DNA of 62,902 nt from a virus. The stretch is taken from positions 1-62,902 of the IMG/VR virus record IMGVR_UViG_3300042691_038517, one strand, 5' to 3'. Numbering within the stretch: the first letter of the stretch is position 1; each line of letters begins with the position of its first letter. The translations under genes were made by a program, and so were the position numbers. The notes beneath the pieces are model-generated. The model was not told where the DNA came from. It saw only the letters and a program-made list of their open reading frames with translations, and did not search any database. Positions 1-62,902 of the stretch are shown piece by piece.

Positions 1-55
1 CGTTGTAGCACTTTAACTAGACTTTTATCTGTTGCTGTTGCTGTAACGCTGGGGC

Positions 56-493
56 TTACATTATGGCATAGCGCACTTGTAAGTTAACTTCTCCGACTGC
101 ATAAGGTGCTAATAGCCCTTCGTCGGTTACAATTGACTGAACTAATATTTCAGTTGTTTCGTAGTTTTTCGCTGTGTCGTATACAAGCACACGGTTACGA
201 TCTACACAGTGCTCTATGTCTTCCAGCAACTGCTCTAGCTGTAGTTGCGCTTCTTCACCGCGACAATAAACTTTTATGCACAAACCCAAGTAACCCCAAG
301 CAAATCCACCTGGATGATACTCGCGCTGTTCGCTGCCTGGTGTGCAGTACACAGCCGGAAAGTCTTCGACTTCGTCCCAGAACTTTAGTTTTGCATACGC
401 ATTGCCACTTAAGTTTACTTGATAAGGTTGGTTGCCGTCTATTAACTTTAGCTTTTCTGTTAGTGCGTTTAAAATTGAAGTTCTTCGACTCAT
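56..493 (-). CDS. probable head-tail completion protein
   Basis: A 145-residue protein with no motif I can name. It follows the connector and the 496-residue head gene in the same direction, and its start overlaps the end of that gene by 4 bases. In HK97-like modules this position is held by tail-terminator or neck proteins, so a role in closing the head-tail joint is an inference from order. The 55 bases beyond its stop show no convincing start of the next gene. Confidence 0.6.
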   Translation of the reverse strand: MSRRTSILNALTEKLKLIDGNQPYQVNLSGNAYAKLKFWDEVEDFPAVYCTPGSEQREYHPGGFAWGYLGLCIKVYCRGEEAQLQLEQLLEDIEHCVDRNRVLVYDTAKNYETTEILVQSIVTDEGLLAPYAVGEVNLQVRYAIM

Positions 494-1980
494 ATGTTAA
501 CGGCCCTTAAACGATTGCCGACTTGTTGTGTGGCGATTTCACGAATTGATTTGCTTATCAGCAGTTTAGGGTCTCGTGACCGTGGATTTTGCTGACGACC
601 GCCTTGTGAGAAGGTTGCGTATGGGTTTTTCATGTAACTGTAAAAAGCGGTTATCATACCGGCCCGGCTTTCGCTTAGCCTAACCACTTCTACGCTTTCT
701 GCAAATCTTCCTGATTGCAGGTTTAGTACGCTTCGGCTTGTGCCGTCGCCCATGTTTCTTTTTACGGCGTCAACTAGTCCTGCGTTTAAAACATTTTGCA
801 GTGAAACCAAATTAGCTTCGCTGTCTGCTAAACCAACTTGCACCGCTTTAGGGTTTGCTTTAACCGATGCAGTTTTATTTTTTAACTGCTTTAGTTTTCC
901 TATCTTAGCCGTATTCTTTTTTGGCTTAGCTAGCTTCAGCGAGTTAGATCCAATTTCTGCTCTTGGCGACTTATAAACCTTTTTGCTAGGTTTATTGTTA
1001 GATAAAATGTCTACAATGTCTGCTTCTATTAGCTTTACTAAACTTGGTGAACCATCGGTTGTTACTAAGGCTTCGCCTAGGGCTTTAGAAGACTTTAGTG
1101 TTTCTAGTAATGCTTGTTCTGGTATTTTGCCAGAAAATAAATCACGTAATTCTTTAACAATAGGTATACTGGAAGCACCAGCTTCGATGTTGTCAGTAGC
1201 TACTTGAATTTCTACTAAGTACTTGTCACTGCTTTTAATATACTCGGCATAAAGTGTTTGGTTTAATGCATCGGGTAAATTGGCAGTGTTTAAGTCATCT
1301 TGTATTAGTTTATTGATGTACTTGTCTAGTACATCAACCAATAATTTGCGCTGACTATCGGCTAGCTTATTAGCCTTTTCTATATCTTGCTTAAACTGTC
1401 TTGCTAAGTTTGCTGCCACGCTTACTACGTGACCTTTGTTAAAGTAAAAACCAAAAGAAGCTCTACGCTTGGCTTCTTTACTAATCTCGTCTAACTTTTG
1501 TTGTTTTTCGCTAGGCTTTAGTGTTTGATACTCTTTGCTTGAAGTAACTAATTTAGACTGAGTATCATAATATTTTTGCTCAGCCTCTTCATAAGCCAGT
1601 GCTACTTCTGGGTATAAAGCAAGTGCTTGATTTAATTTGGTTGTAATTGTGTCAAAACCAATATTTTTAAAGAATACCGCATTTTGACCGCCAACTTTTT
1701 TAGTAGTACCAACCAGTGACCTATCAGCATTTGCAGCAGTAGGAAGTCTAATTTCTTCCAGTAACAGTGAAGCTTCAAGGCTGTCTAAATCAATACCGGT
1801 AATGGTTTTGTACATTTTTTGTACAGTACCTTCGGTTATATAAAAACTGGTTTTTGAAGCAGCTTGTTCTTTAGTACGCAAAGTTTGTGCGCTTGCTGTT
1901 ACAATATTTTTGTTTGCTTTTTTGAGCCAGTCTTTATATACTTTGTCTTGAAGTAACGCACTAAACTGCTCGATAGCCAT
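490..1980 (-). CDS. head/virion-associated protein, function unknown
   Basis: A 496-residue, Lys- and Ala-rich protein whose middle is helical and charged (about residues 120-240). The C-terminal 90 residues look folded (GRFAESVEV, YSYMKNPYATFSQGGRQ). It lies between the connector gene and the head-completion gene, overlapping both by 1-4 bases, so co-translation is likely. The end of the gene encodes RDPKL using the scattered word GACCCTAAACTGC. A head-tail joining or HK97 gp10-like role is possible but unproven. Confidence 0.65.
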   Translation of the reverse strand: MAIEQFSALLQDKVYKDWLKKANKNIVTASAQTLRTKEQAASKTSFYITEGTVQKMYKTITGIDLDSLEASLLLEEIRLPTAANADRSLVGTTKKVGGQNAVFFKNIGFDTITTKLNQALALYPEVALAYEEAEQKYYDTQSKLVTSSKEYQTLKPSEKQQKLDEISKEAKRRASFGFYFNKGHVVSVAANLARQFKQDIEKANKLADSQRKLLVDVLDKYINKLIQDDLNTANLPDALNQTLYAEYIKSSDKYLVEIQVATDNIEAGASSIPIVKELRDLFSGKIPEQALLETLKSSKALGEALVTTDGSPSLVKLIEADIVDILSNNKPSKKVYKSPRAEIGSNSLKLAKPKKNTAKIGKLKQLKNKTASVKANPKAVQVGLADSEANLVSLQNVLNAGLVDAVKRNMGDGTSRSVLNLQSGRFAESVEVVRLSESRAGMITAFYSYMKNPYATFSQGGRQQNPRSRDPKLLISKSIREIATQQVGNRLRAVNI

Positions 1981-2555
1981 TATGTATAATCCGCTACGTA
2001 TAGGTCTAATACTCTGCGAATATGTGCTGGCAGGGTAGTAGTTGAAATATATTCTATTTGCACGGCATTAGTGCCAGGCGCTTTTGTTGAGTGAATTGCA
2101 GCGTCATTTTTGCGGTAATAAGTAACTAAGTCCATTACTGCAAGTTTTAAATCTTCAGGTATTACAGCATATCCAGCTGTGTAAGTAACAGTGTAACCAT
2201 TGATAGCATAAACAAACCCTTTTGGATCTAAGCTAACAACGCTGCCTTCTTGCAAATCTGTAACAAAGTCTTTGAATTCTTCCAGAGACACGTAATTTTG
2301 ACCGTAGTCAGTGCTGTATTCTAGTGACAGCAGTGTTAGTAGCGGGTACTCTTTTAAGTAGTACTTTGTGTCACCGCCGTTGAATACTTCGATTTTTGCG
2401 TCGTTGGCAAAATCGCCAAAAGATCTGCGGCAGTAGCTTTTTACTAGTTGAGATACTTTTGGAATTAGCGTATCTATTTCTGTGTCTTGATTTGTAGAAG
2501 TAATACCTGCATACGCCTTATACTCTGCTTTAGTTATCAGTTGTGTTACTGCCAT
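1980..2555 (-). CDS. head-tail connector (gp6-like adaptor)
   Basis: A 191-residue protein with the usual plan of phage connector/adaptor proteins: an N-terminal helical region (LITKAEYKAYAGI, then a stretch ending YCRRSFG), a beta-rich middle (KYYLKEYPLLTLLSLEY, VYAINGYTVTYTAGY) and helical VPEDLK-type sequence near residue 135. These proteins form a ring under the portal. It is the first gene after a hairpin-rich gap downstream of the capsid gene, which fits its place. A GGAGCCC sequence lies just before the ATG. Confidence 0.75.
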   Translation of the reverse strand: MAVTQLITKAEYKAYAGITSTNQDTEIDTLIPKVSQLVKSYCRRSFGDFANDAKIEVFNGGDTKYYLKEYPLLTLLSLEYSTDYGQNYVSLEEFKDFVTDLQEGSVVSLDPKGFVYAINGYTVTYTAGYAVIPEDLKLAVMDLVTYYRKNDAAIHSTKAPGTNAVQIEYISTTTLPAHIRRVLDLYVADYT

Positions 2556-2589
2556 GTACAGGGCTCCTTTTAATGCATAGGCATATTAT

Positions 2590-2648
2590 TGTCTTTTAAT
2601 ACGACTCTGAGAATCGTATTAAAAGACAAGGAACTTTCGTTCCTTGTC
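2590..2648 (-). terminator. two overlapping hairpins after the capsid gene
   Basis: Read leftward, a 10-bp stem with a GAAA loop (2625-2648) is followed by TTTTAATA, a typical intrinsic terminator. The last bases of that stem also belong to a second perfect 16-bp stem (2589-2604 with 2614-2629). Both cannot form at once. This is seen directly; use as a partial terminator or a switch that lowers connector expression relative to capsid is inferred. Confidence 0.8.
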
Positions 2649-2655
2649 AAATTAA

Positions 2656-4584
2656 TTAAGGTACAAAACGTAGGGCAGAAACTGCTGGTCCTAGGTTAGT
2701 TGTAACTTGAGTCATACCGGTACGTAGGCTAGCTACCATAACACGGCGTTGTGTCTCTACTAAGTCTTGTGTGTCTACACGTAGACCACGCTGATTACCA
2801 ACCAAGAAGTTACCTGGTGCAAAGCAGATTGCGTTAACAGCACCGTCAGCCTTGTCAGCAAATTCAGCACTTACAAGAACTGGTGTGTTACCGATTGCAC
2901 CGATTTGACCGGTTAACAGAGTGGCTCTGTCGTTACCAACTTTGTCAACTGTTAGGAAGTTGGTGTCTTCTAGTAGGTCGTAGTAACCTTCTGTGCTTAC
3001 GATGTAAACTAGTTCTGCTGGATCTAGACCCCATGCACCTAGGTCACGACGCATAGCTTGTAGCTTAGCAACAGTAGTCTTTTCAGCATTGCTGATATCT
3101 AGTGTAACAGCGCTTACTGCGTCGTATGCTGCTAGACCTTTAACTGGGTCGCTACCGGAACCTGCACCACGTAGCATAGCGCGATCAACTGCGCGAGCAA
3201 CACGGCGAACCATAGCATCACGAATAACAGGCATAATAGCAACTAGGCTGTCTTCTTCTTCTTCGTAGGCAACGTATTCGTTTGTTGCAACTTTGTACGC
3301 GTTTAGAGTAATTTCTTTTAGCGCGTGTGTTGCTGTAGTACCAGCGGAAGCTGTTGTACCAAATGCTGAGTTAGCCATCCATGTTGCAACACCAGCTTCT
3401 GGGTTCACAGGAATAGTCATAACGTTAGTTTGCATTGCAATGCCACGTAGGGTAGGAGCAACAACTAAACGACGGCGAACTTCGTTTTCCATGTTTAGAG
3501 AAACTTCTAGTTCCCATGTGTCGCTTGGTAGGTGAGCACCGTACTTTTGTACCATTTCACGACCAAACTTAGTGTCAGCTAAGCTCTTACCAGCCATTTT
3601 AGCTAGGATAACAGCCTTTTCCTTGTCGGCGTAAGACATTTCACCGGCTTTGCCGTCTGTGAATTGCATACGTGACTTTTGGATAGCTTCTAGTTCAGCA
3701 GCCTTTTCCTTTAGGCTAGCTTCTAGGCCTGCAACAACAGACTTAGTTTCTTCAGCTTGAGCAGCGAAACGCTTCTCAACTTCAGCCAATAGTGCTTCTG
3801 CACCAGTTGTAGTTGGTGTTGCTAGAGCAACAGCAGCTTTGATTTTTGCATCTAGTTCAGCCTGAGTTGCAGCAGCGGCAGCTTTTTCTTTAGCAGCCTT
3901 TTCTTGTGCTTCTAGCAGGGACTTAGTGGCTTGTTCGGCGGCAGCAGTAGCAGCGTCAGCCAACATTTTTTGTACTTGTTCTGGAGTCATTTCCAATTCC
4001 TTTGTGATATCGCTTTTTGCTTCGCCGGAGGCTTCTAGCCCTTTAGCTGAGTCGCTTGGGTTAGCAAATTGCATTTTGAAACTTTTAAATTCTTCGGCTG
4101 TGTCAAACGCCTTAGAAAGACTAAATAGTGTATTTTGATTAGCTGGCACAGACACAACTGAGATTTCGTGCAGTTCCAGTTCTTTTACAACAAACAGCTC
4201 TAAGGCTGAATTATATTCCGCATCAGCGATACGGAAACCAATGCTAAAGGCGGTTAGCACGCCGTCTTTTACAAGATCGTAAACATCTCCAGCCGCTTTA
4301 GAAATCCGTGCTTTTATCCACAAACCTTTTGCGTCAACGCGATGCTCAATCATCCTGCCAATAGGTTCACTGTGATTGTGGTACGCTAGAATTACTGGAT
4401 TTTTCAAGTAATTCTCTACGCCCTTTTCCCACACGCTGGCAGGAACAATATCACCGTGTCTATCAACGTCAACAGTGGATGCATAACCTTCGATAGTTAC
4501 GCTTTCGTTGTTGTCGTCTGCGGCAGGTAGAGTGCTCTTTGTAAAAGAACTGTTTAAAAACAGGACTTTATTTTTATCTACCAT
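2656..4584 (-). CDS. prohead protease - major capsid protein fusion
   Basis: A 642-residue polyprotein. Residues 1-170 are an HK97 (U35) prohead protease: VTIEGYASTVDVDRHGD, the catalytic His in AYHNHSEPIGR, the Ser in LTAFSIGFRI and LHEISVVSVPANQN. Residues 200-310 are Ala/Glu/Lys-rich coiled coil, as in a scaffolding delta domain. The rest is HK97-fold capsid (WELEVSLNMENEVRRR, VNAICFAPGNFLV). The protease would cut itself and the scaffold away during head maturation. The three are usually separate or pairwise fused genes; here all are one frame, with no internal stop. Confidence 0.92.
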   Translation of the reverse strand: MVDKNKVLFLNSSFTKSTLPAADDNNESVTIEGYASTVDVDRHGDIVPASVWEKGVENYLKNPVILAYHNHSEPIGRMIEHRVDAKGLWIKARISKAAGDVYDLVKDGVLTAFSIGFRIADAEYNSALELFVVKELELHEISVVSVPANQNTLFSLSKAFDTAEEFKSFKMQFANPSDSAKGLEASGEAKSDITKELEMTPEQVQKMLADAATAAAEQATKSLLEAQEKAAKEKAAAAATQAELDAKIKAAVALATPTTTGAEALLAEVEKRFAAQAEETKSVVAGLEASLKEKAAELEAIQKSRMQFTDGKAGEMSYADKEKAVILAKMAGKSLADTKFGREMVQKYGAHLPSDTWELEVSLNMENEVRRRLVVAPTLRGIAMQTNVMTIPVNPEAGVATWMANSAFGTTASAGTTATHALKEITLNAYKVATNEYVAYEEEEDSLVAIMPVIRDAMVRRVARAVDRAMLRGAGSGSDPVKGLAAYDAVSAVTLDISNAEKTTVAKLQAMRRDLGAWGLDPAELVYIVSTEGYYDLLEDTNFLTVDKVGNDRATLLTGQIGAIGNTPVLVSAEFADKADGAVNAICFAPGNFLVGNQRGLRVDTQDLVETQRRVMVASLRTGMTQVTTNLGPAVSALRFVP

Positions 4585-4598
4585 AATACCCCTTTGTG

Positions 4599-5783
4599 TT
4601 ATTCCTGAGCGGAGGCGGGACGTCCTCCAGTGCTAGGATTTGCGGCTGAACCTGCAATATTTGCAGGAATTCGTAAATCATCACTGCCAGGCTTTGGTTC
4701 ATAACGCAACTCTACACGAGCTTCGTTTGGACTAATAATACCACCATTTACTAATGTTGCGTGGTAAGCGGCAATGTCTTTTAATTCTGGTTGTAGTGCT
4801 GAAACGGAGCTGGTAATAGCTTCAACGTCGTAGCCAAAGTAGCGTTCAACAGCACTAATAAACTTGCGGTTTATTGGCAGTACTGTTTCTAAGTAGAATA
4901 GTCTTAGGTTAGGCGAAATGTTTGCGTTATTGCCACCTTGCAACAAGATTGGTGGGACACCAATAGCTTGCATTATTTTTTCACCATGGGTTTTAATTGA
5001 CGTATCAAAATCCATGTCTTTGAAATTGGTTTCGGCCAATTGATGTGGCTTTAGTCCCGAATCCAAAATAACTGGGCGCTTGCCGCCGTTTTTAACGTTG
5101 TACTTTTGCAGCCAGTATTGAATTGTTTTTTCTTTTGCAACTTGTGACAGTGTGTTGTCAGTTGTTAGTACTAAACCAAACACAGCACCGTTGTCAAAGA
5201 AGTTTTCTTGAAACTGCTGCATTGAGTAAAGCAAATTAATTGACCTGTCTGCTGCTTGCAGTCGGCTTGCACCGCGATAAATAGATTCTGAACTTAAATC
5301 GCGGAAGTAGAAAACTTCAGACTCTTTGAAGTCTACCATGCCATTGTAGCGAAAACCCTTGATAAAGGTTTTTTCGTCGGTCATGATCTCCACTTTGCTG
5401 GCTGGCAGGTGGTACATAAACGTACCATCAAAGTGTACAAATGCGTTGCCTTCTATGACGAAATCAGTAAAAAGCGAACTGCGAAAATCTTGTGCTGACT
5501 GATAAGGATTTGGACGAAAGTTCAACAGCGTGTTTAGTGTTTTTTGGCGAACGCCTGTGACAACTCCGTCGTGTACTTTGTCTTTTATATCGTAGTCTAG
5601 TGAAGCCGCTGAGTTAACCAGTAAACTTACTGAACGGTTAACTGACTCTAATTTTTGAAAGCTTTGAAAGTAACTGATTTTCGAATCAGTGCCAACTTGT
5701 GTGCCTTCTTCTTGTGCAATACGCACTTGAGCCGGATTCAGTTTTTCACGAATCCAGCTAGATGATTTTGTTATCCAACTCAT
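4599..5783 (-). CDS. portal protein (HK97 family)
   Basis: A 394-residue portal, the dodecameric ring through which DNA enters and leaves the head. Family features are visible: RKTLNTLLNFRPNPYQSA, FRSSLFTDFVIEGNAFVH, EIMTDEKTFIKGFRYNG, an SIYRGASRLQAADRSI helix and the conserved GVPPILLQGG near residue 285, followed by ETVLPINRKF. The length is typical. It lies just upstream of the protease-capsid gene with a 14-base gap, in the standard order terminase, portal, protease, capsid. Confidence 0.92.
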   Translation of the reverse strand: MSWITKSSSWIREKLNPAQVRIAQEEGTQVGTDSKISYFQSFQKLESVNRSVSLLVNSAASLDYDIKDKVHDGVVTGVRQKTLNTLLNFRPNPYQSAQDFRSSLFTDFVIEGNAFVHFDGTFMYHLPASKVEIMTDEKTFIKGFRYNGMVDFKESEVFYFRDLSSESIYRGASRLQAADRSINLLYSMQQFQENFFDNGAVFGLVLTTDNTLSQVAKEKTIQYWLQKYNVKNGGKRPVILDSGLKPHQLAETNFKDMDFDTSIKTHGEKIMQAIGVPPILLQGGNNANISPNLRLFYLETVLPINRKFISAVERYFGYDVEAITSSVSALQPELKDIAAYHATLVNGGIISPNEARVELRYEPKPGSDDLRIPANIAGSAANPSTGGRPASAQE

Positions 5784-5791
5784 GTTTGCCC

Positions 5792-6223
5792 TTAAATAAA
5801 CCGCGAGAAAAATGAGTTGTGTGTGCTTTGGGGAACGGCTTTATCACCATGAACGTGCTTTGTGCGCTGTGTTTCAATCCAGTGCTGCTGTTTTGGTTCG
5901 GAACCTACTGCTGGAGCTTTTCCATAAATCGAGTGCAGCGCTACATGATGCGGATTACAAAGGGTGTAAACTTTGTCATATAACTCTATTCGATGCTCAT
6001 CAATAAATTCATCACGAACAGCTAAAATGCCTTCGTCTGTTGATATGTCGTAACCTTTGCGCGCAGCCCACGTTTCTAGTAGTATTGTAATTGAGTGTAG
6101 GTGGTGAAGCTCTAAGTCTTTTGTAGTATCGCAAATAAAACACTGCGATTTTTTATCGTATGCCGCCTTGGCACGATCACGTACCCACTTTACAGGAATA
6201 CGTTTGTTTGTGTTCTTGGCCAT
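5792..6223 (-). CDS. HNH endonuclease between terminase and portal
   Basis: A 143-residue HNH nuclease: CFICDTTKDLELHHLH gives the paired Cys and His-His core, and LCNPHHVALHS the final metal-binding part. HNH proteins beside terminase genes help packaging cleavage in several HK97-like phages, so this may be a packaging partner rather than a selfish element. It has its own consensus promoter 30-60 bases upstream, which suggests independent timing. A homing role cannot be excluded. Confidence 0.85.
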   Translation of the reverse strand: MAKNTNKRIPVKWVRDRAKAAYDKKSQCFICDTTKDLELHHLHSITILLETWAARKGYDISTDEGILAVRDEFIDEHRIELYDKVYTLCNPHHVALHSIYGKAPAVGSEPKQQHWIETQRTKHVHGDKAVPQSTHNSFFSRFI

Positions 6224-6254
6224 TTTTTATTTGGACCTTCTTGAGATTACTAGT

Positions 6255-6283
6255 ATTATACAAGGTATGCAACAAAAAGTCAA
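6255..6283 (-). promoter_or_regulatory. leftward promoter of the HNH/portal/capsid genes
   Basis: On the minus strand TTGACT and TATAAT are separated by 17 bases, pointing at the HNH gene and the head operon beyond it. Confidence 0.8.
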
Positions 6284-6318
6284 TACCAGAATTTATGTTG
6301 CAGGTAGCGTGTTTGTAC

Positions 6319-6347
6319 TTGAACACTCAGCCAAACTCGTGTATAAT
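6319..6347 (+). promoter_or_regulatory. rightward promoter antisense to terL
   Basis: TTGAAC, 17 bases, TATAAT on the plus strand. No rightward protein gene follows: the predicted start is near 6354 and runs into the 3' end of the leftward large terminase gene. It could make an antisense RNA. Confidence 0.6.
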
Positions 6348-6369
6348 AGAATATTAAGTACAATACCGT

Positions 6370-7656
6370 TTACAGTGTATATGTATACAAGGCATAGCGA
6401 ATAGCATCGGCCATGTGGGAGTACTCATCATGCTTGGGACGTTCTTTTTGTAAACCTTCTTTATTATCCCAACGATACTGGTCAAACACTGCCAGTGAGT
6501 GTGTGCAGTGCGGTGCTACTTTTAAGCGGCCTTGGGCTACTAGTGTTTGCACGTACGCAATACCAGGCAGTACATCTTTTTTGGCTTTGGTTGACGCCAA
6601 GTCGTAGATGTATGCTAGGTCTGAGGCAAACTGTGCTGCAGCCGAGTCAATAAAAATGGTTTCCACACCCCAACGACCACACATGGTTTTAAATGCTTCG
6701 GCGTGTTCGGCAGTAGTAGCTTCGTTTTGCAAGTACTCGTCAACAATCCAAAACCAATCAGTTGTTTGGTCGTAGATGATTACCACAAAAGCTGTGTAGT
6801 CACGATAACCAGGGTCGCAGCCAGCTATGGCTTCACCAAGCAAGTTTATAGGCGGTTCCATTACATCACTAGGTGCCAGCGAATAAATCTGACCCTCAAA
6901 CACGGTAAATGAAGCCAAGTATTCTTGTTCAAATTCTGCTTTACTCATCGACCTGCGTGCTTCGGCAACATCCGACTCAGCCATACGAGTATTTTCCGAA
7001 TAGTCCGCTTGTAAGCTAATCCATTCTGGAAAGTTAGGATCAAACCCACGTTGATAAAATTGACTAAACCAGTTGTTGCGGCCACGCGGTGTGGAAATAA
7101 AAATTGCTTTACTACCAGGCTTGTCTAGGGTAGGACGTAGCGCAACGTTAAAGGCTGCTTCGCCATCACTACCCAGTGCAGCTTCGTCAAAAATAATCAA
7201 GTCATACGATCGGCCAACGCAACTATCCACGGTTGACAGCGAGCCCATACGAATCGTTGAACCGTTTTCCAGTTCAATGATTTTATCCTTTAAGTTATCA
7301 CGCGCAACTTCTAAGTCAAAGTGTTTGATCAACCGGCGTTGCAGTTCAAACGAAATGCCTGACAAGTTATAGTTAGGCGACATGATTAAGACGTTAGACC
7401 CAGGTACCAGTGATACCAATTGACCTACCACGTTGGCTATGTAAGTTTTGCCCAGGCGCCGGGCCAGCGCAGCACACACAAAACGGTACTTGGGGTCGTT
7501 GACAGCATTGATTAGTGCAATTTGGGGTCGGTTTATGGTGTCGTAGATGCCTAGTAGTTTAAGGTAGTTGGTAATCGGCAGTTTAATAAACCGTGTGGTG
7601 GGTGAGAAATCAACAATTGCATCACACTCTACGTCTGCTCGAGATATGGTCAGCAT
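6370..7656 (-). CDS. terL: terminase large subunit
   Basis: The ATPase-nuclease motor that fills the head. Walker A-like ARRLGKTYIANV (about residue 66), Walker B LIIFDEAAL (about 155), the coupling motif IFISTPRG, and nuclease acidic residues in AGCDPGYRDYTAFVV (about 279) and TIFIDSAAAQ. The 428-residue length is normal. Its ATG overlaps the stop of the small subunit gene by one base, so translation is coupled. A promoter on the opposite strand fires into its 3' end. Confidence 0.93.
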   Translation of the reverse strand: MLTISRADVECDAIVDFSPTTRFIKLPITNYLKLLGIYDTINRPQIALINAVNDPKYRFVCAALARRLGKTYIANVVGQLVSLVPGSNVLIMSPNYNLSGISFELQRRLIKHFDLEVARDNLKDKIIELENGSTIRMGSLSTVDSCVGRSYDLIIFDEAALGSDGEAAFNVALRPTLDKPGSKAIFISTPRGRNNWFSQFYQRGFDPNFPEWISLQADYSENTRMAESDVAEARRSMSKAEFEQEYLASFTVFEGQIYSLAPSDVMEPPINLLGEAIAGCDPGYRDYTAFVVIIYDQTTDWFWIVDEYLQNEATTAEHAEAFKTMCGRWGVETIFIDSAAAQFASDLAYIYDLASTKAKKDVLPGIAYVQTLVAQGRLKVAPHCTHSLAVFDQYRWDNKEGLQKERPKHDEYSHMADAIRYALYTYTL

Positions 7657-8132
7657 TAAACACCCTCGCCACTTATAAGTCTACTCACCAATTGTGAATA
7701 CTTTGACCCGTCTAAGCCTTCGTTGATTTGGACGTTAACTTGCTTTTGTGGGCCGCTTGGGCCTTGGCGCAGTTTTTCAAGTTGGATTTCGCGGTCCAGC
7801 AAATCCATCGACATTTTATGACTAAGGTGTAGCAGGTCAGCAATATCCTTAGTGCTTCCAGTTTGTGATTCATGCAGTTCCTGAAATTTTTGTTTGATAA
7901 GTGCATCCATGGCCGCACGCATTTCAAACTTGTTGTTGAATCCGGTGTCACGGAATACAGCGTCGATGTACGCCTTTACCTCACGGCGGGAGAGTATTTC
8001 AGTGACCAGAGCCGGAGGCAAGTCTAGTTCATCAGCCACACGTTTACTATCCTGCAGTTGCAGGTAACAGTTGGCCACTTCCAACATTTCCGGGGCGATT
8101 TGGAGAGTTTCAGCAGGTAAATTTTGCGTCAT
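7656..8132 (-). CDS. terS: terminase small subunit (probable)
   Basis: A 158-residue protein directly upstream of and overlapping terL. The N-terminal part reads as a helix-turn-helix (YLQLQDSKRVADELDLPPALVTEILSR), as expected of the DNA-recognition domain of small terminases; a helical oligomerisation region (KQKFQELHE, MSMDLLDREIQLEKLRQG) follows. Its role would be to choose the packaging site. The assignment rests on order and fold-like pattern, not on a diagnostic motif. A G-rich repeat block lies just upstream. Confidence 0.8.
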   Translation of the reverse strand: MTQNLPAETLQIAPEMLEVANCYLQLQDSKRVADELDLPPALVTEILSRREVKAYIDAVFRDTGFNNKFEMRAAMDALIKQKFQELHESQTGSTKDIADLLHLSHKMSMDLLDREIQLEKLRQGPSGPQKQVNVQINEGLDGSKYSQLVSRLISGEGV

Positions 8133-8153
8133 AAGTTGGTCCTTTGTGGTGGA

Positions 8154-8183
8154 TTATACCACGGGGGCGTGTACATGGGCAAG
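8154..8183 (-). promoter_or_regulatory. leftward promoter of the terminase genes
   Basis: Minus-strand TTGCCC, 18 bases, TATAAT, followed by a short leader with AAAGGA before the terS ATG. Confidence 0.65.
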
Positions 8184-8209
8184 TGGGAATTTTTGTGTGG
8201 TGTGGGAAG

Positions 8210-8259
8210 TTGGGGACGGTTTGGGGCGGCTTGGGGTCGGTTTGGTTGGTTTAGGGTCG
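8210..8259 (+). repeat. G-rich tandem repeats upstream of terS
   Basis: The plus strand holds three near-identical 10-11 base units (TTGGGGACGGT, TTGGGGCGGC, TTGGGGTCGGT) followed by weaker ones, ending in the scattered word TTTAGGGTC. Such iterated sites next to a small terminase gene could be its recognition (pac) site; G-quadruplex formation is also possible. Confidence 0.7.
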
Positions 8260-8712
8260 AACAAACTTGCCGTGTAAAATTTCTGCTGCTTCCATATACG
8301 CCGCATAAGCTTCTTCGGGTGTATCATAGCTGCCTAAATAATGTCCTTGATTTTTATACGTTATTCTGGCCTCATAACGTCTAGCTTTATTATAGCTTAC
8401 CCCTTTAGGTAATTCTTTAGATACATTTGGACGATTTGTTTGTTTTCCTCTATTTGCGCTATTTTGAGATTGAGTAGCTAATCGTAAATTTTCTATTCTG
8501 TTATTATAGGGATCACCGTCGATATGATCTATTTGTATGCCTTCAGGTATTGGTCCATTAAACATTTCCCATATAATACGATGAGCGTAATAGCGTTTAC
8601 CAGAAATTTGTACTCTTATATAACCTTTATCGTGCATGTTTGAATAAATATGTCCTGTAGATTTATTGATCAATAGTCCGTCATCGTAAATAAATTTGTC
8701 GTGTAAGCTCAT
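8251..8712 (-). CDS. HNH homing endonuclease with AP2-like domain
   Basis: A 153-residue free-standing homing endonuclease. The HNH core is RIIWEMFNGPIPEGIQIDHI and DGDPYNNRIENLRLATQ; the C-terminal part (GVSYNKARRYEARI and GHYLGSYDTPEEAYAAY) is an AP2-type DNA-binding domain. It has its own minus-strand TATAAT (8734-8739) and sits at the switch between leftward late genes and rightward small genes, the kind of boundary such elements invade. It need not contribute to phage growth. Confidence 0.9.
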   Translation of the reverse strand: MSLHDKFIYDDGLLINKSTGHIYSNMHDKGYIRVQISGKRYYAHRIIWEMFNGPIPEGIQIDHIDGDPYNNRIENLRLATQSQNSANRGKQTNRPNVSKELPKGVSYNKARRYEARITYKNQGHYLGSYDTPEEAYAAYMEAAEILHGKFVRP

Positions 8713-8922
8713 AAATTCTCCTTGAATATGTTAAATTATACCACGACAGCAGGGTGGGCACAAGTTTAAGTTTATCAATGCTTTGGCACCTTACCTGTTT
8801 TTAGTTTGTCCTATAAATAGGCCGTGTGGGTGGGCGCAGTGATCTGTGTGAATTTTTAAGTCTACTAACCGCCCCTAGTCTGTGTACTTTTGTTTCCTAA
8901 GCGATTTGTGAACGAACTAGCT

Positions 8923-8944
8923 AATTGTAACAGTTTGTAACAGT
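8923..8944 (+). promoter_or_regulatory. 22-bp site, copy 1 (TGTAACAGTT direct repeat)
   Basis: AATTGTAACAGTTTGTAACAGT contains two TGTAACAGT units in tandem. The exact reverse complement recurs at 13714-13735. Together they flank the block of small rightward genes, so an operator or another protein site is likely. Confidence 0.6.
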
Positions 8945-8956
8945 TGCAGAAAATTG

Positions 8957-8984
8957 TTGACCAGTTGCTAAACTGTGATATAAT
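8957..8984 (+). promoter_or_regulatory. promoter of a leaderless gene
   Basis: TTGACC, 16 bases, TATAAT. Only six bases separate the -10 box from the next ATG, so transcription should begin at or next to the start codon. Confidence 0.75.
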
Positions 8985-8990
8985 ACATAC

Positions 8991-9101
8991 ATGACAACGA
9001 AAGACACTATGACTAAACGTGAATTTTTGGATGCCCTGGGCTTTGCGGCTTGCATTGCACTGCCCTTTGTGTTATACTTTGCTTTTGTGATGAAACCTTG
9101 A
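8991..9101 (+). CDS. small membrane protein, leaderless
   Basis: A 36-residue reading frame starting MTTKDTMTKREFLDALG, followed by one hydrophobic segment (FAACIALPFVLYFAFVM). The start is set by the promoter: the ATG is seven bases after the -10 box and there is no ribosome-binding site. The gene ends 13 bases before the next ATG. Function unknown; a single-span membrane peptide made early is the simplest reading. Confidence 0.6.
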   Translation: MTTKDTMTKREFLDALGFAACIALPFVLYFAFVMKP

Positions 9102-9114
9102 AAGGAAAATTGAA

Positions 9115-9438
9115 ATGACTGCTAAGACTGTGAACTATACGCCCGAGCAGACTGCTCGGATGGTTGCCGACTATCAAGCCGGTGCAACTGTTGAAACTAT
9201 CGCTGAAACACTTGGCAAAACTGTGAGATCGGTTGTTGCAAAGCTCTCGCGTGAAAAGGTTTATGTAGCTAAAACCTATGTTTCCAAAACTGGTGAAGCT
9301 GTTGTTAAAAAGGATGCTGTTGCCGACTACATCGGTGAAGCTCTTGGCTTGGGTGAGGCTGATGTAGAATCGCTAACCAAAGCTAACAAAACTGCATTGA
9401 AAGCCATTGCAGATTTTATCAAGGCCGAAAAAGCCTGA
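9115..9438 (+). CDS. helix-turn-helix paralog 1
   Basis: A 107-residue basic protein of a family repeated in this phage. The N-terminal half, YTPEQTARMVADYQ then VETIAETLGKTVRSVVAKLS, is the helix-turn-helix pattern; the C-terminal half (ALGLGEADVESLTKANKTAL) is a conserved helical module. AAAGGAAAA precedes the ATG. Close paralogs lie at 12954 and 14241 and, on the other strand, at 15920. DNA binding is inferred from pattern; a shared regulatory or genome-organising role is possible. Confidence 0.8.
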   Translation: MTAKTVNYTPEQTARMVADYQAGATVETIAETLGKTVRSVVAKLSREKVYVAKTYVSKTGEAVVKKDAVADYIGEALGLGEADVESLTKANKTALKAIADFIKAEKA

Positions 9439-9441
9439 TTT

Positions 9442-9467
9442 AAGCAGGGGATACAATCCCCTGCTTT
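9442..9467 (+). terminator. intrinsic terminator
   Basis: AGCAGGGGAT, a short loop, ATCCCCTGCT and TTTTT, directly after the first helix-turn-helix gene. The next promoter overlaps its end. Confidence 0.85.
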
Positions 9468-9473
9468 TTATGG

Positions 9474-9479
9474 TATAAT
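9474..9479 (+). promoter_or_regulatory. extended -10 promoter of a leaderless gene
   Basis: TGGTATAAT with six bases to the ATG of the SprT-like gene, and no ribosome-binding site. Confidence 0.7.
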
Positions 9480-9485
9480 GCACAC

Positions 9486-9806
9486 ATGAAACATTTTATA
9501 GACTATCTCAAATTAAAGAAGCCCGTTACAATTCGGATTCTTCCCCGTAAAAATTCACAATGCGATGCTGAATACGAACCTGAGTATTCAGAACGTGGCA
9601 AATTGTGTGAACACATTATTACAGTTTACACCAAGAACGCAACCCGTGATTTTGAAACCCTTATTGCACATGAGTTAATCCATGCATGGCAAGAAGAAAA
9701 TAAAAAAACGGAAACACATGGCCCTGCTTTTATTAAATTTGCAAACAAAATAGAACGTGATTTTGGTTTGCGTGATGTTTACATTAAAGGCACAGACTTA
9801 GAATAG
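9486..9806 (+). CDS. SprT-like zinc metallopeptidase 1
   Basis: A 106-residue SprT-like (zincin) domain. The zinc site is visible as LIAHELIHAWQEE (HExxH) with the third ligand in THGPAFIKFA. Family members act on proteins attached to DNA or on misfolded proteins, but a phage role is not known. The gene is probably leaderless. A second SprT-like gene lies 1.2 kb downstream. Confidence 0.82.
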   Translation: MKHFIDYLKLKKPVTIRILPRKNSQCDAEYEPEYSERGKLCEHIITVYTKNATRDFETLIAHELIHAWQEENKKTETHGPAFIKFANKIERDFGLRDVYIKGTDLE

Positions 9807-9817
9807 AAACCAAGGTT

Positions 9818-9847
9818 TGCAAACAAAAATGAATACTTTTGTTTGCA
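9818..9847 (-). repeat. hairpin downstream of leftward promoter LP1
   Basis: TGCAAACAAAA pairs with TTTTGTTTGCA around an 8-base loop. Read leftward it would be the first structure of the LP1 transcript. The sequence ACAAAAGTATTCAT inside it recurs downstream of LP3, LP4 and LP5. Confidence 0.7.
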
Positions 9848-9852
9848 GGCGG

Positions 9853-9891
9853 GCGCCAATATTATAGCATATAATATTTGGCCGTGTCAAG
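9853..9891 (-). promoter_or_regulatory. leftward promoter repeat LP1
   Basis: Minus strand: TTGACA, 18 bases, TGCTATAAT, then ATTGGCGCC. A consensus -35 and an extended -10 facing the 3' end of the rightward SprT-like gene, with no leftward protein gene ahead. One of seven related copies. Confidence 0.8.
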
Positions 9892-10012
9892 CGTTTTGCC
9901 ATTAATTTTTTCAATCGGGGCCATAAATAAAATCAATCGAAAATTTGTGGGAAACGGGGACAAACGGGGAAAATTCGTGTATAATTCGTGCATACACTGA
10001 AAGGATTTCAAA

Positions 10013-10489
10013 ATGGCAAAGATTACTAAAGTTAGCATTTACGACATGGATGGTACTATCGTTTGCAGTTTGCACAGATATAGAACTATTGTTGACGAAA
10101 ATGGCGAACGTATTGATTTAAATTACTGGCGTGAAAATGAGTATCGTGCAATGGATGATTCGCTTTTGCCATTAGCCGCACAATATCGAAAGGATTTAAA
10201 AGATGAAAATTGTTTTGTTATTATTGCTACTGCCAGGGTTTTGCGGGATGCTGATAATGCATTTATTCGCGATATTCTAGGCGAACCAGATTATATTATT
10301 TCTCGCACTGATGGTGATACTATATCAGGCGGTAAATTAAAAATCGCTGGTTTGGCTAAATTCTTCAATTTGAAAAATTTCAAAGATGCTGAATTTACAT
10401 TTTATGAAGATAATACCACTTATTTAAAAGCTGTTTGTGACAGATTTAATATTCGTGGAGTATATGTACCAAGCAAACAGGGTCATTAA
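10013..10489 (+). CDS. HAD-superfamily phosphatase
   Basis: A 158-residue haloacid dehalogenase-like phosphatase. Motif I is YDMDGTIVCS (nucleophile Asp plus DxDGT), motif II is IIATARV and motif IV is FYEDNTTY. Phage members often trim nucleotides or 5'/3' phosphates; the substrate here is unknown. Its promoter (TATAAT about 30 bases before the ATG) gives a leader with AAAGGA, unlike the leaderless neighbours. Confidence 0.82.
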   Translation: MAKITKVSIYDMDGTIVCSLHRYRTIVDENGERIDLNYWRENEYRAMDDSLLPLAAQYRKDLKDENCFVIIATARVLRDADNAFIRDILGEPDYIISRTDGDTISGGKLKIAGLAKFFNLKNFKDAEFTFYEDNTTYLKAVCDRFNIRGVYVPSKQGH

Positions 10490-10507
10490 TCCTTTTGTTA
10501 ACAAAAC

Positions 10508-10535
10508 AAAATTGAATACTCAGGTATTCAATTTT
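10508..10535 (-). terminator. hairpin with T-rich tail on the minus strand, downstream of LP2
   Basis: Perfect 12-bp stem (AAAATTGAATAC with GTATTCAATTTT). Read leftward it is followed by GTTTTG, so the LP2 transcript could end within about 45 nt. The stem is AT-rich, which makes termination less certain. Confidence 0.55.
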
Positions 10536-10536
10536 T

Positions 10537-10575
10537 GCGCCAAAATTATATCATATAATTTTGGCCCGTGTCAAG
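10537..10575 (-). promoter_or_regulatory. leftward promoter repeat LP2
   Basis: Minus strand: TTGACA, 18 bases, TGATATAAT, TTTGGCGC. Between and over the boxes lies a perfect 12-bp palindrome with a 1-base centre (10540-10551 with 10553-10564), which could also be an operator. Confidence 0.85.
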
Positions 10576-10630
10576 TTTTTTCGTATAACTTATTTTTTGT
10601 GTGTGTTTAAAAAACAACGGATTTTTATGG

Positions 10631-10636
10631 TATAAT
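10631..10636 (+). promoter_or_regulatory. extended -10 promoter of a leaderless gene
   Basis: TGGTATAAT followed after six bases by the ATG of the second SprT-like gene. Confidence 0.7.
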
Positions 10637-10642
10637 TCGCGT

Positions 10643-11023
10643 ATGGACAAAAAAGCACTATTAACCCACTTACAACGCGAAACTGTAATGATTTGGGATA
10701 CACTTTGCGAAATTTATACACCTTTGGTTCACTACAATGAGCCAAAGGTAGAACTTAACCCTTACAATTGGCGCACTGCCGGAATGTGTTTTCAGGAAGA
10801 AAACCGCATACAAATGGGTTACAAATTTTTCAAAGCTAAAACAGAATACTTCAATTACATGATAGATGTAATACTTCCGCATGAAATTATTCATCAAGCA
10901 GATTTTAACCTTTTCGGAGAATCTGAAAAAATTTGCGGGCATGGCATAAAATGGCAAAAAATTATGTTAGAATATGGGCTAGACCCAAACCCATATCACA
11001 CAATGGAGATTTCACGAAAATGA
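10643..11023 (+). CDS. SprT-like zinc metallopeptidase 2
   Basis: A 126-residue SprT-like protein (MDKKALLTHLQRETVMIW at the N terminus). The zinc motif is VILPHEIIHQADF with a downstream His in CGHGIKWQKIM. It is diverged from the first SprT-like protein, so this is not a recent duplication. The start chosen is the ATG seven bases after the -10 box. The stop overlaps the next ATG (ATGA). Confidence 0.8.
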   Translation: MDKKALLTHLQRETVMIWDTLCEIYTPLVHYNEPKVELNPYNWRTAGMCFQEENRIQMGYKFFKAKTEYFNYMIDVILPHEIIHQADFNLFGESEKICGHGIKWQKIMLEYGLDPNPYHTMEISRK

Positions 11024-11235
11024 TTACTTTTGTTTCTTGGTTCGGTACTGTTGCAAGTATTCTCGGATCATTTGCAGTTGCAAGCGCAATGTTTAAATTG
11101 GGCTATGTTTTGTTTACTTTTGGTTCACTGGCTTGGTTGACAGTTGCTTTTGTTCGCAAAGATAAATCGCTTGGTGTACTAAATGGTACATTTTTCGTTG
11201 CCAACCTTTTGGGTATTTACAATAATTTCTTTTGA
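11020..11235 (+). CDS. small membrane protein
   Basis: A 71-residue hydrophobic protein with three likely membrane segments (FGTVASILGSFAVASAMF, VLFTFGSLAWLTVAFV, GTFFVANLLGIY). Its ATG overlaps the stop of the peptidase gene, so the two are translated together. The layout of three spans and a short loop recalls small NMN- or sugar-carrier-like folds, but nothing diagnostic is present. Confidence 0.7.
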   Translation: MITFVSWFGTVASILGSFAVASAMFKLGYVLFTFGSLAWLTVAFVRKDKSLGVLNGTFFVANLLGIYNNFF

Positions 11236-11286
11236 TTTTTTGTAAAAACCTGATATAATCTAATCTTCAATAACTGATTGACCAAA

Positions 11287-11985
11287 ATGGCTAAAAAACA
11301 ATTCTTTGCAATTCTTGACACTGAAACCACAATTAATAATACTGTGGCTGATTTTGCCATTATTATCGTTGACCGACAAGGCAAAATCCATAATCAATGC
11401 GCTGTTTTGGTTAATAATCATTATGGCAATTTTGAATTGTTTCACGATAAAAAAGCCAATGATATTTGGGGTTATGCGGGTTTAGAAAAACGCAAAGCCA
11501 ATTATGTCAAAATGCTAGATAATGGCACTCGTATGCTTGCATCGGTTAATGCCATTAATCGCTGGATTAATCAAGCCATTGGCAAATATAATCCAGTTTT
11601 GACTGCATATAATCTCAGTTTCGATTTAGACAAATGCCAAAATACTGATATTGATTTGTCGGGTTTCACTAGCAAGTTTTGCTTGTGGCAAGCCGCTATC
11701 GGTAATATCTGCAATAAAAAACAATATCGTGATTTTGTTTTGCAAAATCACCTTTTTAATAAACCCACTCAAAATGGCAATATGACATTTTCAACAACTG
11801 CCGAATCAGTTTGCGGGTTTATTTCAGGTGAATTTAAAATCGAGCCGCATACTGCCTTAGAAGATGCACGCGATTTTGAATTGCCTATTTTGCAGGCGGT
11901 TATTAATAAGCGTGACTGGCGCGAGAGAATGATTCCTTATAATTGGAAACAATTTCAGGTCAAAGATCATTTTAAACCAGCTTAA
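11287..11985 (+). CDS. DnaQ-like 3'-5' exonuclease
   Basis: A 232-residue DEDD-family exonuclease. Exo I is FAILDTETT; a middle motif lies in YNLSFDLDKCQ; Exo III is HTALEDARDFELPIL (H...D, DEDDh type). It could proofread or degrade host DNA or RNA. The -10 box TGATATAAT lies 28 bases upstream; no ribosome-binding site is seen. The polymerase encoded at 51 kb has its own exonuclease domain, so this is an extra activity. Confidence 0.85.
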   Translation: MAKKQFFAILDTETTINNTVADFAIIIVDRQGKIHNQCAVLVNNHYGNFELFHDKKANDIWGYAGLEKRKANYVKMLDNGTRMLASVNAINRWINQAIGKYNPVLTAYNLSFDLDKCQNTDIDLSGFTSKFCLWQAAIGNICNKKQYRDFVLQNHLFNKPTQNGNMTFSTTAESVCGFISGEFKIEPHTALEDARDFELPILQAVINKRDWRERMIPYNWKQFQVKDHFKPA

Positions 11986-12000
11986 TATCGGGGCGATTAT

Positions 12001-12117
12001 ATGAAAACACTTTGGATAATCGCCCTTGTTTTGCATTTTGCAGAAGAAAAACGGCTAGATTCTAAATACGACACAAACCCTTTTCAAATTCAGACAATCA
12101 CGGAGATAATCAAATGA
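12001..12117 (+). CDS. 38-residue peptide, possibly membrane-linked
   Basis: A short frame (MKTLWIIALVLHFAEEKR at the start) with a hydrophobic N terminus, like a signal-anchor. Its stop overlaps the next ATG in an ATGA junction, which favours a real gene translated with the PQ-loop protein. Function unknown. Confidence 0.5.
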   Translation: MKTLWIIALVLHFAEEKRLDSKYDTNPFQIQTITEIIK

Positions 12118-12365
12118 TGGAATATATAGGTTGGATTGGTTCGATTTTATTGGCATTTTGCGGATTACCTCAAGCCATAGAATCTTGGAAAACCAAAAAC
12201 TCAGATGGATTAACTTGGGGTTTTCTCGGAATGTGGGGAATGGGTGAGATATTCACTATTATCTACATTATCCCCAAATGGCATTGGCCACTGATATTTA
12301 ATTATACTGCCAACATTATATTTATTGCGATTATCTTGTATTATAAAATAAAACCCAAAAGATAA
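12114..12365 (+). CDS. PQ-loop (SemiSWEET-like) membrane protein
   Basis: An 83-residue protein with three predicted membrane helices and the PQ-loop signature in AFCGLPQAIESWKTKNSDG near residue 18. SemiSWEETs are half-transporters that work as dimers moving sugars or other small solutes. A start at either of two adjacent ATGs is possible. A terminator follows directly. A transporter gene in a phage suggests a change of host-cell metabolism during infection, but the substrate is unknown. Confidence 0.8.
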   Translation: MMEYIGWIGSILLAFCGLPQAIESWKTKNSDGLTWGFLGMWGMGEIFTIIYIIPKWHWPLIFNYTANIIFIAIILYYKIKPKR

Positions 12366-12367
12366 TA

Positions 12368-12390
12368 AAAGCCCCATTAGGGGCTTTTTT
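12368..12390. terminator. bidirectional intrinsic terminator
   Basis: AAAGCCCC, a short loop and GGGGCTTTTTT. It can stop the PQ-loop transcript and also the leftward LP3 transcript. Confidence 0.9.
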
Positions 12391-12445
12391 ATTGCCCGAA
12401 AACAAAAGTATTCACGGCCAAAAATGAATACTTTTGTTTTCGGGC
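12368..12445 (-). ncRNA. candidate leftward small RNA from LP3
   Basis: From the predicted start beside LP3 a 78-nt RNA would consist of a perfect 20-bp hairpin (12395-12414 with 12425-12444) and the terminator. It shares the word ACAAAAGTATTCAT with the other LP transcripts. No protein is encoded. Confidence 0.5.
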
Positions 12446-12482
12446 GCGCCAATTATACTATTATAATTGTGCCCGTGTCAAG
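12445..12482 (-). promoter_or_regulatory. leftward promoter repeat LP3
   Basis: Minus strand: TTGACA, 18 bases, TATAAT, TGGCGCGC. Confidence 0.8.
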
Positions 12483-12511
12483 AAATATTTATAACATATT
12501 TTTTGTAGGGG

Positions 12512-12621
12512 ATTAAAAAACAACAGTTTTTTGTGGTACAATAAACTGTCGGCGCGCCAAAAATTTTATGAATACTTTTGTTTGCGACGATTTCTGTGAA
12601 CCAAAGCATTACAGGCCTGGC
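12512..12621 (-). ncRNA. candidate leftward small RNA from LP4
   Basis: A 110-nt RNA from LP4 to a minus-strand terminator (ACAGTTT with AAACTGT, 12523-12549, then TGTTTTTT). It carries ACAAAAGTATTCAT. No protein is encoded. Confidence 0.45.
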
Positions 12622-12657
12622 GCCAAAATTATACCATACGGCTGAAAAGCTGTCAAT
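12619..12657 (-). promoter_or_regulatory. leftward promoter repeat LP4
   Basis: Minus strand: TTGACA, 17 bases, TGGTATAAT, TTTGGCGCC. It lacks the palindrome of LP2 and LP5, so the promoter boxes rather than the palindrome are what the copies share. Confidence 0.8.
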
Positions 12658-12738
12658 AGGGGTTTTCACCTATGTTGTATTTTCGCAAATTTTAAAAAAC
12701 ACTTGTTTTTTGGCTGTTTTGTCTGTATAATAGAACAC

Positions 12739-12921
12739 ATGATGAAAACAAAAACCCTTCCAAAAAGCCGTGGCTTTGCCACCATTGTAAATGGTAAACT
12801 TACTGTTTACGTTGGTGCAACTCAGCGTGAAATGACTATGAAGTTTTTTAATACCAAAGTAGTCAAGGTAAAATTTGACTATTTGGGGCTTGGCAGGGTT
12901 GCAAATGTTGAAATTGTGTGA
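12739..12921 (+). CDS. small basic protein, leaderless
   Basis: A 60-residue, lysine-rich beta-type protein (ATIVNGKLTVYVGATQ, MKFFNTKVVKVKFDYLG). The ATG lies seven bases after TATAAT, so the message is probably leaderless; a second ATG follows at once. No recognisable motif. It precedes the second helix-turn-helix paralog, which has its own promoter. Confidence 0.65.
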   Translation: MMKTKTLPKSRGFATIVNGKLTVYVGATQREMTMKFFNTKVVKVKFDYLGLGRVANVEIV

Positions 12922-12953
12922 TATAATTGTTTTTTAACGTGAAGGAAATCAAA

Positions 12954-13286
12954 ATGGAAAAGACTACTAAAGCGGTAAATTATACCGCAGAGCAAACCAC
13001 CAAAATGGTGGCCGATTATCAGGCTGGTGTTGCAGTTGAAACCATTGCCCAAAATTTGGGCAAAACTGTTCGTTCGGTTGTTGCAAAACTTAGCCGTGAA
13101 AAAGTGTATGTGGCTAAAACTTACGTTTCAAAAACTGGCGCTCCAGTAGTTAAAAAGGATGCCCATGCCGATGCAATCGGTGCGATTCTCAAAATGACTG
13201 AAGCTGAAATCGAAAGTCTTACAAAAGCTAATAAAACAGCATTGGAAAAGATTTTCTCTGCATTGGCAAATTCAAAGCCAATTTGA
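12954..13286 (+). CDS. helix-turn-helix paralog 2
   Basis: A 110-residue paralog of the protein at 9115; the core VVAKLSREKVYVAKTYVSKT is identical and the N-terminal motif NYTAEQTTKMVADYQ differs little, so duplication is recent. AAGGAAATC precedes the ATG and TATAAT lies 40 bases upstream. Role as for the other copies: likely DNA binding. Different promoters would allow the copies to be made at different times. Confidence 0.8.
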   Translation: MEKTTKAVNYTAEQTTKMVADYQAGVAVETIAQNLGKTVRSVVAKLSREKVYVAKTYVSKTGAPVVKKDAHADAIGAILKMTEAEIESLTKANKTALEKIFSALANSKPI

Positions 13287-13334
13287 TTAATGGGGCATTA
13301 TGCCCCATTATTTTAATTTTAAAAGGAAACCAAA

Positions 13335-13583
13335 ATGATGATTAACTTTCCCTCATTTGCAGATAAACCCCTAATTCTCACATTTCAGCAACTGGGAATT
13401 AATCCCAGCGATTATAATGGTTTGCCATTCTCAAAAATCAGACCAGCATATATTAATATCGCCACCGATTATTTTTTGGAAATAACGGGCGAATATGATT
13501 ATGAGGTTTTCCAGCATTATGAATGGGAAATTGATTATCTCGCAGGATTAATTAAAATCCCCAGATCAGCATTAGTTGAATAA
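13335..13583 (+). CDS. conserved-looking small protein, unknown
   Basis: An 82-residue acidic protein (FPSFADKPLILTFQQLGIN, EVFQHYEWEIDYLAGLIKI). A good AAGGAAACC ribosome site precedes two adjacent ATGs. It follows the second helix-turn-helix paralog by 48 bases and is closed by a terminator, so the pair probably forms one short operon. No family recognised. Confidence 0.65.
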   Translation: MMINFPSFADKPLILTFQQLGINPSDYNGLPFSKIRPAYINIATDYFLEITGEYDYEVFQHYEWEIDYLAGLIKIPRSALVE

Positions 13584-13584
13584 A

Positions 13585-13675
13585 ATAAACCCGCTATAAT
13601 GCGGGTTTTATTTTGCCCACAAATTACTACTTTTGTTTGCAAACCCAAAATGAATACTTTTGTTTGCAAAACTGC
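13585..13675 (-). ncRNA. candidate leftward small RNA from LP5
   Basis: Leftward from LP5 the first 90 nt contain GCAAACAAAAGTA twice and end at the bidirectional terminator AACCCGC...GCGGGTT (13587-13609). No leftward protein gene is present. Confidence 0.45.
13587..13609. terminator. bidirectional intrinsic terminator
   Basis: AACCCGC, TATAAT loop, GCGGGTT with a T-rich tail on both strands. Confidence 0.85.
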
Positions 13676-13712
13676 GCCAAAATTATATCATATAATTTTC
13701 GCCCGTGTCAAG
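13674..13712 (-). promoter_or_regulatory. leftward promoter repeat LP5
   Basis: Minus strand: TTGACA, 18 bases, TGATATAAT, TTTGGCGC; nearly identical to LP2. The 22-bp site copy 2 begins two bases beyond its -35 side. Confidence 0.85.
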
Positions 13713-13713
13713 C

Positions 13714-13735
13714 ACTGTTACAAACTGTTACAATT
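13714..13735 (-). promoter_or_regulatory. 22-bp site, copy 2
   Basis: Exact reverse complement of the site at 8923-8944. It lies next to LP5. Confidence 0.6.
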
Positions 13736-13794
13736 GGGTGTTGTTTTTCTGCCACTTGGCACGATTCTTGCGCCACGCGGAATACGAATCATTC

Positions 13795-13890
13795 TCATTT
13801 GCATTCGCAATTGCGTGTATGCTTATATAATCATGCACTTATATAAGCAAACGCTTATATGTGTACTTTAGTACGCATGCACAGTGGTGC
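13795..13890. other. AT-rich palindrome cluster (possible origin or control region)
   Basis: Three CTTATAT units within about 40 bases, one as the palindrome CTTATATAAG, then GTACTTTAGTAC and GCATGC. No protein gene is supported in 13584-14059 except at its right end. The density of short palindromes between two opposed promoter sets could mark an origin or a binding region. Confidence 0.4.
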
Positions 13891-13950
13891 TGCGCCAGTG
13901 CGAAACCTTCAAGTGCAAAACCTTGAGCTTTCCGGCCAAGTGGTGGACCT

Positions 13951-13988
13951 GCGCCAAATTATACCAGTGCCGAATCGAAATTGTCAAG
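13951..13988 (-). promoter_or_regulatory. leftward promoter repeat LP6
   Basis: Minus strand: TTGACA, 18 bases, TGGTATAAT, TTGGCGC. Its transcript would run through the palindrome cluster. Confidence 0.75.
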
Positions 13989-14003
13989 AGAAAATTTTTT
14001 TAT

Positions 14004-14032
14004 TTGAAGTGTTTGATCAAGTTTTGTATAAT
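14004..14032 (+). promoter_or_regulatory. rightward promoter
   Basis: TTGAAG, 17 bases, TATAAT, ahead of the 44-residue gene with the SSB-like tail. Confidence 0.75.
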
Positions 14033-14059
14033 ATTTATATTACTTAGAAGGAATGGCAG

Positions 14060-14194
14060 ATGACAACACGTGATTTTTTCGCAGATTTTCATAGTGAGCA
14101 CTACTCGGAATTTGTGGAAGCAGAACTCCGCGAAATGTTTTGTGATACTACTCCACAAGTCGAAATTTTTGAATTTGACGATGTTCCCTTTTAA
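14060..14194 (+). CDS. 44-residue acidic peptide with SSB-like C terminus
   Basis: A short acidic protein beginning MTTRDFFADFHSEHYSEF and ending IFEFDDVPF. The tail matches the acidic tip DDDIPF of bacterial SSB, which recruits DNA-processing enzymes. AGAAGGA precedes the ATG and a consensus promoter lies 28 bases upstream, so a real gene is likely. Mimicry of host SSB is an inference. The -35 box of the next promoter lies in its last codons. Confidence 0.65.
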   Translation: MTTRDFFADFHSEHYSEFVEAELREMFCDTTPQVEIFEFDDVPF

Positions 14195-14203
14195 CAGTAT
14201 AAT
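14175..14203 (+). promoter_or_regulatory. rightward promoter
   Basis: TTGACG, 17 bases, TATAAT, for the third helix-turn-helix paralog; the -35 box lies inside the preceding gene. Confidence 0.7.
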
Positions 14204-14240
14204 AATATCTTAAACAGCGCAGAAACCAATCAAAGGACAT

Positions 14241-14552
14241 ATGATGACTAAAGCAACCACTCAAAATTACACCCCTGAACAAACTGTTGAACTCGTTACT
14301 GGCTACCAGTCGGGTAAGACCGTGGAACAACTCGCCGAGACCCTGGGCAAAACTGTCAGGTCGGTTGTGGCTAAGCTGTCGCGCGAAGGCGTGTACGTGG
14401 CCAAGACCCGCCAGGTCGGTGTGGCTCGTGTGAAAAAGTCTGAGCTGGTTGACAAACTGGCACACGCTTGCGGTGTGGCTCCAGAAGTGTTTGAATCTCT
14501 GGAAAAAGCCAACCACGAAGTCTTGGAACGACTTGTTGCCGAACTGGCCTGA
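14241..14552 (+). CDS. helix-turn-helix paralog 3
   Basis: A 103-residue member of the family (NYTPEQTVELVTGYQ, QLAETLGKTVRSVVAKLSRE). It differs from copies 1 and 2 at the C terminus and its codons are richer in GC (for example ctg, gtg, ggc runs), unlike its neighbours, so it may have come from a related phage rather than by local duplication. An AAAGGA site precedes the ATG. Confidence 0.78.
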   Translation: MMTKATTQNYTPEQTVELVTGYQSGKTVEQLAETLGKTVRSVVAKLSREGVYVAKTRQVGVARVKKSELVDKLAHACGVAPEVFESLEKANHEVLERLVAELA

Positions 14553-14583
14553 CTGCCACGGTTGAGGGTCAAGAAATTTTAAC

Positions 14584-14612
14584 TTGATGCCTCAATCCAC
14601 TTTTGATATAAT
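14584..14612 (+). promoter_or_regulatory. promoter of the 155-nt RNA
   Basis: TTGATG, 17 bases, TATAAT; predicted start near 14619, just before the 5' strand of the closing helix. Confidence 0.75.
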
Positions 14613-14618
14613 AATATC

Positions 14619-14785
14619 TTAGAAATTAACAAAGAACCCCAATCGGGAATGGCTTAATGAATACCGTGTGATTACTCAACCGGTGCCAGTTCTGCCCAAG
14701 CAGCCGCAACCACTAACCAGTCACTGAATGACGTCTCACCTGCGAAGCTAGTCTATGGGAAACGATTGGAATTTCTTTGTTGATT
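14619..14785 (+). ncRNA. structured RNA closed by a 16-bp helix, unknown class
   Basis: AACAAAGAA (14628) pairs with TTCTTTGTT (14773), and CCAATCG (14639) with CGATTGG (14763), enclosing 117 nt with internal stems such as CTGC-CCAA-GCAG and GTCA-CTGAA-TGAC. A consensus promoter stands directly before it. No protein frame. It is not a tRNA and does not show the single long hairpin of 6S RNA. Class unknown. Confidence 0.65.
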
Positions 14786-14808
14786 CTTTTCCTTGATTAC
14801 TGTATAAT
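14780..14808 (+). promoter_or_regulatory. promoter of the large structured RNA
   Basis: TTGATT, 17 bases, TATAAT; its -35 box overlaps the end of the preceding RNA's closing helix. Confidence 0.8.
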
Positions 14809-14997
14809 ACTTATATAAATTAATAGATTGGGTGACAGCGGACACAGCGATATATTACTGCTATGTGATACCGTCTTAATTGTGGGAAATCACCGAGCCA
14901 CAGCCCTAAAGAATTCGGTGTTATGAGACCAGCTCTGTGCGCATCTGGATAACAACTTAATTGGTGGCGAAGGCCTCTACCACCAGCCAACTTACAT

Positions 14998-15072
14998 GCT
15001 CCCGTCGTCTACTGGCTAGGACGCTGCCCTTTCAAGGCGGAAAAGACGGATCGAAACCGTTCGGGAGTACCA
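14998..15072 (+). tRNA. tRNA-Glu (anticodon TTC)
   Basis: Cloverleaf with acceptor GCTCCCG/CGGGAGT (first pair G-U), loop CTTTCAA-type with TTC, and encoded CCA. It lies inside the large structured RNA, apart from the main tRNA arrays. Confidence 0.88.
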
Positions 15073-15710
15073 ACCCTCTGATGAGCACATGCAAGTTGTG
15101 CGAAACCTTAAACCTCAGCAACAGTTTGCAGCGATCTTCCCAAATCGCTCGCTGGCGCAGTTTAGGGTCAGGATGAAAACCCAGACTTGTTCTGGAAATG
15201 AGTAATGCTAGGGAACCGTCCCTATATCCCATGTCGTCTTATCCTGTACCCACGTTAAAAGGTCTTATAAATAGCTAGTGTGGCGGACTATATAGTGCCC
15301 GAGCAATAACAACCCGTAAGGTTGTTCGACCCTAAACTGCAGAGGGTTCGTAAAATTATCTAGTCGGAGCCAACCGTAACAAAGCACGACCCCAAACCAC
15401 ACAAGGGTCATTAAAAATTATGTGAGGTTGCTAAGCGGTGGACCCGTAAGCCGACAAAGCCCAAAGTCGCAAAAAATGTGGTGGGGTGAAGACCCGAACC
15501 AATACTGTAAGTCACGGATATCCTGGACAATGCCCGAGACGCACCCAGGACTGAAACGTGCAACCCAAACTCCCCACAAAAGACAAGCGTACTCTGGAAT
15601 TAACCACAACACCAGGCACGACTGCTATACTTTAGGGTCAGGTAGTAAGAGTCGGAGTTGGTTACTCCGCAGTAATGTTCCTGAACAGAGTAAAAAACCT
15701 CGAGAGTTCA

Positions 15711-15750
15711 AAAGCCCCTGCGCAGTCGCCCTGCCAGGGGCTTTTGTTTT
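15711..15750. terminator. terminator of the large RNA; also faces LP7
   Basis: AAAGCCCCTG and CAGGGGCTTTT with a 14-base loop, then GTTTT on the plus strand. A leftward LP7 transcript would meet the same hairpin. Confidence 0.85.
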
Positions 15751-15778
15751 GGTTGCCTAACTTGTGTTGCCCAGTCTG
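15711..15778 (-). ncRNA. candidate leftward small RNA from LP7
   Basis: About 68 nt from the LP7 start to the terminator hairpin; no protein frame. It lacks the ACAAAAGTATTCAT word of LP1 and LP3-LP5. Confidence 0.35.
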
Positions 15779-15815
15779 CGCCAAATTATACCAGTGGGTA
15801 ACCTATCCTGTCAAG
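15778..15815 (-). promoter_or_regulatory. leftward promoter repeat LP7
   Basis: Minus strand: TTGACA, 18 bases, TGGTATAAT, TTGGCGC. Confidence 0.75.
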
Positions 15816-15865
15816 TGGATATTCACTTATCTGACCCTAAGCCGTGGCAAATTCGAGGCAATAAA

Positions 15866-15897
15866 AAAGCCCCATTATCCGAAGATAGTGGGGCTTT
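15866..15897 (-). terminator. terminator of the leftward helix-turn-helix gene
   Basis: Leftward: GCCCCACTATC, TTCG loop, GATAATGGGGC, then TTTTTTATT. A very stable UUCG-capped stem. Confidence 0.9.
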
Positions 15898-15919
15898 GCT
15901 GCATTTAACAAAAATTAAG

Positions 15920-16246
15920 TCAAATTTTGTCCGATTGTGTCGATTTAGGGTCAGATAAAGCACGCTCAATCATTACCAGCACTGTTTTGTTCACCTTTTC
16001 CAGCGATTCCAGCAATTCTAGGTTGGTGTTGAGCAAATGTGCAATTCGTTCGATGTGCTCTGACTTTTTAACTGGAATTTCACCGCGCTTGTTGACATAT
16101 GACTTTTTTTGGTACACCCCGAGGCTGCTCAGCTTGGCAATTACGCTCCGCTCTGGCACGTCAAGCTCTAAAGCTAGGTCCGGCACCGAAACACCTGCAG
16201 TGTACTGTTGGACCATGTGGTCACAAATTTCTTTGGTATAACGCAT
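15920..16246 (-). CDS. helix-turn-helix paralog 4 (opposite strand)
   Basis: A 108-residue diverged family member: MRYTKEICDHMVQQYTAG, LALELDVPERSVIAKLS, then VYQKKSYVNKRGEIPVKKSE and a C-terminal SLEKVNKTVL module matching the other copies. The ATG follows a strong GGGAGG site. It is transcribed away from the other copies and follows the 270-residue unknown gene, one base apart. DNA binding is inferred. Confidence 0.75.
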   Translation of the reverse strand: MRYTKEICDHMVQQYTAGVSVPDLALELDVPERSVIAKLSSLGVYQKKSYVNKRGEIPVKKSEHIERIAHLLNTNLELLESLEKVNKTVLVMIERALSDPKSTQSDKI

Positions 16247-16247
16247 T

Positions 16248-17060
16248 TTAAACCTCCCAAGGCAAGTAACTGTTGTCTTGCTTTGTTGGAGTCTTAACTG
16301 GCGCAACTGGTGCTGCCGGCTTAAAAATATCGTTGGATACTAGCGGCTGTGGAACATTGTCCCAATTAACAGGGTCTAGTACCATATATTCGTTGCGAAT
16401 GGTTGGGTGTGCTAACCAAATTTGTGTAAGCATTGTGACCGCCAGCTTAGGCAGGTGACCCAATTCGGTATCTTGGATACCAGTCAGGGACCATGTTGAA
16501 AGCGGGTTCTTGGTCTGACCCTCAGTTCGACCACTTTTGGCTGTTAAACCAATCTCACGAATTTCTAGTAGTCGTTCTAGTGATAGTTGTGGAACTTCTG
16601 TTAGCATCATGGCTTGTGCTAGATTTTTGTCTACAACATACTTGATATCGTCACGACTCCATGAACTATAAGGAATGTTCTGGTACTTTTTAAAGGCTGC
16701 CAACACAAGCGGTACTAGTGCTCCATAGTGAGCACCTTGTGGCGAGCTTTGTTTTTGGATTAGCTGACCACGTGAAAGTTTTGTGGCTACCAAGTACATA
16801 CCGCGCAGTTTAGGGTCGGAACCCAAATTCTGCATAAGTGTTTGTGCTGCATCAATCTTTGAATCCTTCCACACTGGCTTAAAGCTGCCGAACTTAGCAA
16901 GCATTTGTGGCATCATCCACGAATTATACTGTGGAATCCGTTGACGCTGTGCAACTTCTTCTAGTTGTTCTAAGGTGGCTTCCGCGAACTCTTCAAAAGG
17001 ATATGCTGAAATATCCTGCTTTGTTAACACTACTCCTGTGTAGCGATTTAAAAATGACAT
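16248..17060 (-). CDS. unknown protein with a hydrophobic LPW tail
   Basis: A 270-residue protein with no family I recognise. The N-terminal 200 residues are helical; the C-terminal 40 are Pro/Ala/Lys-rich linker ending DNSYLPWEV. The replicative helicase also ends in LPW (GADLPWNA), so both tails might dock on one partner. It contains SDPKL encoded by the repeated word. A structured leader with a terminator lies directly upstream, pointing to attenuation. Confidence 0.7.
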   Translation of the reverse strand: MSFLNRYTGVVLTKQDISAYPFEEFAEATLEQLEEVAQRQRIPQYNSWMMPQMLAKFGSFKPVWKDSKIDAAQTLMQNLGSDPKLRGMYLVATKLSRGQLIQKQSSPQGAHYGALVPLVLAAFKKYQNIPYSSWSRDDIKYVVDKNLAQAMMLTEVPQLSLERLLEIREIGLTAKSGRTEGQTKNPLSTWSLTGIQDTELGHLPKLAVTMLTQIWLAHPTIRNEYMVLDPVNWDNVPQPLVSNDIFKPAAPVAPVKTPTKQDNSYLPWEV

Positions 17061-17085
17061 AATAACGCCTAAAAATAAAAAATCC

Positions 17086-17102
17086 CGAACCGTGTCGGGT
17101 GG
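17086..17102 (-). terminator. terminator before the 270-residue gene
   Basis: Leftward: CCCGA, CACGGT loop, TCGGG, then ATTTTTTATTTTT. It lies between the leader promoter and the gene, as in an attenuator. Confidence 0.8.
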
Positions 17103-17202
17103 AAAAGGTGGGACGAATACTCAACCCACAAAAATTGCTTTGGTACATAACAAATACACAAAGCAATAAAAAACAAAAAAGTTGCCCCAATCAGCAATGC
17201 GA

Positions 17203-17324
17203 GATTGTTTAGTTATACTAGATAAATTGACCCTAAATTGCAGCAGCCGTTGAAACCTAACGTCGACAGGGCTCCTAAGTTTCAAGCTACCGCATTTAGT
17301 GAATTTATCACTATAACTACAATC
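17203..17324 (-). ncRNA. structured leader RNA with long-range stem
   Basis: Nested stems enclose about 75 nt: GATTG/CAATC, AGTTATA/TATAACT and GATAAATT/AATTTATC, with TTGAAAC/GTTTCAA inside. It starts just after a leftward promoter and ends before an intrinsic terminator, so it is either a free small RNA or a cis-acting switch for the next gene. It contains the word GACCCTAA on the plus strand. Confidence 0.55.
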
Positions 17325-17349
17325 TTAACTCTCTAGAAGTTATATTAAA

Positions 17350-17378
17350 TTATAGCATACTTTTTGGAAGAAAGCAAG
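17350..17378 (-). promoter_or_regulatory. leftward promoter of the structured leader
   Basis: Minus strand: TTGCTT, 17 bases, TATAAT (about 17350-17378). Confidence 0.7.
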
Positions 17379-17389
17379 GTGTATTTTTT

Positions 17390-17665
17390 CTATGGGGATA
17401 CGGCCTGGTCTTTTTCGTATTCGTGCTGACAATCCAAGCGGCATTGAATATACAATTCCCGGAACTGTTCGGCACGTTCTAGCCCGTCGTCATTGGGGTT
17501 TATTTGTAGGTGTGCTAAATGGTCGCTTAGGTAATGAATAAAGAATTCATCGAATCTGCCAATTAGCACGTGCTGCGTTTCTGTTGTGAATTGTGGATTT
17601 CCCAAGAAATCGTAGCCAGCAAAAGTATGCCAGGTTTTTGTGTAATCTCGTGTATTTGTGAACAT
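17390..17665 (-). CDS. unknown 91-residue protein
   Basis: An aromatic-rich, mildly acidic protein (TKTWHTFAGYDFLGN, RFDEFFIHYLSDHLAHLQ) whose C terminus has paired cysteines (YIQCRLDCQHEYEK). It is the last gene of the long leftward run and starts two bases after the MazG-like gene ends. No family recognised. Confidence 0.65.
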   Translation of the reverse strand: MFTNTRDYTKTWHTFAGYDFLGNPQFTTETQHVLIGRFDEFFIHYLSDHLAHLQINPNDDGLERAEQFRELYIQCRLDCQHEYEKDQAVSP

Positions 17666-17666
17666 T

Positions 17667-17924
17667 TTAGCCTTGTAGTAATGCTTTTGCTTTGACGGCT
17701 ATTTGGTCTCGGCTTAGGGTCAAGTCGATGTATTGATAGTGCTCAAGAGCCGCGACAATTGCAAGAAAATCTTCGAGTTCGCCTACCAGTTCTTGGAGAT
17801 TAGTGGTTGTACGATCTGGGTGCTTGTTGTTTTCACCAAAGCGGTTAATTTTCGAAACCGCTTGAATTATTTCAGCCGCTTCTTCTTGTAGTTTGGCTGT
17901 TAGGTATTGAATTTTATAGCTCAT
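17667..17924 (-). CDS. MazG-like nucleotide pyrophosphohydrolase
   Basis: An 85-residue all-helical protein with the MazG metal-binding pattern LQEEAAEIIQAVSKINRFG near residue 12 and a second acidic helix ELVGELEDFLAIVAAL. Such enzymes cleave NTPs or ppGpp-like signals to monophosphates; phage forms are thought to keep the host in a fed state or clear unwanted nucleotides. Its ATG overlaps the stop of the next upstream membrane gene (ATGA). Confidence 0.82.
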   Translation of the reverse strand: MSYKIQYLTAKLQEEAAEIIQAVSKINRFGENNKHPDRTTTNLQELVGELEDFLAIVAALEHYQYIDLTLSRDQIAVKAKALLQG

Positions 17925-18085
17925 TGAATGTAGTGCTCTACCAGAGTGTTAATAGACCAGACTAACAGCAGTGCAACCACCAGTACTCCACCTATAATTG
18001 GTGTTGTTATTACTGCCGCTACCAGCATTGCTACCAAGACAGCAATGGCTACACAGACTTTAATGGGCGGTAATTTATTCAGCAT
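17921..18085 (-). CDS. small two-span membrane protein
   Basis: A 54-residue frame (MLNKLPPIKVCVAIAVLVA, then ITTPIIGGVLVVALLLVW) with two hydrophobic stretches. Its start overlaps the end of the upstream gene by 11 bases and its stop overlaps the MazG-like ATG, a tight operon arrangement that supports it. Function unknown. Confidence 0.6.
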   Translation of the reverse strand: MLNKLPPIKVCVAIAVLVAMLVAAVITTPIIGGVLVVALLLVWSINTLVEHYIQ

Positions 18086-18392
18086 CAACAATCTCCAAGA
18101 ATTTAAACAGTGTCATTTGTGTGGGGTCGTAGTCTACACCATCAATTTCAAAACCCATAGCTTTAGTGCCACAGTTAGTTTCATACATCCACCACATCAG
18201 CCACTCAAAAAGTTCTGGGCCAAGTAGCTGTTCGACAAGTTCTGTATAAGCACCTTCAATGGGTTCTGCTAGACCAAAGATCGAGTTATCCGACCCTAAG
18301 GCGGCAAAAGCTTGGCTGACGGCCTCCTCCCCAGCTCGTTGCTGAATGTTGGCCATGCAGTAGTTGTAAGCAATTTTGTGTGTGGATTTCAT
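18075..18392 (-). CDS. unknown 105-residue protein
   Basis: Begins MKSTHKIAYNYCMANIQQR; helical with an aromatic cluster (LFEWLMWWMYETNCG). No known motif. It overlaps its upstream neighbour by 4 bases and its downstream one by 11. The plus-strand word GACCCTAA lies inside, here on the non-coding strand, one of the exceptions to the strand rule. Confidence 0.65.
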   Translation of the reverse strand: MKSTHKIAYNYCMANIQQRAGEEAVSQAFAALGSDNSIFGLAEPIEGAYTELVEQLLGPELFEWLMWWMYETNCGTKAMGFEIDGVDYDPTQMTLFKFLEIVDAE

Positions 18393-18574
18393 AGTTGTGG
18401 TTTAGTAGGTGGTACAGGTTCCCAGCGGATGCCTAGTAGTTTGTGTGTTAGCCAGCGTTGTAGTCGGTTTGGTGGTTTAGCGATGTAAAACTGAAAGTAC
18501 ACATCTGTGCTATTCCCAAAACTCCAACGCCAGTTTGCTTGAGGCGGCGCGATAGATTTGTAAAAGTGGCTCAT
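18389..18574 (-). CDS. unknown 61-residue basic protein
   Basis: Tryptophan- and proline-rich (QANWRWSFGNSTDVYFQFY, RLQRWLTHKLLGIRWEPVPP). Four-base overlaps on both sides place it in the same translational chain as its neighbours. No family recognised. Confidence 0.6.
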   Translation of the reverse strand: MSHFYKSIAPPQANWRWSFGNSTDVYFQFYIAKPPNRLQRWLTHKLLGIRWEPVPPTKPQL

Positions 18575-18885
18575 TTGTTGTGTTTAATGTGGTTTAGTAG
18601 GTTTTGTTGGTCTAGCCAGCTTTCCGAAACTGGAATCTGGCCGAATAAGTAGTAGTCTGTGAGTGCTTGAGTCTTTTGCACTGTGGTGGGTTTAGGCGAA
18701 CCCAAGCTGTCTAGTATCCATACACGATTGCCTGGTTCCACGAAAAATCCATCAGCAGTAACACCAGCAGCACGTTGGTTTAGCACTGCTTCAGCAAACT
18801 GCGTTAATTCTGCGTGTTGCACTGGGCCGATTGCAGCCCAGGCTCGCAGTCTTGGTGTTTGGTCTAGTATTTGTTTTAGGTTCAT
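18571..18885 (-). CDS. unknown 104-residue protein
   Basis: Starts MNLKQILDQTPRLRAW; mixed helix and strand with FFVEPGNRVWILDSLG in the middle. No motif recognised. It stands one base after the preceding gene in the leftward run. Confidence 0.62.
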   Translation of the reverse strand: MNLKQILDQTPRLRAWAAIGPVQHAELTQFAEAVLNQRAAGVTADGFFVEPGNRVWILDSLGSPKPTTVQKTQALTDYYLFGQIPVSESWLDQQNLLNHIKHNK

Positions 18886-18886
18886 G

Positions 18887-19237
18887 TTAACCCCAAGTTC
18901 TGTGCATTTCAGCTACGTGTTCCCAGCCGTCGTATTCGGCAATAAACCACTCAACGTCATCTGGCACGTCCACAACTTTTAAAGTGCTGTAGCGGCCATT
19001 GGCGGCTAGACCAAGTTGTTGGACAACCTGCACTAAGTATCGGCAGTCTCGTGGAATGTTTCCGTCATAAAAGAAGTTTTCGTCTGCAATTTCATTGACA
19101 TACCAACTGCTTTTACCAAAAAGTGATTCTGAGCCTCGTACTAAGTTTTGGTGTGTTAACTTGCCGTACAATTCAGTGGCTGCATCTGAAAGGCCAAACC
19201 CGCCGTGGCAAGCATTGATTACAATTTTTTGTGTCAT
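18887..19237 (-). CDS. conserved phage protein, unknown function
   Basis: A 116-residue protein with the features of a widespread uncharacterised phage family: MTQKIVINACHGGFGLSD at the start and EWFIAEYDGWEHVAEMHR at the end. The ATG chosen has AAAGGAATA before it. The conserved N and C termini suggest a compact enzyme-like fold, but no function is established. Confidence 0.75.
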   Translation of the reverse strand: MTQKIVINACHGGFGLSDAATELYGKLTHQNLVRGSESLFGKSSWYVNEIADENFFYDGNIPRDCRYLVQVVQQLGLAANGRYSTLKVVDVPDDVEWFIAEYDGWEHVAEMHRTWG

Positions 19238-19238
19238 G

Positions 19239-19442
19239 TTATTCCTTTGGATGTGCAACATTGCAAAGCACTGCGAGAGCTTGCAGCTCGCCGTGTGTTA
19301 ACTGAAAAGTTCTGTTACCAAGTGCAACATCCCAGCCTTCGCCGTTTGCCCACTCACATACTTCTACCATGTCAACTGGCCTAGCCAGGTGGCAGTAATC
19401 TTTGAGATCAGCGTAAACTGTTCTGCGTTGTGCAAATTTCAT
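19239..19442 (-). CDS. small unknown protein
   Basis: A 67-residue protein with MVEVCEWANGEGWDV near the centre, a pattern I have seen only in uncharacterised phage proteins. It overlaps the upstream gene by 4 bases. Function unknown. Confidence 0.65.
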   Translation of the reverse strand: MKFAQRRTVYADLKDYCHLARPVDMVEVCEWANGEGWDVALGNRTFQLTHGELQALAVLCNVAHPKE

Positions 19443-19693
19443 GCTAGTTCCTTTCGGGTTGAGTATTCATCTACAGCATCTTCTGGTGGATTGTCCAGTG
19501 GGTGCAAGTACTTGGCTTTGCTGGCAAACAAGCTCCGCAGTCCGCCGCCTACGGCGGTAACCACCTCTGGCGTAATCTTCCACACATCGTCAAAAATGTT
19601 TTGCTCAGCAACCACAATCTTGCCGTTGCAGTCGTGGCCAAGTTGTTTGCTTGGCACGCCACGAATCATACAAAGTGTTCCAGGTTTAATCAT
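19439..19693 (-). CDS. small beta-rich protein, possibly SH3-like
   Basis: An 84-residue protein (MIKPGTLCMIRGVPSKQLG, DVWKITPEVVTAVGGG) whose opening resembles small beta-barrel domains of phage operons. The start was set by the GGAGA site and by a TATAAT box about 20 bases upstream; longer in-frame starts precede the promoter. Function unknown. Confidence 0.65.
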   Translation of the reverse strand: MIKPGTLCMIRGVPSKQLGHDCNGKIVVAEQNIFDDVWKITPEVVTAVGGGLRSLFASKAKYLHPLDNPPEDAVDEYSTRKELA

Positions 19694-19733
19694 AATTTCT
19701 CCGTTTAAGTATATATTATAACCCAAAAAGCAC

Positions 19734-19768
19734 AAAGCCACAAGTGCATTTCTGCAATTGTGGCTTTT
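19734..19768. terminator. bidirectional terminator
   Basis: AAAGCCACAA and TTGTGGCTTT around a 14-base loop with T or A runs on both sides, between two leftward transcription units. Confidence 0.75.
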
Positions 19769-19790
19769 ATGTGTTGCCGAAAAACAACAT

Positions 19791-20051
19791 TTAGGGTTTG
19801 TTAACTGGAAACGGCCAGTTTGAGTTGTTAAACTCGTCTTCAAGTTGATGCTGGCGTTGAGTTTTATAACAAGTGGTAGCGCACTGCTCAGTTGTACCAG
19901 GCCAACCACAAGTGCAACGACGTCCTTGATCACAGTCTTGAGTACAACCGTTGTTGGTGCAGTTTAGTGTGCGATCATTTAGTGCCCACCATGTCAGCCC
20001 ACCAACAATTGTCGCCAAACAAATTATTGCTACAATAGTTAAAAGTGTCAT
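19791..20051 (-). CDS. Cys-rich protein with N-terminal membrane anchor
   Basis: An 86-residue protein. Residues 1-22 are a hydrophobic anchor (LLTIVAIICLATIVGGLTWW); residues 30-62 hold eight cysteines (CTNNGCTQDCDQGRRC...). The cysteine part would face the periplasm if exported, and could form disulfides or bind metal. It is closed by a terminator. No family recognised. Confidence 0.65.
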   Translation of the reverse strand: MTLLTIVAIICLATIVGGLTWWALNDRTLNCTNNGCTQDCDQGRRCTCGWPGTTEQCATTCYKTQRQHQLEDEFNNSNWPFPVNKP

Positions 20052-20054
20052 AGT

Positions 20055-20729
20055 TTAATCCCACAGTGCTTGATAGTATTTGCCGAATAAACGAAATCCG
20101 TTTTGTTTACGCTTTGTAAAAGCCTCAAGTGCTTCATCATCGCATTTGACGTTGCCCAACATTTTGTCAATGCCAGTTTTGCCGCTTGGAAACGGCCAGC
20201 ACTCATCAGGTACATCGTGTTGCCAGCAAGCATCTTGATCTGGATCACCAAGCGCTTCTTGGCGGTGTGCCCAGATAATTTCGTCTAAGACCCAGTCCCA
20301 GCGATCGTGGTGATTATCGTCAATATCCCAGTCATTTTCCTTTGGCGGCGCTTCGGTTGAGCGTAGTCCCAGACCTTCGGGAACATCTTCGTCGTCAACA
20401 CATGGTGAACCGTGCTTGTGCTGCTTTAGTTTTTCCAGCAGTGGCAGTGCGATTAGGCTTAGTGTATGGTCAGCACCCCACACATCGTAGTTGTCAATGT
20501 GAACATAAACCTGGCGTTGACGGCGGTCTTGAATCCACTGACAGGTTTTGGTAATCCAGCTATCCGAACCATCTTGGTTCTCAGCCAGCCAAGTACCAAA
20601 GTCGTGAACCCAGTCAGGCTTCACCTTAAAGCCATGTTCGTCAGTTTGTGGCTTAGCCCAAAAGCAGAGTGCTTCTGCGATTTGGTAAGGTCCCACCCAC
20701 TTAGGGTACGGTCCAATCTTTACTTTCAT
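20055..20729 (-). CDS. conserved phage protein, unknown function
   Basis: A 224-residue protein of a family common in phage genomes: MKVKIGPYPKWVGPYQIAEA, then VHIDNYDVWGADHTLSLIAL and DRWDWVLDEIIWAH. The many conserved Trp, His and Asp residues suggest an enzyme, yet no activity is known. The ATG follows GAGGATT; it overlaps the upstream 71-residue gene by 29 bases. Confidence 0.8.
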   Translation of the reverse strand: MKVKIGPYPKWVGPYQIAEALCFWAKPQTDEHGFKVKPDWVHDFGTWLAENQDGSDSWITKTCQWIQDRRQRQVYVHIDNYDVWGADHTLSLIALPLLEKLKQHKHGSPCVDDEDVPEGLGLRSTEAPPKENDWDIDDNHHDRWDWVLDEIIWAHRQEALGDPDQDACWQHDVPDECWPFPSGKTGIDKMLGNVKCDDEALEAFTKRKQNGFRLFGKYYQALWD

Positions 20730-20916
20730 AACAATCCTCAAAAATGTGTTGCTTACAAATTTCGCTGGCTTCTTCAAATGTAGGCCAACGTTTGTGTTCG
20801 TCGTAGTAGTGGTAGGCTTCGCAAACTATACATCCACGAAAGTATTCTGAGCAGCGTTTGCCATAACCAAAGCCACGCTTTTGGTTGGCTCGGCGACGCA
20901 TTTTGCGTAGCTTCAT
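20701..20916 (-). CDS. small basic Cys-containing protein
   Basis: A 71-residue protein with a very basic start (MKLRKMRRRANQKRGFGYGK) and a CIVCEAYHYYDEHKRWP region. One CxxC alone does not make a zinc finger, but a further cysteine pair lies near the end. The ATG overlaps the upstream stop by one base. Nucleic-acid contact is likely from charge, otherwise unknown. Confidence 0.6.
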   Translation of the reverse strand: MKLRKMRRRANQKRGFGYGKRCSEYFRGCIVCEAYHYYDEHKRWPTFEEASEICKQHIFEDCYESKDWTVP

Positions 20917-21230
20917 TAAAACAGCTCCAGCTGATTGATGTGGCTGTGCAAGTTTTCACGAGCACGATCATAGACTTCGCTGGGAGTTACCAGTTCTGGG
21001 TCTAGACCCTCAACTGCACAAGCGTACTGAGCCAGGCACAAGTTGATTTCGTCCCACATAGAGTTGGCTCCAGCTACAAATGCCTGACGCATCCAGTAGT
21101 CACGATTCTCTTTGTTACCAGGATTGCCACTCATGTAAACTTGTGCACGATTGCTACCAGTATCTGGATAGGCTTCGTCAAAAAACCAGTTATTGAATTC
21201 ACGAGTAATGTTATATTTGGGCTGTTTCAT
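20916..21230 (-). CDS. unknown 104-residue protein
   Basis: Acidic, helical protein (EFNNWFFDEAYPDTG, WMRQAFVAGANSMWDEI). The AFxAGxNS pattern occurs in uncharacterised phage operon proteins. It overlaps the upstream membrane gene (ATGA). Function unknown. Confidence 0.65.
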   Translation of the reverse strand: MKQPKYNITREFNNWFFDEAYPDTGSNRAQVYMSGNPGNKENRDYWMRQAFVAGANSMWDEINLCLAQYACAVEGLDPELVTPSEVYDRARENLHSHINQLELF

Positions 21231-21364
21231 ACAAAAAGTTTATAAATGTTAACGACAATGGCAAGTGCCACTAAGAACCAAAGACTTACTACCAAACCAA
21301 TAGCTATATAGCTTAGGGTTTTAATAAATAAAACAAATACTTGGTCTAGTAGTTTGAAAATCAT
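21227..21364 (-). CDS. small membrane protein
   Basis: A 45-residue, almost wholly hydrophobic frame (MIFKLLDQVFVLFIKTLS, then IGLVVSLWFLVALAIVV). TAATG and ATGA overlaps with both neighbours fix its start and support expression. One or two membrane spans; function unknown. Confidence 0.6.
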   Translation of the reverse strand: MIFKLLDQVFVLFIKTLSYIAIGLVVSLWFLVALAIVVNIYKLFV

Positions 21365-21570
21365 TAGTATGGCCCTTGGTGGTTGTCACAAGCAATGGTA
21401 ATATCAGGAAAAAAGTTTTGCACAACACGAACAACATCACTATCACTGCCATGCTTTTGTGCATTGCGAAGTGCATTGCGTAGATCATCTAGCAAGTTGT
21501 GGTACTGCGGTGCATTTAGGTAGATCCTGGCTTCATCAGCATCTTGGCAAGTAATTTTAAGTTCTAGCAT
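21364..21570 (-). CDS. conserved small phage protein, unknown
   Basis: A 68-residue protein with EARIYLNAPQYHNLLDDLRN and the ending ACDNHQGPY, a pattern shared by uncharacterised proteins of other phages. It overlaps both neighbours. Function unknown. Confidence 0.7.
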   Translation of the reverse strand: MLELKITCQDADEARIYLNAPQYHNLLDDLRNALRNAQKHGSDSDVVRVVQNFFPDITIACDNHQGPY

Positions 21571-21751
21571 ATTTGTTGAGTTGTTTGAGTGTTGAAAGGT
21601 CGGTTACTGGTTGGTAATTAGACTTTGCCATTGGCACAATGCAGTGCTTAAAGGCACGTGCAACTTTCTCACCACAAGGCAAACAAGTGTGTTTGCCTAA
21701 TGCCCAACGGCGTGGGTTTACGTCATCTGAACATTTTACGCAAAAATACAT
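21557..21751 (-). CDS. small zinc-ribbon protein
   Basis: A 64-residue protein with two cysteine pairs (YFCVKCSDDVNPRRWALG and TCLPCGEKVARAF), the usual ligands of a zinc ribbon. It is first in its operon: promoter and a GGAGA site stand directly upstream, ruling out the longer in-frame start. A regulatory or DNA-linked role is possible. Confidence 0.75.
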   Translation of the reverse strand: MYFCVKCSDDVNPRRWALGKHTCLPCGEKVARAFKHCIVPMAKSNYQPVTDLSTLKQLNKYART

Positions 21752-21776
21752 GATTGAAGTCTCCGAAATATGAATT

Positions 21777-21805
21777 ATTATATCATAATGGCTCAGAGAC
21801 TTCAA
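21777..21805 (-). promoter_or_regulatory. leftward promoter of the zinc-ribbon operon
   Basis: Minus strand: TTGAAG, 17 bases, TATAAT. Confidence 0.75.
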
Positions 21806-21809
21806 CAGT

Positions 21810-22172
21810 TTATTTTCGCATTACACGGACAAGTTGGTCAGTAAGGTGACGAATTGCTTTGCGGTAGCTTTGCACAGTTGCTTGCTGGCCTGGCAGCCAG
21901 TGAGGTCGTAATGCAAGTGCAAGTTCTTCGTCGTGTGTTACTAAAATGGTCTTAAGAGTTCCATCTCGCCAACGCAGCTTTTCACAATAAATAGTAACTG
22001 TTTGTGGACCCTCAACTGAACCAATTGCTACGTTTGGGTTCTCACCAAACTGCACAGGTCGCAACACAGCAACACGTACTGCACCCTGACGCTCTAATTG
22101 TTCCAGTAACCATTGTGGCAAGTCTAGTACAGTAATGGCTTCAAAGTCTTGGGTGTAAAGCACAACGTTCAT
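21810..22172 (-). CDS. unknown 120-residue protein
   Basis: Mixed alpha/beta protein (MNVVLYTQDFEAITVLDLP, LKTILVTHDEELALALRP). No motif recognised. Its ATG overlaps the upstream stop (ATGA); it is the last gene before the next leftward promoter. Confidence 0.65.
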   Translation of the reverse strand: MNVVLYTQDFEAITVLDLPQWLLEQLERQGAVRVAVLRPVQFGENPNVAIGSVEGPQTVTIYCEKLRWRDGTLKTILVTHDEELALALRPHWLPGQQATVQSYRKAIRHLTDQLVRVMRK

Positions 22173-22378
22173 GGCTTTCGTCCTTTAAAATACTCTGCCA
22201 ACTCCAACATACTGGTTTTGAAATCTTCATTAGTTTCTACTAATTTACCGTGCCAGTAGATTTCTCCTGTTGGAGTAATCCTGATTATTTCTTTTGCGAC
22301 ATTACTGCGTACATTGAATATATCTGGAGTAACTTCACCAACAGATAAATTAAATGAATATGGATTAGAAACATTCAT
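22169..22378 (-). CDS. unknown 69-residue protein
   Basis: A small protein whose middle, ITPTGEIYWHGKLVETNED, is a common beta-hairpin pattern in uncharacterised phage proteins. It begins directly after the upstream gene ends. Function unknown. Confidence 0.65.
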   Translation of the reverse strand: MNVSNPYSFNLSVGEVTPDIFNVRSNVAKEIIRITPTGEIYWHGKLVETNEDFKTSMLELAEYFKGRKP

Positions 22379-22573
22379 TTATACATACCTGTGTTCTGGA
22401 TGACGACCAGCATCAAATGCCGCTGTCATCCACTGCGTAATAATTTCAAACCGCTTCAGCGGGTCAGTTGTGTTATTTACTAAGTCATAAAACCGTTCTG
22501 ATCTTAGTCCATATTCTTCTGGTTGGTTAAACCAACGATCAAATGCTTCATACTCATATTCTGGCTTTACCAT
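22379..22573 (-). CDS. unknown 64-residue protein
   Basis: Acidic helical protein (VKPEYEYEAFDRWFNQ, QWMTAAFDAGRHPEH). The start was chosen for the GGAGAAG site five bases upstream. It overlaps the end of thyX by 7 bases. The AFxAG pattern recalls the protein at 20916. Function unknown. Confidence 0.62.
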   Translation of the reverse strand: MVKPEYEYEAFDRWFNQPEEYGLRSERFYDLVNNTTDPLKRFEIITQWMTAAFDAGRHPEHRYV

Positions 22574-23493
22574 TGTGCTTCTCCAGCAATAAGTTTGCGA
22601 TGTTGAATCCAACCACGAAGGTTGCCTGACCACAAATCACCATTGGCACTTACATGGGTAACACCCGGCTCCCAGGTTTCTGGCTCGTAATTAGCATAAG
22701 TGGTCAAGTCCATGGGTGTAGCTTGATGCTCAACTGGTGACGCATGGCAAGGTTGTGATTCGATCAGCTGTTTAAAAATCTTGTGTGCTTTTTCATAGCT
22801 GTCGTCACTTTTGCGGTAACTAACCTGTGCACAGCAGCTAGCCGAAATGATCTTGGCTTGTTCTGTGGTAATTGGTGTGTCGGTTGCGTCCAAGTAAATT
22901 AACTCGCCACTGCTTAAGCGGTGCGACTTTACATAAGGCAAGTGCCACTCACCTGGTTGCAGCAGTTGTGGACTACTCTTGTTATAAGCATTACACATCT
23001 TCATAGCCAATTCGTGGATTTCTGGCTGTGCATCGGCATGAGCACGCAGCCACCAAAAGTTAGCCCACTCTGTTCCTGAAATAACAGTTTTCATTATCAT
23101 CCAAGGCTCTGTAATACGGTTGGCTACTTGTTTGTGCAAACCAGCACGTTCCGACATTTGCTGTGCCCAATGCATTGCATCTTGCTGTGCACGTTGCCAC
23201 ATAAACTGTACATCAGTTAAGTTCATGCCAGCCAATTCTTCTTTGGCTTGCATACCAGGCTGATTTTTGCCCCAGTGCACAGGCCGTGCAGGATTTTCAG
23301 TCATGTGCTGATGCATAGCCTTAACCGGAATAGCGCGGCTAGATGCACTATTCTTTGATAGCATACGGTGTGTGTTCAACTCAGCTAAAATAAACCGTGG
23401 ATACTCGATTTCCATGGTGGTCATACGCTGACCACGGGGGGACACCGAGTCGGCTAGGATACGTGCTGTAATAAGTTCTTTTGCGGTCTTCAT
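22567..23493 (-). CDS. thyX: flavin-dependent thymidylate synthase
   Basis: A 308-residue ThyX, which makes dTMP from dUMP with FAD, NADPH and methylenetetrahydrofolate. The signature lies in LNTHRMLSKNSASSRAIPV (HRxxSxNxxSxR). It is longer than cellular forms (about 220-250), as in several phage ThyX proteins. With the dUTPase and the class II reductase it forms the phage supply of thymidine nucleotides. Its ATG overlaps the stop of the upstream small gene. Confidence 0.93.
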   Translation of the reverse strand: MKTAKELITARILADSVSPRGQRMTTMEIEYPRFILAELNTHRMLSKNSASSRAIPVKAMHQHMTENPARPVHWGKNQPGMQAKEELAGMNLTDVQFMWQRAQQDAMHWAQQMSERAGLHKQVANRITEPWMIMKTVISGTEWANFWWLRAHADAQPEIHELAMKMCNAYNKSSPQLLQPGEWHLPYVKSHRLSSGELIYLDATDTPITTEQAKIISASCCAQVSYRKSDDSYEKAHKIFKQLIESQPCHASPVEHQATPMDLTTYANYEPETWEPGVTHVSANGDLWSGNLRGWIQHRKLIAGEAQW

Positions 23494-23657
23494 CTAAAGC
23501 AATGGCTTTCTAGGTAATTTTTAACTGTGGTTTCGTCAACATCTTGTGGGCATTGCCCATTAAATGCTTTGTTGGGAGTAGTCCACCAGGTCATAACCAA
23601 TTTTGGGTCACCTAGTAGTGCTACAAGCATATTGTGTAAGTAGTCGCCCATTTTCAT
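23490..23657 (-). CDS. small DUF2384/MbcA-like protein
   Basis: A 55-residue protein with LLGDPKLVMTWWTTPNKAFN and GQCPQDV, which resembles the C-terminal W-TPN-A-G-P pattern of MbcA/ParS (DUF2384) antitoxins. Those normally carry a DNA-binding half that is absent here, so it may be a lone toxin-binding domain or only a chance match. It is tightly placed between the phosphoesterase and thyX. Confidence 0.5.
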   Translation of the reverse strand: MKMGDYLHNMLVALLGDPKLVMTWWTTPNKAFNGQCPQDVDETTVKNYLESHCFR

Positions 23658-23658
23658 G

Positions 23659-24414
23659 TTAGACCTCAATTATTTTGTGTGCGTCAAACCCAACACCGTC
23701 ATTCATGGCATTGTAGTAACCATGAGGATTAGCAACCACACGAGTATCACCAATGACAATATCTGTAGCATCATGTGTGTGGCCAAAAAGCCAAGTAGTG
23801 TCAGACATAGTAGAAATATACTCACCAAGGTTATTAGCAAAGTAGTCATTGATTAGGTCCGGTCCACGAAAGCGTGGTGCAATGCACTCACGGGCTGGCA
23901 AAAAGTGTGTAACAACCACTACCTTCTTATCACCACGATTTTCATATTTGTACTTGATATGGTCTAGGTGCTGGTAGTAAGTTTGTGCACAACGGTTCAC
24001 ATCAAAGCCTTTGATTACACGGAAGTCGTTAATGCCACGCTTGGCTGCCGATTGCGAGAAAGGGTTTTCAGCAAAGTTAGTCCACAGTGTAGCTCCAACA
24101 AACAACACGCCGTCAATTTCAACGCTGCCTGGATTTAAGTAGTGCACGCCGTCAAGCTGTGCGCACTTTTGCATCATTTTGTGGTTAAAGTCGTCAAAGT
24201 CGCCACCATAGTACTCGTGATTACCTGGCACATACACAATGTGTGGAAAACCCAAGTCTTTAAAGTGTTTGATAACTTGTACAGTGTTGGTTGAACCGCT
24301 GGCAATGTCGCCAGCAAGCACAAGTACATCCTCGCCACGATATTCACTCATGGCGTGAGTTTTGTAGGGTAAACGGAATTCTGTGTGCAGGTCTGAAAGA
24401 AGTCTGATTTTCAT
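23659..24414 (-). CDS. calcineurin-like metallophosphoesterase
   Basis: A 251-residue phosphoesterase with all metal-binding motifs: LLSDLHTEF, VLVLAGDIASG, YVPGNHEYY, VVVVTHFLPA and WLFGHTHDA. Cytosolic. The substrate is not evident; phage members act on cyclic nucleotides, DNA ends or RNA caps. It has its own promoter overlapped by a palindrome. Confidence 0.88.
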   Translation of the reverse strand: MKIRLLSDLHTEFRLPYKTHAMSEYRGEDVLVLAGDIASGSTNTVQVIKHFKDLGFPHIVYVPGNHEYYGGDFDDFNHKMMQKCAQLDGVHYLNPGSVEIDGVLFVGATLWTNFAENPFSQSAAKRGINDFRVIKGFDVNRCAQTYYQHLDHIKYKYENRGDKKVVVVTHFLPARECIAPRFRGPDLINDYFANNLGEYISTMSDTTWLFGHTHDATDIVIGDTRVVANPHGYYNAMNDGVGFDAHKIIEV

Positions 24415-24424
24415 AATTTTATTC

Positions 24425-24452
24425 CTTAATGTGTTTATTATAACACATTAAG
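24425..24452 (-). promoter_or_regulatory. palindrome over the -10 box of the phosphoesterase promoter
   Basis: CTTAATGTGTT and AACACATTAAG form a perfect 11-bp inverted repeat with 6 bases between. Minus-strand TTGAAG (24460-24465) and TATAAT (24437-24442) have a 17-base spacer, so a repressor bound to the palindrome would block the -10 box. Confidence 0.65.
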
Positions 24453-24461
24453 CTGGGCGCT

Positions 24462-24923
24462 TCAACTGTAAAAAATGTGGTTTCCAATAACTGCAACACG
24501 TGTTTTGGTTTTGGCCCAATATGGTTTTACTTGTTTTGTGTGAAAGTGCGTGGCAGTAAAGTTCGGCAAAGCAACAGTTTGTGTTAATACTGCACGAGAA
24601 ACTTCTTGTGCACTTTGCCAAGCTTTGGTGTCACGCACTCGCTTTGTTTTGTCCAATGTCCACGAAAACTGTCGGTGTGCATAAACAACGCCGCATACGG
24701 TGCTGTGAAATAAACCACTGTTAACACGGTTTAGTGTAACTTGGGCAACAGCTATTTGTCCAAGTAGTGATTCACCGCGAGATTCGTGGTAAATGTTTTT
24801 AGCCAAGCACTCTATGTCTTTAGCACTTGCTTTAACTGGGTACACTGGAGCTAATGTTCCAGTACCCAGTGTTAGTGATGCCAACAGCGTGGCTGCTAGC
24901 ACTCCTGTTTTTAATGTTTTCAT
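24462..24923 (-). CDS. exported cell-wall hydrolase (SleB/Hydrolase_2), endolysin candidate
   Basis: A 153-residue protein with a signal peptide (KTGVLAATLLASLTLGTG) and a SleB-type lytic domain: IECLAKNIYHESRGESLLGQ, VAQVTLNRV and ATHFHTKQVKPYW. The first Glu of YHESRGE is the likely catalytic residue. It would cleave peptidoglycan glycan strands from the periplasm at lysis. Export by a signal peptide means no classical holin is strictly needed, and none is recognised here. Confidence 0.87.
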   Translation of the reverse strand: MKTLKTGVLAATLLASLTLGTGTLAPVYPVKASAKDIECLAKNIYHESRGESLLGQIAVAQVTLNRVNSGLFHSTVCGVVYAHRQFSWTLDKTKRVRDTKAWQSAQEVSRAVLTQTVALPNFTATHFHTKQVKPYWAKTKTRVAVIGNHIFYS

Positions 24924-25035
24924 TTAAGATCTCCAAGATGCAGTCAAAGCTGCGCTGCTCTAGATCAGTTCCACTTCCACCGTCAAGTTTTAGTGCCAGT
25001 TGCTGCAGTAGAGCTAGTGTTTCGAAGGGTTTCAT
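24832..25035 (-). CDS. possible small gene overlapping the lysin
   Basis: A 67-residue frame (MKPFETLALLQQLALKLDGG, LEQRSFDCILEILNENIKN) with plausible helical composition. It overlaps the lysin start by about 90 bases and the upstream gene by 53, and lacks a good ribosome site, so it is uncertain. Confidence 0.4.
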   Translation of the reverse strand: MKPFETLALLQQLALKLDGGSGTDLEQRSFDCILEILNENIKNRSASSHAVGITNTGYWNISSSVPS

Positions 25036-25246
25036 ATTGATCAGCTAACTCCTCATGTTGACGTTGTAGGTTAAGCATTGCTATATTAGATTGCTGTAGT
25101 TGATTACTTAGTGTAACTATTACAGCTGCTGCTTTAATGGTTAGATGTGTAGGCGGAGTATTTACTTGGTAAGGATCGTTGTCACCATCTTGTACTGTAT
25201 AACTATCTCCGTGCGTTAATCGTTGTACGAGCCAATTAATGTCCAT
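24983..25246 (-). CDS. small coiled-coil phage protein, unknown
   Basis: An 87-residue protein: LVQRLTHGDSYTVQDGDND, THLTIKAAAVIVTLSNQLQ, then a coiled coil (MLNLQRQHEELADQYETL). Similar small proteins occur in many phages without known function. The promoter directly upstream excludes the longer in-frame start. It is the first gene of the leftward run. Confidence 0.7.
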   Translation of the reverse strand: MDINWLVQRLTHGDSYTVQDGDNDPYQVNTPPTHLTIKAAAVIVTLSNQLQQSNIAMLNLQRQHEELADQYETLRNTSSTAATGTKT

Positions 25247-25276
25247 ATTTTCTTTTAAAAAATTGCTTAGAGTTAC

Positions 25277-25305
25277 ATTATAACTCAAACACCGTGCTGG
25301 GGCAA
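25277..25305 (-). promoter_or_regulatory. leftward promoter of the lysin region
   Basis: Minus strand: TTGCCC, 17 bases, TATAAT. It is back-to-back with the rightward promoter 46 bases away. Confidence 0.7.
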
Positions 25306-25350
25306 GTCAAAATTTTCGTGCTGTGCGCCAAACCACAAAAAAATTTTGTG

Positions 25351-25379
25351 TTGACTTGGCTGTACCGCCGTGATATAAT
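25351..25379 (+). promoter_or_regulatory. rightward promoter
   Basis: TTGACT, 17 bases, TATAAT. It starts the whole rightward half of the window. Confidence 0.8.
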
Positions 25380-25410
25380 TACAAATCTAGCACATCTGGG
25401 CCTTTTATTT

Positions 25411-25566
25411 ATGAAACTAAGTGAGTTTATTAAAACCTACGCATTACAAGCGTATCTTGATTATTGCAAGCGAAATAAACTAGAACCTGTAGTAGACATA
25501 AAAGAAGTTGCTCCAGTAAAAGTGTGTGCACTACTAAAACCAAAATCAACAGAAAACAATGCCTAA
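25411..25566 (+). CDS. unknown 51-residue protein
   Basis: Short basic protein (MKLSEFIKTYALQAYLDYCK). It overlaps the next gene by 8 bases and is the first after the rightward promoter. No ribosome site is obvious. Function unknown. Confidence 0.55.
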   Translation: MKLSEFIKTYALQAYLDYCKRNKLEPVVDIKEVAPVKVCALLKPKSTENNA

Positions 25567-25996
25567 ATTAGACGAAATCGAACATATCACAGTATTTGGC
25601 TCTGCACCTAACTACCCAGGTGACAACGGCCCACTAAATAAAACCCAGCTTGAACAAATAGCAAAAACAGCAGGCACAGCACTAAAGTTCGATACCAACA
25701 AACTACCTCTTAACTTACTGAGTACTGAAGCAATGAACCAAACAGCCGCAGTGTTGGCATTTGGTGCAAAAAAGTACGCAGCACACAACTGGCGTGCAGG
25801 CTTTGCCTGGAGCCGACCCTTAGCCGCAGCAATGCGACACATTACAGCATTTAATGATGGTGAAGACAAAGACCCCGAGTCGGGCTTATCGCACCTGGCT
25901 CATGCAGCTTGCTGTATTATGTTCCTTTTAGAATTTGAGAAAACTCACCGACACCTAGATGACCGATATCGACCAAACGTACCGCCGACTAACTAA
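25559..25996 (+). CDS. dATP/dGTP diphosphohydrolase-like (DUF5664)
   Basis: A 145-residue helical protein with the phage DUF5664 pattern: FGAKKYAAHNWRAGF, PLAAAMRHITAFNDGEDKD and GLSHLAHAACCIMFLLEFE. The His/Asp/Glu set suggests a metal-dependent nucleotide hydrolase. In some phages relatives clear dATP/dGTP for modified genomes; no purZ-like gene is in this window, so ordinary pool control is more likely. Confidence 0.8.
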   Translation: MPKLDEIEHITVFGSAPNYPGDNGPLNKTQLEQIAKTAGTALKFDTNKLPLNLLSTEAMNQTAAVLAFGAKKYAAHNWRAGFAWSRPLAAAMRHITAFNDGEDKDPESGLSHLAHAACCIMFLLEFEKTHRHLDDRYRPNVPPTN

Positions 25997-26192
25997 ACAG
26001 TTGTCAGGTACTCGCAAAACACTTACCCAAGCCTGCATAGATGCAGGCATAGATATAGAAGACGTAGACGACTACTTGTTAGAGCAATGGTGCAAAGAAT
26101 GCTCACATTGTGGAATCTGGGGCACAGATCATAAAACTGACGTCGACGACTTTCCTGTTTGCCGAATCTGCTTTGGGCTAGTGGGCAGATAA
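25959..26192 (+). CDS. small zinc-ribbon protein
   Basis: A 77-residue acidic protein ending in a zinc ribbon: WCKECSHCGIWGTDHK and VCRICFGLVGR give four cysteines in two pairs. It overlaps the upstream gene by 38 bases. Function unknown. Confidence 0.7.
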   Translation: MTDIDQTYRRLTKQLSGTRKTLTQACIDAGIDIEDVDDYLLEQWCKECSHCGIWGTDHKTDVDDFPVCRICFGLVGR

Positions 26193-26200
26193 TTTTAAAG

Positions 26201-26229
26201 TTGACACACAGCACTGTTTATAGTATAAT
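26201..26229 (+). promoter_or_regulatory. rightward promoter of the UV endonuclease
   Basis: TTGACA, 17 bases, TATAAT. Confidence 0.8.
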
Positions 26230-26259
26230 AATCAATTAACACACAAATACCGCACAAAA

Positions 26260-27267
26260 ATGTTCAATCAAAATATCCAACGCATTGGTTTCGCCTGTAA
26301 AGTTCAAGTTTCGGAGTCTAAAGCAGACCCTAAACTGAATCAGTCAGGCACAACTATCAAATGGCTCAGTTCACAAACACCTGATCGTGCTCGTGAACGA
26401 CTGTGGGATATTATGCGTGCCAACGTTGCAGCCCTGGCCGGTCAGATTGAATATATCGGCCGTCAAGTGCCTGAGTTGCGTATGTTTCGCATTACCAGCG
26501 ATTTACTACCAGCTTACACACATGACGACTGGATGCCTTTTTACTTCCAGCCGGAAGTTGTGCAGTTTCTTGAAACCAATCTGTCGAAAATCGGCCAACG
26601 TGCTCGCGACCTGGATATCAAGCTCTCATTCCACCCTGGTCAGTTTTGTGTGCTGGCATCGGAGCAAGACCACGTAATCGAAAACTCAATTACCGAGTTT
26701 GAGTATCACTGCGACTTGATCCGTTACATGGGCTTTGGTCGTGAGTTTCAAGACTTTAAGTGCAACGTACATATCGGCGGTAAGCGTGGCCCAGACGGTA
26801 TCAAAGCCGCACTGCGTCGTCTCTCACCCGAAGCACGTAACTGTTTAACCATAGAAAACGCCGAGTTTACCTGGGGCATTGACCATAGTCTAGAACTAGC
26901 AGACACTTGTGCACTTGTACTAGACATTCACCACCACTGGATTTACAGCGGTGAGTATATCACACCTGATGACCCTAAGTTTAAGCGTGTTGTAGACTCT
27001 TGGCGTGGTGTTCGCCCTACTATTCACTATTCAGTAAGTCGAGAAGATTGCTTAGTAGACCACGACCCACTGGTTCGCCCAGACTTACGGCAACTTAAAA
27101 CAATGGGCTTTACTGCAGCCAAACTTCGTGCACACTCAGAGTTTTACTGGAACCAAGCCTGCAATGATTGGGCACTTAGCTTTAATCCCTATGCAGACAT
27201 TATGTGCGAATCAAAACAAAAAAACACAGCCAGCTTTGCCCTACACAACTACAAAACCACACTATGA
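26260..27267 (+). CDS. uvsE: UV damage endonuclease (UvsE/UVDE)
   Basis: A 335-residue TIM-barrel endonuclease that nicks 5' of UV photoproducts. Family marks: RIGFACKVQ at the start, MFRITSDLLP, KLSFHPGQFCVLAS, LTIENAEFTWG, LVLDIHHHWIYSG and HYSVSREDC. It gives the phage a light-independent repair route, consistent with life in lit water (inference). The codons of ADPKL carry GACCCTAAACTG, and DDPKF a second copy of the core word. Confidence 0.92.
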   Translation: MFNQNIQRIGFACKVQVSESKADPKLNQSGTTIKWLSSQTPDRARERLWDIMRANVAALAGQIEYIGRQVPELRMFRITSDLLPAYTHDDWMPFYFQPEVVQFLETNLSKIGQRARDLDIKLSFHPGQFCVLASEQDHVIENSITEFEYHCDLIRYMGFGREFQDFKCNVHIGGKRGPDGIKAALRRLSPEARNCLTIENAEFTWGIDHSLELADTCALVLDIHHHWIYSGEYITPDDPKFKRVVDSWRGVRPTIHYSVSREDCLVDHDPLVRPDLRQLKTMGFTAAKLRAHSEFYWNQACNDWALSFNPYADIMCESKQKNTASFALHNYKTTL

Positions 27268-27707
27268 CAAACACACCATTTGCTCAAGGCAGTAAAAACG
27301 ACGCAATTTTTAAAACATCAGCACCGTATGCCAACCAGTATCAAGGCGAAGCTCCGCGTTGGTTGTTTGTTTGCAGTGCTGGATTGCTTCGCTCACCAAC
27401 AGGCGCAGCTATGGCAGTGCAGCGTGGTATTAATGCCAGATCGTGTGGATCAAACTTTAACTACGCACTTATTCCTTGCAGTGCCAACTTAGTTAACTGG
27501 GCGCAAAAAATTGTGTTTGTTAATCGTGAAAACTTGTGGCAACTAGAAGATAACTTTTTAGGCCACCGTGAGTTGCTAACACAGATTGAGCAAAAGCAAA
27601 TTGTACTAGATATTCCAGACAACTACGAGTACATGGAACGTGGTCTAGTTTTGCACTTTGAAACTGAACTGTTCGATGTGTACAGCCCAGTAACTTTTAA
27701 ACAGTAA
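27264..27707 (+). CDS. low-molecular-weight phosphatase-like protein
   Basis: A 147-residue protein with the phosphotyrosine phosphatase loop LFVCSAGLLRSPTGAA (CxxxxxRS). The later general-acid region (DIPDNYEYME) fits the family. Relatives without tyrosine kinases nearby may act on other phosphates. The ATG overlaps the uvsE stop (ATGA), so the two are co-translated. Confidence 0.8.
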   Translation: MTNTPFAQGSKNDAIFKTSAPYANQYQGEAPRWLFVCSAGLLRSPTGAAMAVQRGINARSCGSNFNYALIPCSANLVNWAQKIVFVNRENLWQLEDNFLGHRELLTQIEQKQIVLDIPDNYEYMERGLVLHFETELFDVYSPVTFKQ

Positions 27708-27712
27708 TACAT

Positions 27713-27787
27713 CTGGCTATCGTATAACGGATAATACAGGGGTCTTCTAAGCCCTTAATGTGGGTTCGATTCCTGCTAGCCGGGCCA
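27713..27787 (+). tRNA. tRNA-Arg (anticodon TCT)
   Basis: Acceptor CTGGCTA/TAGCCGG, anticodon loop around TCT, discriminator G, encoded CCA. Confidence 0.9.
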
Positions 27788-27799
27788 AGAAATTTACAC

Positions 27800-27828
27800 T
27801 TGAGTATTTGCCTGAATCAGATTATAAT
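27800..27828 (+). promoter_or_regulatory. rightward promoter
   Basis: TTGAGT, 17 bases, TATAAT, followed by ATAGTCTGATTTGGAGA. A near copy of this -10 and leader occurs at 28182. Confidence 0.8.
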
Positions 27829-27851
27829 ATAGTCTGATTTGGAGAAATAAT

Positions 27852-28196
27852 ATGAGTATCTACACACCAGACGTTTGGGTCGTACTAGAATTCGACCACC
27901 CAGACTTAGAGGTTCCACTCCGCAAAGTATTTGCTGGCTGGTACGGTGGCTTTGCTGGGTCGAATTCGTGGAAACTGAACTCAGGTATTGTTGCAGTACG
28001 TCGTAGTGGCGACTGGTTTGAGTTTGATGGTTATTCGGGCAGCACTTACCGCTGTGGTGCAGGCAACTATCACATGAGTGGCTTGATGCATGGTGTGCTC
28101 GACAACTGGCTAAAACAAGCTGATCAGCGTGGTGATACCCACATTCGTGTTTTGACACTTGACGAAGTAACCGAAATGCCTTATAATATAGGCTGA
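27852..28196 (+). CDS. conserved phage protein, unknown
   Basis: A 114-residue protein with VFAGWYGGFAGSNSWKLNSG and FDGYSGSTYRCGAGNYHMS, aromatic- and glycine-rich as in uncharacterised phage proteins. GGAGAA precedes the ATG. The next gene's promoter lies in its last codons. Function unknown. Confidence 0.72.
   Translation: MSIYTPDVWVVLEFDHPDLEVPLRKVFAGWYGGFAGSNSWKLNSGIVAVRRSGDWFEFDGYSGSTYRCGAGNYHMSGLMHGVLDNWLKQADQRGDTHIRVLTLDEVTEMPYNIG
28159..28187 (+). promoter_or_regulatory. duplicated promoter inside the end of the preceding gene
   Basis: TTGACG, 17 bases, TATAAT, then ATAGGCTGATTTGGAGA, nearly the same leader as at 27823. Confidence 0.7.
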
Positions 28197-28208
28197 TTTG
28201 GAGATATT

Positions 28209-28406
28209 ATGAGTGGCTATTCACGAGACTTTTTAATTGATGCTTTTATGTCACGATACATTAAATGTACTCTGATTACTATTGAGCAGCTTGTACATCT
28301 AGAACAAATGGCAAACGATCTTTATGATCGAGTAGGTCGTGACAGCTTCCGTACATATGCCAGTTTAGATGCTGAAGCAATCCGAGTCTACAAAAATAGT
28401 TTATAA
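28209..28406 (+). CDS. unknown 65-residue protein
   Basis: Helical protein (DFLIDAFMSRYIKCTLIT, EQLVHLEQMANDLYDRVG). GGAGATA precedes the ATG. Its duplicated promoter suggests it is kept at a level similar to its neighbour. Function unknown. Confidence 0.6.
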   Translation: MSGYSRDFLIDAFMSRYIKCTLITIEQLVHLEQMANDLYDRVGRDSFRTYASLDAEAIRVYKNSL

Positions 28407-28410
28407 TTAA

Positions 28411-28630
28411 GTCCCGCTTAGGCTTGCCACATACATCCCTAGTATGTGGCAGCACAATTCGAGCGAGGCGGATGCAAGCTCCGTCATTAAAATAAACGTC
28501 CCGCCGCTGTAGAGGGAATGTTTGGATATTCTAAGATACAGCGGGGCTGTCGCCCTCGGTAATAAGACTATATGTGGACACTTTAGGGAGTGTCTCCATA
28601 TATTAGCATATTTTATAGTGTGCTAATATA
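28411..28630 (+). ncRNA. hairpin-rich untranslated segment before a tRNA-like gene
   Basis: About 220 bases without a protein gene. Strong stems: GCCACATAC/GTATGTGGC, CCGCTGTA/TACAGCGG, TATATG-GGACACT/AGTGTC-CCATATA and TTAGCA/TGCTAA, the last abutting the tRNA-like 5' end. The segment is probably transcribed with its neighbours; role unknown. Confidence 0.4.
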
Positions 28631-28631
28631 T

Positions 28632-28809
28632 GGATCGGTAGCTTAACATGGTTAAAGCACAAAGCCGGCATACAACACCTTTGAATGTGGAGTGTTGACC
28701 CTGTGACCGCCGCAACGGTACATTCAACTACAGTTCAGCCTGAGTTCGAATACATGGTCGTGTGTTGTATAATTTTAGGAAGCAGGTTCGAGTCCTGCCT
28801 GATCCACCA
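28632..28809 (+). other. tRNA-like gene interrupted by about 100 bases
   Basis: 5' GGATCGG and a D-arm (GCTT...AAGC) pair in principle with 3' CTGATCC-A-CCA, preceded by a perfect T-arm (GCAGG-TTCGAGT-CCTGC). Between them lies about 100 bases more than a tRNA allows, with hairpins such as CAACAC/GTGTTG. No anticodon can be assigned. It could be an interrupted tRNA or a tRNA-ended RNA. Confidence 0.5.
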
Positions 28810-28877
28810 TAATTTAACACATTTTATGAACAATGGCCCCTTTTGCGGCCTAAGTAGTTTAGTGTGTTAAATTATGG
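28807..28877 (+). repeat. spacer element A: perfect 15-bp inverted repeat starting in CCA
   Basis: CCATAATTTAACACA (28807-28821) pairs perfectly with 28863-28877, enclosing 41 bases with GGCC/GGCC. The first three bases are the CCA end of the tRNA-like gene. Confidence 0.85.
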
Positions 28878-28893
28878 CTTTAAAATTTTACAC

Positions 28894-28922
28894 TTGTGGT
28901 AAAATGCTTTTTCAAGTATAAT
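28894..28922 (+). promoter_or_regulatory. rightward promoter of the first tRNA array
   Basis: TTGTGG, 17 bases, TATAAT. Confidence 0.7.
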
Positions 28923-28998
28923 TATTATTCTTTGTTGCACTGGACAGTTATGCGTACTCCAGTAAGTTTTGTTAGTTTGCTTCAATAAACTAACATAT

Positions 28999-29072
28999 CA
29001 GGGCGTAGTGAAATGGCATCACCCGACGTTTGGGACGTTGTAGCGCAAGTTCGATTCTTGCCGCCTTGACCA
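28999..29072 (+). tRNA. tRNA-Pro (anticodon TGG)
   Basis: Acceptor CAGGGCG/CGCCTTG, loop TTTGGGA, encoded CCA. Confidence 0.9.
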
Positions 29073-29255
29073 TATTGTTGTACCTACTGCTAGTGTCCAA
29101 TTCAGTTATGGAACATTGCAGGCTTGAGAACATTAACACCCGGGAAAGTTAGTGGGTATGGTTTGAGTTCTGGTACAGGTGTGAGTCATGAACACAATAA
29201 ACCAGAAACACGCCCTTAGCGGGGCGGGTAGTAAACAGTAGGTACAACAATATGG
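29070..29255 (+). repeat. spacer element B: perfect 20-bp inverted repeat starting in CCA
   Basis: The 20 bases at 29070-29089 (CCA of tRNA-Pro plus 17) are the exact reverse complement of 29236-29255; the interior is 146 bases. The right arm contains the ATG of the next small gene. Confidence 0.9.
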
Positions 29256-29419
29256 AAACAAAAAGCGTTTCAAGAACATTTACTCCGTATTTTGATAAAA
29301 TACGTGAGATAGTTTATGCAACTAAAGTTGACAACAATGGTGCTCAGTTTGTGCAACAAACAGTGTACTACAGATCAGTTGATACAACCAAAGGCGTAAA
29401 CGTAGACATAAAAGTATAA
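29252..29419 (+). CDS. 55-residue protein starting in a hairpin arm
   Basis: METKSVSRTFTPYFDKIREI at the start, then beta-type VQQTVYYRSVDTTKG. Its ATG is inside the right arm of the 20-bp repeat, so translation may depend on opening or processing of the stem. It ends one base before tRNA-Leu. No clear ribosome site. Function unknown. Confidence 0.5.
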   Translation: METKSVSRTFTPYFDKIREIVYATKVDNNGAQFVQQTVYYRSVDTTKGVNVDIKV

Positions 29420-29420
29420 T

Positions 29421-29504
29421 GCGTTGGTGGTGGAATGGTATACACGCTGGTCTTAGAAGCCAGTGCCGAAAGGATTGAGAGTTCGAGTCTCTCTCGACGC
29501 ACCA
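29421..29504 (+). tRNA. tRNA-Leu (anticodon TAG)
   Basis: Class II tRNA: stem CTGGT/GCCAG, loop CTTAGAA, long variable arm, encoded CCA. Confidence 0.92.
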
Positions 29505-29510
29505 CAATTT

Positions 29511-29586
29511 GGGGAATTAGCTCAGCTGGGAGAGCGGCTGCTTTGCAAGCAGTAGGTCGCAGGTTCGATCCCTGTATTCTCCACCA
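29511..29586 (+). tRNA. tRNA-Ala (anticodon TGC)
   Basis: GGGGAAT/ATTCTCC acceptor, loop TTTGCAA, encoded CCA. Confidence 0.95.
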
Positions 29587-29596
29587 AAAGGAATAT

Positions 29597-29719
29597 ATGA
29601 AAACACGAAAACCTCGGAACCATGTTGCACTAGCTTTAATGAAGCGTGGTGGCAGTGGTTCACATCAAAAAAGCCACAAGCAGCTTCGTGGCAAATGGAA
29701 GCGCACACTGGACGTATAA
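29597..29719 (+). CDS. tiny basic conserved phage protein
   Basis: A 40-residue, strongly basic protein (MKTRKPRNHVALALMKRGGS then KQLRGKWKR). Similar peptides occur in many phages without known function; RNA or DNA contact is likely from charge. AAAGGAATA precedes the ATG. Its last 10 bases overlap tRNA-Lys. Confidence 0.7.
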   Translation: MKTRKPRNHVALALMKRGGSGSHQKSHKQLRGKWKRTLDV

Positions 29720-29784
29720 CTTAACGGCTAAAGTAGCTGGCTTTTAACCAGCAAATCAGAGTTCGATTCTCTGTGCGTCTACCA
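29710..29784 (+). tRNA. tRNA-Lys (anticodon TTT)
   Basis: GCTGG/CCAGC anticodon stem, loop CTTTTAA, first acceptor pair G-U, encoded CCA. It overlaps the end of the preceding protein gene. Confidence 0.9.
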
Positions 29785-29878
29785 TATAAAAACACATTAT
29801 AGCAATACATGAGCAGATTGCTAACTTCCGCTGGTTACGACAATCGTAAGTGAGTGAAGATAGTGTGTTTCTATATGG
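29782..29878 (+). repeat. spacer element C: 15-bp inverted repeat (one mismatch) starting in CCA
   Basis: CCATATA/TATATGG and AAACACA/TGTGTTT with one A-C mismatch between; interior 67 bases with AGCAAT/ATTGCT and TTACGA/TCGTAA hairpins. Confidence 0.8.
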
Positions 29879-29885
29879 TACTTAC

Positions 29886-29977
29886 GGCCCTATAGTTTAA
29901 TGGTAAAACGGCGGATTTATATCCCGTAAGCAACAGATAATTGGTTCATCTGGGTTCGACTCCCGGTGGGGCTACCA
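29886..29977 (+). tRNA. tRNA with long variable arm, anticodon probably TAT
   Basis: Acceptor GGCCCTA/TGGGGCT, D-stem GTTT/AAAC and T-stem CTGGG/CCCGG are good. The anticodon stem GCGGA/CCCGT has one mismatch and a loop TTTATAT, giving TAT (Ile), but the 22-base variable region is of class II type. Identity uncertain. Confidence 0.65.
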
Positions 29978-29986
29978 AATAAATAT

Positions 29987-30074
29987 GGAATACTGGCCGA
30001 GCGGTTAAGGCAACAGATTGCTAATCTGTCATTCAGTAATGGGTGGGTAGGTTCGATTCCTACGTATTCCGCCA
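29987..30074 (+). tRNA. tRNA-Ser (anticodon GCT)
   Basis: Stem ACAGA/TCTGT, loop TTGCTAA, class II variable arm, discriminator G, CCA. Confidence 0.93.
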
Positions 30075-30087
30075 AACAAAGGAATTT

Positions 30088-30321
30088 ATGCCTTGCATGA
30101 AATGTGCTAACGGTAAGTGGAAGTATGGCGAACGTGGTCGCTGTCAGTTTGACACCCTAAAAGCGTGCCGAGCAGCAGAAGCCGCTATTCATGCCAAGCC
30201 CAAAAACAATGCAGCAGGTAGTGTAATGGAAGCACCCGACTCTGTGAAAGTCGTAGACCGAGATCGAAACTCGACTGTCTGCCCAGGAAATTGCCAATGT
30301 CAAACATCCAAGAACTCTTAG
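30088..30321 (+). CDS. small Cys-rich protein
   Basis: A 77-residue protein beginning MPCMKCANGKWKYGERGRCQ and ending with CPGNCQC, so cysteine pairs at both ends could bind a metal. AAAGGAATT precedes the ATG. It overlaps the next gene by 25 bases. Relatives with the MPCMKC...GKWKYG start occur in other phages; function unknown. Confidence 0.7.
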   Translation: MPCMKCANGKWKYGERGRCQFDTLKACRAAEAAIHAKPKNNAAGSVMEAPDSVKVVDRDRNSTVCPGNCQCQTSKNS

Positions 30322-30545
30322 ACAAAGAAGCTAGTTTAGCTAATCGACGTGAATTAGTACACAAACAAATAGTGGTACTACGTGGCACAGAACCGCCAGT
30401 TTGCTGGGGCAACGACGACTGCTCAACACAGATACTAAGCACCTGCCCTTGGCGTATTGACTGCGACAGCTACGAAGCCGAACAGTGGCAAACTATTAAT
30501 ACTTGGCAAGGCCTTGGTAGCTCAGGCGGTAGAGCAGCGGATTGA
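30297..30545 (+). CDS. small protein ending inside tRNA-Phe
   Basis: An 82-residue protein (MSNIQELLDKEASLANRREL, VCWGNDDCSTQILSTCPW). The four cysteines suggest metal or disulfide. The stop codon lies in the anticodon arm of tRNA-Phe, so its last 12 codons are also tRNA sequence; translation and tRNA maturation would compete on one transcript. Confidence 0.6.
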   Translation: MSNIQELLDKEASLANRRELVHKQIVVLRGTEPPVCWGNDDCSTQILSTCPWRIDCDSYEAEQWQTINTWQGLGSSGGRAAD

Positions 30546-30586
30546 AAATCCGTGTGTCACTGGTTCGACTCCAGTTCGAGGCACCA
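30511..30586 (+). tRNA. tRNA-Phe (anticodon GAA)
   Basis: Stem GCGGA/TCCGT, loop TTGAAAA, acceptor GCCTTGG/TCGAGGC, CCA. The 5' half overlaps a protein gene. Confidence 0.93.
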
Positions 30587-30595
30587 CACAATTTT

Positions 30596-30670
30596 ACTGG
30601 GGTAGCTCAGCGGCAGAGCACTCGCTTGATAAGCGATAGGTCGAGGTCTCGGAATCCTCCCTCAGTACCA
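30596..30670 (+). tRNA. tRNA-Ile (anticodon GAT) with altered T-arm
   Basis: Acceptor ACTGGGG/CCTCAGT, loop TTGATAA. The T-arm GAGG-TCTCGGAAT-CCTC has a 9-base loop, two more than normal, or a mismatched stem. Function may be affected. Confidence 0.8.
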
Positions 30671-30740
30671 CACATGAGCTGAAATAGCGCTCCAAGCAGG
30701 TGAAAAGCCTGCACTTTACACACAACACACAGGAACTACA

Positions 30741-30974
30741 ATGAGTAATAAATCTCCTTTTGAAATTCGTCTTGAAATCTTGAAGATGACTGCTGAGCTT
30801 ATGCAAGCTGAGTATGCAGCAAACCTAGAATTTGCACAAGAAATGTTTGATAACATCACTGACAAAACTCTTGCCAACAAAGAAATGATGGAAAAGTTTA
30901 TGCCAAAGCCTTTTGACTTTGGTGAAGTGTTGGCTAAGTCAAAACAGTTTTACGAATTCGTAAATCAAAAATGA
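30741..30974 (+). CDS. small helical protein, unknown
   Basis: A 77-residue acidic protein (PFEIRLEILKMTAELMQAEY, NLEFAQEMFDNITDKTL) probably forming long helices. AGGAACTAC precedes the ATG and the stop overlaps the next ATG. Function unknown; possibly a chaperone- or capsid-like helper, but nothing shows this. Confidence 0.65.
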   Translation: MSNKSPFEIRLEILKMTAELMQAEYAANLEFAQEMFDNITDKTLANKEMMEKFMPKPFDFGEVLAKSKQFYEFVNQK

Positions 30975-31153
30975 GCGGCCTAAACTATGCACTGCGTGTG
31001 CTTAAATCAGTGTTTAGACCAGAGCACGAGCTGCTTGAAACGTACTTGGAATCGAAAAATCCACAAAACAGTAAAGAGTTAAATTACTGGATTGAGCAGT
31101 ACGAAAAATACAGCAAAGCAGTAGAAACTCACAAACATACCACAATGATTTAA
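30971..31153 (+). CDS. unknown 60-residue protein
   Basis: Basic helical protein (LNYALRVLKSVFRPEHEL, KELNYWIEQYEKYSKA). Overlap (ATGA) with the upstream gene and a terminator after it make a two-gene unit. Confidence 0.6.
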   Translation: MSGLNYALRVLKSVFRPEHELLETYLESKNPQNSKELNYWIEQYEKYSKAVETHKHTTMI

Positions 31154-31158
31154 TTTTT

Positions 31159-31188
31159 ACACCCCAAATTTAGGTTTGGGGTGTTTTA
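31159..31188 (+). terminator. intrinsic terminator
   Basis: ACACCCCAAA and TTTGGGGTGT with TTTT after. Confidence 0.88.
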
Positions 31189-31192
31189 GTCT

Positions 31193-31729
31193 ATGGATTA
31201 TAACTTTTTTGCAGACAAGGTAGGCAAGCAATTCTCCTTAGTTCGAGGACTGTTAGTTGAAGACGAGTGTGGACTATTTACCGTATCCTACGAGTTTAAA
31301 CAGTACTCAATATACTTAAACAAGCAACAAAAAACATGGGCGCCAATAGCACCCGAAAAGAGTTACTTGGCTAGAGCTTACGTGTTAAAACGCTCTGACT
31401 GTATTACCTTATTTACAGAGTGGCTTGACGATCACTTGCACACAAGTTTTGGAAATATCTATAATACTATTTCAAATAAACAATTCTTAAAATACTACAA
31501 ATCAGGTATGCGTTTGTGGTATGAAGACAACAATTTTTGCGAAGTTAGCAACCCTGCTAGAGGGGATTGCTTAGTGTACGCAGATGCCGTAACAGAAGTT
31601 ATTCCAAATAATCATGTTGGTGTTTGCGTAGCAGAAAATAAAATACTGCACCACTTACCTGGCAGACTATCTAGCATAGACACAATTGATTATAATAAAA
31701 TATTAGGGTGTTATAGATATGTCAACTAG
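31193..31729 (+). CDS. NlpC/P60-like peptidase, probable tail protein
   Basis: A 178-residue protein with the NlpC/P60 pattern: the catalytic Cys in KRSDCITLFTEWLDDHL and the His in NNHVGVCVAENKILHHLPG. Phage proteins of this type sit in the tail tip and cut peptide bonds of the cell wall during DNA entry, or help tail assembly. It opens a block of probable virion genes on the strand opposite to the head genes. Confidence 0.78.
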   Translation: MDYNFFADKVGKQFSLVRGLLVEDECGLFTVSYEFKQYSIYLNKQQKTWAPIAPEKSYLARAYVLKRSDCITLFTEWLDDHLHTSFGNIYNTISNKQFLKYYKSGMRLWYEDNNFCEVSNPARGDCLVYADAVTEVIPNNHVGVCVAENKILHHLPGRLSSIDTIDYNKILGCYRYVN

Positions 31730-32285
31730 AAGGCTGTATGTAGATGGAAATAGTGGCACAATGCTTATTGGCACAGCCGATATAAATGTTGCTAACGCCA
31801 TTAGTAACCCAATTGCTAATCGACAAAACTTATTTTTTCACAGCAATCTACCCTATGTACAAATTCGTCAAAAAATAAACACAGGCACACTAACTTTTCC
31901 TGCCCAACCTCGTGGTGTTTTTAGTTGGGAGGATGGAAGTAAGGGTTGTAGTGGATGCTGTTTTATTGTATTAGAGGCAAGATATGGCACAGGAGTATTA
32001 GATGCCGTTATTAGACGATACAGAGACGAACACATTACTGAAAGAAACAAACGTGGGTACTATAAACTAGCAGAAGTTGTGGTTCCACTAATGCGAGAAT
32101 ACAAATTAATTAAGTTTTTAATTATTGCTACTTTTGCCACTCCTGCGGTTTATTATGCAAAGTGGTACTATGGTTATAATAGCTGGGGTTGGATATTTAC
32201 TCCACTTAAGAAGCTTTGGATGAAAGTATTTGATGTACTTGGCACAGATACCAAATTTATTCGTGAAACTGGCGAAATAGTTTAA
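31719..32285 (+). CDS. conserved phage protein with a membrane-like segment
   Basis: A 188-residue protein: KGCSGCCFIVLEARYGTG, VIRRYRDEHITERNKRGYY, a hydrophobic stretch (KLIKFLIIATFATPAVYY) and an aromatic WGWIFTPLKKLWMKVF. The pattern is shared by uncharacterised proteins of other phages. It overlaps the peptidase gene by 11 bases. A virion or membrane-entry role is possible from context. Confidence 0.7.
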   Translation: MSTRRLYVDGNSGTMLIGTADINVANAISNPIANRQNLFFHSNLPYVQIRQKINTGTLTFPAQPRGVFSWEDGSKGCSGCCFIVLEARYGTGVLDAVIRRYRDEHITERNKRGYYKLAEVVVPLMREYKLIKFLIIATFATPAVYYAKWYYGYNSWGWIFTPLKKLWMKVFDVLGTDTKFIRETGEIV

Positions 32286-32293
32286 GGAAATAT

Positions 32294-32560
32294 ATGGGTT
32301 CAGCTTTTGTACCAAGTCAAAGAATAGAAGAAATATACGTTGGAAACACCACGATACCTAATCCTTACATAATGCTTGTTGTTAATGGTGTAGAATATGC
32401 TAATGGGTATAGAGTAACCTACGCAGGTGGTTATCGTACATTTTATGGTACTTTTGATGCTGCAACAGGTAATATTTTTGTTGCGTGTCAAACAATTGCT
32501 TATGGCGAAGATATACCTGCTTTTAGTTTGCCCAATGTGGAGGTACTTGTAATTGAGTGA
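32294..32560 (+). CDS. small beta-rich probable virion protein
   Basis: An 88-residue beta-rich protein (IMLVVNGVEYANGYRVTYAG, FYGTFDAATGNIFVACQT). It precedes and slightly overlaps the next gene. A tail-tip component is plausible by context only. Confidence 0.6.
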   Translation: MGSAFVPSQRIEEIYVGNTTIPNPYIMLVVNGVEYANGYRVTYAGGYRTFYGTFDAATGNIFVACQTIAYGEDIPAFSLPNVEVLVIE

Positions 32561-33287
32561 ACGAATAAGCATTACTCCTCAACAAATAATAACACGCAAT
32601 GCAAATGGAAATATAACTTTTAATACTAATAATTTGTACTTAAAAACAGATCCAAGCGGTGAGTTATTTGCTGGCGGCAACACCCGAAGCCCTATGATCT
32701 ATGGGCAAAATAGTATCGTCGACGACACAACCAGCGGCTTTTTTTCAGGTACTAATTACTTTTACGCTCCTTTTAATACTAATTTTAGCAGAGACATTGG
32801 CTACGAAGTGCCAAACCTGACCGGAAGCGCAAGTTTACAATTTAGCCGTGCCTGGGAGCGTACATCAGGGTCTAGAGTTTTTGAAACCCCTAGTTGGCGA
32901 AGTGTTACTTATTATAATAACAATACAGGAATAACTGAGAGCACTCAAGCTATTTATAAATGGCAAGTATCCCTTTTTGGTAGAAATGAAGGTCTTACTG
33001 ATCAGTACGGCAATAGGGCGTATAATACAATTAGTCTTATGATATACCCCATTATACTTAACTTGCCGCCTGGTCCAATAAATCCTGCAGGTGGAATATT
33101 TCTACTTAACTATCAAGCCAACGAACACGTTAATTATACAACTACTGTGGTAGACGGTTATAACAATGCTACAGTAGTTACTCTAGCTCAACTAGCCCCC
33201 TATAATAGCCTGGGTGTTTTTGTTAGACCACAATCTATGTATATTTCTAGAAATCCAATAAAAATAGCATTGGCAGTAACACCATGA
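32553..33287 (+). CDS. probable virion protein, unknown
   Basis: A 244-residue beta-rich protein rich in Asn, Tyr and Ser (ITFNTNNLYLKTDPSGELF, SLMIYPIILNLPPGPINP), the composition of tail fibre or baseplate parts. It starts with TTG in an ATTGAGTGA overlap with the preceding gene and ends in an ATGA overlap with the next. No domain recognised. Confidence 0.65.
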   Translation: MSERISITPQQIITRNANGNITFNTNNLYLKTDPSGELFAGGNTRSPMIYGQNSIVDDTTSGFFSGTNYFYAPFNTNFSRDIGYEVPNLTGSASLQFSRAWERTSGSRVFETPSWRSVTYYNNNTGITESTQAIYKWQVSLFGRNEGLTDQYGNRAYNTISLMIYPIILNLPPGPINPAGGIFLLNYQANEHVNYTTTVVDGYNNATVVTLAQLAPYNSLGVFVRPQSMYISRNPIKIALAVTP

Positions 33288-33736
33288 CCGTAGTAGTATC
33301 AGACTCCTTAATTAAAATAAATAACTCCTTTGGAGTGGAAAAATTCAATAGCAATAATAAGTTATTGTATCAAAGACTGTATAGAAATCAGGAAGTTTTT
33401 GTGGGGCCTAATAGTGTGAGTTTTGTTGGATTAGAAACTCTACAGCCACAAGATATATTAGTACTAACAATTAAAATTCTAAGTGCTAGTGGTCAAGCTG
33501 ACCTAAACTCTGCATTAATTAATAGAGAAATTCCTGTTAGTGGTCCGATTCTTGTAGATTTTTTTGGAAGAAATGTAAGTAATCAGGCTGCAGTAGACAG
33601 CGAAGCATTATGTATTGATTCGATAAATAATACTTTAAGATTTTCTACTTACCGAAGAACTAATTATGGGGATATAATACCCGGACAAACGTCAATATAT
33701 TTAAGATATACTGCTAGAATTTGGAGTTTTTTATAA
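33284..33736 (+). CDS. probable virion protein, unknown
   Basis: A 150-residue beta-rich protein (VVVSDSLIKINNSFGVEKF, SVSFVGLETLQPQDILVL). It shares an Asn/Ile-rich style with the preceding protein and lies in the same overlapping chain. Function unknown. Confidence 0.62.
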   Translation: MTVVVSDSLIKINNSFGVEKFNSNNKLLYQRLYRNQEVFVGPNSVSFVGLETLQPQDILVLTIKILSASGQADLNSALINREIPVSGPILVDFFGRNVSNQAAVDSEALCIDSINNTLRFSTYRRTNYGDIIPGQTSIYLRYTARIWSFL

Positions 33737-33951
33737 TGGATTTATCAAACAAAATAGTAACTATTGTTTATATGAGCACTAACAGCTTACCCCACGAAAC
33801 AACGGTTAGGGTTAGTATAACGCAAGAAATTGCTGAAGGTGTCTTTAAACAGTTGGATACCTACGAACTAAAATTTGACAGAATATACCAGTCACCAAGT
33901 GACCCAGCATTGTTAAGCTCAGTAAACGAAAAACTTACAGCTTTGCCATAA
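33736..33951 (+). CDS. small probable virion protein
   Basis: A 71-residue protein (MDLSNKIVTIVYMSTNSLPH, YQSPSDPALLSSVNEKL). Its ATG overlaps the preceding stop (TAATG). Last gene of the virion-like block. Confidence 0.58.
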   Translation: MDLSNKIVTIVYMSTNSLPHETTVRVSITQEIAEGVFKQLDTYELKFDRIYQSPSDPALLSSVNEKLTALP

Positions 33952-33962
33952 AAATTTTATAC

Positions 33963-33991
33963 TTGAATATATTTAGCAATTCCGGTATAAT
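33963..33991 (+). promoter_or_regulatory. rightward promoter of the second tRNA array
   Basis: TTGAAT, 17 bases, TATAAT, ten bases before the initiator-like tRNA. Confidence 0.75.
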
Positions 33992-34001
33992 ATTAATATA
34001 T

Positions 34002-34072
34002 CGCGGGGAGTCAGGGTAGAGGCAAGTCTCATAAGCTCCGCCTAGAAGGTTCGAATCCTTCCCCCGCAACCA
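34002..34072 (+). tRNA. initiator-like tRNA-Met (anticodon CAT), short form
   Basis: Starts CGCGGGG and ends CCCCGC-A-ACCA, giving the C1-A72 mismatch typical of bacterial initiator tRNA. The anticodon loop is CTCATAA. At 71 nt it is about six shorter than usual, mostly in the D-arm, and the anticodon stem has mismatches instead of three G-C pairs. Confidence 0.75.
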
Positions 34073-34413
34073 AATTGTAAAAGCACGTATTGCTAGACTA
34101 GCGTAAGCTACCGGTGTGCTCCGGCTATACAGGGAGATTAGTACCCAGTTAACTACAATTGCAGGCTTGTATACAAATTAATGCGAAAAGGCATTATCCT
34201 GCGTCCGCTGAAGCGAAAACAAGATGGGCTGCTCTCACGGGGTTAAAGTTTTCCTGACACAAAAATAACTATGTATCTGTTTACTTAAGGCTACAGACTA
34301 TGCCCCTTTAATGGACTTTAAACAGCGTCAATGTCTTCAGGCACAACGAAATGTGTCGCCGGAGAATGTAACCGGCCCAAATTTTACTGGCCAGAGACTT
34401 TCTCTGGCTTTTT
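34073..34413 (+). ncRNA. hairpin-rich untranslated segment between tRNAs
   Basis: 340 bases with no protein gene. AATTGTA/TACAATT encloses the first 90 bases; GCAGG...CCTGC with AATGC/GCATT follows; GCCAGAGA/TCTCTGGC then TTTTT (34390-34414) looks like a terminator immediately before the next tRNA. Confidence 0.4.
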
Positions 34414-34488
34414 GGTTTTGTAGCACAGCGGTAGTGCACCGTCTTCATACGGCGTTGGTCGTGAGTTCGAATCCCACCAAAACCACCA
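34414..34488 (+). tRNA. tRNA with anticodon CAT (Met or Ile2)
   Basis: Acceptor GGTTTTG/CAAAACC, loop TTCATAC, CCA. If the C34 is changed to lysidine it reads AUA; otherwise elongator Met. Confidence 0.85.
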
Positions 34489-34547
34489 ACAGAATCCCAC
34501 GACCCTAGCCAGTAGTCAGTCTGGTGTTAGAAGTGTGGGGCAATTAT

Positions 34548-34622
34548 ATGTCCCTAGTGTAATTGGCAGCACGTTAGTCTCCAAAACTATTAGTCACGGT
34601 TCGAGTCCGTGGGGGCGTGCCA
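34548..34622 (+). tRNA. tRNA-Trp (anticodon CCA)
   Basis: Acceptor ATGTCCC/GGGGCGT, loop CTCCAAA, discriminator G, CCA. Confidence 0.88.
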
Positions 34623-34632
34623 AAATTTAGAT

Positions 34633-34661
34633 TTGCCGCAGATTGCTGAATCGGGTATAAT
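34633..34661 (+). promoter_or_regulatory. rightward promoter before tRNA-Tyr
   Basis: TTGCCG, 17 bases, TATAAT, 13 bases before the tRNA. Confidence 0.65.
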
Positions 34662-34674
34662 TATCTTTTAAAGC

Positions 34675-34756
34675 GGAGAAGATGTTCTAATGGTAGGACA
34701 GCGGCCTGTAAAGTCGTGGCTTCGGCAAGTGGGTTCGATCCCCTCCTTCTCCACCA
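34675..34756 (+). tRNA. tRNA-Tyr (anticodon GTA)
   Basis: Acceptor GGAGAAG/CTTCTCC, loop CTGTAAA, long variable arm GGCTTCGGC, CCA. Confidence 0.93.
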
Positions 34757-34761
34757 ATAAC

Positions 34762-34845
34762 GCGACTGTGGTGGAATGGTATACACAGCAGACTTAAAAT
34801 CTGCCGCTTCATTGATTGAGGGTTCAAGTCCCTCCAGTCGTACCA
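34762..34845 (+). tRNA. tRNA-Leu (anticodon TAA)
   Basis: Stem GCAGA/TCTGC, loop CTTAAAA, class II arm, first acceptor pair G-U, CCA. Confidence 0.92.
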
Positions 34846-34851
34846 AATATG

Positions 34852-35052
34852 GTCTTAAAGTGTTCATGGACGCACACAAGCCTGTCACGCTTGAAGAAGG
34901 GGATCGTTACCCCTTAAGACCGCCAAAACCTGCCTTAGGTCCGTGATGTTCCGGTTAGAGCGTCCGTAACCCAATCGGTGACTACGACAATGTCACGCTG
35001 TATATCGTAAGCAGCACTATTATTTTAGCGTATGTTGTATGCTAAAATAATA
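34852..35052 (+). other. structured spacer between tRNA-Leu and tRNA-Asn
   Basis: GGTCTTAA/TTAAGACC encloses about 65 bases with GGGG/CCCC inside. At the right end a perfect 12-bp stem (35018-35029 with 35041-35052) ends two bases before tRNA-Asn. No protein gene seen. Confidence 0.5.
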
Positions 35053-35053
35053 T

Positions 35054-35128
35054 TCCACAGTAGCACAGCGGTAGTGCAGTTGACTGTTAATCAATTGGTC
35101 GTAGGTTCGATCCCTGCCTGTGGAGCCA
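35054..35128 (+). tRNA. tRNA-Asn (anticodon GTT)
   Basis: Acceptor TCCACAG/CTGTGGA, loop CTGTTAA, discriminator G, CCA. Confidence 0.93.
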
Positions 35129-35283
35129 AATTTTATAGCTGTGAAAGAAAATGAGTGCACAGCCTATCTACTAGGGTATACCTAGCCTATAGCACCGGCG
35201 CACATGGTGTACAAAGTGTTGTAACATACATATAGGTGGAGACTAATCTCCTTAAAATCACAGTAGAACAGCTATAAAATTTG
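35127..35283 (+). repeat. spacer element D: perfect 16-bp inverted repeat starting in CCA
   Basis: CAAATTTTATAGCTGT (35127-35142, first two bases from tRNA-Asn CCA) pairs with 35268-35283; interior 125 bases with GAGA/TCTC and CTAGG/CCTAG stems. Confidence 0.88.
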
Positions 35284-35284
35284 T

Positions 35285-35358
35285 TGGGGGATGGTGAAAT
35301 GGTATCACACACGATTTTGATTCATGCGTTCTAGGTTCGATCCCTAGTCCCTCTGCCA
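35285..35358 (+). tRNA. tRNA-Gln (anticodon TTG)
   Basis: Loop TTTTGAT, T1 facing T72 (weak first pair, as usual for Gln), discriminator G, CCA. Confidence 0.88.
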
Positions 35359-35363
35359 CATAC

Positions 35364-35440
35364 GGGTCTGTAGCTCAATGGATGAGAGCACTTGGCTACG
35401 AACCAAGAGGTTGGGGATTCGACTTCCTCCAGACCCTCCA
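35364..35440 (+). tRNA. tRNA-Arg (anticodon ACG)
   Basis: Stem CTTGG/CCAAG, loop CTACGAA, acceptor GGGTCTG/CAGACCC, discriminator T, CCA. A34 implies inosine editing by the host. Confidence 0.9.
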
Positions 35441-35453
35441 CACAACAACTATC

Positions 35454-35924
35454 ATGCACGAATTTAACTTACAAGAAGTCCGAGACTTTATTGCAGCACA
35501 ATCACCAGAAACTAAGATTTATCTTGGTGCCGATTCAGAGCGTGTTAAAGTTAATGGTGTATGGCACGCTGACTACACGCTAGCAGTGGTAGTACACATT
35601 GACGGCAATCACGGTTGCAAAATTTTTGGAACTATTACCAGAGAACGCGACTTTGACCAAAAAGTGTCAAAGCCTGCCTTACGCTTAATGCAAGAAGTTT
35701 ACAAAGTATCAGACCTATTTCATGAGCTAAGTGATGTGTTACAAGATCGTCATGTTGAGGTGCATTTAGATATTAACCCTAATTTGCTATACGGCTCTAG
35801 CTGTGTTGTACAACAAGCTATTGGTTATATCAAAGGTACTTGTAACGTAGATGCTCAAGTTAAACCCAATGCTTTTGCAGCAAGCTATGCTGCTGACCGA
35901 CTAAAATTTATATTAGCAAACTAA
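35454..35924 (+). CDS. RNase H-like protein (DUF458 family)
   Basis: A 156-residue protein with the RNase H-like DUF458 (YkuK) plan: ETKIYLGADSERVKVNGVW, a second acidic strand VEVHLDINPNLLYGSS and YIKGTCNVDAQVKPNAFAAS near the end. The Asp residues would bind metal. Relatives are uncharacterised; action on RNA-DNA hybrids or tRNA is only a guess from fold and location among tRNA genes. Confidence 0.8.
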   Translation: MHEFNLQEVRDFIAAQSPETKIYLGADSERVKVNGVWHADYTLAVVVHIDGNHGCKIFGTITRERDFDQKVSKPALRLMQEVYKVSDLFHELSDVLQDRHVEVHLDINPNLLYGSSCVVQQAIGYIKGTCNVDAQVKPNAFAASYAADRLKFILAN

Positions 35925-35925
35925 A

Positions 35926-36129
35926 ATGACTGACCGCTTTGACTTAGAACAAAATATTATGCAGTGCTGGAATGTTTGTGATGACATTCAGCTAATGTTA
36001 GATCATTGGGATAAGCTAGATGAAGATCAAAAGCAAAACTACTTGATCGGACTCAAGCAAATGTATCAAATGAAATTTGAGCGTTGCTGGGATAGTTTTG
36101 AAACCTGTGTGCGTACTCGTCAAATTTAA
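35926..36129 (+). CDS. conserved small phage protein, unknown
   Basis: A 67-residue acidic helical protein (MTDRFDLEQNIMQCWNVCDD, YQMKFERCWDSFETCV). Very similar short proteins recur in tailed phages. It starts one base after the RNase H-like gene. Function unknown. Confidence 0.75.
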   Translation: MTDRFDLEQNIMQCWNVCDDIQLMLDHWDKLDEDQKQNYLIGLKQMYQMKFERCWDSFETCVRTRQI

Positions 36130-36130
36130 T

Positions 36131-36207
36131 GTTGGTGTGTAGCCGAACGGCTAGGCCACGGATTGCAAATCCGTTTTATGCAGGTTCGAGTCCTGTCACC
36201 AACTCCA
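36131..36207 (+). tRNA. tRNA-Cys (anticodon GCA)
   Basis: Acceptor GTTGGTG/CACCAAC, loop TTGCAAA, discriminator T, CCA. Confidence 0.93.
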
Positions 36208-36322
36208 GTTTAGCCAAAGTCCCTGATGGCAAAAAATACGGGCTGCCCAATCGCTAACGGAGAAGGCATAAGTTCACAGTTAGTAGTTTTATCGCAGCGG
36301 TTCTATAAAAACTGTTGCCCAT

Positions 36323-36396
36323 GCCCTTGTAGTATATTGGTATTACAGTTGCCTTGTAAGCATCAAAAGAAGGTTCGATTCCTTACTGGGGCACCA
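36323..36396 (+). tRNA. tRNA-Thr (anticodon TGT)
   Basis: Acceptor GCCCTTG/CTGGGGC with one T-T mismatch, loop CTTGTAA, CCA. Confidence 0.87.
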
Positions 36397-36504
36397 TATT
36401 TTAGCACATTACTTGCCACTTAATGCATAAATGCGGAGTAAACGTACGCACACCTTCCGCGGGTAACTAGGAGCACCTAGCTTGGGTAGTGTGCTAAAAT
36501 ATGG
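36394..36504 (+). repeat. spacer element E: perfect 15-bp inverted repeat starting in CCA
   Basis: CCATATTTTAGCACA (CCA of tRNA-Thr plus 12) pairs perfectly with 36490-36504; interior 81 bases with GCGGA/TCCGC-type stems. Confidence 0.9.
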
Positions 36505-36518
36505 TTTTATAAATAAAA

Positions 36519-37049
36519 ATGAGTTCTATAAATTTTTTCAACTATCACGAATCCTTACAAGTACCAAAAACTTGGGATTCTTTAAAAGAATTCAGTCGTT
36601 GGTATTTAGATAACAAAGTACCTATTAGAATACCTGCAGAATCTGCTGTATATAACACAGGTCAAGTTACATCAATAGTTATTTTTAGACACGATGTTTA
36701 TCAGGTAGAACTTTACTTAGTAAATCCACACACTAAAGCTGCTGAACATTACCATCCTGATATAGAGCTATTTATGGTTCAAATAGGGGCTATGAATACT
36801 ATGGCCGTATTAGGAAAAGCAGGGCCATTGCTTACCGCTGATAGCAGTCATGGTGCTGCATTCAACACAGATGCTGGAGCCGTTTTCCTAGCCATTGAAA
36901 AATGGCGTAATGGTGTTCAGATGACGTCTGCTTCAGTAAACTGGAAAGGTCAAAGTGATGGGCCAGTACATGAAGCTATGATTAAAAAATATTACCCTGA
37001 TGCGTATACCCATCAGGGTTATGTTGATATTACAAGAAAAATAGTATGA
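36519..37049 (+). CDS. cupin-like protein
   Basis: A 176-residue protein whose middle (DVYQVELYLVNPHTKAAEHY then HPDIELFMVQIG) looks like a cupin beta-barrel with a His-x-His start of a metal site. It opens a four-gene overlapping chain after the tRNA-Thr element. Function unknown; a structural sugar- or fibre-related role is possible. Confidence 0.6.
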   Translation: MSSINFFNYHESLQVPKTWDSLKEFSRWYLDNKVPIRIPAESAVYNTGQVTSIVIFRHDVYQVELYLVNPHTKAAEHYHPDIELFMVQIGAMNTMAVLGKAGPLLTADSSHGAAFNTDAGAVFLAIEKWRNGVQMTSASVNWKGQSDGPVHEAMIKKYYPDAYTHQGYVDITRKIV

Positions 37050-37303
37050 TATCAGTAGTAGCAAAAATAGGTACGCCTATTGGAGAAGAAAGTTCTGTAG
37101 CCAAAAAGAATGCTATAGTACAGCTGCTTCAAAGGTATAAATCACAAGGCAAAATAATAGGTGACTTTATTCTTATAGATGATAGCACTATTGAAATAAG
37201 ATTTATAGATATAGCAAGCGGAGAAGCTTTTGTAACTGAAGCTACGGCAATATACGAGTCCTACCAAGATAGTATTGCAATACTAAATATAGAATTACTA
37301 TAA
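37046..37303 (+). CDS. unknown 85-residue protein
   Basis: Small alpha/beta protein (GKIIGDFILIDDSTIEIRFI). ATGA overlap with the upstream cupin-like gene and a one-base gap to the next. Its pattern is similar to the protein at 37728 (both end with short-helix, strand turn), but the link is weak. Function unknown. Confidence 0.6.
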   Translation: MISVVAKIGTPIGEESSVAKKNAIVQLLQRYKSQGKIIGDFILIDDSTIEIRFIDIASGEAFVTEATAIYESYQDSIAILNIELL

Positions 37304-37304
37304 T

Positions 37305-37724
37305 ATGATAGAGCCACCTACAGCAGCCTCTTCTGGTATAGAGGTATTTTATCCAGGATCAACAAGAACTGACGCCCCACAAGTGGCACTTGGGTGTGTT
37401 GCAAATATGTTTGTTCGTCAAATGTGTTTTAAACAAGCAGGCCATACCGAGCAGGGGCATAAACATAGTTTCGATCATTTAACACTACTTGCAACAGGTA
37501 AACTATTAGTAGAAGTAGGACAAGAAACAACAATCTTTACTGCTCCTGCAATGATTTATATAAACAAAGATATAGAACATAAGTTAACAGCACTTGAGCC
37601 TAATACAACAGCCTACTGCGTACATGGCTTGCGAGACACTGACGTATCAGACGATATTATTTCTCCAGAAATGATACCAAATGGTGCTTACGCCAAAAAG
37701 CTTAGCAGACAGATAAGAAAGTAA
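37305..37724 (+). CDS. cupin-fold protein
   Basis: A 139-residue cupin: GHTEQGHKHSFDHLTLLATG holds several histidines of the metal site, GKLLVEVGQETTIFTAPAMI the following strands, and NKDIEHKLTALEPNTTAYCV the second motif. Cupins bind metals and act on sugars or small acids. The substrate is unknown. It is the better of two cupins in this small operon. Confidence 0.72.
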   Translation: MIEPPTAASSGIEVFYPGSTRTDAPQVALGCVANMFVRQMCFKQAGHTEQGHKHSFDHLTLLATGKLLVEVGQETTIFTAPAMIYINKDIEHKLTALEPNTTAYCVHGLRDTDVSDDIISPEMIPNGAYAKKLSRQIRK

Positions 37725-37727
37725 TAT

Positions 37728-37988
37728 ATGTTTAGAACTACAGTACAGTGGGCTACAAAGTCAGATTTGTACGATAACGAACAATTTGTTTCTGAAAGAA
37801 GAGCATTTTTAAACAGTTTAGTAGCAATAGAAAAAACCACAGGTATACCGACTATTAATAACACTAATTTTAGTGCAACTATTGAATTTCAGGACGAAAC
37901 CAGTGCACAACAGTGGTTAGACTACGTTACAAGTTTAGCAGAAAAATACGGTAAAACAATTGTTTCTAAAACTATAGAAGCAATTTAA
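37728..37988 (+). CDS. unknown 86-residue protein
   Basis: Small protein (TTVQWATKSDLYDNEQFVSE, SAQQWLDYVTSLAEKYG). It ends just before the acceptor piece of the tmRNA. Function unknown. Confidence 0.6.
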   Translation: MFRTTVQWATKSDLYDNEQFVSERRAFLNSLVAIEKTTGIPTINNTNFSATIEFQDETSAQQWLDYVTSLAEKYGKTIVSKTIEAI

Positions 37989-37994
37989 TTATGG

Positions 37995-38362
37995 TTGTAT
38001 GAAGCAACGAGAAAAGTGTCTTGGACGCGGGTTCGACTCCCGCCTGGTCCACCAGAAAACTTTCTGAGTAACTACACTGGAACAACTGAAATACTTGCGA
38101 ATTCTAGACAGAGCAAGGACCAGCCAGGAAGATGGGTTACCGTGGTTTCAAGTACCTCAGAGAGTTTCCTAATGGGCCAGTCATGGTTTCGACAGGGCAA
38201 AGAGTAAAATAGCAGACAACTCGGCAATGTGAAAGCCGTAGGGTTGGGGATTCCTGGCCGCAGCAGCAAAACAAAAATAAACGCAAACGATCAAGTTTAC
38301 GCATTAGCAGCTTAATTGCCGCTTAGGGTTCTGCCAGTTCCTCGTAACAGAATACTGGCACT
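37995..38362 (+). ncRNA. ssrA: circularly permuted (two-piece) tmRNA
   Basis: The acceptor piece comes first: T-arm GCGGG-TTCGACT-CCCGC, CTGGTCC-A-CCA ending at 38054. The tag piece follows: GGGCCAG (38174), which pairs with CTGGTCC, then TCATGGTTTCGACAGG and the tag frame 38283-38315 encoding ANDQVYALAA-stop. The intervening loop ends pair (GAAAACTTTCTGAG at 38055 with CTCAGAGAGTTTCC at 38156), extending the acceptor stem. A final hairpin TGCCAGT/ACTGGCA ends the tag piece. It would rescue stalled ribosomes; SmpB must come from the host. Confidence 0.9.
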
Positions 38363-38366
38363 ATAC

Positions 38367-38446
38367 TTTAATACTCTGGTCAGCACTGTGAGAAGCGCAG
38401 ATCGACAAGACTAGAACTGGGTTTGAATCCTAACTAGAGTATTAAA
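38367..38446 (+). repeat. 11-bp inverted repeat with tRNA-like remnant
   Basis: TTTAATACTCT pairs perfectly with AGAGTATTAAA around 58 bases holding GGGTTTGAATCC, a T-arm-like sequence, but no CCA. Either a decayed tRNA or the 3' processing stem of the tmRNA. Confidence 0.5.
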
Positions 38447-38463
38447 CTATATTAAAGGAACAC

Positions 38464-39063
38464 ATGAAGAAAACAAATAACTTCGACCCTAAACTGTTTC
38501 AGCCGGAAAAGTATGTTAACAACTTTTCAAAGCCAGTTGCACAACTTCATGAGTTTTACCTAAGCGGCCCTGTTTTGGACGCAGAAGAATACGTTGAATG
38601 GTTTGACATAATCCGCAACGCATCGGCAGTAGATACAATTCGTATTTACATAAACTCGCCTGGTGGTGATTTGTACACCACACTACAATTTTTGCGAGTA
38701 ATGTCAGACACTGAAGCTACCATTATTACTTCAGTAGAAGGCGCTTGCATGAGTGCAGCAACCATGATCTTTCTACACGGCCATAACCACGAAATCACGC
38801 CACACTCGCTGTTTATGTTTCACAACTATTCAGCCGGTACATTTGGCAAAGGTGGCGAAATGTACGATCAACTGCAATTTGAGCGCAAGTGGTCGGAAAA
38901 CTTTATGACAGCTGTGTACAAAGACTTTTTGACTGGTGAAGAAATCCACTCAATGCTAAACAACAAAGACATTTGGATGACTTCCAACGAAGTTATGACA
39001 CGGCTAGAAAAATTGCAGGAAGCCAGAACAAAAGCGGCTGAAGCAACACAAACAACAGAATAA
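38464..39063 (+). CDS. ClpP-like serine protease
   Basis: A 199-residue ClpP-fold protein: RIYINSPGGDLYTTLQFL (oxyanion loop), VEGACMSAATMIFLHG (nucleophile Ser), TPHSLFMFHNYSAG (His). As a separate gene far from the capsid, which has its own protease, it may process other proteins or pair with host ClpX. FDPKL near the N terminus is encoded by GACCCTAAACTG. AAAGGAACAC precedes the ATG. Confidence 0.87.
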   Translation: MKKTNNFDPKLFQPEKYVNNFSKPVAQLHEFYLSGPVLDAEEYVEWFDIIRNASAVDTIRIYINSPGGDLYTTLQFLRVMSDTEATIITSVEGACMSAATMIFLHGHNHEITPHSLFMFHNYSAGTFGKGGEMYDQLQFERKWSENFMTAVYKDFLTGEEIHSMLNNKDIWMTSNEVMTRLEKLQEARTKAAEATQTTE

Positions 39064-39068
39064 CCAGT

Positions 39069-39160
39069 GGGTGGTAATGCAGCGGGGTTGGTCCTGCGAC
39101 TGGCCTTGAAAACCAGGTTCTCAGAAATGGGATGGGGTTCGACTCCTCTGCCACCCGCCA
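39069..39160 (+). tRNA. tRNA-Ser (anticodon TGA)
   Basis: Class II, acceptor GGGTGGT/GCCACCC, loop CTTGAAA, discriminator G, CCA. Confidence 0.9.
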
Positions 39161-39166
39161 GATACT

Positions 39167-39325
39167 ATGAAAAAACTTTGGAGACTATGGGCAAACGCCC
39201 TCGGCGCCAAAGCCGGAAAAACTGATGCAGAAGCCGATGCAGTAGCCATTATACGCACCTTAATTGTACTTTGCTATATAGGCACAAATTGCTTTATTGT
39301 TGCAGGCGTATGGAGGCACTGGTAG
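39167..39325 (+). CDS. small membrane protein
   Basis: A 52-residue protein with a basic start (MKKLWRLWANALGAKAG) and one hydrophobic span (IRTLIVLCYIGTNCFIVAGV), a layout conserved among phage small membrane proteins. It ends within TAGTG, where the next gene starts. Function unknown. Confidence 0.68.
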   Translation: MKKLWRLWANALGAKAGKTDAEADAVAIIRTLIVLCYIGTNCFIVAGVWRHW

Positions 39326-39633
39326 TGGCTATTGGATTCTCAAAACTAAAAAACCCCAAACTGGGTTTAACAGACACAATTACATTTGGTAAATTAGCTG
39401 GATGCAGAATATGTGATGTTGCACAAGATCACTACGAATACTTAATCTGGGCTGAAAAGTCCGGATTTGTTAAGTTTCAACCTGAAGTGGTTGAGCTAAT
39501 ACAAGAGCAAGCTAGTTTTGCCAAGTGGCAAGTTCATTACGAAGAAGAAATAAAACCTTGGTTTGAAGACGACTTGGTTAAACGCGAACGTGAAATGATT
39601 CGCAGTATTCAAGATGACGATGTTCCTTTTTAA
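39325..39633 (+). CDS. DUF3820-like protein with SSB-like tail
   Basis: A 102-residue protein: TDTITFGKLAGCRICDVAQD and HYEYLIWAEKSGFVKF match the DUF3820 plan, and the C terminus is IQDDDVPF, like the acidic tip of SSB. GTG was chosen as start because GGAGG lies eight bases upstream and the codon overlaps the previous stop. The tail suggests docking to SSB-binding repair or replication proteins. Confidence 0.7.
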   Translation: MAIGFSKLKNPKLGLTDTITFGKLAGCRICDVAQDHYEYLIWAEKSGFVKFQPEVVELIQEQASFAKWQVHYEEEIKPWFEDDLVKREREMIRSIQDDDVPF

Positions 39634-39634
39634 T

Positions 39635-39709
39635 GCAGGATTAATTCAGTGGTAGAATGTCTCGTTGCCAACGAGAATGTCAGGAGTTCGACCCTCCTAT
39701 CCTGCTCCA
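39635..39709 (+). tRNA. tRNA-Gly (anticodon GCC)
   Basis: Acceptor GCAGGAT/ATCCTGC, loop TTGCCAA, discriminator T, CCA. Confidence 0.93.
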
Positions 39710-39720
39710 CACAAAACACT

Positions 39721-39930
39721 ATGTACCGAGTTTATTACACCGACCCTAAACTGCCGCACATTGCTGGTTGGCAAGACATAAGTGTTTTGTCTAATGCACT
39801 GGAATGTTGCGAGTTTTTACGCAAAAGCGGAATGCTTTATGTTACCATGGTTTCAGATTATGCCAACATGGTAGGCAAGCCAGGTGCTAGTGGCCCAGAT
39901 ACTGGATATGTGCCACAAATGTTAAGTTAA
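39721..39930 (+). CDS. conserved small phage protein, unknown
   Basis: A 69-residue protein: MYRVYYTDPKLPHIAGWQD at the start and YVTMVSDYANMVGKPGASG at the end, a pattern seen in many tailed-phage genomes without known function. TDPKL carries the 13-base repeated word. Confidence 0.75.
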   Translation: MYRVYYTDPKLPHIAGWQDISVLSNALECCEFLRKSGMLYVTMVSDYANMVGKPGASGPDTGYVPQMLS

Positions 39931-39933
39931 ACC

Positions 39934-40007
39934 GCGGGGTTGGTATAGTGGCTGTGCCGTAGCCTTCCAAGCTTCTGAGACGAGTTCGATCCTCGTACCC
40001 CGCTCCA
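39934..40007 (+). tRNA. tRNA-Gly (anticodon TCC)
   Basis: Acceptor GCGGGGT/ACCCCGC, loop CTTCCAA, discriminator T, CCA. Confidence 0.92.
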
Positions 40008-40021
40008 AATAAAGGTTGTCT

Positions 40022-40327
40022 ATGACAAATCAAACACAACACTATATTCAAGCCCTTGATGCTCTTATCAAGGAAGCAAAGAGTATTAAACGTGGTGACA
40101 GCGTTAGCTGGAACAGTAGCGGAGGTACTGCTCGTGGAAAAGTAACTAAAGTCATTACTTCAGGTAGCGAAGCCGTTCCTGGTAGTAGTTTTACTATTAC
40201 TGGCACACCAGAAGACCCAGGTGCACTAATTCGAGTATACAGGCCTAACTCAGACGGCAAGTACGAAGCCACAGATACTATTGTGGGTCATAAAATCAGC
40301 ACACTAAGAAAAATATCACCATTATAA
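40022..40327 (+). CDS. Hva1/TUDOR-like (DUF2945) protein
   Basis: A 101-residue small beta-barrel protein: SIKRGDSVSWNSSGGTARGK and VTKVITSG, then DTIVGHKISTLRKI, matching the DUF2945 (hypervirulence-associated TUDOR) pattern. The N-terminal 25 residues are helical and extra. Function unknown in phages and bacteria. Confidence 0.75.
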   Translation: MTNQTQHYIQALDALIKEAKSIKRGDSVSWNSSGGTARGKVTKVITSGSEAVPGSSFTITGTPEDPGALIRVYRPNSDGKYEATDTIVGHKISTLRKISPL

Positions 40328-40328
40328 T

Positions 40329-40403
40329 GCCTTGTTAACTCAGCGGTAGAGTGCCTCCTTTACACGGAGTAGGTCGGCGGTTCGATCCCGTCACAAGGTA
40401 CCA
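40329..40403 (+). tRNA. tRNA-Val (anticodon TAC)
   Basis: Acceptor GCCTTGT/ACAAGGT, loop TTTACAC, CCA. Confidence 0.9.
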
Positions 40404-40426
40404 ACAACACTGAAAGTTAGAAACCA

Positions 40427-40879
40427 ATGTCAGTAACATTACAAAACTTAGAAAGTGCACTAGCCGGTGAATCAATGGCACACGTAAAGTATTTATACTT
40501 TGCACGTATCGCCAGAGAAGACGGCTTTGAAGATGTTGCAAAACACTTTGAGCACACTGCAGCGCAAGAACTAAAACACGCTTGGGGCCACCTAGAGCTG
40601 CTTATCGGTAGACCCTCAACCAAAGTTTGCTTAGAAAAAGCAATCGAAGGCGAAACCTATGAGTACACAGAAATGTATCCTACGTTTGAAGCCCGAGCAA
40701 TTCGTGAAGGTAATTACGAAGCTGCCAAAGAAGCAAATGCTCAAGCCGCTGAATCTCGTGAACACGCGGAACAATTTTTGGCAGTGCTCAGAAAAGCCGA
40801 AAAACGTTTTGCTGCACTAAAGCGCGTAGAGCAACGTCATGCAGAGGCATATCAACAAGTTTGGGAGACAGTAAAATGA
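40427..40879 (+). CDS. rubrerythrin-like di-iron protein
   Basis: A 150-residue ferritin-like four-helix protein with rubrerythrin marks: LAGESMAHVKYLYFARIARE, FEHTAAQELKHAWGHLELL (ExxH) and a second pair in EARAIREGNYEAAKEANAQA (ExxN in place of ExxH would weaken one iron site). Rubrerythrins reduce peroxide using electrons from rubredoxin. It lacks a fused rubredoxin domain, but a separate rubredoxin overlaps its end. Rare in phages. Confidence 0.85.
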   Translation: MSVTLQNLESALAGESMAHVKYLYFARIAREDGFEDVAKHFEHTAAQELKHAWGHLELLIGRPSTKVCLEKAIEGETYEYTEMYPTFEARAIREGNYEAAKEANAQAAESREHAEQFLAVLRKAEKRFAALKRVEQRHAEAYQQVWETVK

Positions 40880-41010
40880 CACATATTTGCGTAGTATGTG
40901 ACCATGTTCACAATGAAGAACTAGAAGGTCGTTGGGAAGATCTGCCTGACGACTTTGAGTGCCCTGAGTGCGGCGTAGGCAAGGAAGACTACGTTGAGTT
41001 CGAAGATTGA
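40876..41010 (+). CDS. rubredoxin
   Basis: A 44-residue one-iron protein: HICVVCDHVHNEE gives the first CxxC pair, FECPECGVGKEDYVEFED the second with the usual GVGKED ending. It is shorter than typical rubredoxins (about 53) because the middle is trimmed. The ATG overlaps the rubrerythrin stop, so electron donor and peroxidase are co-translated. Confidence 0.85.
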   Translation: MTHICVVCDHVHNEELEGRWEDLPDDFECPECGVGKEDYVEFED

Positions 41011-41149
41011 AAGTCCTTGCGTCCAAAGGTGCAATCTTGACCCTAAACTGCAACAGTGTGTAGCTTGTGGCAGAACACTAAAACAAATAGTGGAGTGGCA
41101 ATACTACACTCCAGAGCAAAGACAGCAAATAATGGATAGTTTGCGCTGA
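40994..41149 (+). CDS. DUF1289-family small Cys protein
   Basis: A 51-residue protein in another frame overlapping the rubredoxin end: SPCVQRCNLDPKLQQC then VACGRTLKQIVEWQYYT is the DUF1289 signature with four cysteines, probably binding iron or zinc. TTG is the likely start. Its last bases are the 5' end of the next tRNA. LDPKL is encoded by the 13-base repeated word. Family known mainly from proteobacteria. Confidence 0.75.
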   Translation: MSSKIESPCVQRCNLDPKLQQCVACGRTLKQIVEWQYYTPEQRQQIMDSLR

Positions 41150-41219
41150 TAGCTCAGTTGGTCAGAGCAGCCGACTCATAATCGGTTGGTCACAGGTTCA
41201 AGTCCTGTTCGGCGTACCA
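41143..41219 (+). tRNA. tRNA-Met (anticodon CAT)
   Basis: Acceptor GCGCTGA/TCGGCGT, stem GCCGA/TCGGT, loop CTCATAA, CCA. Elongator Met most likely; its first seven bases overlap the DUF1289 gene. Confidence 0.92.
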
Positions 41220-41224
41220 CACTT

Positions 41225-41250
41225 AACCCACCGTCAAGGTGGGTTTTTTG
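41225..41250 (+). terminator. terminator closing the tRNA arrays
   Basis: AACCCACC, GTCAA loop, GGTGGGTT and TTTT. Confidence 0.9.
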
Positions 41251-41267
41251 TTTGTGGAAATATTCAC

Positions 41268-41296
41268 TTGAAATCTCGAATACTTTTTGATATAAT
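41268..41296 (+). promoter_or_regulatory. rightward promoter
   Basis: TTGAAA, 17 bases, TGATATAAT-type -10. Confidence 0.78.
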
Positions 41297-41331
41297 TATT
41301 TTTTAACAACGCAACTCTACTAGAAAATCAC

Positions 41332-41694
41332 ATGAAAATTAATTTCGCACAAGTTCCCGCCAACGACGTTGACACCTTTGGTGATGATGGTCTTTTTGGC
41401 CCTGATGTAAACGGCAACTTTTACTACAACTACCTAGAATTTGGCACTAACCCAGGCGGTGTTGAAGAAGTAGCCATCACAGATGGTTGTGGTCGTTTTA
41501 TGCCCATTTCAGTTAACAATATTCCAGACCTAATTGCAGCACTTTCAGAAGTTGCACGTATTAGTGATACCTTGACCCTTGCCCGACAACTTGAAATGTA
41601 TGCAGAAAGTACCTCAGAAGCTTATGTGGAAAATGACCGAGTCCGACACGACCCCGAATCCGTTCACGAAATTGCTGAACGAGATATTTACTGA
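41332..41694 (+). CDS. unknown 120-residue acidic protein
   Basis: Acidic protein (FGDDGLFGPDVNGNFYYNYL, IPDLIAALSEVARISDTL). First gene of the new transcription unit. It overlaps the next frame by 62 bases. No family recognised. Confidence 0.62.
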   Translation: MKINFAQVPANDVDTFGDDGLFGPDVNGNFYYNYLEFGTNPGGVEEVAITDGCGRFMPISVNNIPDLIAALSEVARISDTLTLARQLEMYAESTSEAYVENDRVRHDPESVHEIAERDIY

Positions 41695-41881
41695 TGAATT
41701 TCAGCCGGTTACACTAGGCTTACTAGAACAAGTAACCAACACAGTAAATATGCACGGAGAAATGATTCAAACTTACGGTGAAGCTTTTCAAACACTGGAG
41801 TTTTTAGCACAAGCCCGTGCAGTAGAACTTGTGCCGCTTAACGGCGACGCAACCCAATTTAAAATACGAAAGCTAATGTAA
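41633..41881 (+). CDS. unknown 82-residue protein
   Basis: Helical acidic protein (MTESDTTPNPFTKLLNEIFT, GEAFQTLEFLAQARAVELVP). The start is one of several ATGs in the overlap with the previous gene and is uncertain. The stop overlaps the next ATG (TAATG). Confidence 0.55.
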   Translation: MTESDTTPNPFTKLLNEIFTDEFQPVTLGLLEQVTNTVNMHGEMIQTYGEAFQTLEFLAQARAVELVPLNGDATQFKIRKLM

Positions 41882-42267
41882 TGGCAACAAAATCACAAAA
41901 ACCAGCAGCCACCACAAGCACACCAGCAGGAGTAGCCCGTACTCAAGCTAATCGCAAACGCAGACTATTAAAACTGCTAAAGCAGCAACCCAACAACAAA
42001 CAGCTGCAAAACGCTGTGTTAGAAACAGGTCAGGCTCGTAAAAAGCCAAACACACCACAGTGGTCACACGGCAATATTCGCCTAGCCAAACTATTTAAGT
42101 ATTTTCGCGGCAGTGCTCCAAAAGAATTGTTTTCAAGCAACCCTAAAGTGCAGCAAGCGGCACTAAGTGCACCAAGTACCAAGCAATTTGTTAACTTGCC
42201 AGTAGGCAAAGTAGACTTTTCACTAGGCGCTCGTGCTTTTATGCGTAAGGCTAACACATGGAATTGA
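41881..42267 (+). CDS. basic protein, unknown
   Basis: A 128-residue lysine/alanine-rich protein with a flexible N terminus (KPAATTSTPAGVARTQ) and a basic helix (NRKRRLLKLLKQQPNN). The composition suggests nucleic-acid contact. It overlaps the following membrane gene by 10 bases. Function unknown. Confidence 0.62.
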   Translation: MATKSQKPAATTSTPAGVARTQANRKRRLLKLLKQQPNNKQLQNAVLETGQARKKPNTPQWSHGNIRLAKLFKYFRGSAPKELFSSNPKVQQAALSAPSTKQFVNLPVGKVDFSLGARAFMRKANTWN

Positions 42268-42518
42268 TTGGATACTATTTGCTTTTTGCACTTAGTACTG
42301 CAATTGCCGCGTGTTATTTATGGTTTTGGCCAATGGTGCAGCAGGCTCGTGCTGCTGGCGTTCAAAACAGCTTTACAGAATATCCCAAAATTAGCTCAGT
42401 AGTGTACATACTAATAAGCACAGTAGTTGCTCCACTGCTTGTGCCGCCAATGCTAAGTGAAACAATGGCCGAGCGATTTCAAGCTGGCCTACACCGTGAA
42501 ATCTTCAAACAAGATTAA
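42258..42518 (+). CDS. small membrane protein
   Basis: An 86-residue protein with two hydrophobic segments (IGYYLLFALSTAIAACYLWF, VVYILISTVVAPLLVPPML) and an amphipathic C terminus. Function unknown. Confidence 0.68.
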   Translation: MELIGYYLLFALSTAIAACYLWFWPMVQQARAAGVQNSFTEYPKISSVVYILISTVVAPLLVPPMLSETMAERFQAGLHREIFKQD

Positions 42519-42529
42519 AAATTTCTAAC

Positions 42530-42558
42530 TTGAAGCATACAGTCAATCCCTGTATAAT
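42530..42558 (+). promoter_or_regulatory. rightward promoter
   Basis: TTGAAG, 17 bases, TATAATATAGGCT. Confidence 0.78.
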
Positions 42559-42590
42559 ATAGGCTTAGATTGATACAAAAGGCAAACCAT

Positions 42591-42863
42591 ATGAAACTCG
42601 TAGAATTCAAATACACAAAAGCAGACGGCACAACCAGCGAGCGTGCTGTAATCGAAGTACTGCAACCCTGCAAGCACTTTGAAGGCATTGACATTTCTGA
42701 TATGCCAGAAGATGTGTTCGCTGAGTTCACCAGTGAATATCGTGACTTGCTTGCTGAACAGTATAATGCTAAAATTAGTATTATGCAAAAGTATGACTTA
42801 AAGCATAACTATCGTCGATTCCTTCCAGAAAAAATGACCGACGTAACTACAAACCACATTTAA
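42591..42863 (+). CDS. conserved phage protein (possibly WYL-like)
   Basis: A 90-residue protein: MKLVEFKYTKADGTTSERAV opens like the beta part of WYL domains and DLKHNYRRFLPEKMTDV closes a conserved helix. Close relatives are common in tailed phages. It precedes the DNA-binding-like genes. Ligand sensing is possible; function unknown. Confidence 0.7.
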   Translation: MKLVEFKYTKADGTTSERAVIEVLQPCKHFEGIDISDMPEDVFAEFTSEYRDLLAEQYNAKISIMQKYDLKHNYRRFLPEKMTDVTTNHI

Positions 42864-42884
42864 ACAAAACTGAAAGAAAACAAA

Positions 42885-43253
42885 ATGGCTGCTACATGGA
42901 CTGATGAATTGAAACAAGAAGTTATTGCCAAGTACGAAGGTGCTGGCCCAACTCCTGAAAATTCCACTGAAATTATCAAAGACATTGCCGAAGAAATCGA
43001 AATGTCGCCTAACGGCGTGCGTATGGTACTAGTGCAAGCTGGTGTGTATGTGAAAAAAGACCCAGGTGCTGCTCCTGCAGGCAAAACCAAAACTGCAAGC
43101 ACTGGTGACAAGCCTGCTCGCGTATCAAAAGAGTCGGCTATTGCAGAACTAACTGCTGCTATTGAAGAAGCCGGTAAAACAGTTGACGCTGATATCTTGA
43201 GTAAACTAACTGGCAAAGCCGCTGTTTACTTCTTGGGCGTTATCAAAGGTTAA
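42885..43253 (+). CDS. helix-turn-helix-like conserved phage protein
   Basis: A 122-residue protein: WTDELKQEVIAKYEGAGP, then IAEEIEMSPNGVRMVLVQAG as a helix-turn-helix pattern, VYVKKDPG linker and a C-terminal helical module (ADILSKLTGKAAVYFLGVI). The plan matches the small paralogs at 9-16 kb, so it is a distant member of the same family. Probably DNA binding. Confidence 0.75.
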   Translation: MAATWTDELKQEVIAKYEGAGPTPENSTEIIKDIAEEIEMSPNGVRMVLVQAGVYVKKDPGAAPAGKTKTASTGDKPARVSKESAIAELTAAIEEAGKTVDADILSKLTGKAAVYFLGVIKG

Positions 43254-43284
43254 TCCCAGGCGGCCTAGTGCCGCCTTTGTTATT

Positions 43285-43485
43285 ATGGCAACTAAGAAAA
43301 CAAAACAAGTGTGGCCAAAAGTAGTTAAGGGCAAACACTTAACAGTTACTACCTATGAAAACGGTAAAACCGAGTTGTCTTGGGACGACGAGGCACTGTT
43401 ACAAGAAGTACGCACAGCCATTGCTGTGTATACTGCTAAACAAAAATCCAATCACCAAGAAAAATACGGCGTAAAGGCAAAATAA
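43285..43485 (+). CDS. unknown 66-residue basic protein
   Basis: Basic protein (WPKVVKGKHLTVTTYENGKT). The stop overlaps the next ATG. Function unknown. Confidence 0.65.
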   Translation: MATKKTKQVWPKVVKGKHLTVTTYENGKTELSWDDEALLQEVRTAIAVYTAKQKSNHQEKYGVKAK

Positions 43486-44114
43486 TGGCAACACGAAAGA
43501 AATCCGCTAGTGAAGAAGAACTAATGACTCCTGCTAACATTAGTCGGGTTATTCGTTTGCTTGAGCCTCAAGACGAAGGCGTCAAGCCTATTACTAAAAA
43601 AGATGCCTGTCAGATTCTAGGCATGAGTTATAACACCACACGACTTGGTACGATCATTGAGGAATTTAAAAAAGCTCAGGCTCGTAGTGCCAAACGTCGT
43701 GCTGAACTGCGTGGCAAACCTGCTAGCCACGAAGATATTGTGTACATTATCACTGAGTACTTAAACGGTGAAACAGTGGATGGTATTTCAAAAATGACTT
43801 ATCGTTCACCTACATTTATTAAAAACTTGCTAGAAACACACGCAGTCCCTATGCGTGTACCTGGCCACAGCTACTTTAACCCACAGCTTATTCCAGATGG
43901 TGCAGTACGTGATCGATTCAAAGTCGGTGAAGTTGTTTATAGTTCTCGCTACGACTCTACTGCTAGGATTGATGCTGAGCGTGAAAACCATCCAGTACAT
44001 GGTTGGGTTTATGCTATATATCTACTAAGCGATAAGTGGTTGCAAAGTGCTTATCAGCCCGCTAGTGAACTCGCCAGTTTACAACACTTACGCGATCTAG
44101 GAGTTCGTATATGA
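43485..44114 (+). CDS. predicted DNA-binding phage protein
   Basis: A 209-residue protein: ITKKDACQILGMSYNTTRLG and VDGISKMTYRSPTFIKNLLE both read as helix-turn-helix segments; the C terminus (FKVGEVVYSSRYDSTARI) is a small beta domain. Two DNA-contact segments in one chain suggest a regulator or replication accessory factor. Similar proteins occur in other phages without known role. Confidence 0.68.
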   Translation: MATRKKSASEEELMTPANISRVIRLLEPQDEGVKPITKKDACQILGMSYNTTRLGTIIEEFKKAQARSAKRRAELRGKPASHEDIVYIITEYLNGETVDGISKMTYRSPTFIKNLLETHAVPMRVPGHSYFNPQLIPDGAVRDRFKVGEVVYSSRYDSTARIDAERENHPVHGWVYAIYLLSDKWLQSAYQPASELASLQHLRDLGVRI

Positions 44115-44275
44115 TTCAAATACTAGTATCATTTGTACTAGTTACACTATTGGTAGCTTTTGCATATCATAGTGTTAGTACTTTTACCCTGCGCGAGTAC
44201 AAACTTGCGTTTAAAATTGTGGCTGCTGCCTTGGCTTCCGCACTAATTCTTGTTATTATCACACTTTTATTCTAA
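44111..44275 (+). CDS. small two-span membrane protein
   Basis: A 54-residue hydrophobic protein (MIQILVSFVLVTLLVAFAYH, AAALASALILVIITLLF). Overlap (ATGA) with the previous gene and zero gap to the SPFH gene. It could partner that membrane protein, as small membrane proteins often do with SPFH scaffolds. Confidence 0.68.
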   Translation: MIQILVSFVLVTLLVAFAYHSVSTFTLREYKLAFKIVAAALASALILVIITLLF

Positions 44276-45073
44276 ATGAAAAATACTTTTAAACTTCTTG
44301 CCTTGTCTGCTATTGTTGTTGCCGCTACGGGATGTACCCGTATCGAAACTGGTGAGGTTGGTGTACGTGTTGGATTTGACAAACAAGTTCAGCAAGGAGA
44401 ACTATTGCCAGGTTCATTTAATCAAACCTTGGTTGGCAATGTGCTTACATTTCCGATCAAGGACGTTAATGTTGCTCTAAACGACATGACGCCTGTGGCT
44501 AAAGATAACTCAACTATGAAGGACTTTGATGCCGTAGTTGTTTACAACATCAACAGTCAGCAAGTAGCTGAGCTTTACAGTCAAAAGAATCGTGCCTTTC
44601 ACGCAGAGTTCAAGGGCGATGTTTATTTGATGTACAACTACATTGTTCAAAATGCACGTAACGCTATCTACAAAGCTGCGCGTAAGTACGAAGCTCTTGA
44701 TATGGCAGACAATCGTAGCGAAATGGAGAACTTCATTAAAGAAGAAATCATTCGTAACCTTGCAGAAGAAAAGCTGGATGGTAGCATCAGTATCGCCCAG
44801 GTTCTAATCCGTAATGTTGTGCCAGCCGACAGTGTGGTTGCAAGTGCCAACGATTTGGTTCGTAGCAAGAATGAACTAAAGCAAAAAGAAGTTGAAGTCA
44901 AAACTGCTGAAGCAGAAGCACGTCGTATGGCGGCCCTGGCCAATAATAGTAGTAGCTCAATTGCCTTTATGCAAGCACAAGCTATGTTGAATATTTCCGA
45001 AGGTATTAAAGCCGGTAAAGTTCAAACCATTGTTGTGCCGAGCAACTTTAACGCACTAATGATGCCAAAATAA
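44276..45073 (+). CDS. SPFH/prohibitin-like lipoprotein
   Basis: A 265-residue protein with a lipoprotein signal (LSAIVVAATGC, lipobox before Cys20) and an SPFH domain: GEVGVRVGFDKQVQQGELLP, AVVVYNINSQQVAELYSQ, then a long Ala/Glu coiled coil (KNELKQKEVEVKTAEAEA) and a QTIVVPSNFNALM end. Cellular SPFH proteins order membranes and bind proteases such as FtsH. A phage copy could guard its proteins or alter the envelope. Confidence 0.83.
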   Translation: MKNTFKLLALSAIVVAATGCTRIETGEVGVRVGFDKQVQQGELLPGSFNQTLVGNVLTFPIKDVNVALNDMTPVAKDNSTMKDFDAVVVYNINSQQVAELYSQKNRAFHAEFKGDVYLMYNYIVQNARNAIYKAARKYEALDMADNRSEMENFIKEEIIRNLAEEKLDGSISIAQVLIRNVVPADSVVASANDLVRSKNELKQKEVEVKTAEAEARRMAALANNSSSSIAFMQAQAMLNISEGIKAGKVQTIVVPSNFNALMMPK

Positions 45074-45074
45074 T

Positions 45075-45320
45075 ATGAGATACTGGATTTACTGTGAGCC
45101 AGCCTCAGAAACTTCCAGCGAAGCAGTATACCAGATTTACTCAGATCGTGCTATCTTAGACACCTACTGGGACTATTGGTCTAGTACCATGCGTGCAGTA
45201 GGTCGAGAGTCGCAAATCTCAGAAAATAATTGTATTACTGATTGGGCTGCTACACACTGGGCATGGCCAGCAGATCACGAAAGCTTGCAGAAAATCATAT
45301 CTGCGCCAAACCTGGAATAA
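45075..45320 (+). CDS. unknown 81-residue protein
   Basis: Acidic, tryptophan-rich protein (ILDTYWDYWSSTMRAVGR, TDWAATHWAWPADHES). A similar pattern, RYWxYxEPxS, recurs in phage proteins of unknown function. It follows the SPFH gene by one base. Confidence 0.68.
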   Translation: MRYWIYCEPASETSSEAVYQIYSDRAILDTYWDYWSSTMRAVGRESQISENNCITDWAATHWAWPADHESLQKIISAPNLE

Positions 45321-45322
45321 TT

Positions 45323-45607
45323 ATGGACACTAATATTCAGTACGAAAAACTAATCGAAGAAAACATGGACAAAGGTTTTCAGGTTCGATTAGTGGTAAAC
45401 GACTTTCGTGAAACTACGTACATTCAACTACGTAAATACTTTTTAAGTTACGAAGGTGAGTGGGTCCCTAGTCGCGAAGGTGTCTCAATTCCAGCATCTA
45501 TGGAAAATATGAGAGCCATTATTGATGGTATGCTGGATATTTGTGCCCAGGCCGAAGGTGAAGAAATTATACAGCATTATTACAACAAGATCAAGGGTAT
45601 TGAATAA
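45323..45607 (+). CDS. PC4-like single-strand DNA-binding protein
   Basis: A 94-residue protein with the PC4 (transcriptional coactivator p15) beta core: FQVRLVVNDFRETTYIQLRK, YEGEWVPSREGVSIPAS and a C-terminal helix (MRAIIDGMLDICAQ). Such proteins bind single-stranded DNA as dimers and occur in phages of this size. It precedes the ligase genes, consistent with replication or repair. Confidence 0.72.
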   Translation: MDTNIQYEKLIEENMDKGFQVRLVVNDFRETTYIQLRKYFLSYEGEWVPSREGVSIPASMENMRAIIDGMLDICAQAEGEEIIQHYYNKIKGIE

Positions 45608-45613
45608 ATACAC

Positions 45614-45642
45614 TTGATTCAATGACCCTAAACTGCTATAAT
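45614..45642 (+). promoter_or_regulatory. promoter of ligA part 1, with the repeated word in its spacer
   Basis: TTGATT, 17 bases, TATAAT, seven bases before the ATG. GACCCTAAACTGC fills most of the spacer. Confidence 0.78.
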
Positions 45643-45649
45643 AGTTGCT

Positions 45650-46600
45650 ATGAACAAAATCACACAATATCTCGACTCAGCTTCAGCCGCGTATTACGCA
45701 GGTAGCCCATTTATCAGTGACGCACAGTTTGATGCGCTTGCTGATTCAGTGGGTTACGGTGCTGTGGGTGCTAAGCAAAATTCCAAAACCGAGAAACATC
45801 TGTATCAGATGTACTCACTACAAAAGTATTACGAAGATGAAGGAGTCCAACCTCTCCAAGGCATTCGAGGCATTGCTACAAGTGTTAAGCTGGATGGGGC
45901 AGCTCTCAGCTTACTTTATGTTGACGGTAATCTTGTTCGAGTTCTTACCCGTGGGGATGGTGTAGAAGGTCAAATTGTAACTGATAAGTTCTTGGGCAAC
46001 CCGATTGTTCCGCAAACAGTGCCGTTTAGCGGTATTTACCAGATTACTGGTGAGATTGTTGCTCCAATCAACATTGAAAACGCTCGTAACTACGCAGCTG
46101 GTGCACTAAACCTAAAAGATGTGGCGGAGTTCCGGTCACGAGCACTCAGCTTCTTTGCTTATGGTGTTCAGCCAATTCTAACCCCCACCTTTAACCAAGA
46201 TTTAGAACTGCTTAAAAGCGCAGGCTTTGGTGTAATCAATGAACCAGACTTGGACAAAATCTTTCCTTGTGACGGTGTTGTGTTCCGTGTTAATGATAAT
46301 GTTCAGTTTTATGAAATGGGCTACACAGCCAAACATCCTCGTGGTGCTTACGCTAAAAAAGAACGTGCAGCCCATGTTGAAACACAACTGCTTGGTGTTG
46401 AGTGGCAGGTCGGCAAGAGTGGTAAAGTAAGTCCAGTTGCTATCCTACAGCCTGTGCTAATCGGCGATGCTCTAGTATCACGAGCCACACTAAACAACCC
46501 AGGCTTTATTGAAATGCTAGACCTGCAAATTGGTGACACAGTTGCCGTTATCAGAGCAGGCGAAATCATTCCTTGCATTTTACATAAAGTTGATGCTTAA
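45650..46600 (+). CDS. ligA: NAD-dependent DNA ligase, N-terminal part
   Basis: A 316-residue protein with the Ia-like start (SAYYAGSPFISDAQFDAL), the adenylation lysine in TSVKLDGAALSLLYV, LTRGDGVEGQIVTDKF, GEIVAP, and the OB fold (VGKSGKVSPVAILQPVLI, TLNNPGFIEML). It lacks the zinc finger, HhH and BRCT parts, which are in the next gene. Its message is probably leaderless. Together with that gene it would seal nicks. Confidence 0.9.
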   Translation: MNKITQYLDSASAAYYAGSPFISDAQFDALADSVGYGAVGAKQNSKTEKHLYQMYSLQKYYEDEGVQPLQGIRGIATSVKLDGAALSLLYVDGNLVRVLTRGDGVEGQIVTDKFLGNPIVPQTVPFSGIYQITGEIVAPINIENARNYAAGALNLKDVAEFRSRALSFFAYGVQPILTPTFNQDLELLKSAGFGVINEPDLDKIFPCDGVVFRVNDNVQFYEMGYTAKHPRGAYAKKERAAHVETQLLGVEWQVGKSGKVSPVAILQPVLIGDALVSRATLNNPGFIEMLDLQIGDTVAVIRAGEIIPCILHKVDA

Positions 46601-46617
46601 GCAATAAAAATTTACAC

Positions 46618-46646
46618 TTGTCACAGCACTCCCAAACCGGTATAAT
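46618..46646 (+). promoter_or_regulatory. promoter of ligA part 2
   Basis: TTGTCA, 17 bases, TATAATATAG. Confidence 0.8.
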
Positions 46647-46671
46647 ATAGTCTACAAAGCAATAAAACACC

Positions 46672-47439
46672 ATGAAGATCGAAATCCCAACAACCTGCCC
46701 TTGCTGTAGCTACCCATTAGAATTGGTCAACGATCAACTCTTTTGTCGCAACACGGCTTGCGGTGCTCAACTTGGTAAAAAAGTTGAACACTTTTGCAAG
46801 ACACTAGGCATCAAAGGTATGGGCCCAAAGTCAATTGAAAAACTTGATTTGCAAGATTTAACTGAGCTGTTTTATTTAGATTTGGATAGTGTAGCCGTGG
46901 CACTAGGCAGTGAAAAAACAGCGGCTAAACTCCTTGATGAAATTAATCGTGCTAAATCCGCTGACTTAGCCACAGTGCTTGCCAGTTTTTCAATTCCACT
47001 GGTAGGTAACACCGCTAGTAAAAAGATTTGTGAAGTGGTTGAGCATATTGACCAAATCACATACGAAACCTGCAAAAGCGCAGGTTTAGGTGATAAAGTA
47101 ACCGAAAACCTAATTACTTGGTTACAAACTGATTTTCCTGACTTGCGAGAGTTTTTGCCGTTCTCTTTTAAGTCTAATCTCAATTCCAATACAATCAGTA
47201 ATAATAATTCCAAGACTGTTTGTATCACAGGAAAATTATCTTCTTACAAAACCAAAGCAGAGGCGTACACCGCACTGGAAGCTGCCGGTTACAGAGCAGT
47301 AGAGTCTGTTACTAAAACAACAGACTATTTAGTTGATGAAGAAGATAAGGCTAGTACAAAACGCAAAAAAGCCGAATCACTTGGCATCCCAATTATAACA
47401 AACTTAAATACTTTCTTGAAAGAAAATACAAATGACTGA
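46672..47439 (+). CDS. NAD-dependent DNA ligase, C-terminal part
   Basis: A 255-residue protein holding the rest of LigA: zinc finger TTCPCCSYPLELV with LFCRNTACGAQLG, helix-hairpin-helix repeats (LGIKGMGPKSIEKL) and a BRCT domain (KTVCITGKLSSYKTKAEAY). It has its own promoter and a 71-base gap from part 1. Phage T5 also encodes its NAD ligase as two genes, so this is a natural split, not a broken gene. Confidence 0.88.
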   Translation: MKIEIPTTCPCCSYPLELVNDQLFCRNTACGAQLGKKVEHFCKTLGIKGMGPKSIEKLDLQDLTELFYLDLDSVAVALGSEKTAAKLLDEINRAKSADLATVLASFSIPLVGNTASKKICEVVEHIDQITYETCKSAGLGDKVTENLITWLQTDFPDLREFLPFSFKSNLNSNTISNNNSKTVCITGKLSSYKTKAEAYTALEAAGYRAVESVTKTTDYLVDEEDKASTKRKKAESLGIPIITNLNTFLKENTND

Positions 47440-48181
47440 AAAAGCCACTAAGAACTGGTCTGACGAAGCTGTTGACCAATTGATGCAAATCGTTGGTAAC
47501 GAAAGCCCTGTTAGCGTTGATAGCGTTGAGCGTGCTGCTGAACAACTGGGTAAAACCACTCGCAGTATCGCTAGCAAACTGCGTCAACTTGACCGTGAAG
47601 TTGCTAGTCTTGCAAAAGAAAAAACCAGTGCATTTACTGCTGACGAAGGCGCTGATCTTGCCGATTTCGTTCAGGCAAATGCCGGTAACTTGACTTACAA
47701 AGAAATCGCTGAAAACTTTGCTGACGGCAAGTTCTCTGCAAAACAAATCCAAGGCAAGCTGTTGGCCCTGGAACTAACTGGTAGTGTAAAGCCTGCTGAA
47801 AAAGTAGAAGTTGCACGTACTTACACAGAAGCCGAAGAAGCTACTTTTGTGAAAATGGCTGATGCCGGTAACTTTATCGAAGATATTGCCGCTAAGCTAA
47901 ACAAAACTGTTGCTTCAGTTCGTGGTAAGGCACTGAGCCTGACTCGTAAAGGTCAGATCAGCAAGATTCCAGCACAGCGCGAATCTCATGCCAAAGAGTC
48001 CGTTGATCCAGTGGTTGCACTTGGTGACCGTATCCACACTATGACTGTTGCAGAAATTGCTCAAGCAGTTGACAAAACAGAGCGTGGTCTGCGTACATTG
48101 CTGACTCGCCGTGGCATTAAAGTTGCAGACTATGATGGTGCAGCTAAGAAAGCCAAAGCCGAAGCTAAAGCAGCTGCTTAA
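47432..48181 (+). CDS. multi-repeat helix-turn-helix protein
   Basis: A 249-residue protein with at least three repeats of the small-paralog motif: AEQLGKTTRSIASKLRQLDR, IAAKLNKTVASVRGKALSL and IAQAVDKTERGLRTLLTRRG. The Ala/Lys-rich tail is basic. Repeated DNA-binding units suggest wide or cooperative binding. It overlaps the ligase gene by 8 bases and is closed by a terminator. Confidence 0.78.
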   Translation: MTEKATKNWSDEAVDQLMQIVGNESPVSVDSVERAAEQLGKTTRSIASKLRQLDREVASLAKEKTSAFTADEGADLADFVQANAGNLTYKEIAENFADGKFSAKQIQGKLLALELTGSVKPAEKVEVARTYTEAEEATFVKMADAGNFIEDIAAKLNKTVASVRGKALSLTRKGQISKIPAQRESHAKESVDPVVALGDRIHTMTVAEIAQAVDKTERGLRTLLTRRGIKVADYDGAAKKAKAEAKAAA

Positions 48182-48197
48182 TTTGGTTTAAACCAAT

Positions 48198-48231
48198 AGC
48201 CCGGGAGTCCCATAAAGCTCCCGGGCTTTTT
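48198..48231 (+). terminator. intrinsic terminator
   Basis: AGCCCGGGAG and CTCCCGGGCT, then TTTTT. Confidence 0.92.
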
Positions 48232-48251
48232 CTGTTTTAGGAGGTCAAAGT

Positions 48252-48551
48252 ATGCGTGTTACAATCACATACCACGACAACGAATCGTTTACAATGGAAG
48301 AAGTTGTAAAGCAAGCTGTACACAACTACGGCAAAGCCGCACACGTAGAAATCACACCAGAATCTACAATGGCTTATGACCACATTTACTTTGGACTACA
48401 GCAGTTGATAACTCACGAGCAGTTGAGTTTGCTGTATGACAGTGGTGCAACATATCAGCAAGATTTAAAAAAGTTACGAGATCAGATAATGTACAAAGTT
48501 ACTGAAATCGTAGATCAAGTTATTATAGACAATGAAGCGAAAGTAGGGTAA
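48252..48551 (+). CDS. unknown 99-residue protein before the helicase
   Basis: Acidic protein (MRVTITYHDNESFTMEEVVK, YDHIYFGLQQLITHEQLS). A strong GGAGG site precedes the ATG. One base separates it from the helicase gene. A helicase-loader role is a guess from position only. Confidence 0.65.
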   Translation: MRVTITYHDNESFTMEEVVKQAVHNYGKAAHVEITPESTMAYDHIYFGLQQLITHEQLSLLYDSGATYQQDLKKLRDQIMYKVTEIVDQVIIDNEAKVG

Positions 48552-48552
48552 C

Positions 48553-49941
48553 TTGGATACATCAGCAGTAGTCTTAAATAAATTACTAACAGAACGTAAC
48601 CTGGATATCTGGGCCAAACTCAAGTTAGTGTTTTTAGATCCTGCGTATTCTTCCTTGTATAGCGTGGTAAACAAGTACTATGAAAAGTACAGCGCTATTC
48701 CGTCGTTCGATGAACTCGAACTAACCTTAAGGGAGGGTCCGGCGTCAAAAACACTGGCAACTCTCCGGTTAACCGAGGTACCAGACGTTTCAGCAGAAGT
48801 TGCACTGGACGCACTAATCGACCAGTACACTCAAAGTGAAACGGTAAAATTACTAGATAAGTTCGTAGATAAATTACCCCTATACGACACAAATGAAATA
48901 AAAGAAAACTTAGCGACAATTGCGCTAACAATCGAAGAAAAAACTCACACCAGTGAAAAGGTGTTTACAATGGCTGACATGATGATGTTTAGCCATCCTG
49001 AAGACTTGGAGCGCGAACGTGTTTACCTTGGCCTTAATAATAGCTTTGACAGTGTTCTTGGTGGGGTTGCTCGCCAGGAACTCATTCTCATTGGGGGTAA
49101 GCGGGGCTCCGGTAAATCTATTAGTTGTAGCAATCTTTTTATTAATCAATATGAGTCTGGTAACAGTTGTATTTATTTCAGTATTGAAATGACTGCAAAA
49201 GAGACCATGGAGCGTAACTTGGCTATTTTAGCCAATGTTAATCTTCAGAACCTAAAGCAACACAAATTAACAGATGAAGAAGTACTAAGAGTGGTACGTG
49301 CAAGAGCAGGAATGTTTGAAAACGCTGATGACACTGTTGGCGAGTTCTTGCGTCATCGTGACAGATTTAAATTTGAAGAAACACTAGTACGTAACTTTCA
49401 GTTAAAAGCTGACAACCAAATGATTATTGTTGACGATCGTGACCTGACCCTAAGCAGTATCGACTTGCACATTGGCAAAGCCAAAGCAAAGTTCGGTGAC
49501 AAGCTAAAGGTTGCGGTAGTTGACTACTTAAACCAAATTGTGCTAGAAGGAAACGATCAGTATGATTGGAAACCACAAATTGAAGTCTCCAAGAAACTTA
49601 AAAACTTGGCCCGTAAGTACGAGATCGTTATGGTTAGCCCGTATCAGATCGACAAAGACGGAGAAGCCCGTTTTGCCAAAGGTATTTTGGATGCCGCAGA
49701 TATCGCACTTACAATGGAAGCTCACGACAAAGAAACCAATGCAGTTTCTTTTGAAACCACTAAGATCCGAGGCGGCAAGGAAATGGCGTTTACATGCCCG
49801 ATTGACTGGGACACACTACGCATCTCGCCACAGAGCGTGGACAAACCTGCTGCTAAAGAAGCGGTAAAACGTGCAAAGAAAAATAGTGAAGAAGTAGTTG
49901 CAGTGCCTGATAGTGGTGCTGATTTACCTTGGAATGCATAA
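48553..49941 (+). CDS. replicative DNA helicase (DnaB-like)
   Basis: A 462-residue RecA-fold helicase: Walker A LIGGKRGSGKSISCSN (about residue 180), IYFSIEMTAKETMERN, Walker B KVAVVDYLNQIV and MVSPYQIDKDGEARFAKG, with an N-terminal helical domain. It unwinds DNA at the fork and pairs with the primase encoded next. It starts with TTG and ends GADLPWNA, an LPW tail shared with the protein at 16248. Confidence 0.9.
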   Translation: MDTSAVVLNKLLTERNLDIWAKLKLVFLDPAYSSLYSVVNKYYEKYSAIPSFDELELTLREGPASKTLATLRLTEVPDVSAEVALDALIDQYTQSETVKLLDKFVDKLPLYDTNEIKENLATIALTIEEKTHTSEKVFTMADMMMFSHPEDLERERVYLGLNNSFDSVLGGVARQELILIGGKRGSGKSISCSNLFINQYESGNSCIYFSIEMTAKETMERNLAILANVNLQNLKQHKLTDEEVLRVVRARAGMFENADDTVGEFLRHRDRFKFEETLVRNFQLKADNQMIIVDDRDLTLSSIDLHIGKAKAKFGDKLKVAVVDYLNQIVLEGNDQYDWKPQIEVSKKLKNLARKYEIVMVSPYQIDKDGEARFAKGILDAADIALTMEAHDKETNAVSFETTKIRGGKEMAFTCPIDWDTLRISPQSVDKPAAKEAVKRAKKNSEEVVAVPDSGADLPWNA

Positions 49942-50795
49942 TGAGCGACCCAGTACTAGAACTACTACAAAAGAACGGCCTAGGCTATCAAGTGTCGGGT
50001 CGTGATTATCTTATCAAATGCTTAAACCCAGAGCATCCTGACTCAAATCCCAGTTTTCGAGTTGACAGGGTGTCGGGAGTTGCCCACTGCTTTGCTTGTG
50101 GCTTTAAAACCAATCTTTTTAAGTTTTACGGAGTTTTTACCAACCCCGTACCAATGAAGATTGCACAACTAAAAGAAAAACTAGCAGCACTAAAAGCATT
50201 TGGTCAAGAATTAGAATTGCCGCAAGGCTACACACCTTGGACAAAAACATTTCGTGGTGTTTCACCAGCAACATTAAAACACTTTGGTGCTTTTTATACC
50301 AATCAAGTTGAAAAGCTACAAGATCGTATTGTGTTCCCTATTCGTGACATTACACAAAAAACAGTAGTGTTTGTTGGTCGCCACACCATGAGTGCCGGTA
50401 ATCCACGATATATAAACTACCCTAGTGGTGTAAAAATTCCGCTATTTCCTGCACACTTACCCAGTGGGTACTCGTCAATGGTAATAGTGGAAGGTATGTT
50501 TGATATGCTTAACTTATACGACAACGGTTGCGAAAACGTTGTTTGCGCTTTTGGTACTAAAACACTTCAAAATGACACAAAACAAAAATTGCTACCATTC
50601 CGAGCTCAAGGAATCACGCACATTTACTTGCTTTTTGACGGGGATGCTGCCGGTAACAGTGCCGCCCGTGAACTCAAACCATTGCTCGAAGCAGAAGGCT
50701 TTGTTGTTGAAATCATCGACTTACCAGACGGCACAGACCCAGGCGAATTAGATGCCGAAAATGTGCGAAGTATTGCAGAGTATGTAAACAAATGA
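49941..50795 (+). CDS. DNA primase (DnaG-like)
   Basis: A 284-residue primase: zinc finger KCLNPEHPDSNPSF with AHCFACG, then TOPRIM motifs MVIVEGMFDMLNL, IYLLFDGDAAGN and DPGE. It is shorter than bacterial DnaG because the helicase-binding C domain is missing. ATG overlaps the helicase stop, so helicase and primase are produced together. Confidence 0.92.
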   Translation: MSDPVLELLQKNGLGYQVSGRDYLIKCLNPEHPDSNPSFRVDRVSGVAHCFACGFKTNLFKFYGVFTNPVPMKIAQLKEKLAALKAFGQELELPQGYTPWTKTFRGVSPATLKHFGAFYTNQVEKLQDRIVFPIRDITQKTVVFVGRHTMSAGNPRYINYPSGVKIPLFPAHLPSGYSSMVIVEGMFDMLNLYDNGCENVVCAFGTKTLQNDTKQKLLPFRAQGITHIYLLFDGDAAGNSAARELKPLLEAEGFVVEIIDLPDGTDPGELDAENVRSIAEYVNK

Positions 50796-50959
50796 GCACA
50801 AAAGAAGAATATTTAAATTCGCTGCCCGCTGAACGCATTAAACAGCTGCGTGATGAGTGGAAAGATATATGGCTACAGCGTCCACATTACTGGATAGCTG
50901 AAACAGAGTACAAACTACTTGATCGTATTTTAGCAGCCAGAGAACAAAAACAAACTTGA
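50792..50959 (+). CDS. unknown 55-residue helical protein
   Basis: Acidic/basic helical peptide (STKEEYLNSLPAERIKQLRD, YWIAETEYKLLDRILAA). Overlap (ATGA) with the primase gene. The -35 box of the polymerase promoter lies in its last codons. It could be a small replication partner; unproven. Confidence 0.62.
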   Translation: MSTKEEYLNSLPAERIKQLRDEWKDIWLQRPHYWIAETEYKLLDRILAAREQKQT

Positions 50960-50984
50960 ACTATTAGCCCAGATACGCTATAAT
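50956..50984 (+). promoter_or_regulatory. promoter of the DNA polymerase
   Basis: TTGAAC, 17 bases, TATAAT. Confidence 0.78.
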
Positions 50985-51006
50985 AAAGTATCACAAGGAT
51001 TATTAC

Positions 51007-53304
51007 ATGAAAATTGCGTTAATTGACAAAGCACCTAATCGTACTAGATACACAGACTACTTTCAGTTTGAATTTGACCACTACCATATGAGTAGTGTAC
51101 CAGTTACAAAACTACTGAAAAAAGATGTGGACTTAGTAGTTGACTTGGAGCCTTACGACTTTGTTATCTTAGTAGGTGCAGAAGCCGCCAAGGAATACGC
51201 CAAGATTACGTCAGTAACAAACATGGCTGGACAACTAGTAGACGATAAATTTATCGCCATTAGTAATCCAGCTATGCTGGCGTTTAAGCCAGAAGGCAAA
51301 CCAGACTTTCAACGTGCTTGCGATAAAATTCACAAGTACGTAAGTGGAGAACTAAAAGCCACCAAAGTGGTTGGCGACTATGCAGGTATTCAAGATACCG
51401 CAGAAGCCAAGCGTTACTTGCAGGAAATCTTAGACAATGCCCAAGGCTATGTTGCTTGGGACACGGAAACAACTGCACTTTACCCTCGTGATGGTTATGT
51501 GCTAGGCTTGTCATTAACCTACAAAACTCATCAGGGCAGGTACATTGAAACTGACTGCTTAGATGAAGAATGTATTGCACTGCTGCAAAAAATTGCTGAT
51601 ACATTCCATCCAGTGTTTCACAACATGAAGTTTGACTTCAAGATGATTAAGTATCATCTTGGCATCGACTTTCCACGTAGTCGTGTACATGACACAATGG
51701 TAATGCACTATGTGCTGGATGAAACTGATAGTCATGGTTTGAAGCCTTTGGCCCTAAAGTACACCGATTACGGCGATTACGATACACCGCTAGACGAGTA
51801 CAAAAAAGCATACTGTGCACAGCATGGTATGTTGCAAGAAGATTTTACTTACGACTTGATTCCGTTTGATGTAATCAGCGAATACGCGTCGATTGACACT
51901 GCGGTTACTTTTGATCTATTCCACAAGTTCTGGCCTATTGTTCAAGCCAACCCCAAGCTACGCAAAGTCTATGAAGAAATCCTGATTCCTGGTACACTGT
52001 TCCTAATGGACATGGAAGAAGTAGGTATTCCTGTTAGCCGTGAGCGTATGGCAGCTGCTGAAAAGTACTTGGACAGTGAAATTGAAGAAGCCAAAAAGCT
52101 GGTTTACAGTTTTGATGCGGTAAAGCAGTATGAAAAAGATTCCGGAAAAATATTTAACCCCAACTCAGTTATGCAGCTTCGTGTTGTGTTATTTGATTAT
52201 TTGGGACTCAATCCTACTGGTAAAAAGACTGCTACCGGAGCCGTCTCAACCGATGCAGAAGTGCTCGGTGAGTTGTCCGAAGAGCATGCATTGCCAGCGG
52301 CGATTTTAAAGGTACGTCAACTTGGCAAGATTCAAAATACCTATATTTCCAAGATTTTACCGGAAATTGACCGTGATGGTCGTATCCGTACAAATTTTAA
52401 TCTTATCTTTACTACTAGTGGTCGCCTGTCTAGTAGTGGCAAGTTCAACGCTCAGCAAATACCTAGGGACAACCCTATTATCAAAGGTTGCTTACAGGCT
52501 CCAGCTGGCTATAAAATTGTATCGCAAGACTTGACAACAGCTGAAATGTACTATGCTGCTGTGTTGTCAGGCGACAAGAACCTGCAAAAGGTATTCTCCA
52601 GCGGTGGCGACTTTCACTCAACAATTGCTAAAATGGTGTTTTCACTGCCTTGTCCAGTTGAAGATGTTAAAAAACTATACGGCAATATGCGTCAGAGTGC
52701 TAAGGCTATTTCATTCGGTATTTTGTACGGTTCAGGTGCTAACAAAGTTGCCGAAACAGTTACCAAGGGTCTACCTGAAGGTGAAACCTATCCGGTTGAA
52801 CAAGCCCGTGATGATATCAAAGCATACTTTACAAAATTCAACAAACTAAAACAGTGGCTAAATGACAGAAAACAGTTTATTGAGCAAAACGGATACACTT
52901 ATTCCTTTTTCGGCCGCAAACGCAGACTACCTAATGTGTTTAGCTCAGATAAAGGCATTGCAGCTCACGAAGTCCGTAGTGGAATCAACGCAGAAGTCCA
53001 AAGTCTCGCCAGTGACGTTAACTTACTTGGAGCTATGCGAACAGCAAATGAGATTTCAGCAAAGGGCTTAGATGCTAAAATCTTTATGTTGGTTCATGAC
53101 TCGATTGTTGCGCTTGTAAAAGACGAAGATGTGGTGGAATACTGCGAGATCCTAAAGCGTAACACTCAGCACGAATGGGGCTGTGAGATTCCTGGCACAC
53201 CTATTGGTGTTGACCAAGACGTTGGCAATGACTACAGTTTTGGTGACTGGGAAAAGTTCTATGAATTTAACGGAAATAACCTGGCCCGTGTTCAAGCTGG
53301 GTGA
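51007..53304 (+). CDS. polA: DNA polymerase, family A
   Basis: A 765-residue polymerase. The 3'-5' exonuclease shows WDTETTALYP, HNMKFDFKMIKYH and YASIDTAVTFDL; the polymerase shows TTSGRLSSSGKFNAQQIPRD, motif A VSQDLTTAEMYYAA, motif B RQSAKAISFGILYGSG and motif C MLVHDSIVAL. Motif C has HDS where cellular enzymes have HDE. No 5'-3' exonuclease domain is present; that activity is encoded at 60746. Confidence 0.95.
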   Translation: MKIALIDKAPNRTRYTDYFQFEFDHYHMSSVPVTKLLKKDVDLVVDLEPYDFVILVGAEAAKEYAKITSVTNMAGQLVDDKFIAISNPAMLAFKPEGKPDFQRACDKIHKYVSGELKATKVVGDYAGIQDTAEAKRYLQEILDNAQGYVAWDTETTALYPRDGYVLGLSLTYKTHQGRYIETDCLDEECIALLQKIADTFHPVFHNMKFDFKMIKYHLGIDFPRSRVHDTMVMHYVLDETDSHGLKPLALKYTDYGDYDTPLDEYKKAYCAQHGMLQEDFTYDLIPFDVISEYASIDTAVTFDLFHKFWPIVQANPKLRKVYEEILIPGTLFLMDMEEVGIPVSRERMAAAEKYLDSEIEEAKKLVYSFDAVKQYEKDSGKIFNPNSVMQLRVVLFDYLGLNPTGKKTATGAVSTDAEVLGELSEEHALPAAILKVRQLGKIQNTYISKILPEIDRDGRIRTNFNLIFTTSGRLSSSGKFNAQQIPRDNPIIKGCLQAPAGYKIVSQDLTTAEMYYAAVLSGDKNLQKVFSSGGDFHSTIAKMVFSLPCPVEDVKKLYGNMRQSAKAISFGILYGSGANKVAETVTKGLPEGETYPVEQARDDIKAYFTKFNKLKQWLNDRKQFIEQNGYTYSFFGRKRRLPNVFSSDKGIAAHEVRSGINAEVQSLASDVNLLGAMRTANEISAKGLDAKIFMLVHDSIVALVKDEDVVEYCEILKRNTQHEWGCEIPGTPIGVDQDVGNDYSFGDWEKFYEFNGNNLARVQAG

Positions 53305-53791
53305 GCGTGAGCCTCAACAGCGTGATGGTGTGGTATACTACTTGGTTAACTATGTTGACGAACAAAACCAGCCTGCTGTTAGCTTTAAAGTTGTAGACGA
53401 TAAATCGGTGCCTGGTGCAACACTAGGATTACGTCGTCTACAACTAAAATCGCAGGACGAAAAGCTGTTTGCAATTCGCACTGCGGTTTATTTTTTAGCA
53501 GACTTGGTTAAGTTGGCAAAATCAAAGACTTGGTTTATTGATAGTAGCGGACACGTATTCCAGTACAGAAAAACGCTACGCGCCAAACTAACAACAAAGA
53601 AGATAAAACAAGTTTTACCTGCAGATGGTCTAGGGTGTGTTGTTGAATTATGTGGCATTAGTTCACGATTTAAATGTATGCGACACCCAGGTGAGTTCGA
53701 AAGTTATGCCAGAGTGTTGCAGCACGGCATGGGATTTATTTTTTATGGCTTTTGTGAAAAACTAGAGCCAGATAGTTGGAGAATGGTCTAA
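53261..53791 (+). CDS. conserved phage protein, unknown
   Basis: A 176-residue beta-rich protein (VFKLGEREPQQRDGVVYYLV, ALHYRTAV-like FAIRTAVYFLADLVKLAKSK). It overlaps the polymerase gene by 44 bases and the helicase gene by one. A part of the replication unit by position. Confidence 0.68.
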   Translation: MNLTEITWPVFKLGEREPQQRDGVVYYLVNYVDEQNQPAVSFKVVDDKSVPGATLGLRRLQLKSQDEKLFAIRTAVYFLADLVKLAKSKTWFIDSSGHVFQYRKTLRAKLTTKKIKQVLPADGLGCVVELCGISSRFKCMRHPGEFESYARVLQHGMGFIFYGFCEKLEPDSWRMV

Positions 53792-55086
53792 TGCCTAAAG
53801 CAGTAATATCAAACCGTATTTACATGGATAATCCTGGTGTGGAACATACCAAAAAGATTATTAGTGCACTTACGTACAAAATCAAAAAAGACACTGGCGC
53901 TAAAAAGTTCTCACCAGTAGAAACTATCAAAAACTACAAAGTCCTGCCAAAAGGTATACTCAGCATACCGCAAGGCAGACTAGATTTAGTGCCCGAAGAC
54001 TATGAAATCATTGATAAACGAGTGCTTGAGGATGTGCCTTTCCCAACGCCTAAATTTGGTTTACGACCCGAACAGCAAGTGGTTTATGACCCAATCGACG
54101 ACACCTGCTTTATCAATGCCCTTGTGGGATGGGGAAAGACTTTTACAGCCTTACACCTTGCACACAAGTTTGGACAAAAAACTCTTGTTATCACCCATAC
54201 CGCAGCACTTCGAGACCAGTGGTGCGAAGAAGTCGAAGTGTTATTCGGGATACAACCAGGCGTTATTGGTGGTGGACGAGTTGACCACGAAGACCACTTT
54301 ATCACAGTGGCCAATATACAGACGCTCAGCAAACACACTGGTGACCTGGCTAAGGAGTTTGGGACTATTATCTTGGACGAAGCCCACCACTGTCCTGCCA
54401 CTACATTTGCACAAACAGTGGACGCTTTTCATGCTCGTTACCGAATCGCCCTTAGTGGCACAATGATTCGCAAAGACGGCAAACACATCCTATTCGGCGA
54501 CTACTTTGGCCCACTAGTCTACAAACCGCCACAGTCGCATACACTAACACCCACAGTGCACATTGTTAAAAGTGGAATTACGCTTAAACCTGGCGTGCCT
54601 TGGGTTGAAAAAGTAACAGAACTACTAGAGTCTGAAAACTACCGACAGTTTATTGCTGGCCTTGCACAAATGCATATTAGCAATGGTCATTCGGTACTGG
54701 TTATTGCAGATCGAGTAGAGTTTCTACACAAAGTAAAGGAATACATTGGTGAAGATTGCGCGGTTGTTACAGGCGACACCGAATACGAAGAACGACAACT
54801 TGTTAAACAGCAAGTGCTCTCAGGAGAGAAAAAAGCCATTTGCGGTAGCAGGCAAATCTTCTCAGAAGGCATATCTATTAACAGCTTGTCCTGTGTTATC
54901 CTAGCTGCTCCAATGAGCAATGACTCACTGCTAGAACAAATTGTGGGTCGTGTACAACGTATGCATGACGGCAAACTAGACCCACTAGTAGTGGACATTA
55001 ACTTTGCTGGATATGCAGATAAGAAACAAAATAATGACAGGCTTGCGCTTTACTTACGTAAAGGCTGGCAAGTAATAACGGTATGA
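53791..55086 (+). CDS. SF2 helicase (UvsW-like)
   Basis: A 431-residue superfamily 2 helicase: motif I ALVGWGKTFTALHLA, Ia VITHTAALRDQW, motif II IILDEAHHCP, III IALSGTMIRKDGK, and VI ISINSLSCVILAA with EQIVGRVQRMH. The order and spacing resemble T4 UvsW, which remodels recombination intermediates and R-loops. It starts in a TAATG overlap. Confidence 0.88.
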   Translation: MPKAVISNRIYMDNPGVEHTKKIISALTYKIKKDTGAKKFSPVETIKNYKVLPKGILSIPQGRLDLVPEDYEIIDKRVLEDVPFPTPKFGLRPEQQVVYDPIDDTCFINALVGWGKTFTALHLAHKFGQKTLVITHTAALRDQWCEEVEVLFGIQPGVIGGGRVDHEDHFITVANIQTLSKHTGDLAKEFGTIILDEAHHCPATTFAQTVDAFHARYRIALSGTMIRKDGKHILFGDYFGPLVYKPPQSHTLTPTVHIVKSGITLKPGVPWVEKVTELLESENYRQFIAGLAQMHISNGHSVLVIADRVEFLHKVKEYIGEDCAVVTGDTEYEERQLVKQQVLSGEKKAICGSRQIFSEGISINSLSCVILAAPMSNDSLLEQIVGRVQRMHDGKLDPLVVDINFAGYADKKQNNDRLALYLRKGWQVITV

Positions 55087-55097
55087 CAAATTTACAC

Positions 55098-55126
55098 TTG
55101 TCAAACGTTGGTCAATGTAGTATAAT
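55098..55126 (+). promoter_or_regulatory. promoter of the SSB unit
   Basis: TTGTCA, 17 bases, TATAATATAGTCTTAG. Confidence 0.82.
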
Positions 55127-55145
55127 ATAGTCTTAGCAACACATT

Positions 55146-55520
55146 ATGGCCCTATTCTTCAACTTAGAACTACTGGAGTCTGAAACCAACTGTGACCCTA
55201 AATTAATGCTTTTAATGTTGGAACGGCACTTTGGCAAAAAACTAATACCGAAAAACCATCGCGACACAAATAATTACCGCAACCTTGTCGGACACAGTTT
55301 CTTGTTAGATGCCGCTTCACTTTTTGACGACCCCACGGATATAGCTTTTAAAGCACAGTATATTCGATTAGCAGGCCGGAGGGACTATAGCTTATACAGA
55401 TTGTACAAAGTTACTTACCTAGACTTAAGTTATTTTAAAGACCTAGACTTAAACACTATTGCATTAAATCCCCTGCTCCAAATAAAACAAAACAAAATAT
55501 ATTTCAAATACGAGAATTAA
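55146..55520 (+). CDS. unknown 124-residue protein
   Basis: Contains LMLLMLERHFGKKLIPKNHR and YSLYRLYKVTYLDLSYFK. Two bases separate it from the SSB gene. CDPKL carries GACCCTAA. No known family; a partner of SSB by position. Confidence 0.65.
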   Translation: MALFFNLELLESETNCDPKLMLLMLERHFGKKLIPKNHRDTNNYRNLVGHSFLLDAASLFDDPTDIAFKAQYIRLAGRRDYSLYRLYKVTYLDLSYFKDLDLNTIALNPLLQIKQNKIYFKYEN

Positions 55521-55522
55521 AC

Positions 55523-56164
55523 ATGGCAATTTCATTTAAAAATACCAAAGGCAAAGCACAATCCAACAAAGTTGAGGCTTTTGAGTACAAAGACGGCGAA
55601 AATACAGTTCGCCTAATCGGTGGTGTTCTTCCACGTTACATCTACTGGCTAAAAGGCGCAAACAACAAAGATATTCCAGTTGAGTGCCTTGCTTTTAGCC
55701 GTGACAAGGAAAAGTTTGACAACTTGGAAAAAGACCACGTTCCAGCATTTTTCCCTGACTTGAAGTGCTCATGGAGCTATACAGTTAACTGTATTGACCC
55801 AAAAGACGGTAAAGTAAAAGCCCTGAACTTGAAAAAGAAACTGTTTGAGCAGATTGTGTCAGCAGCAGAAGATCTTGGTGATCCAACCGATCCAGACACT
55901 GGCTGGGATGTTGTGTTCAAGCGTAGCAAAACAGGCCCATTGGCTTTTAACATCAGCTATGACCTCTCAGTACTGCGTTGCAAGCCACGCCCACTAACCG
56001 AAGCCGAGCGTGCAGCAGCTGCTGAAGCCAAGTCCATTGACGAAAAGTACCCACGTCCAACTGAAGCCGAAGTGCTGGCACTGTTGGAAAAGATTACCAC
56101 AAACACTGAAGACGGTGACTCAGGCGACGAAGCCGAGCAAGAAGCTGTTAAAGAACTAGGTTAA
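55523..56164 (+). CDS. single-stranded DNA-binding protein (gp32-like)
   Basis: A 213-residue OB-fold SSB: AFEYKDGENTVRLIGGVLPR, IPVECLAFSRDKEKFDNLEK, SWSYTVNCIDPKDGKV and FKRSKTGPLAFNISYDLSV. The end is acidic (TNTEDGDSGDEAEQEA), as needed to contact other replication proteins, but lacks the DDxPF tip found on two small proteins of this phage. Confidence 0.85.
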   Translation: MAISFKNTKGKAQSNKVEAFEYKDGENTVRLIGGVLPRYIYWLKGANNKDIPVECLAFSRDKEKFDNLEKDHVPAFFPDLKCSWSYTVNCIDPKDGKVKALNLKKKLFEQIVSAAEDLGDPTDPDTGWDVVFKRSKTGPLAFNISYDLSVLRCKPRPLTEAERAAAAEAKSIDEKYPRPTEAEVLALLEKITTNTEDGDSGDEAEQEAVKELG

Positions 56165-56171
56165 AAACACG

Positions 56172-56208
56172 TAGCCCGCTAAAGGTAAAAGCTTAGCGGG
56201 CTATTTTG
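56172..56208 (+). terminator. intrinsic terminator after SSB
   Basis: TAGCCCGCTAA and TTAGCGGGCTA, then TTTTG. A -10-like TATAAT follows immediately before the next ATG. Confidence 0.88.
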
Positions 56209-56219
56209 TCTCGTATAAT

Positions 56220-57170
56220 ATGAAAATACTTTTTACAGCAGATGTACACATAAAACTAGGTCAGAAAAACGTTCCGCTGGATTGGGCTAAAAACAGATTT
56301 AAGTTGTTTATTGAGCAGTTTGCAGAAATGCAAAGTGAAGCAGACTTAGTGGTAATAGGCGGTGACGTTTTTGACAGATTGCCAACAATGGACGAAGTAG
56401 AACTTTACTTTGATTTTGTAGAGTCATTTACTAAGCCAACACTGATCTATCCTGGCAATCACGAAATGTTAAAGAAAGATACAACTTTCTTAACGCACTT
56501 AAAAAAGTCCACACATCGTTTAAACCCACTGGTAAGTGTGGTTGATGAATACTACTCAAATGATGTGGTTGATATTATTCCTTACAACAAGCTAAAAGAC
56601 TTTGAGAAAAACGGCTGTGCGCTAAACAACAAGATTCTTTGCACACACGTTCGTGGCGAGATTCCGCCGCACGTTAAACCAGAGCTTGATTTGGCTCTTT
56701 TTGATCGCTGGAATGTAGTTTTAGCAGGTGACTTGCATAGTTATGAAAATTCTCAAAGAAATATTCTATACCCTGGTAGTCCTTATACTACTAGTTTCCA
56801 TCGTTCCAGGGTTGATACCGGTGCTATTTTGCTTGATGCTGGTAGCTTGGAGCATAGGTGGCTTAAATTCAACTTGCCGCAACTCATTAAACGAACAATC
56901 GCCGCAGACGAGACGCCAATTCCTACAGACTTTGACCATACCGTCTACGAAGTCCAAGGCGATATGCAAGAACTCGGAGAATTAGCCGATTCAGAACTGA
57001 TTGCCTCAAAAGTTATCAAGCGTGATAGTGATTCAGCACTAATGCTTGACCCTGAAATGTCACTAGATCAAGAAGTACGCGAGTACTTAACTTACATACT
57101 AGAACTACCAGAACCTACTGTAGATAAAGTTTTAAAGGAAATGCAAAATCATGCAGAAAAACTCTCCTAA
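56220..57170 (+). CDS. SbcD/Mre11-like nuclease subunit (gp47)
   Basis: A 316-residue phosphoesterase with Mre11-type motifs: ILFTADVHIKLG, VVIGGDVFDRLPTMDE, LIYPGNHEMLKK, VVLAGDLHSYENSQ and YPGSPYTTSFHRSR. With the SbcC-like ATPase it processes DNA ends for recombination-dependent replication. It overlaps the glutaredoxin gene by 20 bases. Confidence 0.93.
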   Translation: MKILFTADVHIKLGQKNVPLDWAKNRFKLFIEQFAEMQSEADLVVIGGDVFDRLPTMDEVELYFDFVESFTKPTLIYPGNHEMLKKDTTFLTHLKKSTHRLNPLVSVVDEYYSNDVVDIIPYNKLKDFEKNGCALNNKILCTHVRGEIPPHVKPELDLALFDRWNVVLAGDLHSYENSQRNILYPGSPYTTSFHRSRVDTGAILLDAGSLEHRWLKFNLPQLIKRTIAADETPIPTDFDHTVYEVQGDMQELGELADSELIASKVIKRDSDSALMLDPEMSLDQEVREYLTYILELPEPTVDKVLKEMQNHAEKLS

Positions 57171-57423
57171 ATCAGCGCAAGTATGGTCACAAACTAACTG
57201 CCCAGCTTGCACAGAAGCCAAGCGTTTGCTAGATCAACTTGGCGTACAAATCGAAGAACGTATGTTAGGCGTTAACGGTTACACTAAAAAAGACTTAATT
57301 GATGTGGTTCCGCATGCACGTAGTGTTCCACAGATTTTTGTAGACGGTGAGTACGTAGGCGGCTTGCAAGAATTAAAACGAAAACTCCTAAATGATAACA
57401 ATAAAAACACTAGCATGGTCTAA
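57151..57423 (+). CDS. glutaredoxin
   Basis: A 90-residue thioredoxin-fold protein with the active site QTNCPACTEAKRLLDQLG, the cis-proline in RSVPQIFVDGEYVGGLQE. It would reduce ribonucleotide reductase or other thiols. It is inserted between the two nuclease subunits, overlapping both. Confidence 0.9.
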   Translation: MQKNSPKSAQVWSQTNCPACTEAKRLLDQLGVQIEERMLGVNGYTKKDLIDVVPHARSVPQIFVDGEYVGGLQELKRKLLNDNNKNTSMV

Positions 57424-59230
57424 TGCCTTTAGTTACGGCGCAGACAACACAATCGACTTTTCAGCAGCACAATTAACACAGCTAGTAGGTAAAAACGGTC
57501 ACGGTAAAAGTTCTATAGCACTTATCCTAGAAGAAGTGCTGTTTAACAAGAACTCAAAGTCAATTAAAAAAGCAGATATTATCAACCGCTATGTTGACGA
57601 CAAACACTATGAAATTTCACTGGTGTTTGAAAAAGACGGTGTAGAGTACACAATTAAAACTCGCCGTGGCTCAACACAAACTGTTAAGCTGTATCGCGGT
57701 GAAACAGATATTAGTGCACACACAAGCACACAAACCTACAAAGCTATTGAGGACATACTAGGCTTTGACCACAAAACTTTTTCGCAGATTGTTTATCAGT
57801 CAAATGCAGGTAGCTTAGAGTTTTTAACAGCACCTGACACAGCACGTAAAAAGTTTTTAATTGAAATCCTAAATTTAGGCAAGTATACTCAGGCACAAGA
57901 AGTTTTCAAAGAAACTGCACAAGAACTAAGCAAAGACATTGCCAAAGTCCAAGCGCAAGTCTCCACTGTAAACAGCTGGCTAGACAAATACGCTAAAACT
58001 GACTTAAATCCAAAGCCGCTGCAGCCTGTTCCCACTATTCCGGATGACTTGGTAACTGGCAGTGCAGAACTAGAAGCTCAGATCACTGGTCTTGACTCTA
58101 TTAACAAAAAGATTACGCAAAACAATACTTACCGCCAAGTACAGTCCAAGATCAAACTATTCCCCATTCCTGAAAAGCCTACTGAAGATTTAAAGCCACT
58201 GGTTTTGGAAAGTGCACAACTAGATAAACAAGTGGTTGAGCACTCAAAAACAATTCGTGATTCGCAAGCATTTGTTAAAAAGATTGCTGCACTGCACGGA
58301 ACGTGCCCAACTTGTTTGCAAGAAATTGACGAAGCTAAAATTGCTGAATTAGTAGCTGAGCAGCAAACTATTCAACAAAGTGCTGAAGCAAGTAATGTTA
58401 TCTTAACAACACGTATAGGTGACTTAGATCTGCTACGTGCAGATATTGCCAAGCGTATGCAAGTATGGGATTCAGCCAACAAATCCCGTGAAGAGTGGGA
58501 AAAGTACCATGCACTAATAGACCCTGAGTTAGGTGAAGATCTACTAGACAAAAATGAGCTAGACTCGAAGTTTAAGGCACTACAAACGGCAATCAGCAAC
58601 TTAAAAACTGCAATTGCACAAGCTGAAAAGCATAACTTAGCTGCTAGTGCACATAATGCTCGTGTAGAGTCATTGAGTGCACAAATCACAGAAATGAATG
58701 CTGAGTTAGAAACTTACAGTAACAACTTACATGAGCTATCAGAGCGCATGAGTATTGTTAATGTACTAACTAAAACTTTTTCAACAACTGGATTAGTTGC
58801 TTACAAAATTGAGTGCTTAGTCAAAGACCTGGAAGAAATCACTAACAGCTACTTGGTAGACTTGTCAGACGGCCGTTTTCAAATCAGTTTTAAAATATCA
58901 GCTAGTGATAAACTAAATGTTGTTATCACTGACAATGGTCGTGACATTGAAATGCTTGCACTAAGTGGTGGTGAACGTGCCCGTGTAAACGTAGCCACAC
59001 TGCTTGCAATTCGCAAACTAATGCAGACCCTAAGTTCGAGCAGAATTAACTTGCTAATACTAGATGAAACCGTTGAAGCACTTGACGTAGACGGCAAAGA
59101 GCGACTAGTAGAAGTTCTACTGCGAGAAGAACATTTAAACACCTTTTTAGTATCACACGGATTTACACATCCACTGCTGGAAAAGGTAAATGTTGTTAAG
59201 CACAACAACATATCACAAATCGAGGTATAA
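57392..59230 (+). CDS. SbcC/Rad50-like ATPase subunit (gp46)
   Basis: A 612-residue ABC-type ATPase: Walker A LVGKNGHGKSSIALIL, long coiled coil with the zinc hook TCPTCLQEIDEAK near residue 308, signature MLALSGGERARVNVATL and Walker B INLLILDETVEALD. It pairs with the SbcD-like protein. QTLSS is encoded over GACCCTAAG, in another frame than DPKL. Confidence 0.94.
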   Translation: MITIKTLAWSNAFSYGADNTIDFSAAQLTQLVGKNGHGKSSIALILEEVLFNKNSKSIKKADIINRYVDDKHYEISLVFEKDGVEYTIKTRRGSTQTVKLYRGETDISAHTSTQTYKAIEDILGFDHKTFSQIVYQSNAGSLEFLTAPDTARKKFLIEILNLGKYTQAQEVFKETAQELSKDIAKVQAQVSTVNSWLDKYAKTDLNPKPLQPVPTIPDDLVTGSAELEAQITGLDSINKKITQNNTYRQVQSKIKLFPIPEKPTEDLKPLVLESAQLDKQVVEHSKTIRDSQAFVKKIAALHGTCPTCLQEIDEAKIAELVAEQQTIQQSAEASNVILTTRIGDLDLLRADIAKRMQVWDSANKSREEWEKYHALIDPELGEDLLDKNELDSKFKALQTAISNLKTAIAQAEKHNLAASAHNARVESLSAQITEMNAELETYSNNLHELSERMSIVNVLTKTFSTTGLVAYKIECLVKDLEEITNSYLVDLSDGRFQISFKISASDKLNVVITDNGRDIEMLALSGGERARVNVATLLAIRKLMQTLSSSRINLLILDETVEALDVDGKERLVEVLLREEHLNTFLVSHGFTHPLLEKVNVVKHNNISQIEV

Positions 59231-59231
59231 C

Positions 59232-59537
59232 ATGATTAAAATTGAACGAAGCACGGCAACAAATGCTACAATAGTGCGAAATGGTAAGCGCCAACCAGCA
59301 ACACTAAACATGACTATTAGTGAGGAAGAATTGGCAAGTCTAACAGCTGACAGCGGCAGTATTTTGTACAGCGTGGATGAAATGGAGGTTAAAACCATTG
59401 ACTTTCAACCAGCCAAACAGCCCGCTCCAGCACCAGTTGTTGACGCAGTACCAGACCCCGCCACTATTGTTACCGCCCCGCCTGGCAAGCAAATCATTCA
59501 ACCTGCACGTAAAACTGCCAAAACACCGCAAGCGTAA
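59232..59537 (+). CDS. unknown 101-residue protein with Pro-rich tail
   Basis: N-terminal beta part (ATIVRNGKRQPATLNMTISE) and a disordered Pro/Ala-rich tail (KQPAPAPVVDAVPDPATI). It fills the gap between SbcC and the resolvase-like gene, overlapping the latter (TAATG). Function unknown. Confidence 0.62.
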   Translation: MIKIERSTATNATIVRNGKRQPATLNMTISEEELASLTADSGSILYSVDEMEVKTIDFQPAKQPAPAPVVDAVPDPATIVTAPPGKQIIQPARKTAKTPQA

Positions 59538-59995
59538 TGGTCGTTGATGCACGTGCAAAAGGTGCACGTACCGAAACTGTAGTACGTGACCTACTACGCA
59601 AACATACCGGTTTAGGGTGGGAGCGCATACCTGGTAGTGGGGCACTGGACGCAAAACACTTGTTAAAAGGTGATTTGTATATTCCAGGCCGCACTAACCT
59701 GTGGTGTGTTGAAGTAAAAGGTTATGCCGAAGATCACCTTACCTCACAGTTGCTTACATCCAAAACTCCACAGTTAATAGAGTTTTGGCAGCAAACTATA
59801 CGTCAAGGCCAGCAAGTTGACAAAAAGCCCCTGTTAATATTTAAATTTAATCGTAGCAAAATATTTGTGGCTTTTGAAGATATGCCTAATTCACAAAACT
59901 ATCGTTGTATTTACTACAATCACGAGTCGCATGAGTTTTATGTTGCACTACTAGAAGACTGGTTGCAACATGAGCACCCGGAATTTGTAACTTGA
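59537..59995 (+). CDS. Holliday junction resolvase-like nuclease
   Basis: A 152-residue PD-(D/E)xK nuclease: GARTETVVRDLLRKHTGLGW with ERIPGSGALDAKHLLKGDLY, then LWCVEVKGYAEDHLTS (E-x-K). The plan matches Hjc-type resolvases that cut DNA junctions before packaging. It lies with the SbcCD genes, as expected for recombination. Confidence 0.82.
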   Translation: MVVDARAKGARTETVVRDLLRKHTGLGWERIPGSGALDAKHLLKGDLYIPGRTNLWCVEVKGYAEDHLTSQLLTSKTPQLIEFWQQTIRQGQQVDKKPLLIFKFNRSKIFVAFEDMPNSQNYRCIYYNHESHEFYVALLEDWLQHEHPEFVT

Positions 59996-60014
59996 AGCAA
60001 ACAAAATTTATTCC

Positions 60015-60043
60015 TTGACAATGATTGTTATATGTAGTATAAT
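60015..60043 (+). promoter_or_regulatory. promoter of the GIY-YIG gene
   Basis: TTGACA, 17 bases, TATAAT. Confidence 0.82.
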
Positions 60044-60063
60044 AGTTCATACAAAGGAGATTT

Positions 60064-60759
60064 ATGCAAAAATCAGGCATATATAAATTACTGTTTAAAA
60101 CCGGGGCTTTTTATATAGGCCAAACCGTAAATTTAGATATACGAAAAAAAGAGCATTATAGATTATTACTACTAGGTAATCATCATAACTACAAAGTTCA
60201 AGAATTATACGATAAATTAAAAGAGTTGCCGGAATTTATAGTAGAAATAGAGTGTAACACTTCAGAACTAAATACCCATGAAAATGCTTTAATTGATTTA
60301 AGTAATAATCTTTGCTTAAACATTAAAGCAGGCGGAGACTCTAATTTTGGATATAATGCGCTTACTTCCAAATATCTTAGTTCTGATATAGAGTTAGTTT
60401 TTTTACTACTTGTAGAAAATCCTGGAATTCTTCACAAAGAAGTAGCAGATTTTGTAGGTATAGATATTAATACTGTTCATGATATAAGTGCTGGAAGAAA
60501 CAGAGCCTTTACGGAAATGAAAGAACTCTACCCCGAAAAGTACGATAAGCTGATAAGACAAAAAGCCCCTAATACTAGGGGTAAAAGTACAGTAGTATTA
60601 CAGCATGTGGACGGTAGAGTAGTTAAACTAATATCTGGTAAATACTCGGAATTTTGCAGAACTAATAATATACAAACATCTAATTTATCAAAAGTAATAA
60701 CAGGAAAAAGAGCTTCAACCATGGGCTGGAGTTTAGTAGAAAAATATGAAAACATTTAA
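60064..60759 (+). CDS. GIY-YIG homing endonuclease
   Basis: A 231-residue endonuclease: GIYKLLFKTGAFYIGQTVNL is the GIY-YIG core, IRKKEHYRLLL the arginine helix, HENALID the catalytic Glu; the C-terminal half (VLQHVDGRVVKLISGKYS, SNLSKVITGKRASTMGW) is a NUMOD-type DNA-binding region. A mobile gene with its own promoter inserted beside the exonuclease gene, which it overlaps by 14 bases. Confidence 0.92.
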   Translation: MQKSGIYKLLFKTGAFYIGQTVNLDIRKKEHYRLLLLGNHHNYKVQELYDKLKELPEFIVEIECNTSELNTHENALIDLSNNLCLNIKAGGDSNFGYNALTSKYLSSDIELVFLLLVENPGILHKEVADFVGIDINTVHDISAGRNRAFTEMKELYPEKYDKLIRQKAPNTRGKSTVVLQHVDGRVVKLISGKYSEFCRTNNIQTSNLSKVITGKRASTMGWSLVEKYENI

Positions 60760-61579
60760 ACAGGTTACAGAATCTGATGGTACTCTGCTAATAGTGGACG
60801 CTATCAACCTAGGTTTTCGTTGGAAGCACAGCGGAGCCGTAGACTTTGCGGAAGACTACATAAAAACAGTTGAAAGTCTTAAAAAGTCTTATAAGGCAGA
60901 TAAAGTAATCATAGCTTGTGATAAGGGATCTAGTTCTTATAGAAAAACGCTAAGTCCTGAATATAAGCAAAATCGAAAAGACAAGCAAGCTCTACAAACA
61001 GAGGCCGAAGCCGCTGCTTTTGCACTGTTTTTTGAAGAGTTTGAAAGAACTATGGCACTTATTGAAGAACAAGGAAAATATCCTGTTCTTCGATTTCAGG
61101 GCGTAGAAGCTGATGACATATGTGCTTATATCTGTAGTAAAGTAACTAATAGAAATATTTGGTTAATTTCAAGTGATAAAGACTATGATCTTTTAATTAG
61201 GCCTGGCGTTAGCCGATTTAGTTACGTTACACGCAAAGAAGTTACCATTGACAACTGGAATGACCATTATGATTTCAATCCTGAAGATTACATTAGTATT
61301 AAGTGCCTTACAGGTGACAGCGGCGATAATGTTGCTGGCGTCCCTGGCATTGGGCCTAAACGAGCAGTTTCACTTGTGGCTGAGTACGGCAGTACTTACG
61401 ACATTATTGCAAACATTCCACTACCCGGTAAGTACAAATATATTCAAGAACTAAACCAGTGCCGCGACTTGTTGTTACTTAACTACCAGCTAATGGACTT
61501 GGTAACACACTGCCGCGAAGCTATTGGTGAAGAAAACATAGCCGAAATCGACCAAACACTAGAACTTTACTTAAAATGA
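60746..61579 (+). CDS. 5'-3' exonuclease / flap endonuclease (T5 D15-like)
   Basis: A 277-residue FEN-family nuclease: LLIVDAINLGFRWKHSG, VIIACDKGSSSYRKTLSP, QGVEADDICAYICSKV, WLISSDKDYDLLI and LTGDSGDNVAGVPGIGPKR (helix-hairpin-helix). It removes RNA primers, the activity missing from the phage polymerase. Confidence 0.93.
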   Translation: MKTFKQVTESDGTLLIVDAINLGFRWKHSGAVDFAEDYIKTVESLKKSYKADKVIIACDKGSSSYRKTLSPEYKQNRKDKQALQTEAEAAAFALFFEEFERTMALIEEQGKYPVLRFQGVEADDICAYICSKVTNRNIWLISSDKDYDLLIRPGVSRFSYVTRKEVTIDNWNDHYDFNPEDYISIKCLTGDSGDNVAGVPGIGPKRAVSLVAEYGSTYDIIANIPLPGKYKYIQELNQCRDLLLLNYQLMDLVTHCREAIGEENIAEIDQTLELYLK

Positions 61580-62052
61580 GCAATTATATTAATATTAACC
61601 GAGACTACGACCACAATCGTGGAGTAGCAATAACCCAAGTACTGGATTGTCAATTACAGCCAGGAGCACAACTTCCAAAGCGTGCACACCCCACTGATGC
61701 AGGTGCAGATTTATTTGCATTTGACTCACATGAAATTTATCCTGGCGAACAAAAACTTGTTGATACAGGAGTAGCCATTAAAATTCCAGAAGGCTATGGG
61801 GGCTTTATTTTCAATAGGAGCTCGCAAGGGAAAAAAGGCATTACAATCCCACATTCGGTTGGAGTCATTGATTCTGATTATCGTGGAAATTTAAAAGTTT
61901 TGCTAAAAAATATTGGCGAAGACCCTTATGTTATCGAGCCCGGCGACCGAATTGCTCAGCTAGTGGTTATGCCAGTATTGCTGCCGGAATTTAAGGATAT
62001 TTGGAATGACACACAACGAGGTACTGGCGGATTTGGCAGTACCGGACAATAA
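61576..62052 (+). CDS. dut: dUTP diphosphatase
   Basis: A 158-residue trimeric dUTPase with all five motifs: HPTDAGADLFAF, FNRSSQGKKGIT, GVIDSDYRGNLKV, PGDRIAQLVVMPV and RGTGGFGSTGQ. It supplies dUMP to ThyX and keeps uracil out of DNA. Four-base overlap with the exonuclease gene. Confidence 0.95.
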   Translation: MSNYININRDYDHNRGVAITQVLDCQLQPGAQLPKRAHPTDAGADLFAFDSHEIYPGEQKLVDTGVAIKIPEGYGGFIFNRSSQGKKGITIPHSVGVIDSDYRGNLKVLLKNIGEDPYVIEPGDRIAQLVVMPVLLPEFKDIWNDTQRGTGGFGSTGQ

Positions 62053-62067
62053 CGAGAAAGATATTAG

Positions 62068-62902
62068 ATGACAGCAGTAAGCACACGAGCACAAGTAATC
62101 ACACGTCGTACATATAATCGCCCTACCTCAGACGACGGTAAAGAATTTGAAACATGGCAAGAAACAGTAGCCCGAGTTATTGACCACCAGCAGTGGTTGT
62201 GGGAGCGGGCAGTAGGTCGTGACTTAAACGACGTTGAGTACGCAGAACTGTATGATCTGGAACAGCTAATGCTAGATCGTAAAGTGCTAATGAGTGGACG
62301 TACACTTTGGCTTGGTGGCACAAACGTAGCTAAAACTCGTGAAGCATCACAGTTTAACTGCTCGTTTACACACGTTGAAACTATTTATGACGTAGTAGAT
62401 GTGCTATGGCTGTTGCTACAAGGTTGTGGCGTTGGCTTTAAACCAATTGTTGGTACGCTAAACGGATTTTCAAAGCCAATTAAAAATATCAGGGTAGTGC
62501 GTAGTACCCGTACTGAAAAAGGTGGTAATGAGCACAATACCGAAACTTGGGATGCTGAAACAAAAACTTGGACTATTCAAGTCGGAGACAGTGCAGAAGC
62601 TTGGGCAAAGTCTATTGGCAAGCTGCTTGCGGGTAAGTACCCTGCTGATACTTTGGTTCTTGATTTTAGTCAACTACGACCTGCTGGTGAAAGGCTAAAA
62701 GGTTATGGATGGATTAGCTCGGGTGATAGTGCTATTAGTACTGCTTATACCGCTATCGCCAATATACTTAATGGTCGTGCTGATAGTCTGCTTACTCGCA
62801 TGGATATCCTTGATATTGTTAATCATCTTGGCACCATTCTTAGTAGCCGCAGAAGTGCTGAAATCGCACTTTTCGATTATGACCAGCCGGAGTGGGAAGA
62901 AT
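62068..62902 (+). CDS. nrdJ: ribonucleotide reductase, class II (B12-dependent), 5' part
   Basis: The first 278 residues of a reductase cut by the window end. MSGRTLWLGGTNVAKTREAS, QFNCSFTHVETIYDVVDVLW and LLLQGCGVGFKPIVGTLNGF match the monomeric adenosylcobalamin-dependent type; the Cys in FNCSF is the first redox cysteine. It makes deoxyribonucleotides without oxygen but needs host or environmental B12. It follows dut by 15 bases. Confidence 0.88.
   Translation, partial: MTAVSTRAQVITRRTYNRPTSDDGKEFETWQETVARVIDHQQWLWERAVGRDLNDVEYAELYDLEQLMLDRKVLMSGRTLWLGGTNVAKTREASQFNCSFTHVETIYDVVDVLWLLLQGCGVGFKPIVGTLNGFSKPIKNIRVVRSTRTEKGGNEHNTETWDAETKTWTIQVGDSAEAWAKSIGKLLAGKYPADTLVLDFSQLRPAGERLKGYGWISSGDSAISTAYTAIANILNGRADSLLTRMDILDIVNHLGTILSSRRSAEIALFDYDQPEWEE

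Follow-up and report, generated by a model that had tools for sequence, protein, structure and literature searches.

A candidate family of large T5-like phage non-coding RNAs with a built-in hammerhead ribozyme and an optional tRNA-Glu

What does a phage genome encode in a stretch of about 935 nt that holds no protein gene? The stretch spans positions 14815-15750 of the window, by which the whole analysed DNA of 62,902 bases is meant, an IMG/VR virus record that derives from an uncultivated T5-like freshwater phage and whose genome is incomplete. The window carries a T5-like gene set (terminase, portal, DNA polymerase, DnaB-like helicase and D5-like regulators), together with a split NAD-dependent DNA ligase and a T5 p143-like tail protein, and its nearest cultivated terminases, at about 50% identity, are those of T5-like Vibrio phages. 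ARAGORN and Rfam place 25 tRNA genes in the window, plus a permuted two-piece tmRNA of betaproteobacterial type (37962-38406, + strand) with the tag ANDQVYALAA; the tmRNA tags of relatives are ANDTQFALVA, ANDTQFALAA and ANDEVFALAA. The original prediction described the stretch as a structured RNA with an embedded tRNA, GOLLD/ROOL-like, or as possibly a new class. Its features, with those found in the present analysis, are as follows.

14584..14612, + strand: upstream tandem promoter P1, TTGATG-N17-TATAAT, 10/12 match
14780..14808, + strand: promoter P2, TTGATT-N17-TATAAT, 10/12 match, conserved in homologs, predicted start ~14815
14829..14905, + strand: 5′ domain, GGGUGACAGCGG...ACGUCUUAAUUGUGG...CCGAGCCACAGCCC, with a predicted pseudoknot (16 distinct homologs aligned)
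14912..14997, + strand: hairpins upstream of the tRNA, pairing kept and sequences differing across homologs (by inspection)
14998..15072, + strand: tRNA-Glu (anticodon UUC) with encoded CCA, an optional insert (ARAGORN; Rfam tRNA, 49 bits)
15075..15172, + strand: type I hammerhead ribozyme (consensus core, covariation, shuffle test)
15075-15077/15170-15172, + strand: hammerhead stem I
15078-15084, + strand: hammerhead core CUGAUGA
15085-15089/15097-15101, + strand: hammerhead stem II
15102-15104, + strand: hammerhead GAA
15105-15112/15161-15168, + strand: hammerhead stem III
15167-15169, + strand: hammerhead triplet GUC, predicted cleavage 15169^15170 (C15169/A15170)
15170..15750, + strand: predicted 3′ product of ~581 nt, with a small structured domain, hairpin repeats and the terminator
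15326..15444, + strand: two similar ~60-nt units with CGACCC...GGGUC hairpins (alignment against shuffles)
15631..15644, + strand: second copy of the cleavage-strand motif UUUAGGGUCAGG, strongly conserved, without its own ribozyme core
15709..15750, + strand: intrinsic terminator, symmetric, which could also act leftwards
15785..15814, - strand: leftward promoter TTGACA-N18-TATAAT, 12/12 match, conserved in nearly all homologs

The stretch forms a non-coding transcription unit of its own, preceded by a promoter and closed by an intrinsic terminator. In particular, the consensus promoter of the original prediction corresponds to P2, a sigma-70-like site that recurs in the same form upstream of nearly all homologs, and most homologs have an equivalent of P1 some 170-200 nt farther upstream; overall, the homologs have promoters of TTGA-N-TATAAT form, usually two in tandem, with a conserved terminator downstream. 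The claimed terminator is a 12-bp stem (15709-15720/15735-15746) with a T-rich tail, kept in most homologs whose loci reach far enough. The element contains ORFs of 64-112 codons on both strands, none of which matches Pfam, and its homologs are riddled with insertions and deletions, so that a protein-coding region was rejected and the earlier observation of a structured RNA free of protein genes was confirmed. The leftward promoter just past the RNA would yield a short antisense RNA against the 3′ end of the element. Weak Rfam matches at 15860-15946 are merely another terminator hairpin.

The many stems that had been noticed are supported mainly by covariation among aligned homologs. The full-length fold is modestly better than its shuffles (z = -1.98), and the case for structure therefore rests on comparison. 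The 5′ domain is nearly invariant except in its variable hairpins; two pairs of its predicted loop-loop helix show compensatory changes, and its other helices are invariant, hence uninformative on covariation (16 distinct homologs). Near position 14912, homologs may carry an optional insert of ~170 nt, of which there are at least three types. Farther downstream, a small domain (15195-15265) contains covarying hairpins, and in the variable 3′ half short hairpins with CGACCC...GGGUC elements follow one another, among them the two 60-base units already described (15326-15385 and 15385-15444), whose alignment scores 9.5 against a maximum of 7.5 in 500 shuffles.

The assignment to GOLLD or ROOL fared differently. 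The Rfam search returned no match to either model in the window at gathering thresholds, and none in the element at E ≤ 10; tRNA is the only Rfam family that covers the element. The GOLLD model (RF02032), whose cut-off is 150 bits, is silent on the window record and gives only chance matches of 3.9 and 4.4 bits in eight relatives, elsewhere in the genomes; its best score, 4.4 bits, falls outside the element in two relatives. The ROOL model (RF03087) finds nothing in the window or the eight relatives, and its genome-level controls were silent too. Membership in either class was therefore rejected, while covariation among the homologs upholds the wider description, a structured RNA of large size that is conserved in phages and has a tRNA embedded in it. 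The likeness to GOLLD lies in general features: both are large, structured and phage-encoded, in tRNA-rich genomes, with an optional tRNA inside, and some GOLLD members carry the tRNA in a variable linker (PMC12286853). In contrast, GOLLD by description has a universally conserved 3′ region, whereas here the 5′ domain and a ribozyme are constant and the 3′ half is variable. ROOL is likewise a large structured RNA of phages or prophages, often near tRNA islands, but its model is silent here. The full-text literature, at its incomplete coverage, yielded no report that places a hammerhead within a phage GOLLD or ROOL RNA. The best reading of the sequence comparison is that these large non-coding RNAs, with the hammerhead they contain, form a new family in phages, set apart from GOLLD and ROOL by the model test; the fallback of the original prediction, a new class, fits better than its first choice.

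That hammerhead was overlooked in an otherwise correct feature list. By sequence comparison, it is a complete type I ribozyme in the middle of the RNA, directly 3′ of the tRNA's CCA end, with predicted cleavage. Published criteria comprise the core C3-U4-G5-A6-N7-G8-A9, G12-A13-A14-A15, U16, H17 and the pairs next to the core (PMC3088659). All of these were found in the window and again in each of the 27 distinct homologs that were tabulated, including the core-adjacent pairs N10.1-N11.1, N1.1-N2.1 and A15.1-U16.1 and three stems with stem I open; the cleavage triplet across the 27 ribozyme sequences is of the NUH type, either GUC or GUA. The most conserved patch of the element (15072-15106) is the hammerhead core itself, CUGAUGA-hairpin-GAAA, and the strand that matches it, GUUUAGGGUC^AGG, lies at 15160-15172. 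A second ribozyme at the 15631 repeat was rejected, as no core was found.

Covariation is present in all three stems. Across 19 aligned homologs, 98.4% of the hammerhead stem cells pair, falling to 41-44% when the pairing partner is slid by one column; both sides have changed in 8 of the 16 pairs, with 34 such cells against a shuffle mean of 9.9, and the covariation score is 0.388 compared to 0.152 in shuffles. Further, RNAalifold without a supplied structure returns the same three-way junction and a long structured stem III, with compensatory support for 18 of 27 pairs. The window contains one such hammerhead, while equally strict ones occur in none of 200 dinucleotide-shuffled windows, and a loose definition yields 0.015 per shuffled window. 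Among the Rfam hammerhead models, only Hammerhead_3 responds to the element, with 15.7 bits against a threshold of 48.5, and the ribozymes of distant relatives are similarly below threshold. A long stem III combined with a short stem I, just 3 bp before an internal loop in most members, may fall outside these models, whose score is no defining feature of hammerheads in the literature. Compared to the type I hammerheads of phages and prophages described by Perreault et al. (2011, PMC3088659), the consensus core, GUC triplet, open stem I and phage setting are shared. Those examples flank prophage genes, whereas the present ribozyme is part of a large, conserved non-coding RNA that has a promoter and a terminator to itself, and differs in its long structured stem III and in the optional tRNA at its 5′ edge.

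The family was assembled from a terminase search of viral contigs that gave 499 relatives, 80 of which were kept; by blastn, about 20 loci among these 80 match the region in conserved patches, and a neighbour-gene search and two pattern scans enlarged the set to 27 distinct ribozyme sequences. The element thus has at least 27 distinct relatives, found in uncultivated T5-like phages, and keeps a constant position between a D5-like gene (+ strand) and the gene of a small predicted DNA-binding protein (- strand). Among the best blastn hits to cultivated phages there were tRNA matches only, and neither hammerhead, 5′ domain nor repeat motif was found in most of Vibrio phage D254 and of Klebsiella phage Sugarland. 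A pattern scan for host genomes produced a single match in a genome collection, at an unrelated site in the MAG of a Nitrososphaeria archaeon (L222, JARVJZ010000003.1), where a core resembling that of a hammerhead is joined by matching stems. Two loci (L029 and L083) are the two ends of one 100,412-base contig and hold non-identical copies of the element, either in tandem or through an assembly effect.

Natural variants show which parts of the element can move or be lost. The core of L039 is re-formed with an enlarged stem II, with stems I and III still pairing (by inspection); L049 and L055 are without the 5′ domain; and L085 has the 5′ domain and no recognisable ribozyme, indicating that the ribozyme is not indispensable in every phage. 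In the distant relatives L086-L088, the ribozyme stands immediately before the terminator, while in L158 the tRNA is followed by a separate promoter and, shortly downstream of that promoter, a hammerhead, which puts the ribozyme at the 5′ end of the downstream RNA. In terms of ARRANGEMENTS in nature, the ribozyme is used next to either RNA end, and this is the best hint at its function, which we infer to be the definition and protection of RNA ends. Apart from this family, many unrelated phage contigs (L093, L095, L097, L107, L110, L111, L118, L119 and others) have a hammerhead right after a promoter-like sequence and right before a start codon, as if trimming an mRNA's 5′ end, and L145 (IMGVR_UViG_3300036832_001810) has five hammerhead-pattern matches within 12 kb, a possible multi-ribozyme operon.

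The tRNA-Glu noted at the outset proved to be a complete cloverleaf, and it is absent from many homologs; in L014 and L063, the sequence equivalent to window position 14994 abuts that of 15072, so that the tRNA is cleanly missing. Where present, the embedded tRNA is always Glu(UUC), with its CCA near or directly at ribozyme stem I. At least four different versions of tRNA-Glu occupy the site, with differing copies of the L021/L029, L020, L158 and L108 types. The window's copy is 100% identical (75/75) to the tRNA-Glu in the tRNA cluster of the relative G007, whose own RNA gene holds no tRNA; in the window's cluster, the Phe and Ile genes lie 9 nt apart with no Glu between them, a place occupied by Glu in five relatives, and two relatives (G005 and G006) have tRNA-Glu both in the cluster and embedded. 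These varied copies, the identity to G007 and the double occurrences indicate, by comparison, that the tRNA is an exchangeable, optional insert that was probably acquired more than once. In L012 and L084, an element of ~65-80 nt upstream of the ribozyme fills the tRNA-less site; it resembles a degenerate tRNA by eye, a candidate that was set aside as Rfam gave it no support.

Overall, sequence comparison establishes the family, its structure, the consensus and covariation of the ribozyme, the optional tRNA, the promoter and the terminator; it is likely, on this basis, that the large non-coding RNA made from this phage locus undergoes self-processing by its built-in hammerhead. Transcription would begin at P2 (~14815), possibly also at P1, and end at the terminator (~15750). 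The 5′ domain, tRNA and hammerhead would fold before cleavage, and the hammerhead would then cut between C15169 and A15170, giving a 5′ RNA of ~355 nt (pseudoknotted domain, hairpins, tRNA-Glu and ribozyme body, with a 2′,3′-cyclic phosphate end) and a 3′ RNA of ~581 nt that starts with a 5′-hydroxyl and contains the hairpin repeats and terminator. Host RNase P and 3′ trimming would release the tRNA, leaving two stable RNAs. The likely purpose of the cut would be to define and protect RNA ends and to separate two functional RNAs, neither of which would have a normal 5′-triphosphate or terminator end at the junction; an RNA ligase or kinase able to reseal such ends was not found among the main ORFs of the incomplete window genome. 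Produced in the course of infection, both would most likely act as stable structural or decoy RNAs. That cleavage occurs is suggested by the retention of core, triplet and core-adjacent pairing in all 27 tabulated homologs, which implies selection for it; its timing, the stability of the products, the protection of their ends and the roles of both RNAs are inferred.

The predicted full-length fold bears on whether the ribozyme is free to act. The probability of stem III is 0.93 when 15064-15180 is folded alone, 0.06 in 14815-15200 and near 0 once 15328-15340 is included. The latter segment is a perfect 13-nt complement of the cleavage strand (15157-15169) and dominates the predicted full-length fold; free-energy folding of long transcripts leaves out tertiary contacts and folding order. 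The complement, together with a size, phage origin, optional tRNA and conserved multi-domain structure like those of GOLLD, would suit a one-piece cage or scaffold RNA of GOLLD/ROOL type, with the tRNA in a linker and an inactive or mostly inhibited hammerhead. However, neither covariance model matches, the ribozyme's catalytic features are maintained throughout the tabulated homologs and a strong version of the long complement is limited to some family members (including L029 and L083; in many members it is no better than shuffled controls), which together make a one-piece RNA unlikely. A conserved 'anti-ribozyme' switch was likewise rejected as a family feature, and in some phages the complement may act as a gate on the ribozyme or bind the cut end anew. 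In a bolder version, the element would form a large phage RNA class of its own, in which the cut frees the 3′ end of the 5′ half (GCAGUUUAGGGUC) and 15328-15340 in the 3′ half recaptures it, a ribozyme-gated assembly that we regard as distinctly doubtful; the window shares the long complement with L029 and L083, differs from L083 there in a compensatory way, and the complement is not family-wide. If true, the two parts left after cleavage of the precursor would work together as an RNA machine, in which the domain next to the cut, a tRNA or something tRNA-like, could be exchanged; the four or more tRNA-Glu versions seen at that site are compatible with this.

Two other explanations place the function outside a self-cleaving RNA. 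The motif TTAGGGTCA/TGACCCTAA has 11 copies on both strands of the window (15162, 15632, 15832, 15945, 17228, 17714, 26970, 41038, 45623, 49445 and 55193), one of them, at 45.6 kb, within the spacer of a promoter-like site and another adjoining the leftward promoter, and is possibly a regulator-binding site. Such copies, and the predicted DNA-binding proteins encoded on both sides of the RNA, would accord with a locus that is mainly a DNA element, regulator-binding or origin-like, of TTTAGGGTCAG repeats, to which RNA structure is secondary; but stem covariation and compensatory changes in a catalytic RNA motif are an RNA-level signature, and the tRNA, promoter and terminator all lie on one strand, leaving the DNA element very improbable. 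It is scarcely credible that the hammerhead acts in trans on phage or host RNAs with UUUAGGGUC^A sites: the genome does have several such sites to which stem III could pair, but they lie on both strands with no consistent mRNA orientation, and stem III changes between phages in step with the cis strand, as cis cleavage predicts.

Self-cleavage in cis within a dedicated RNA gene, as favoured here, bears on two questions of phage biology. Hammerhead ribozymes have been found repeatedly in phages, where their role is an open question (PMC3088659, PMC6155905), and they were proposed to act by cleaving long transcripts of phages (Perreault et al. 2011, PMC3088659). Here, the hammerhead is fixed inside a conserved, stand-alone large RNA gene, and natural variants put the ribozyme before the terminator or after the promoter, making the end-forming hypothesis directly testable in a small system. 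Moreover, the element would join GOLLD, to which it has no sequence relation, as a second type of large phage RNA that can hold an exchangeable tRNA, and thus bears on the question of why phages place tRNAs inside large RNAs.
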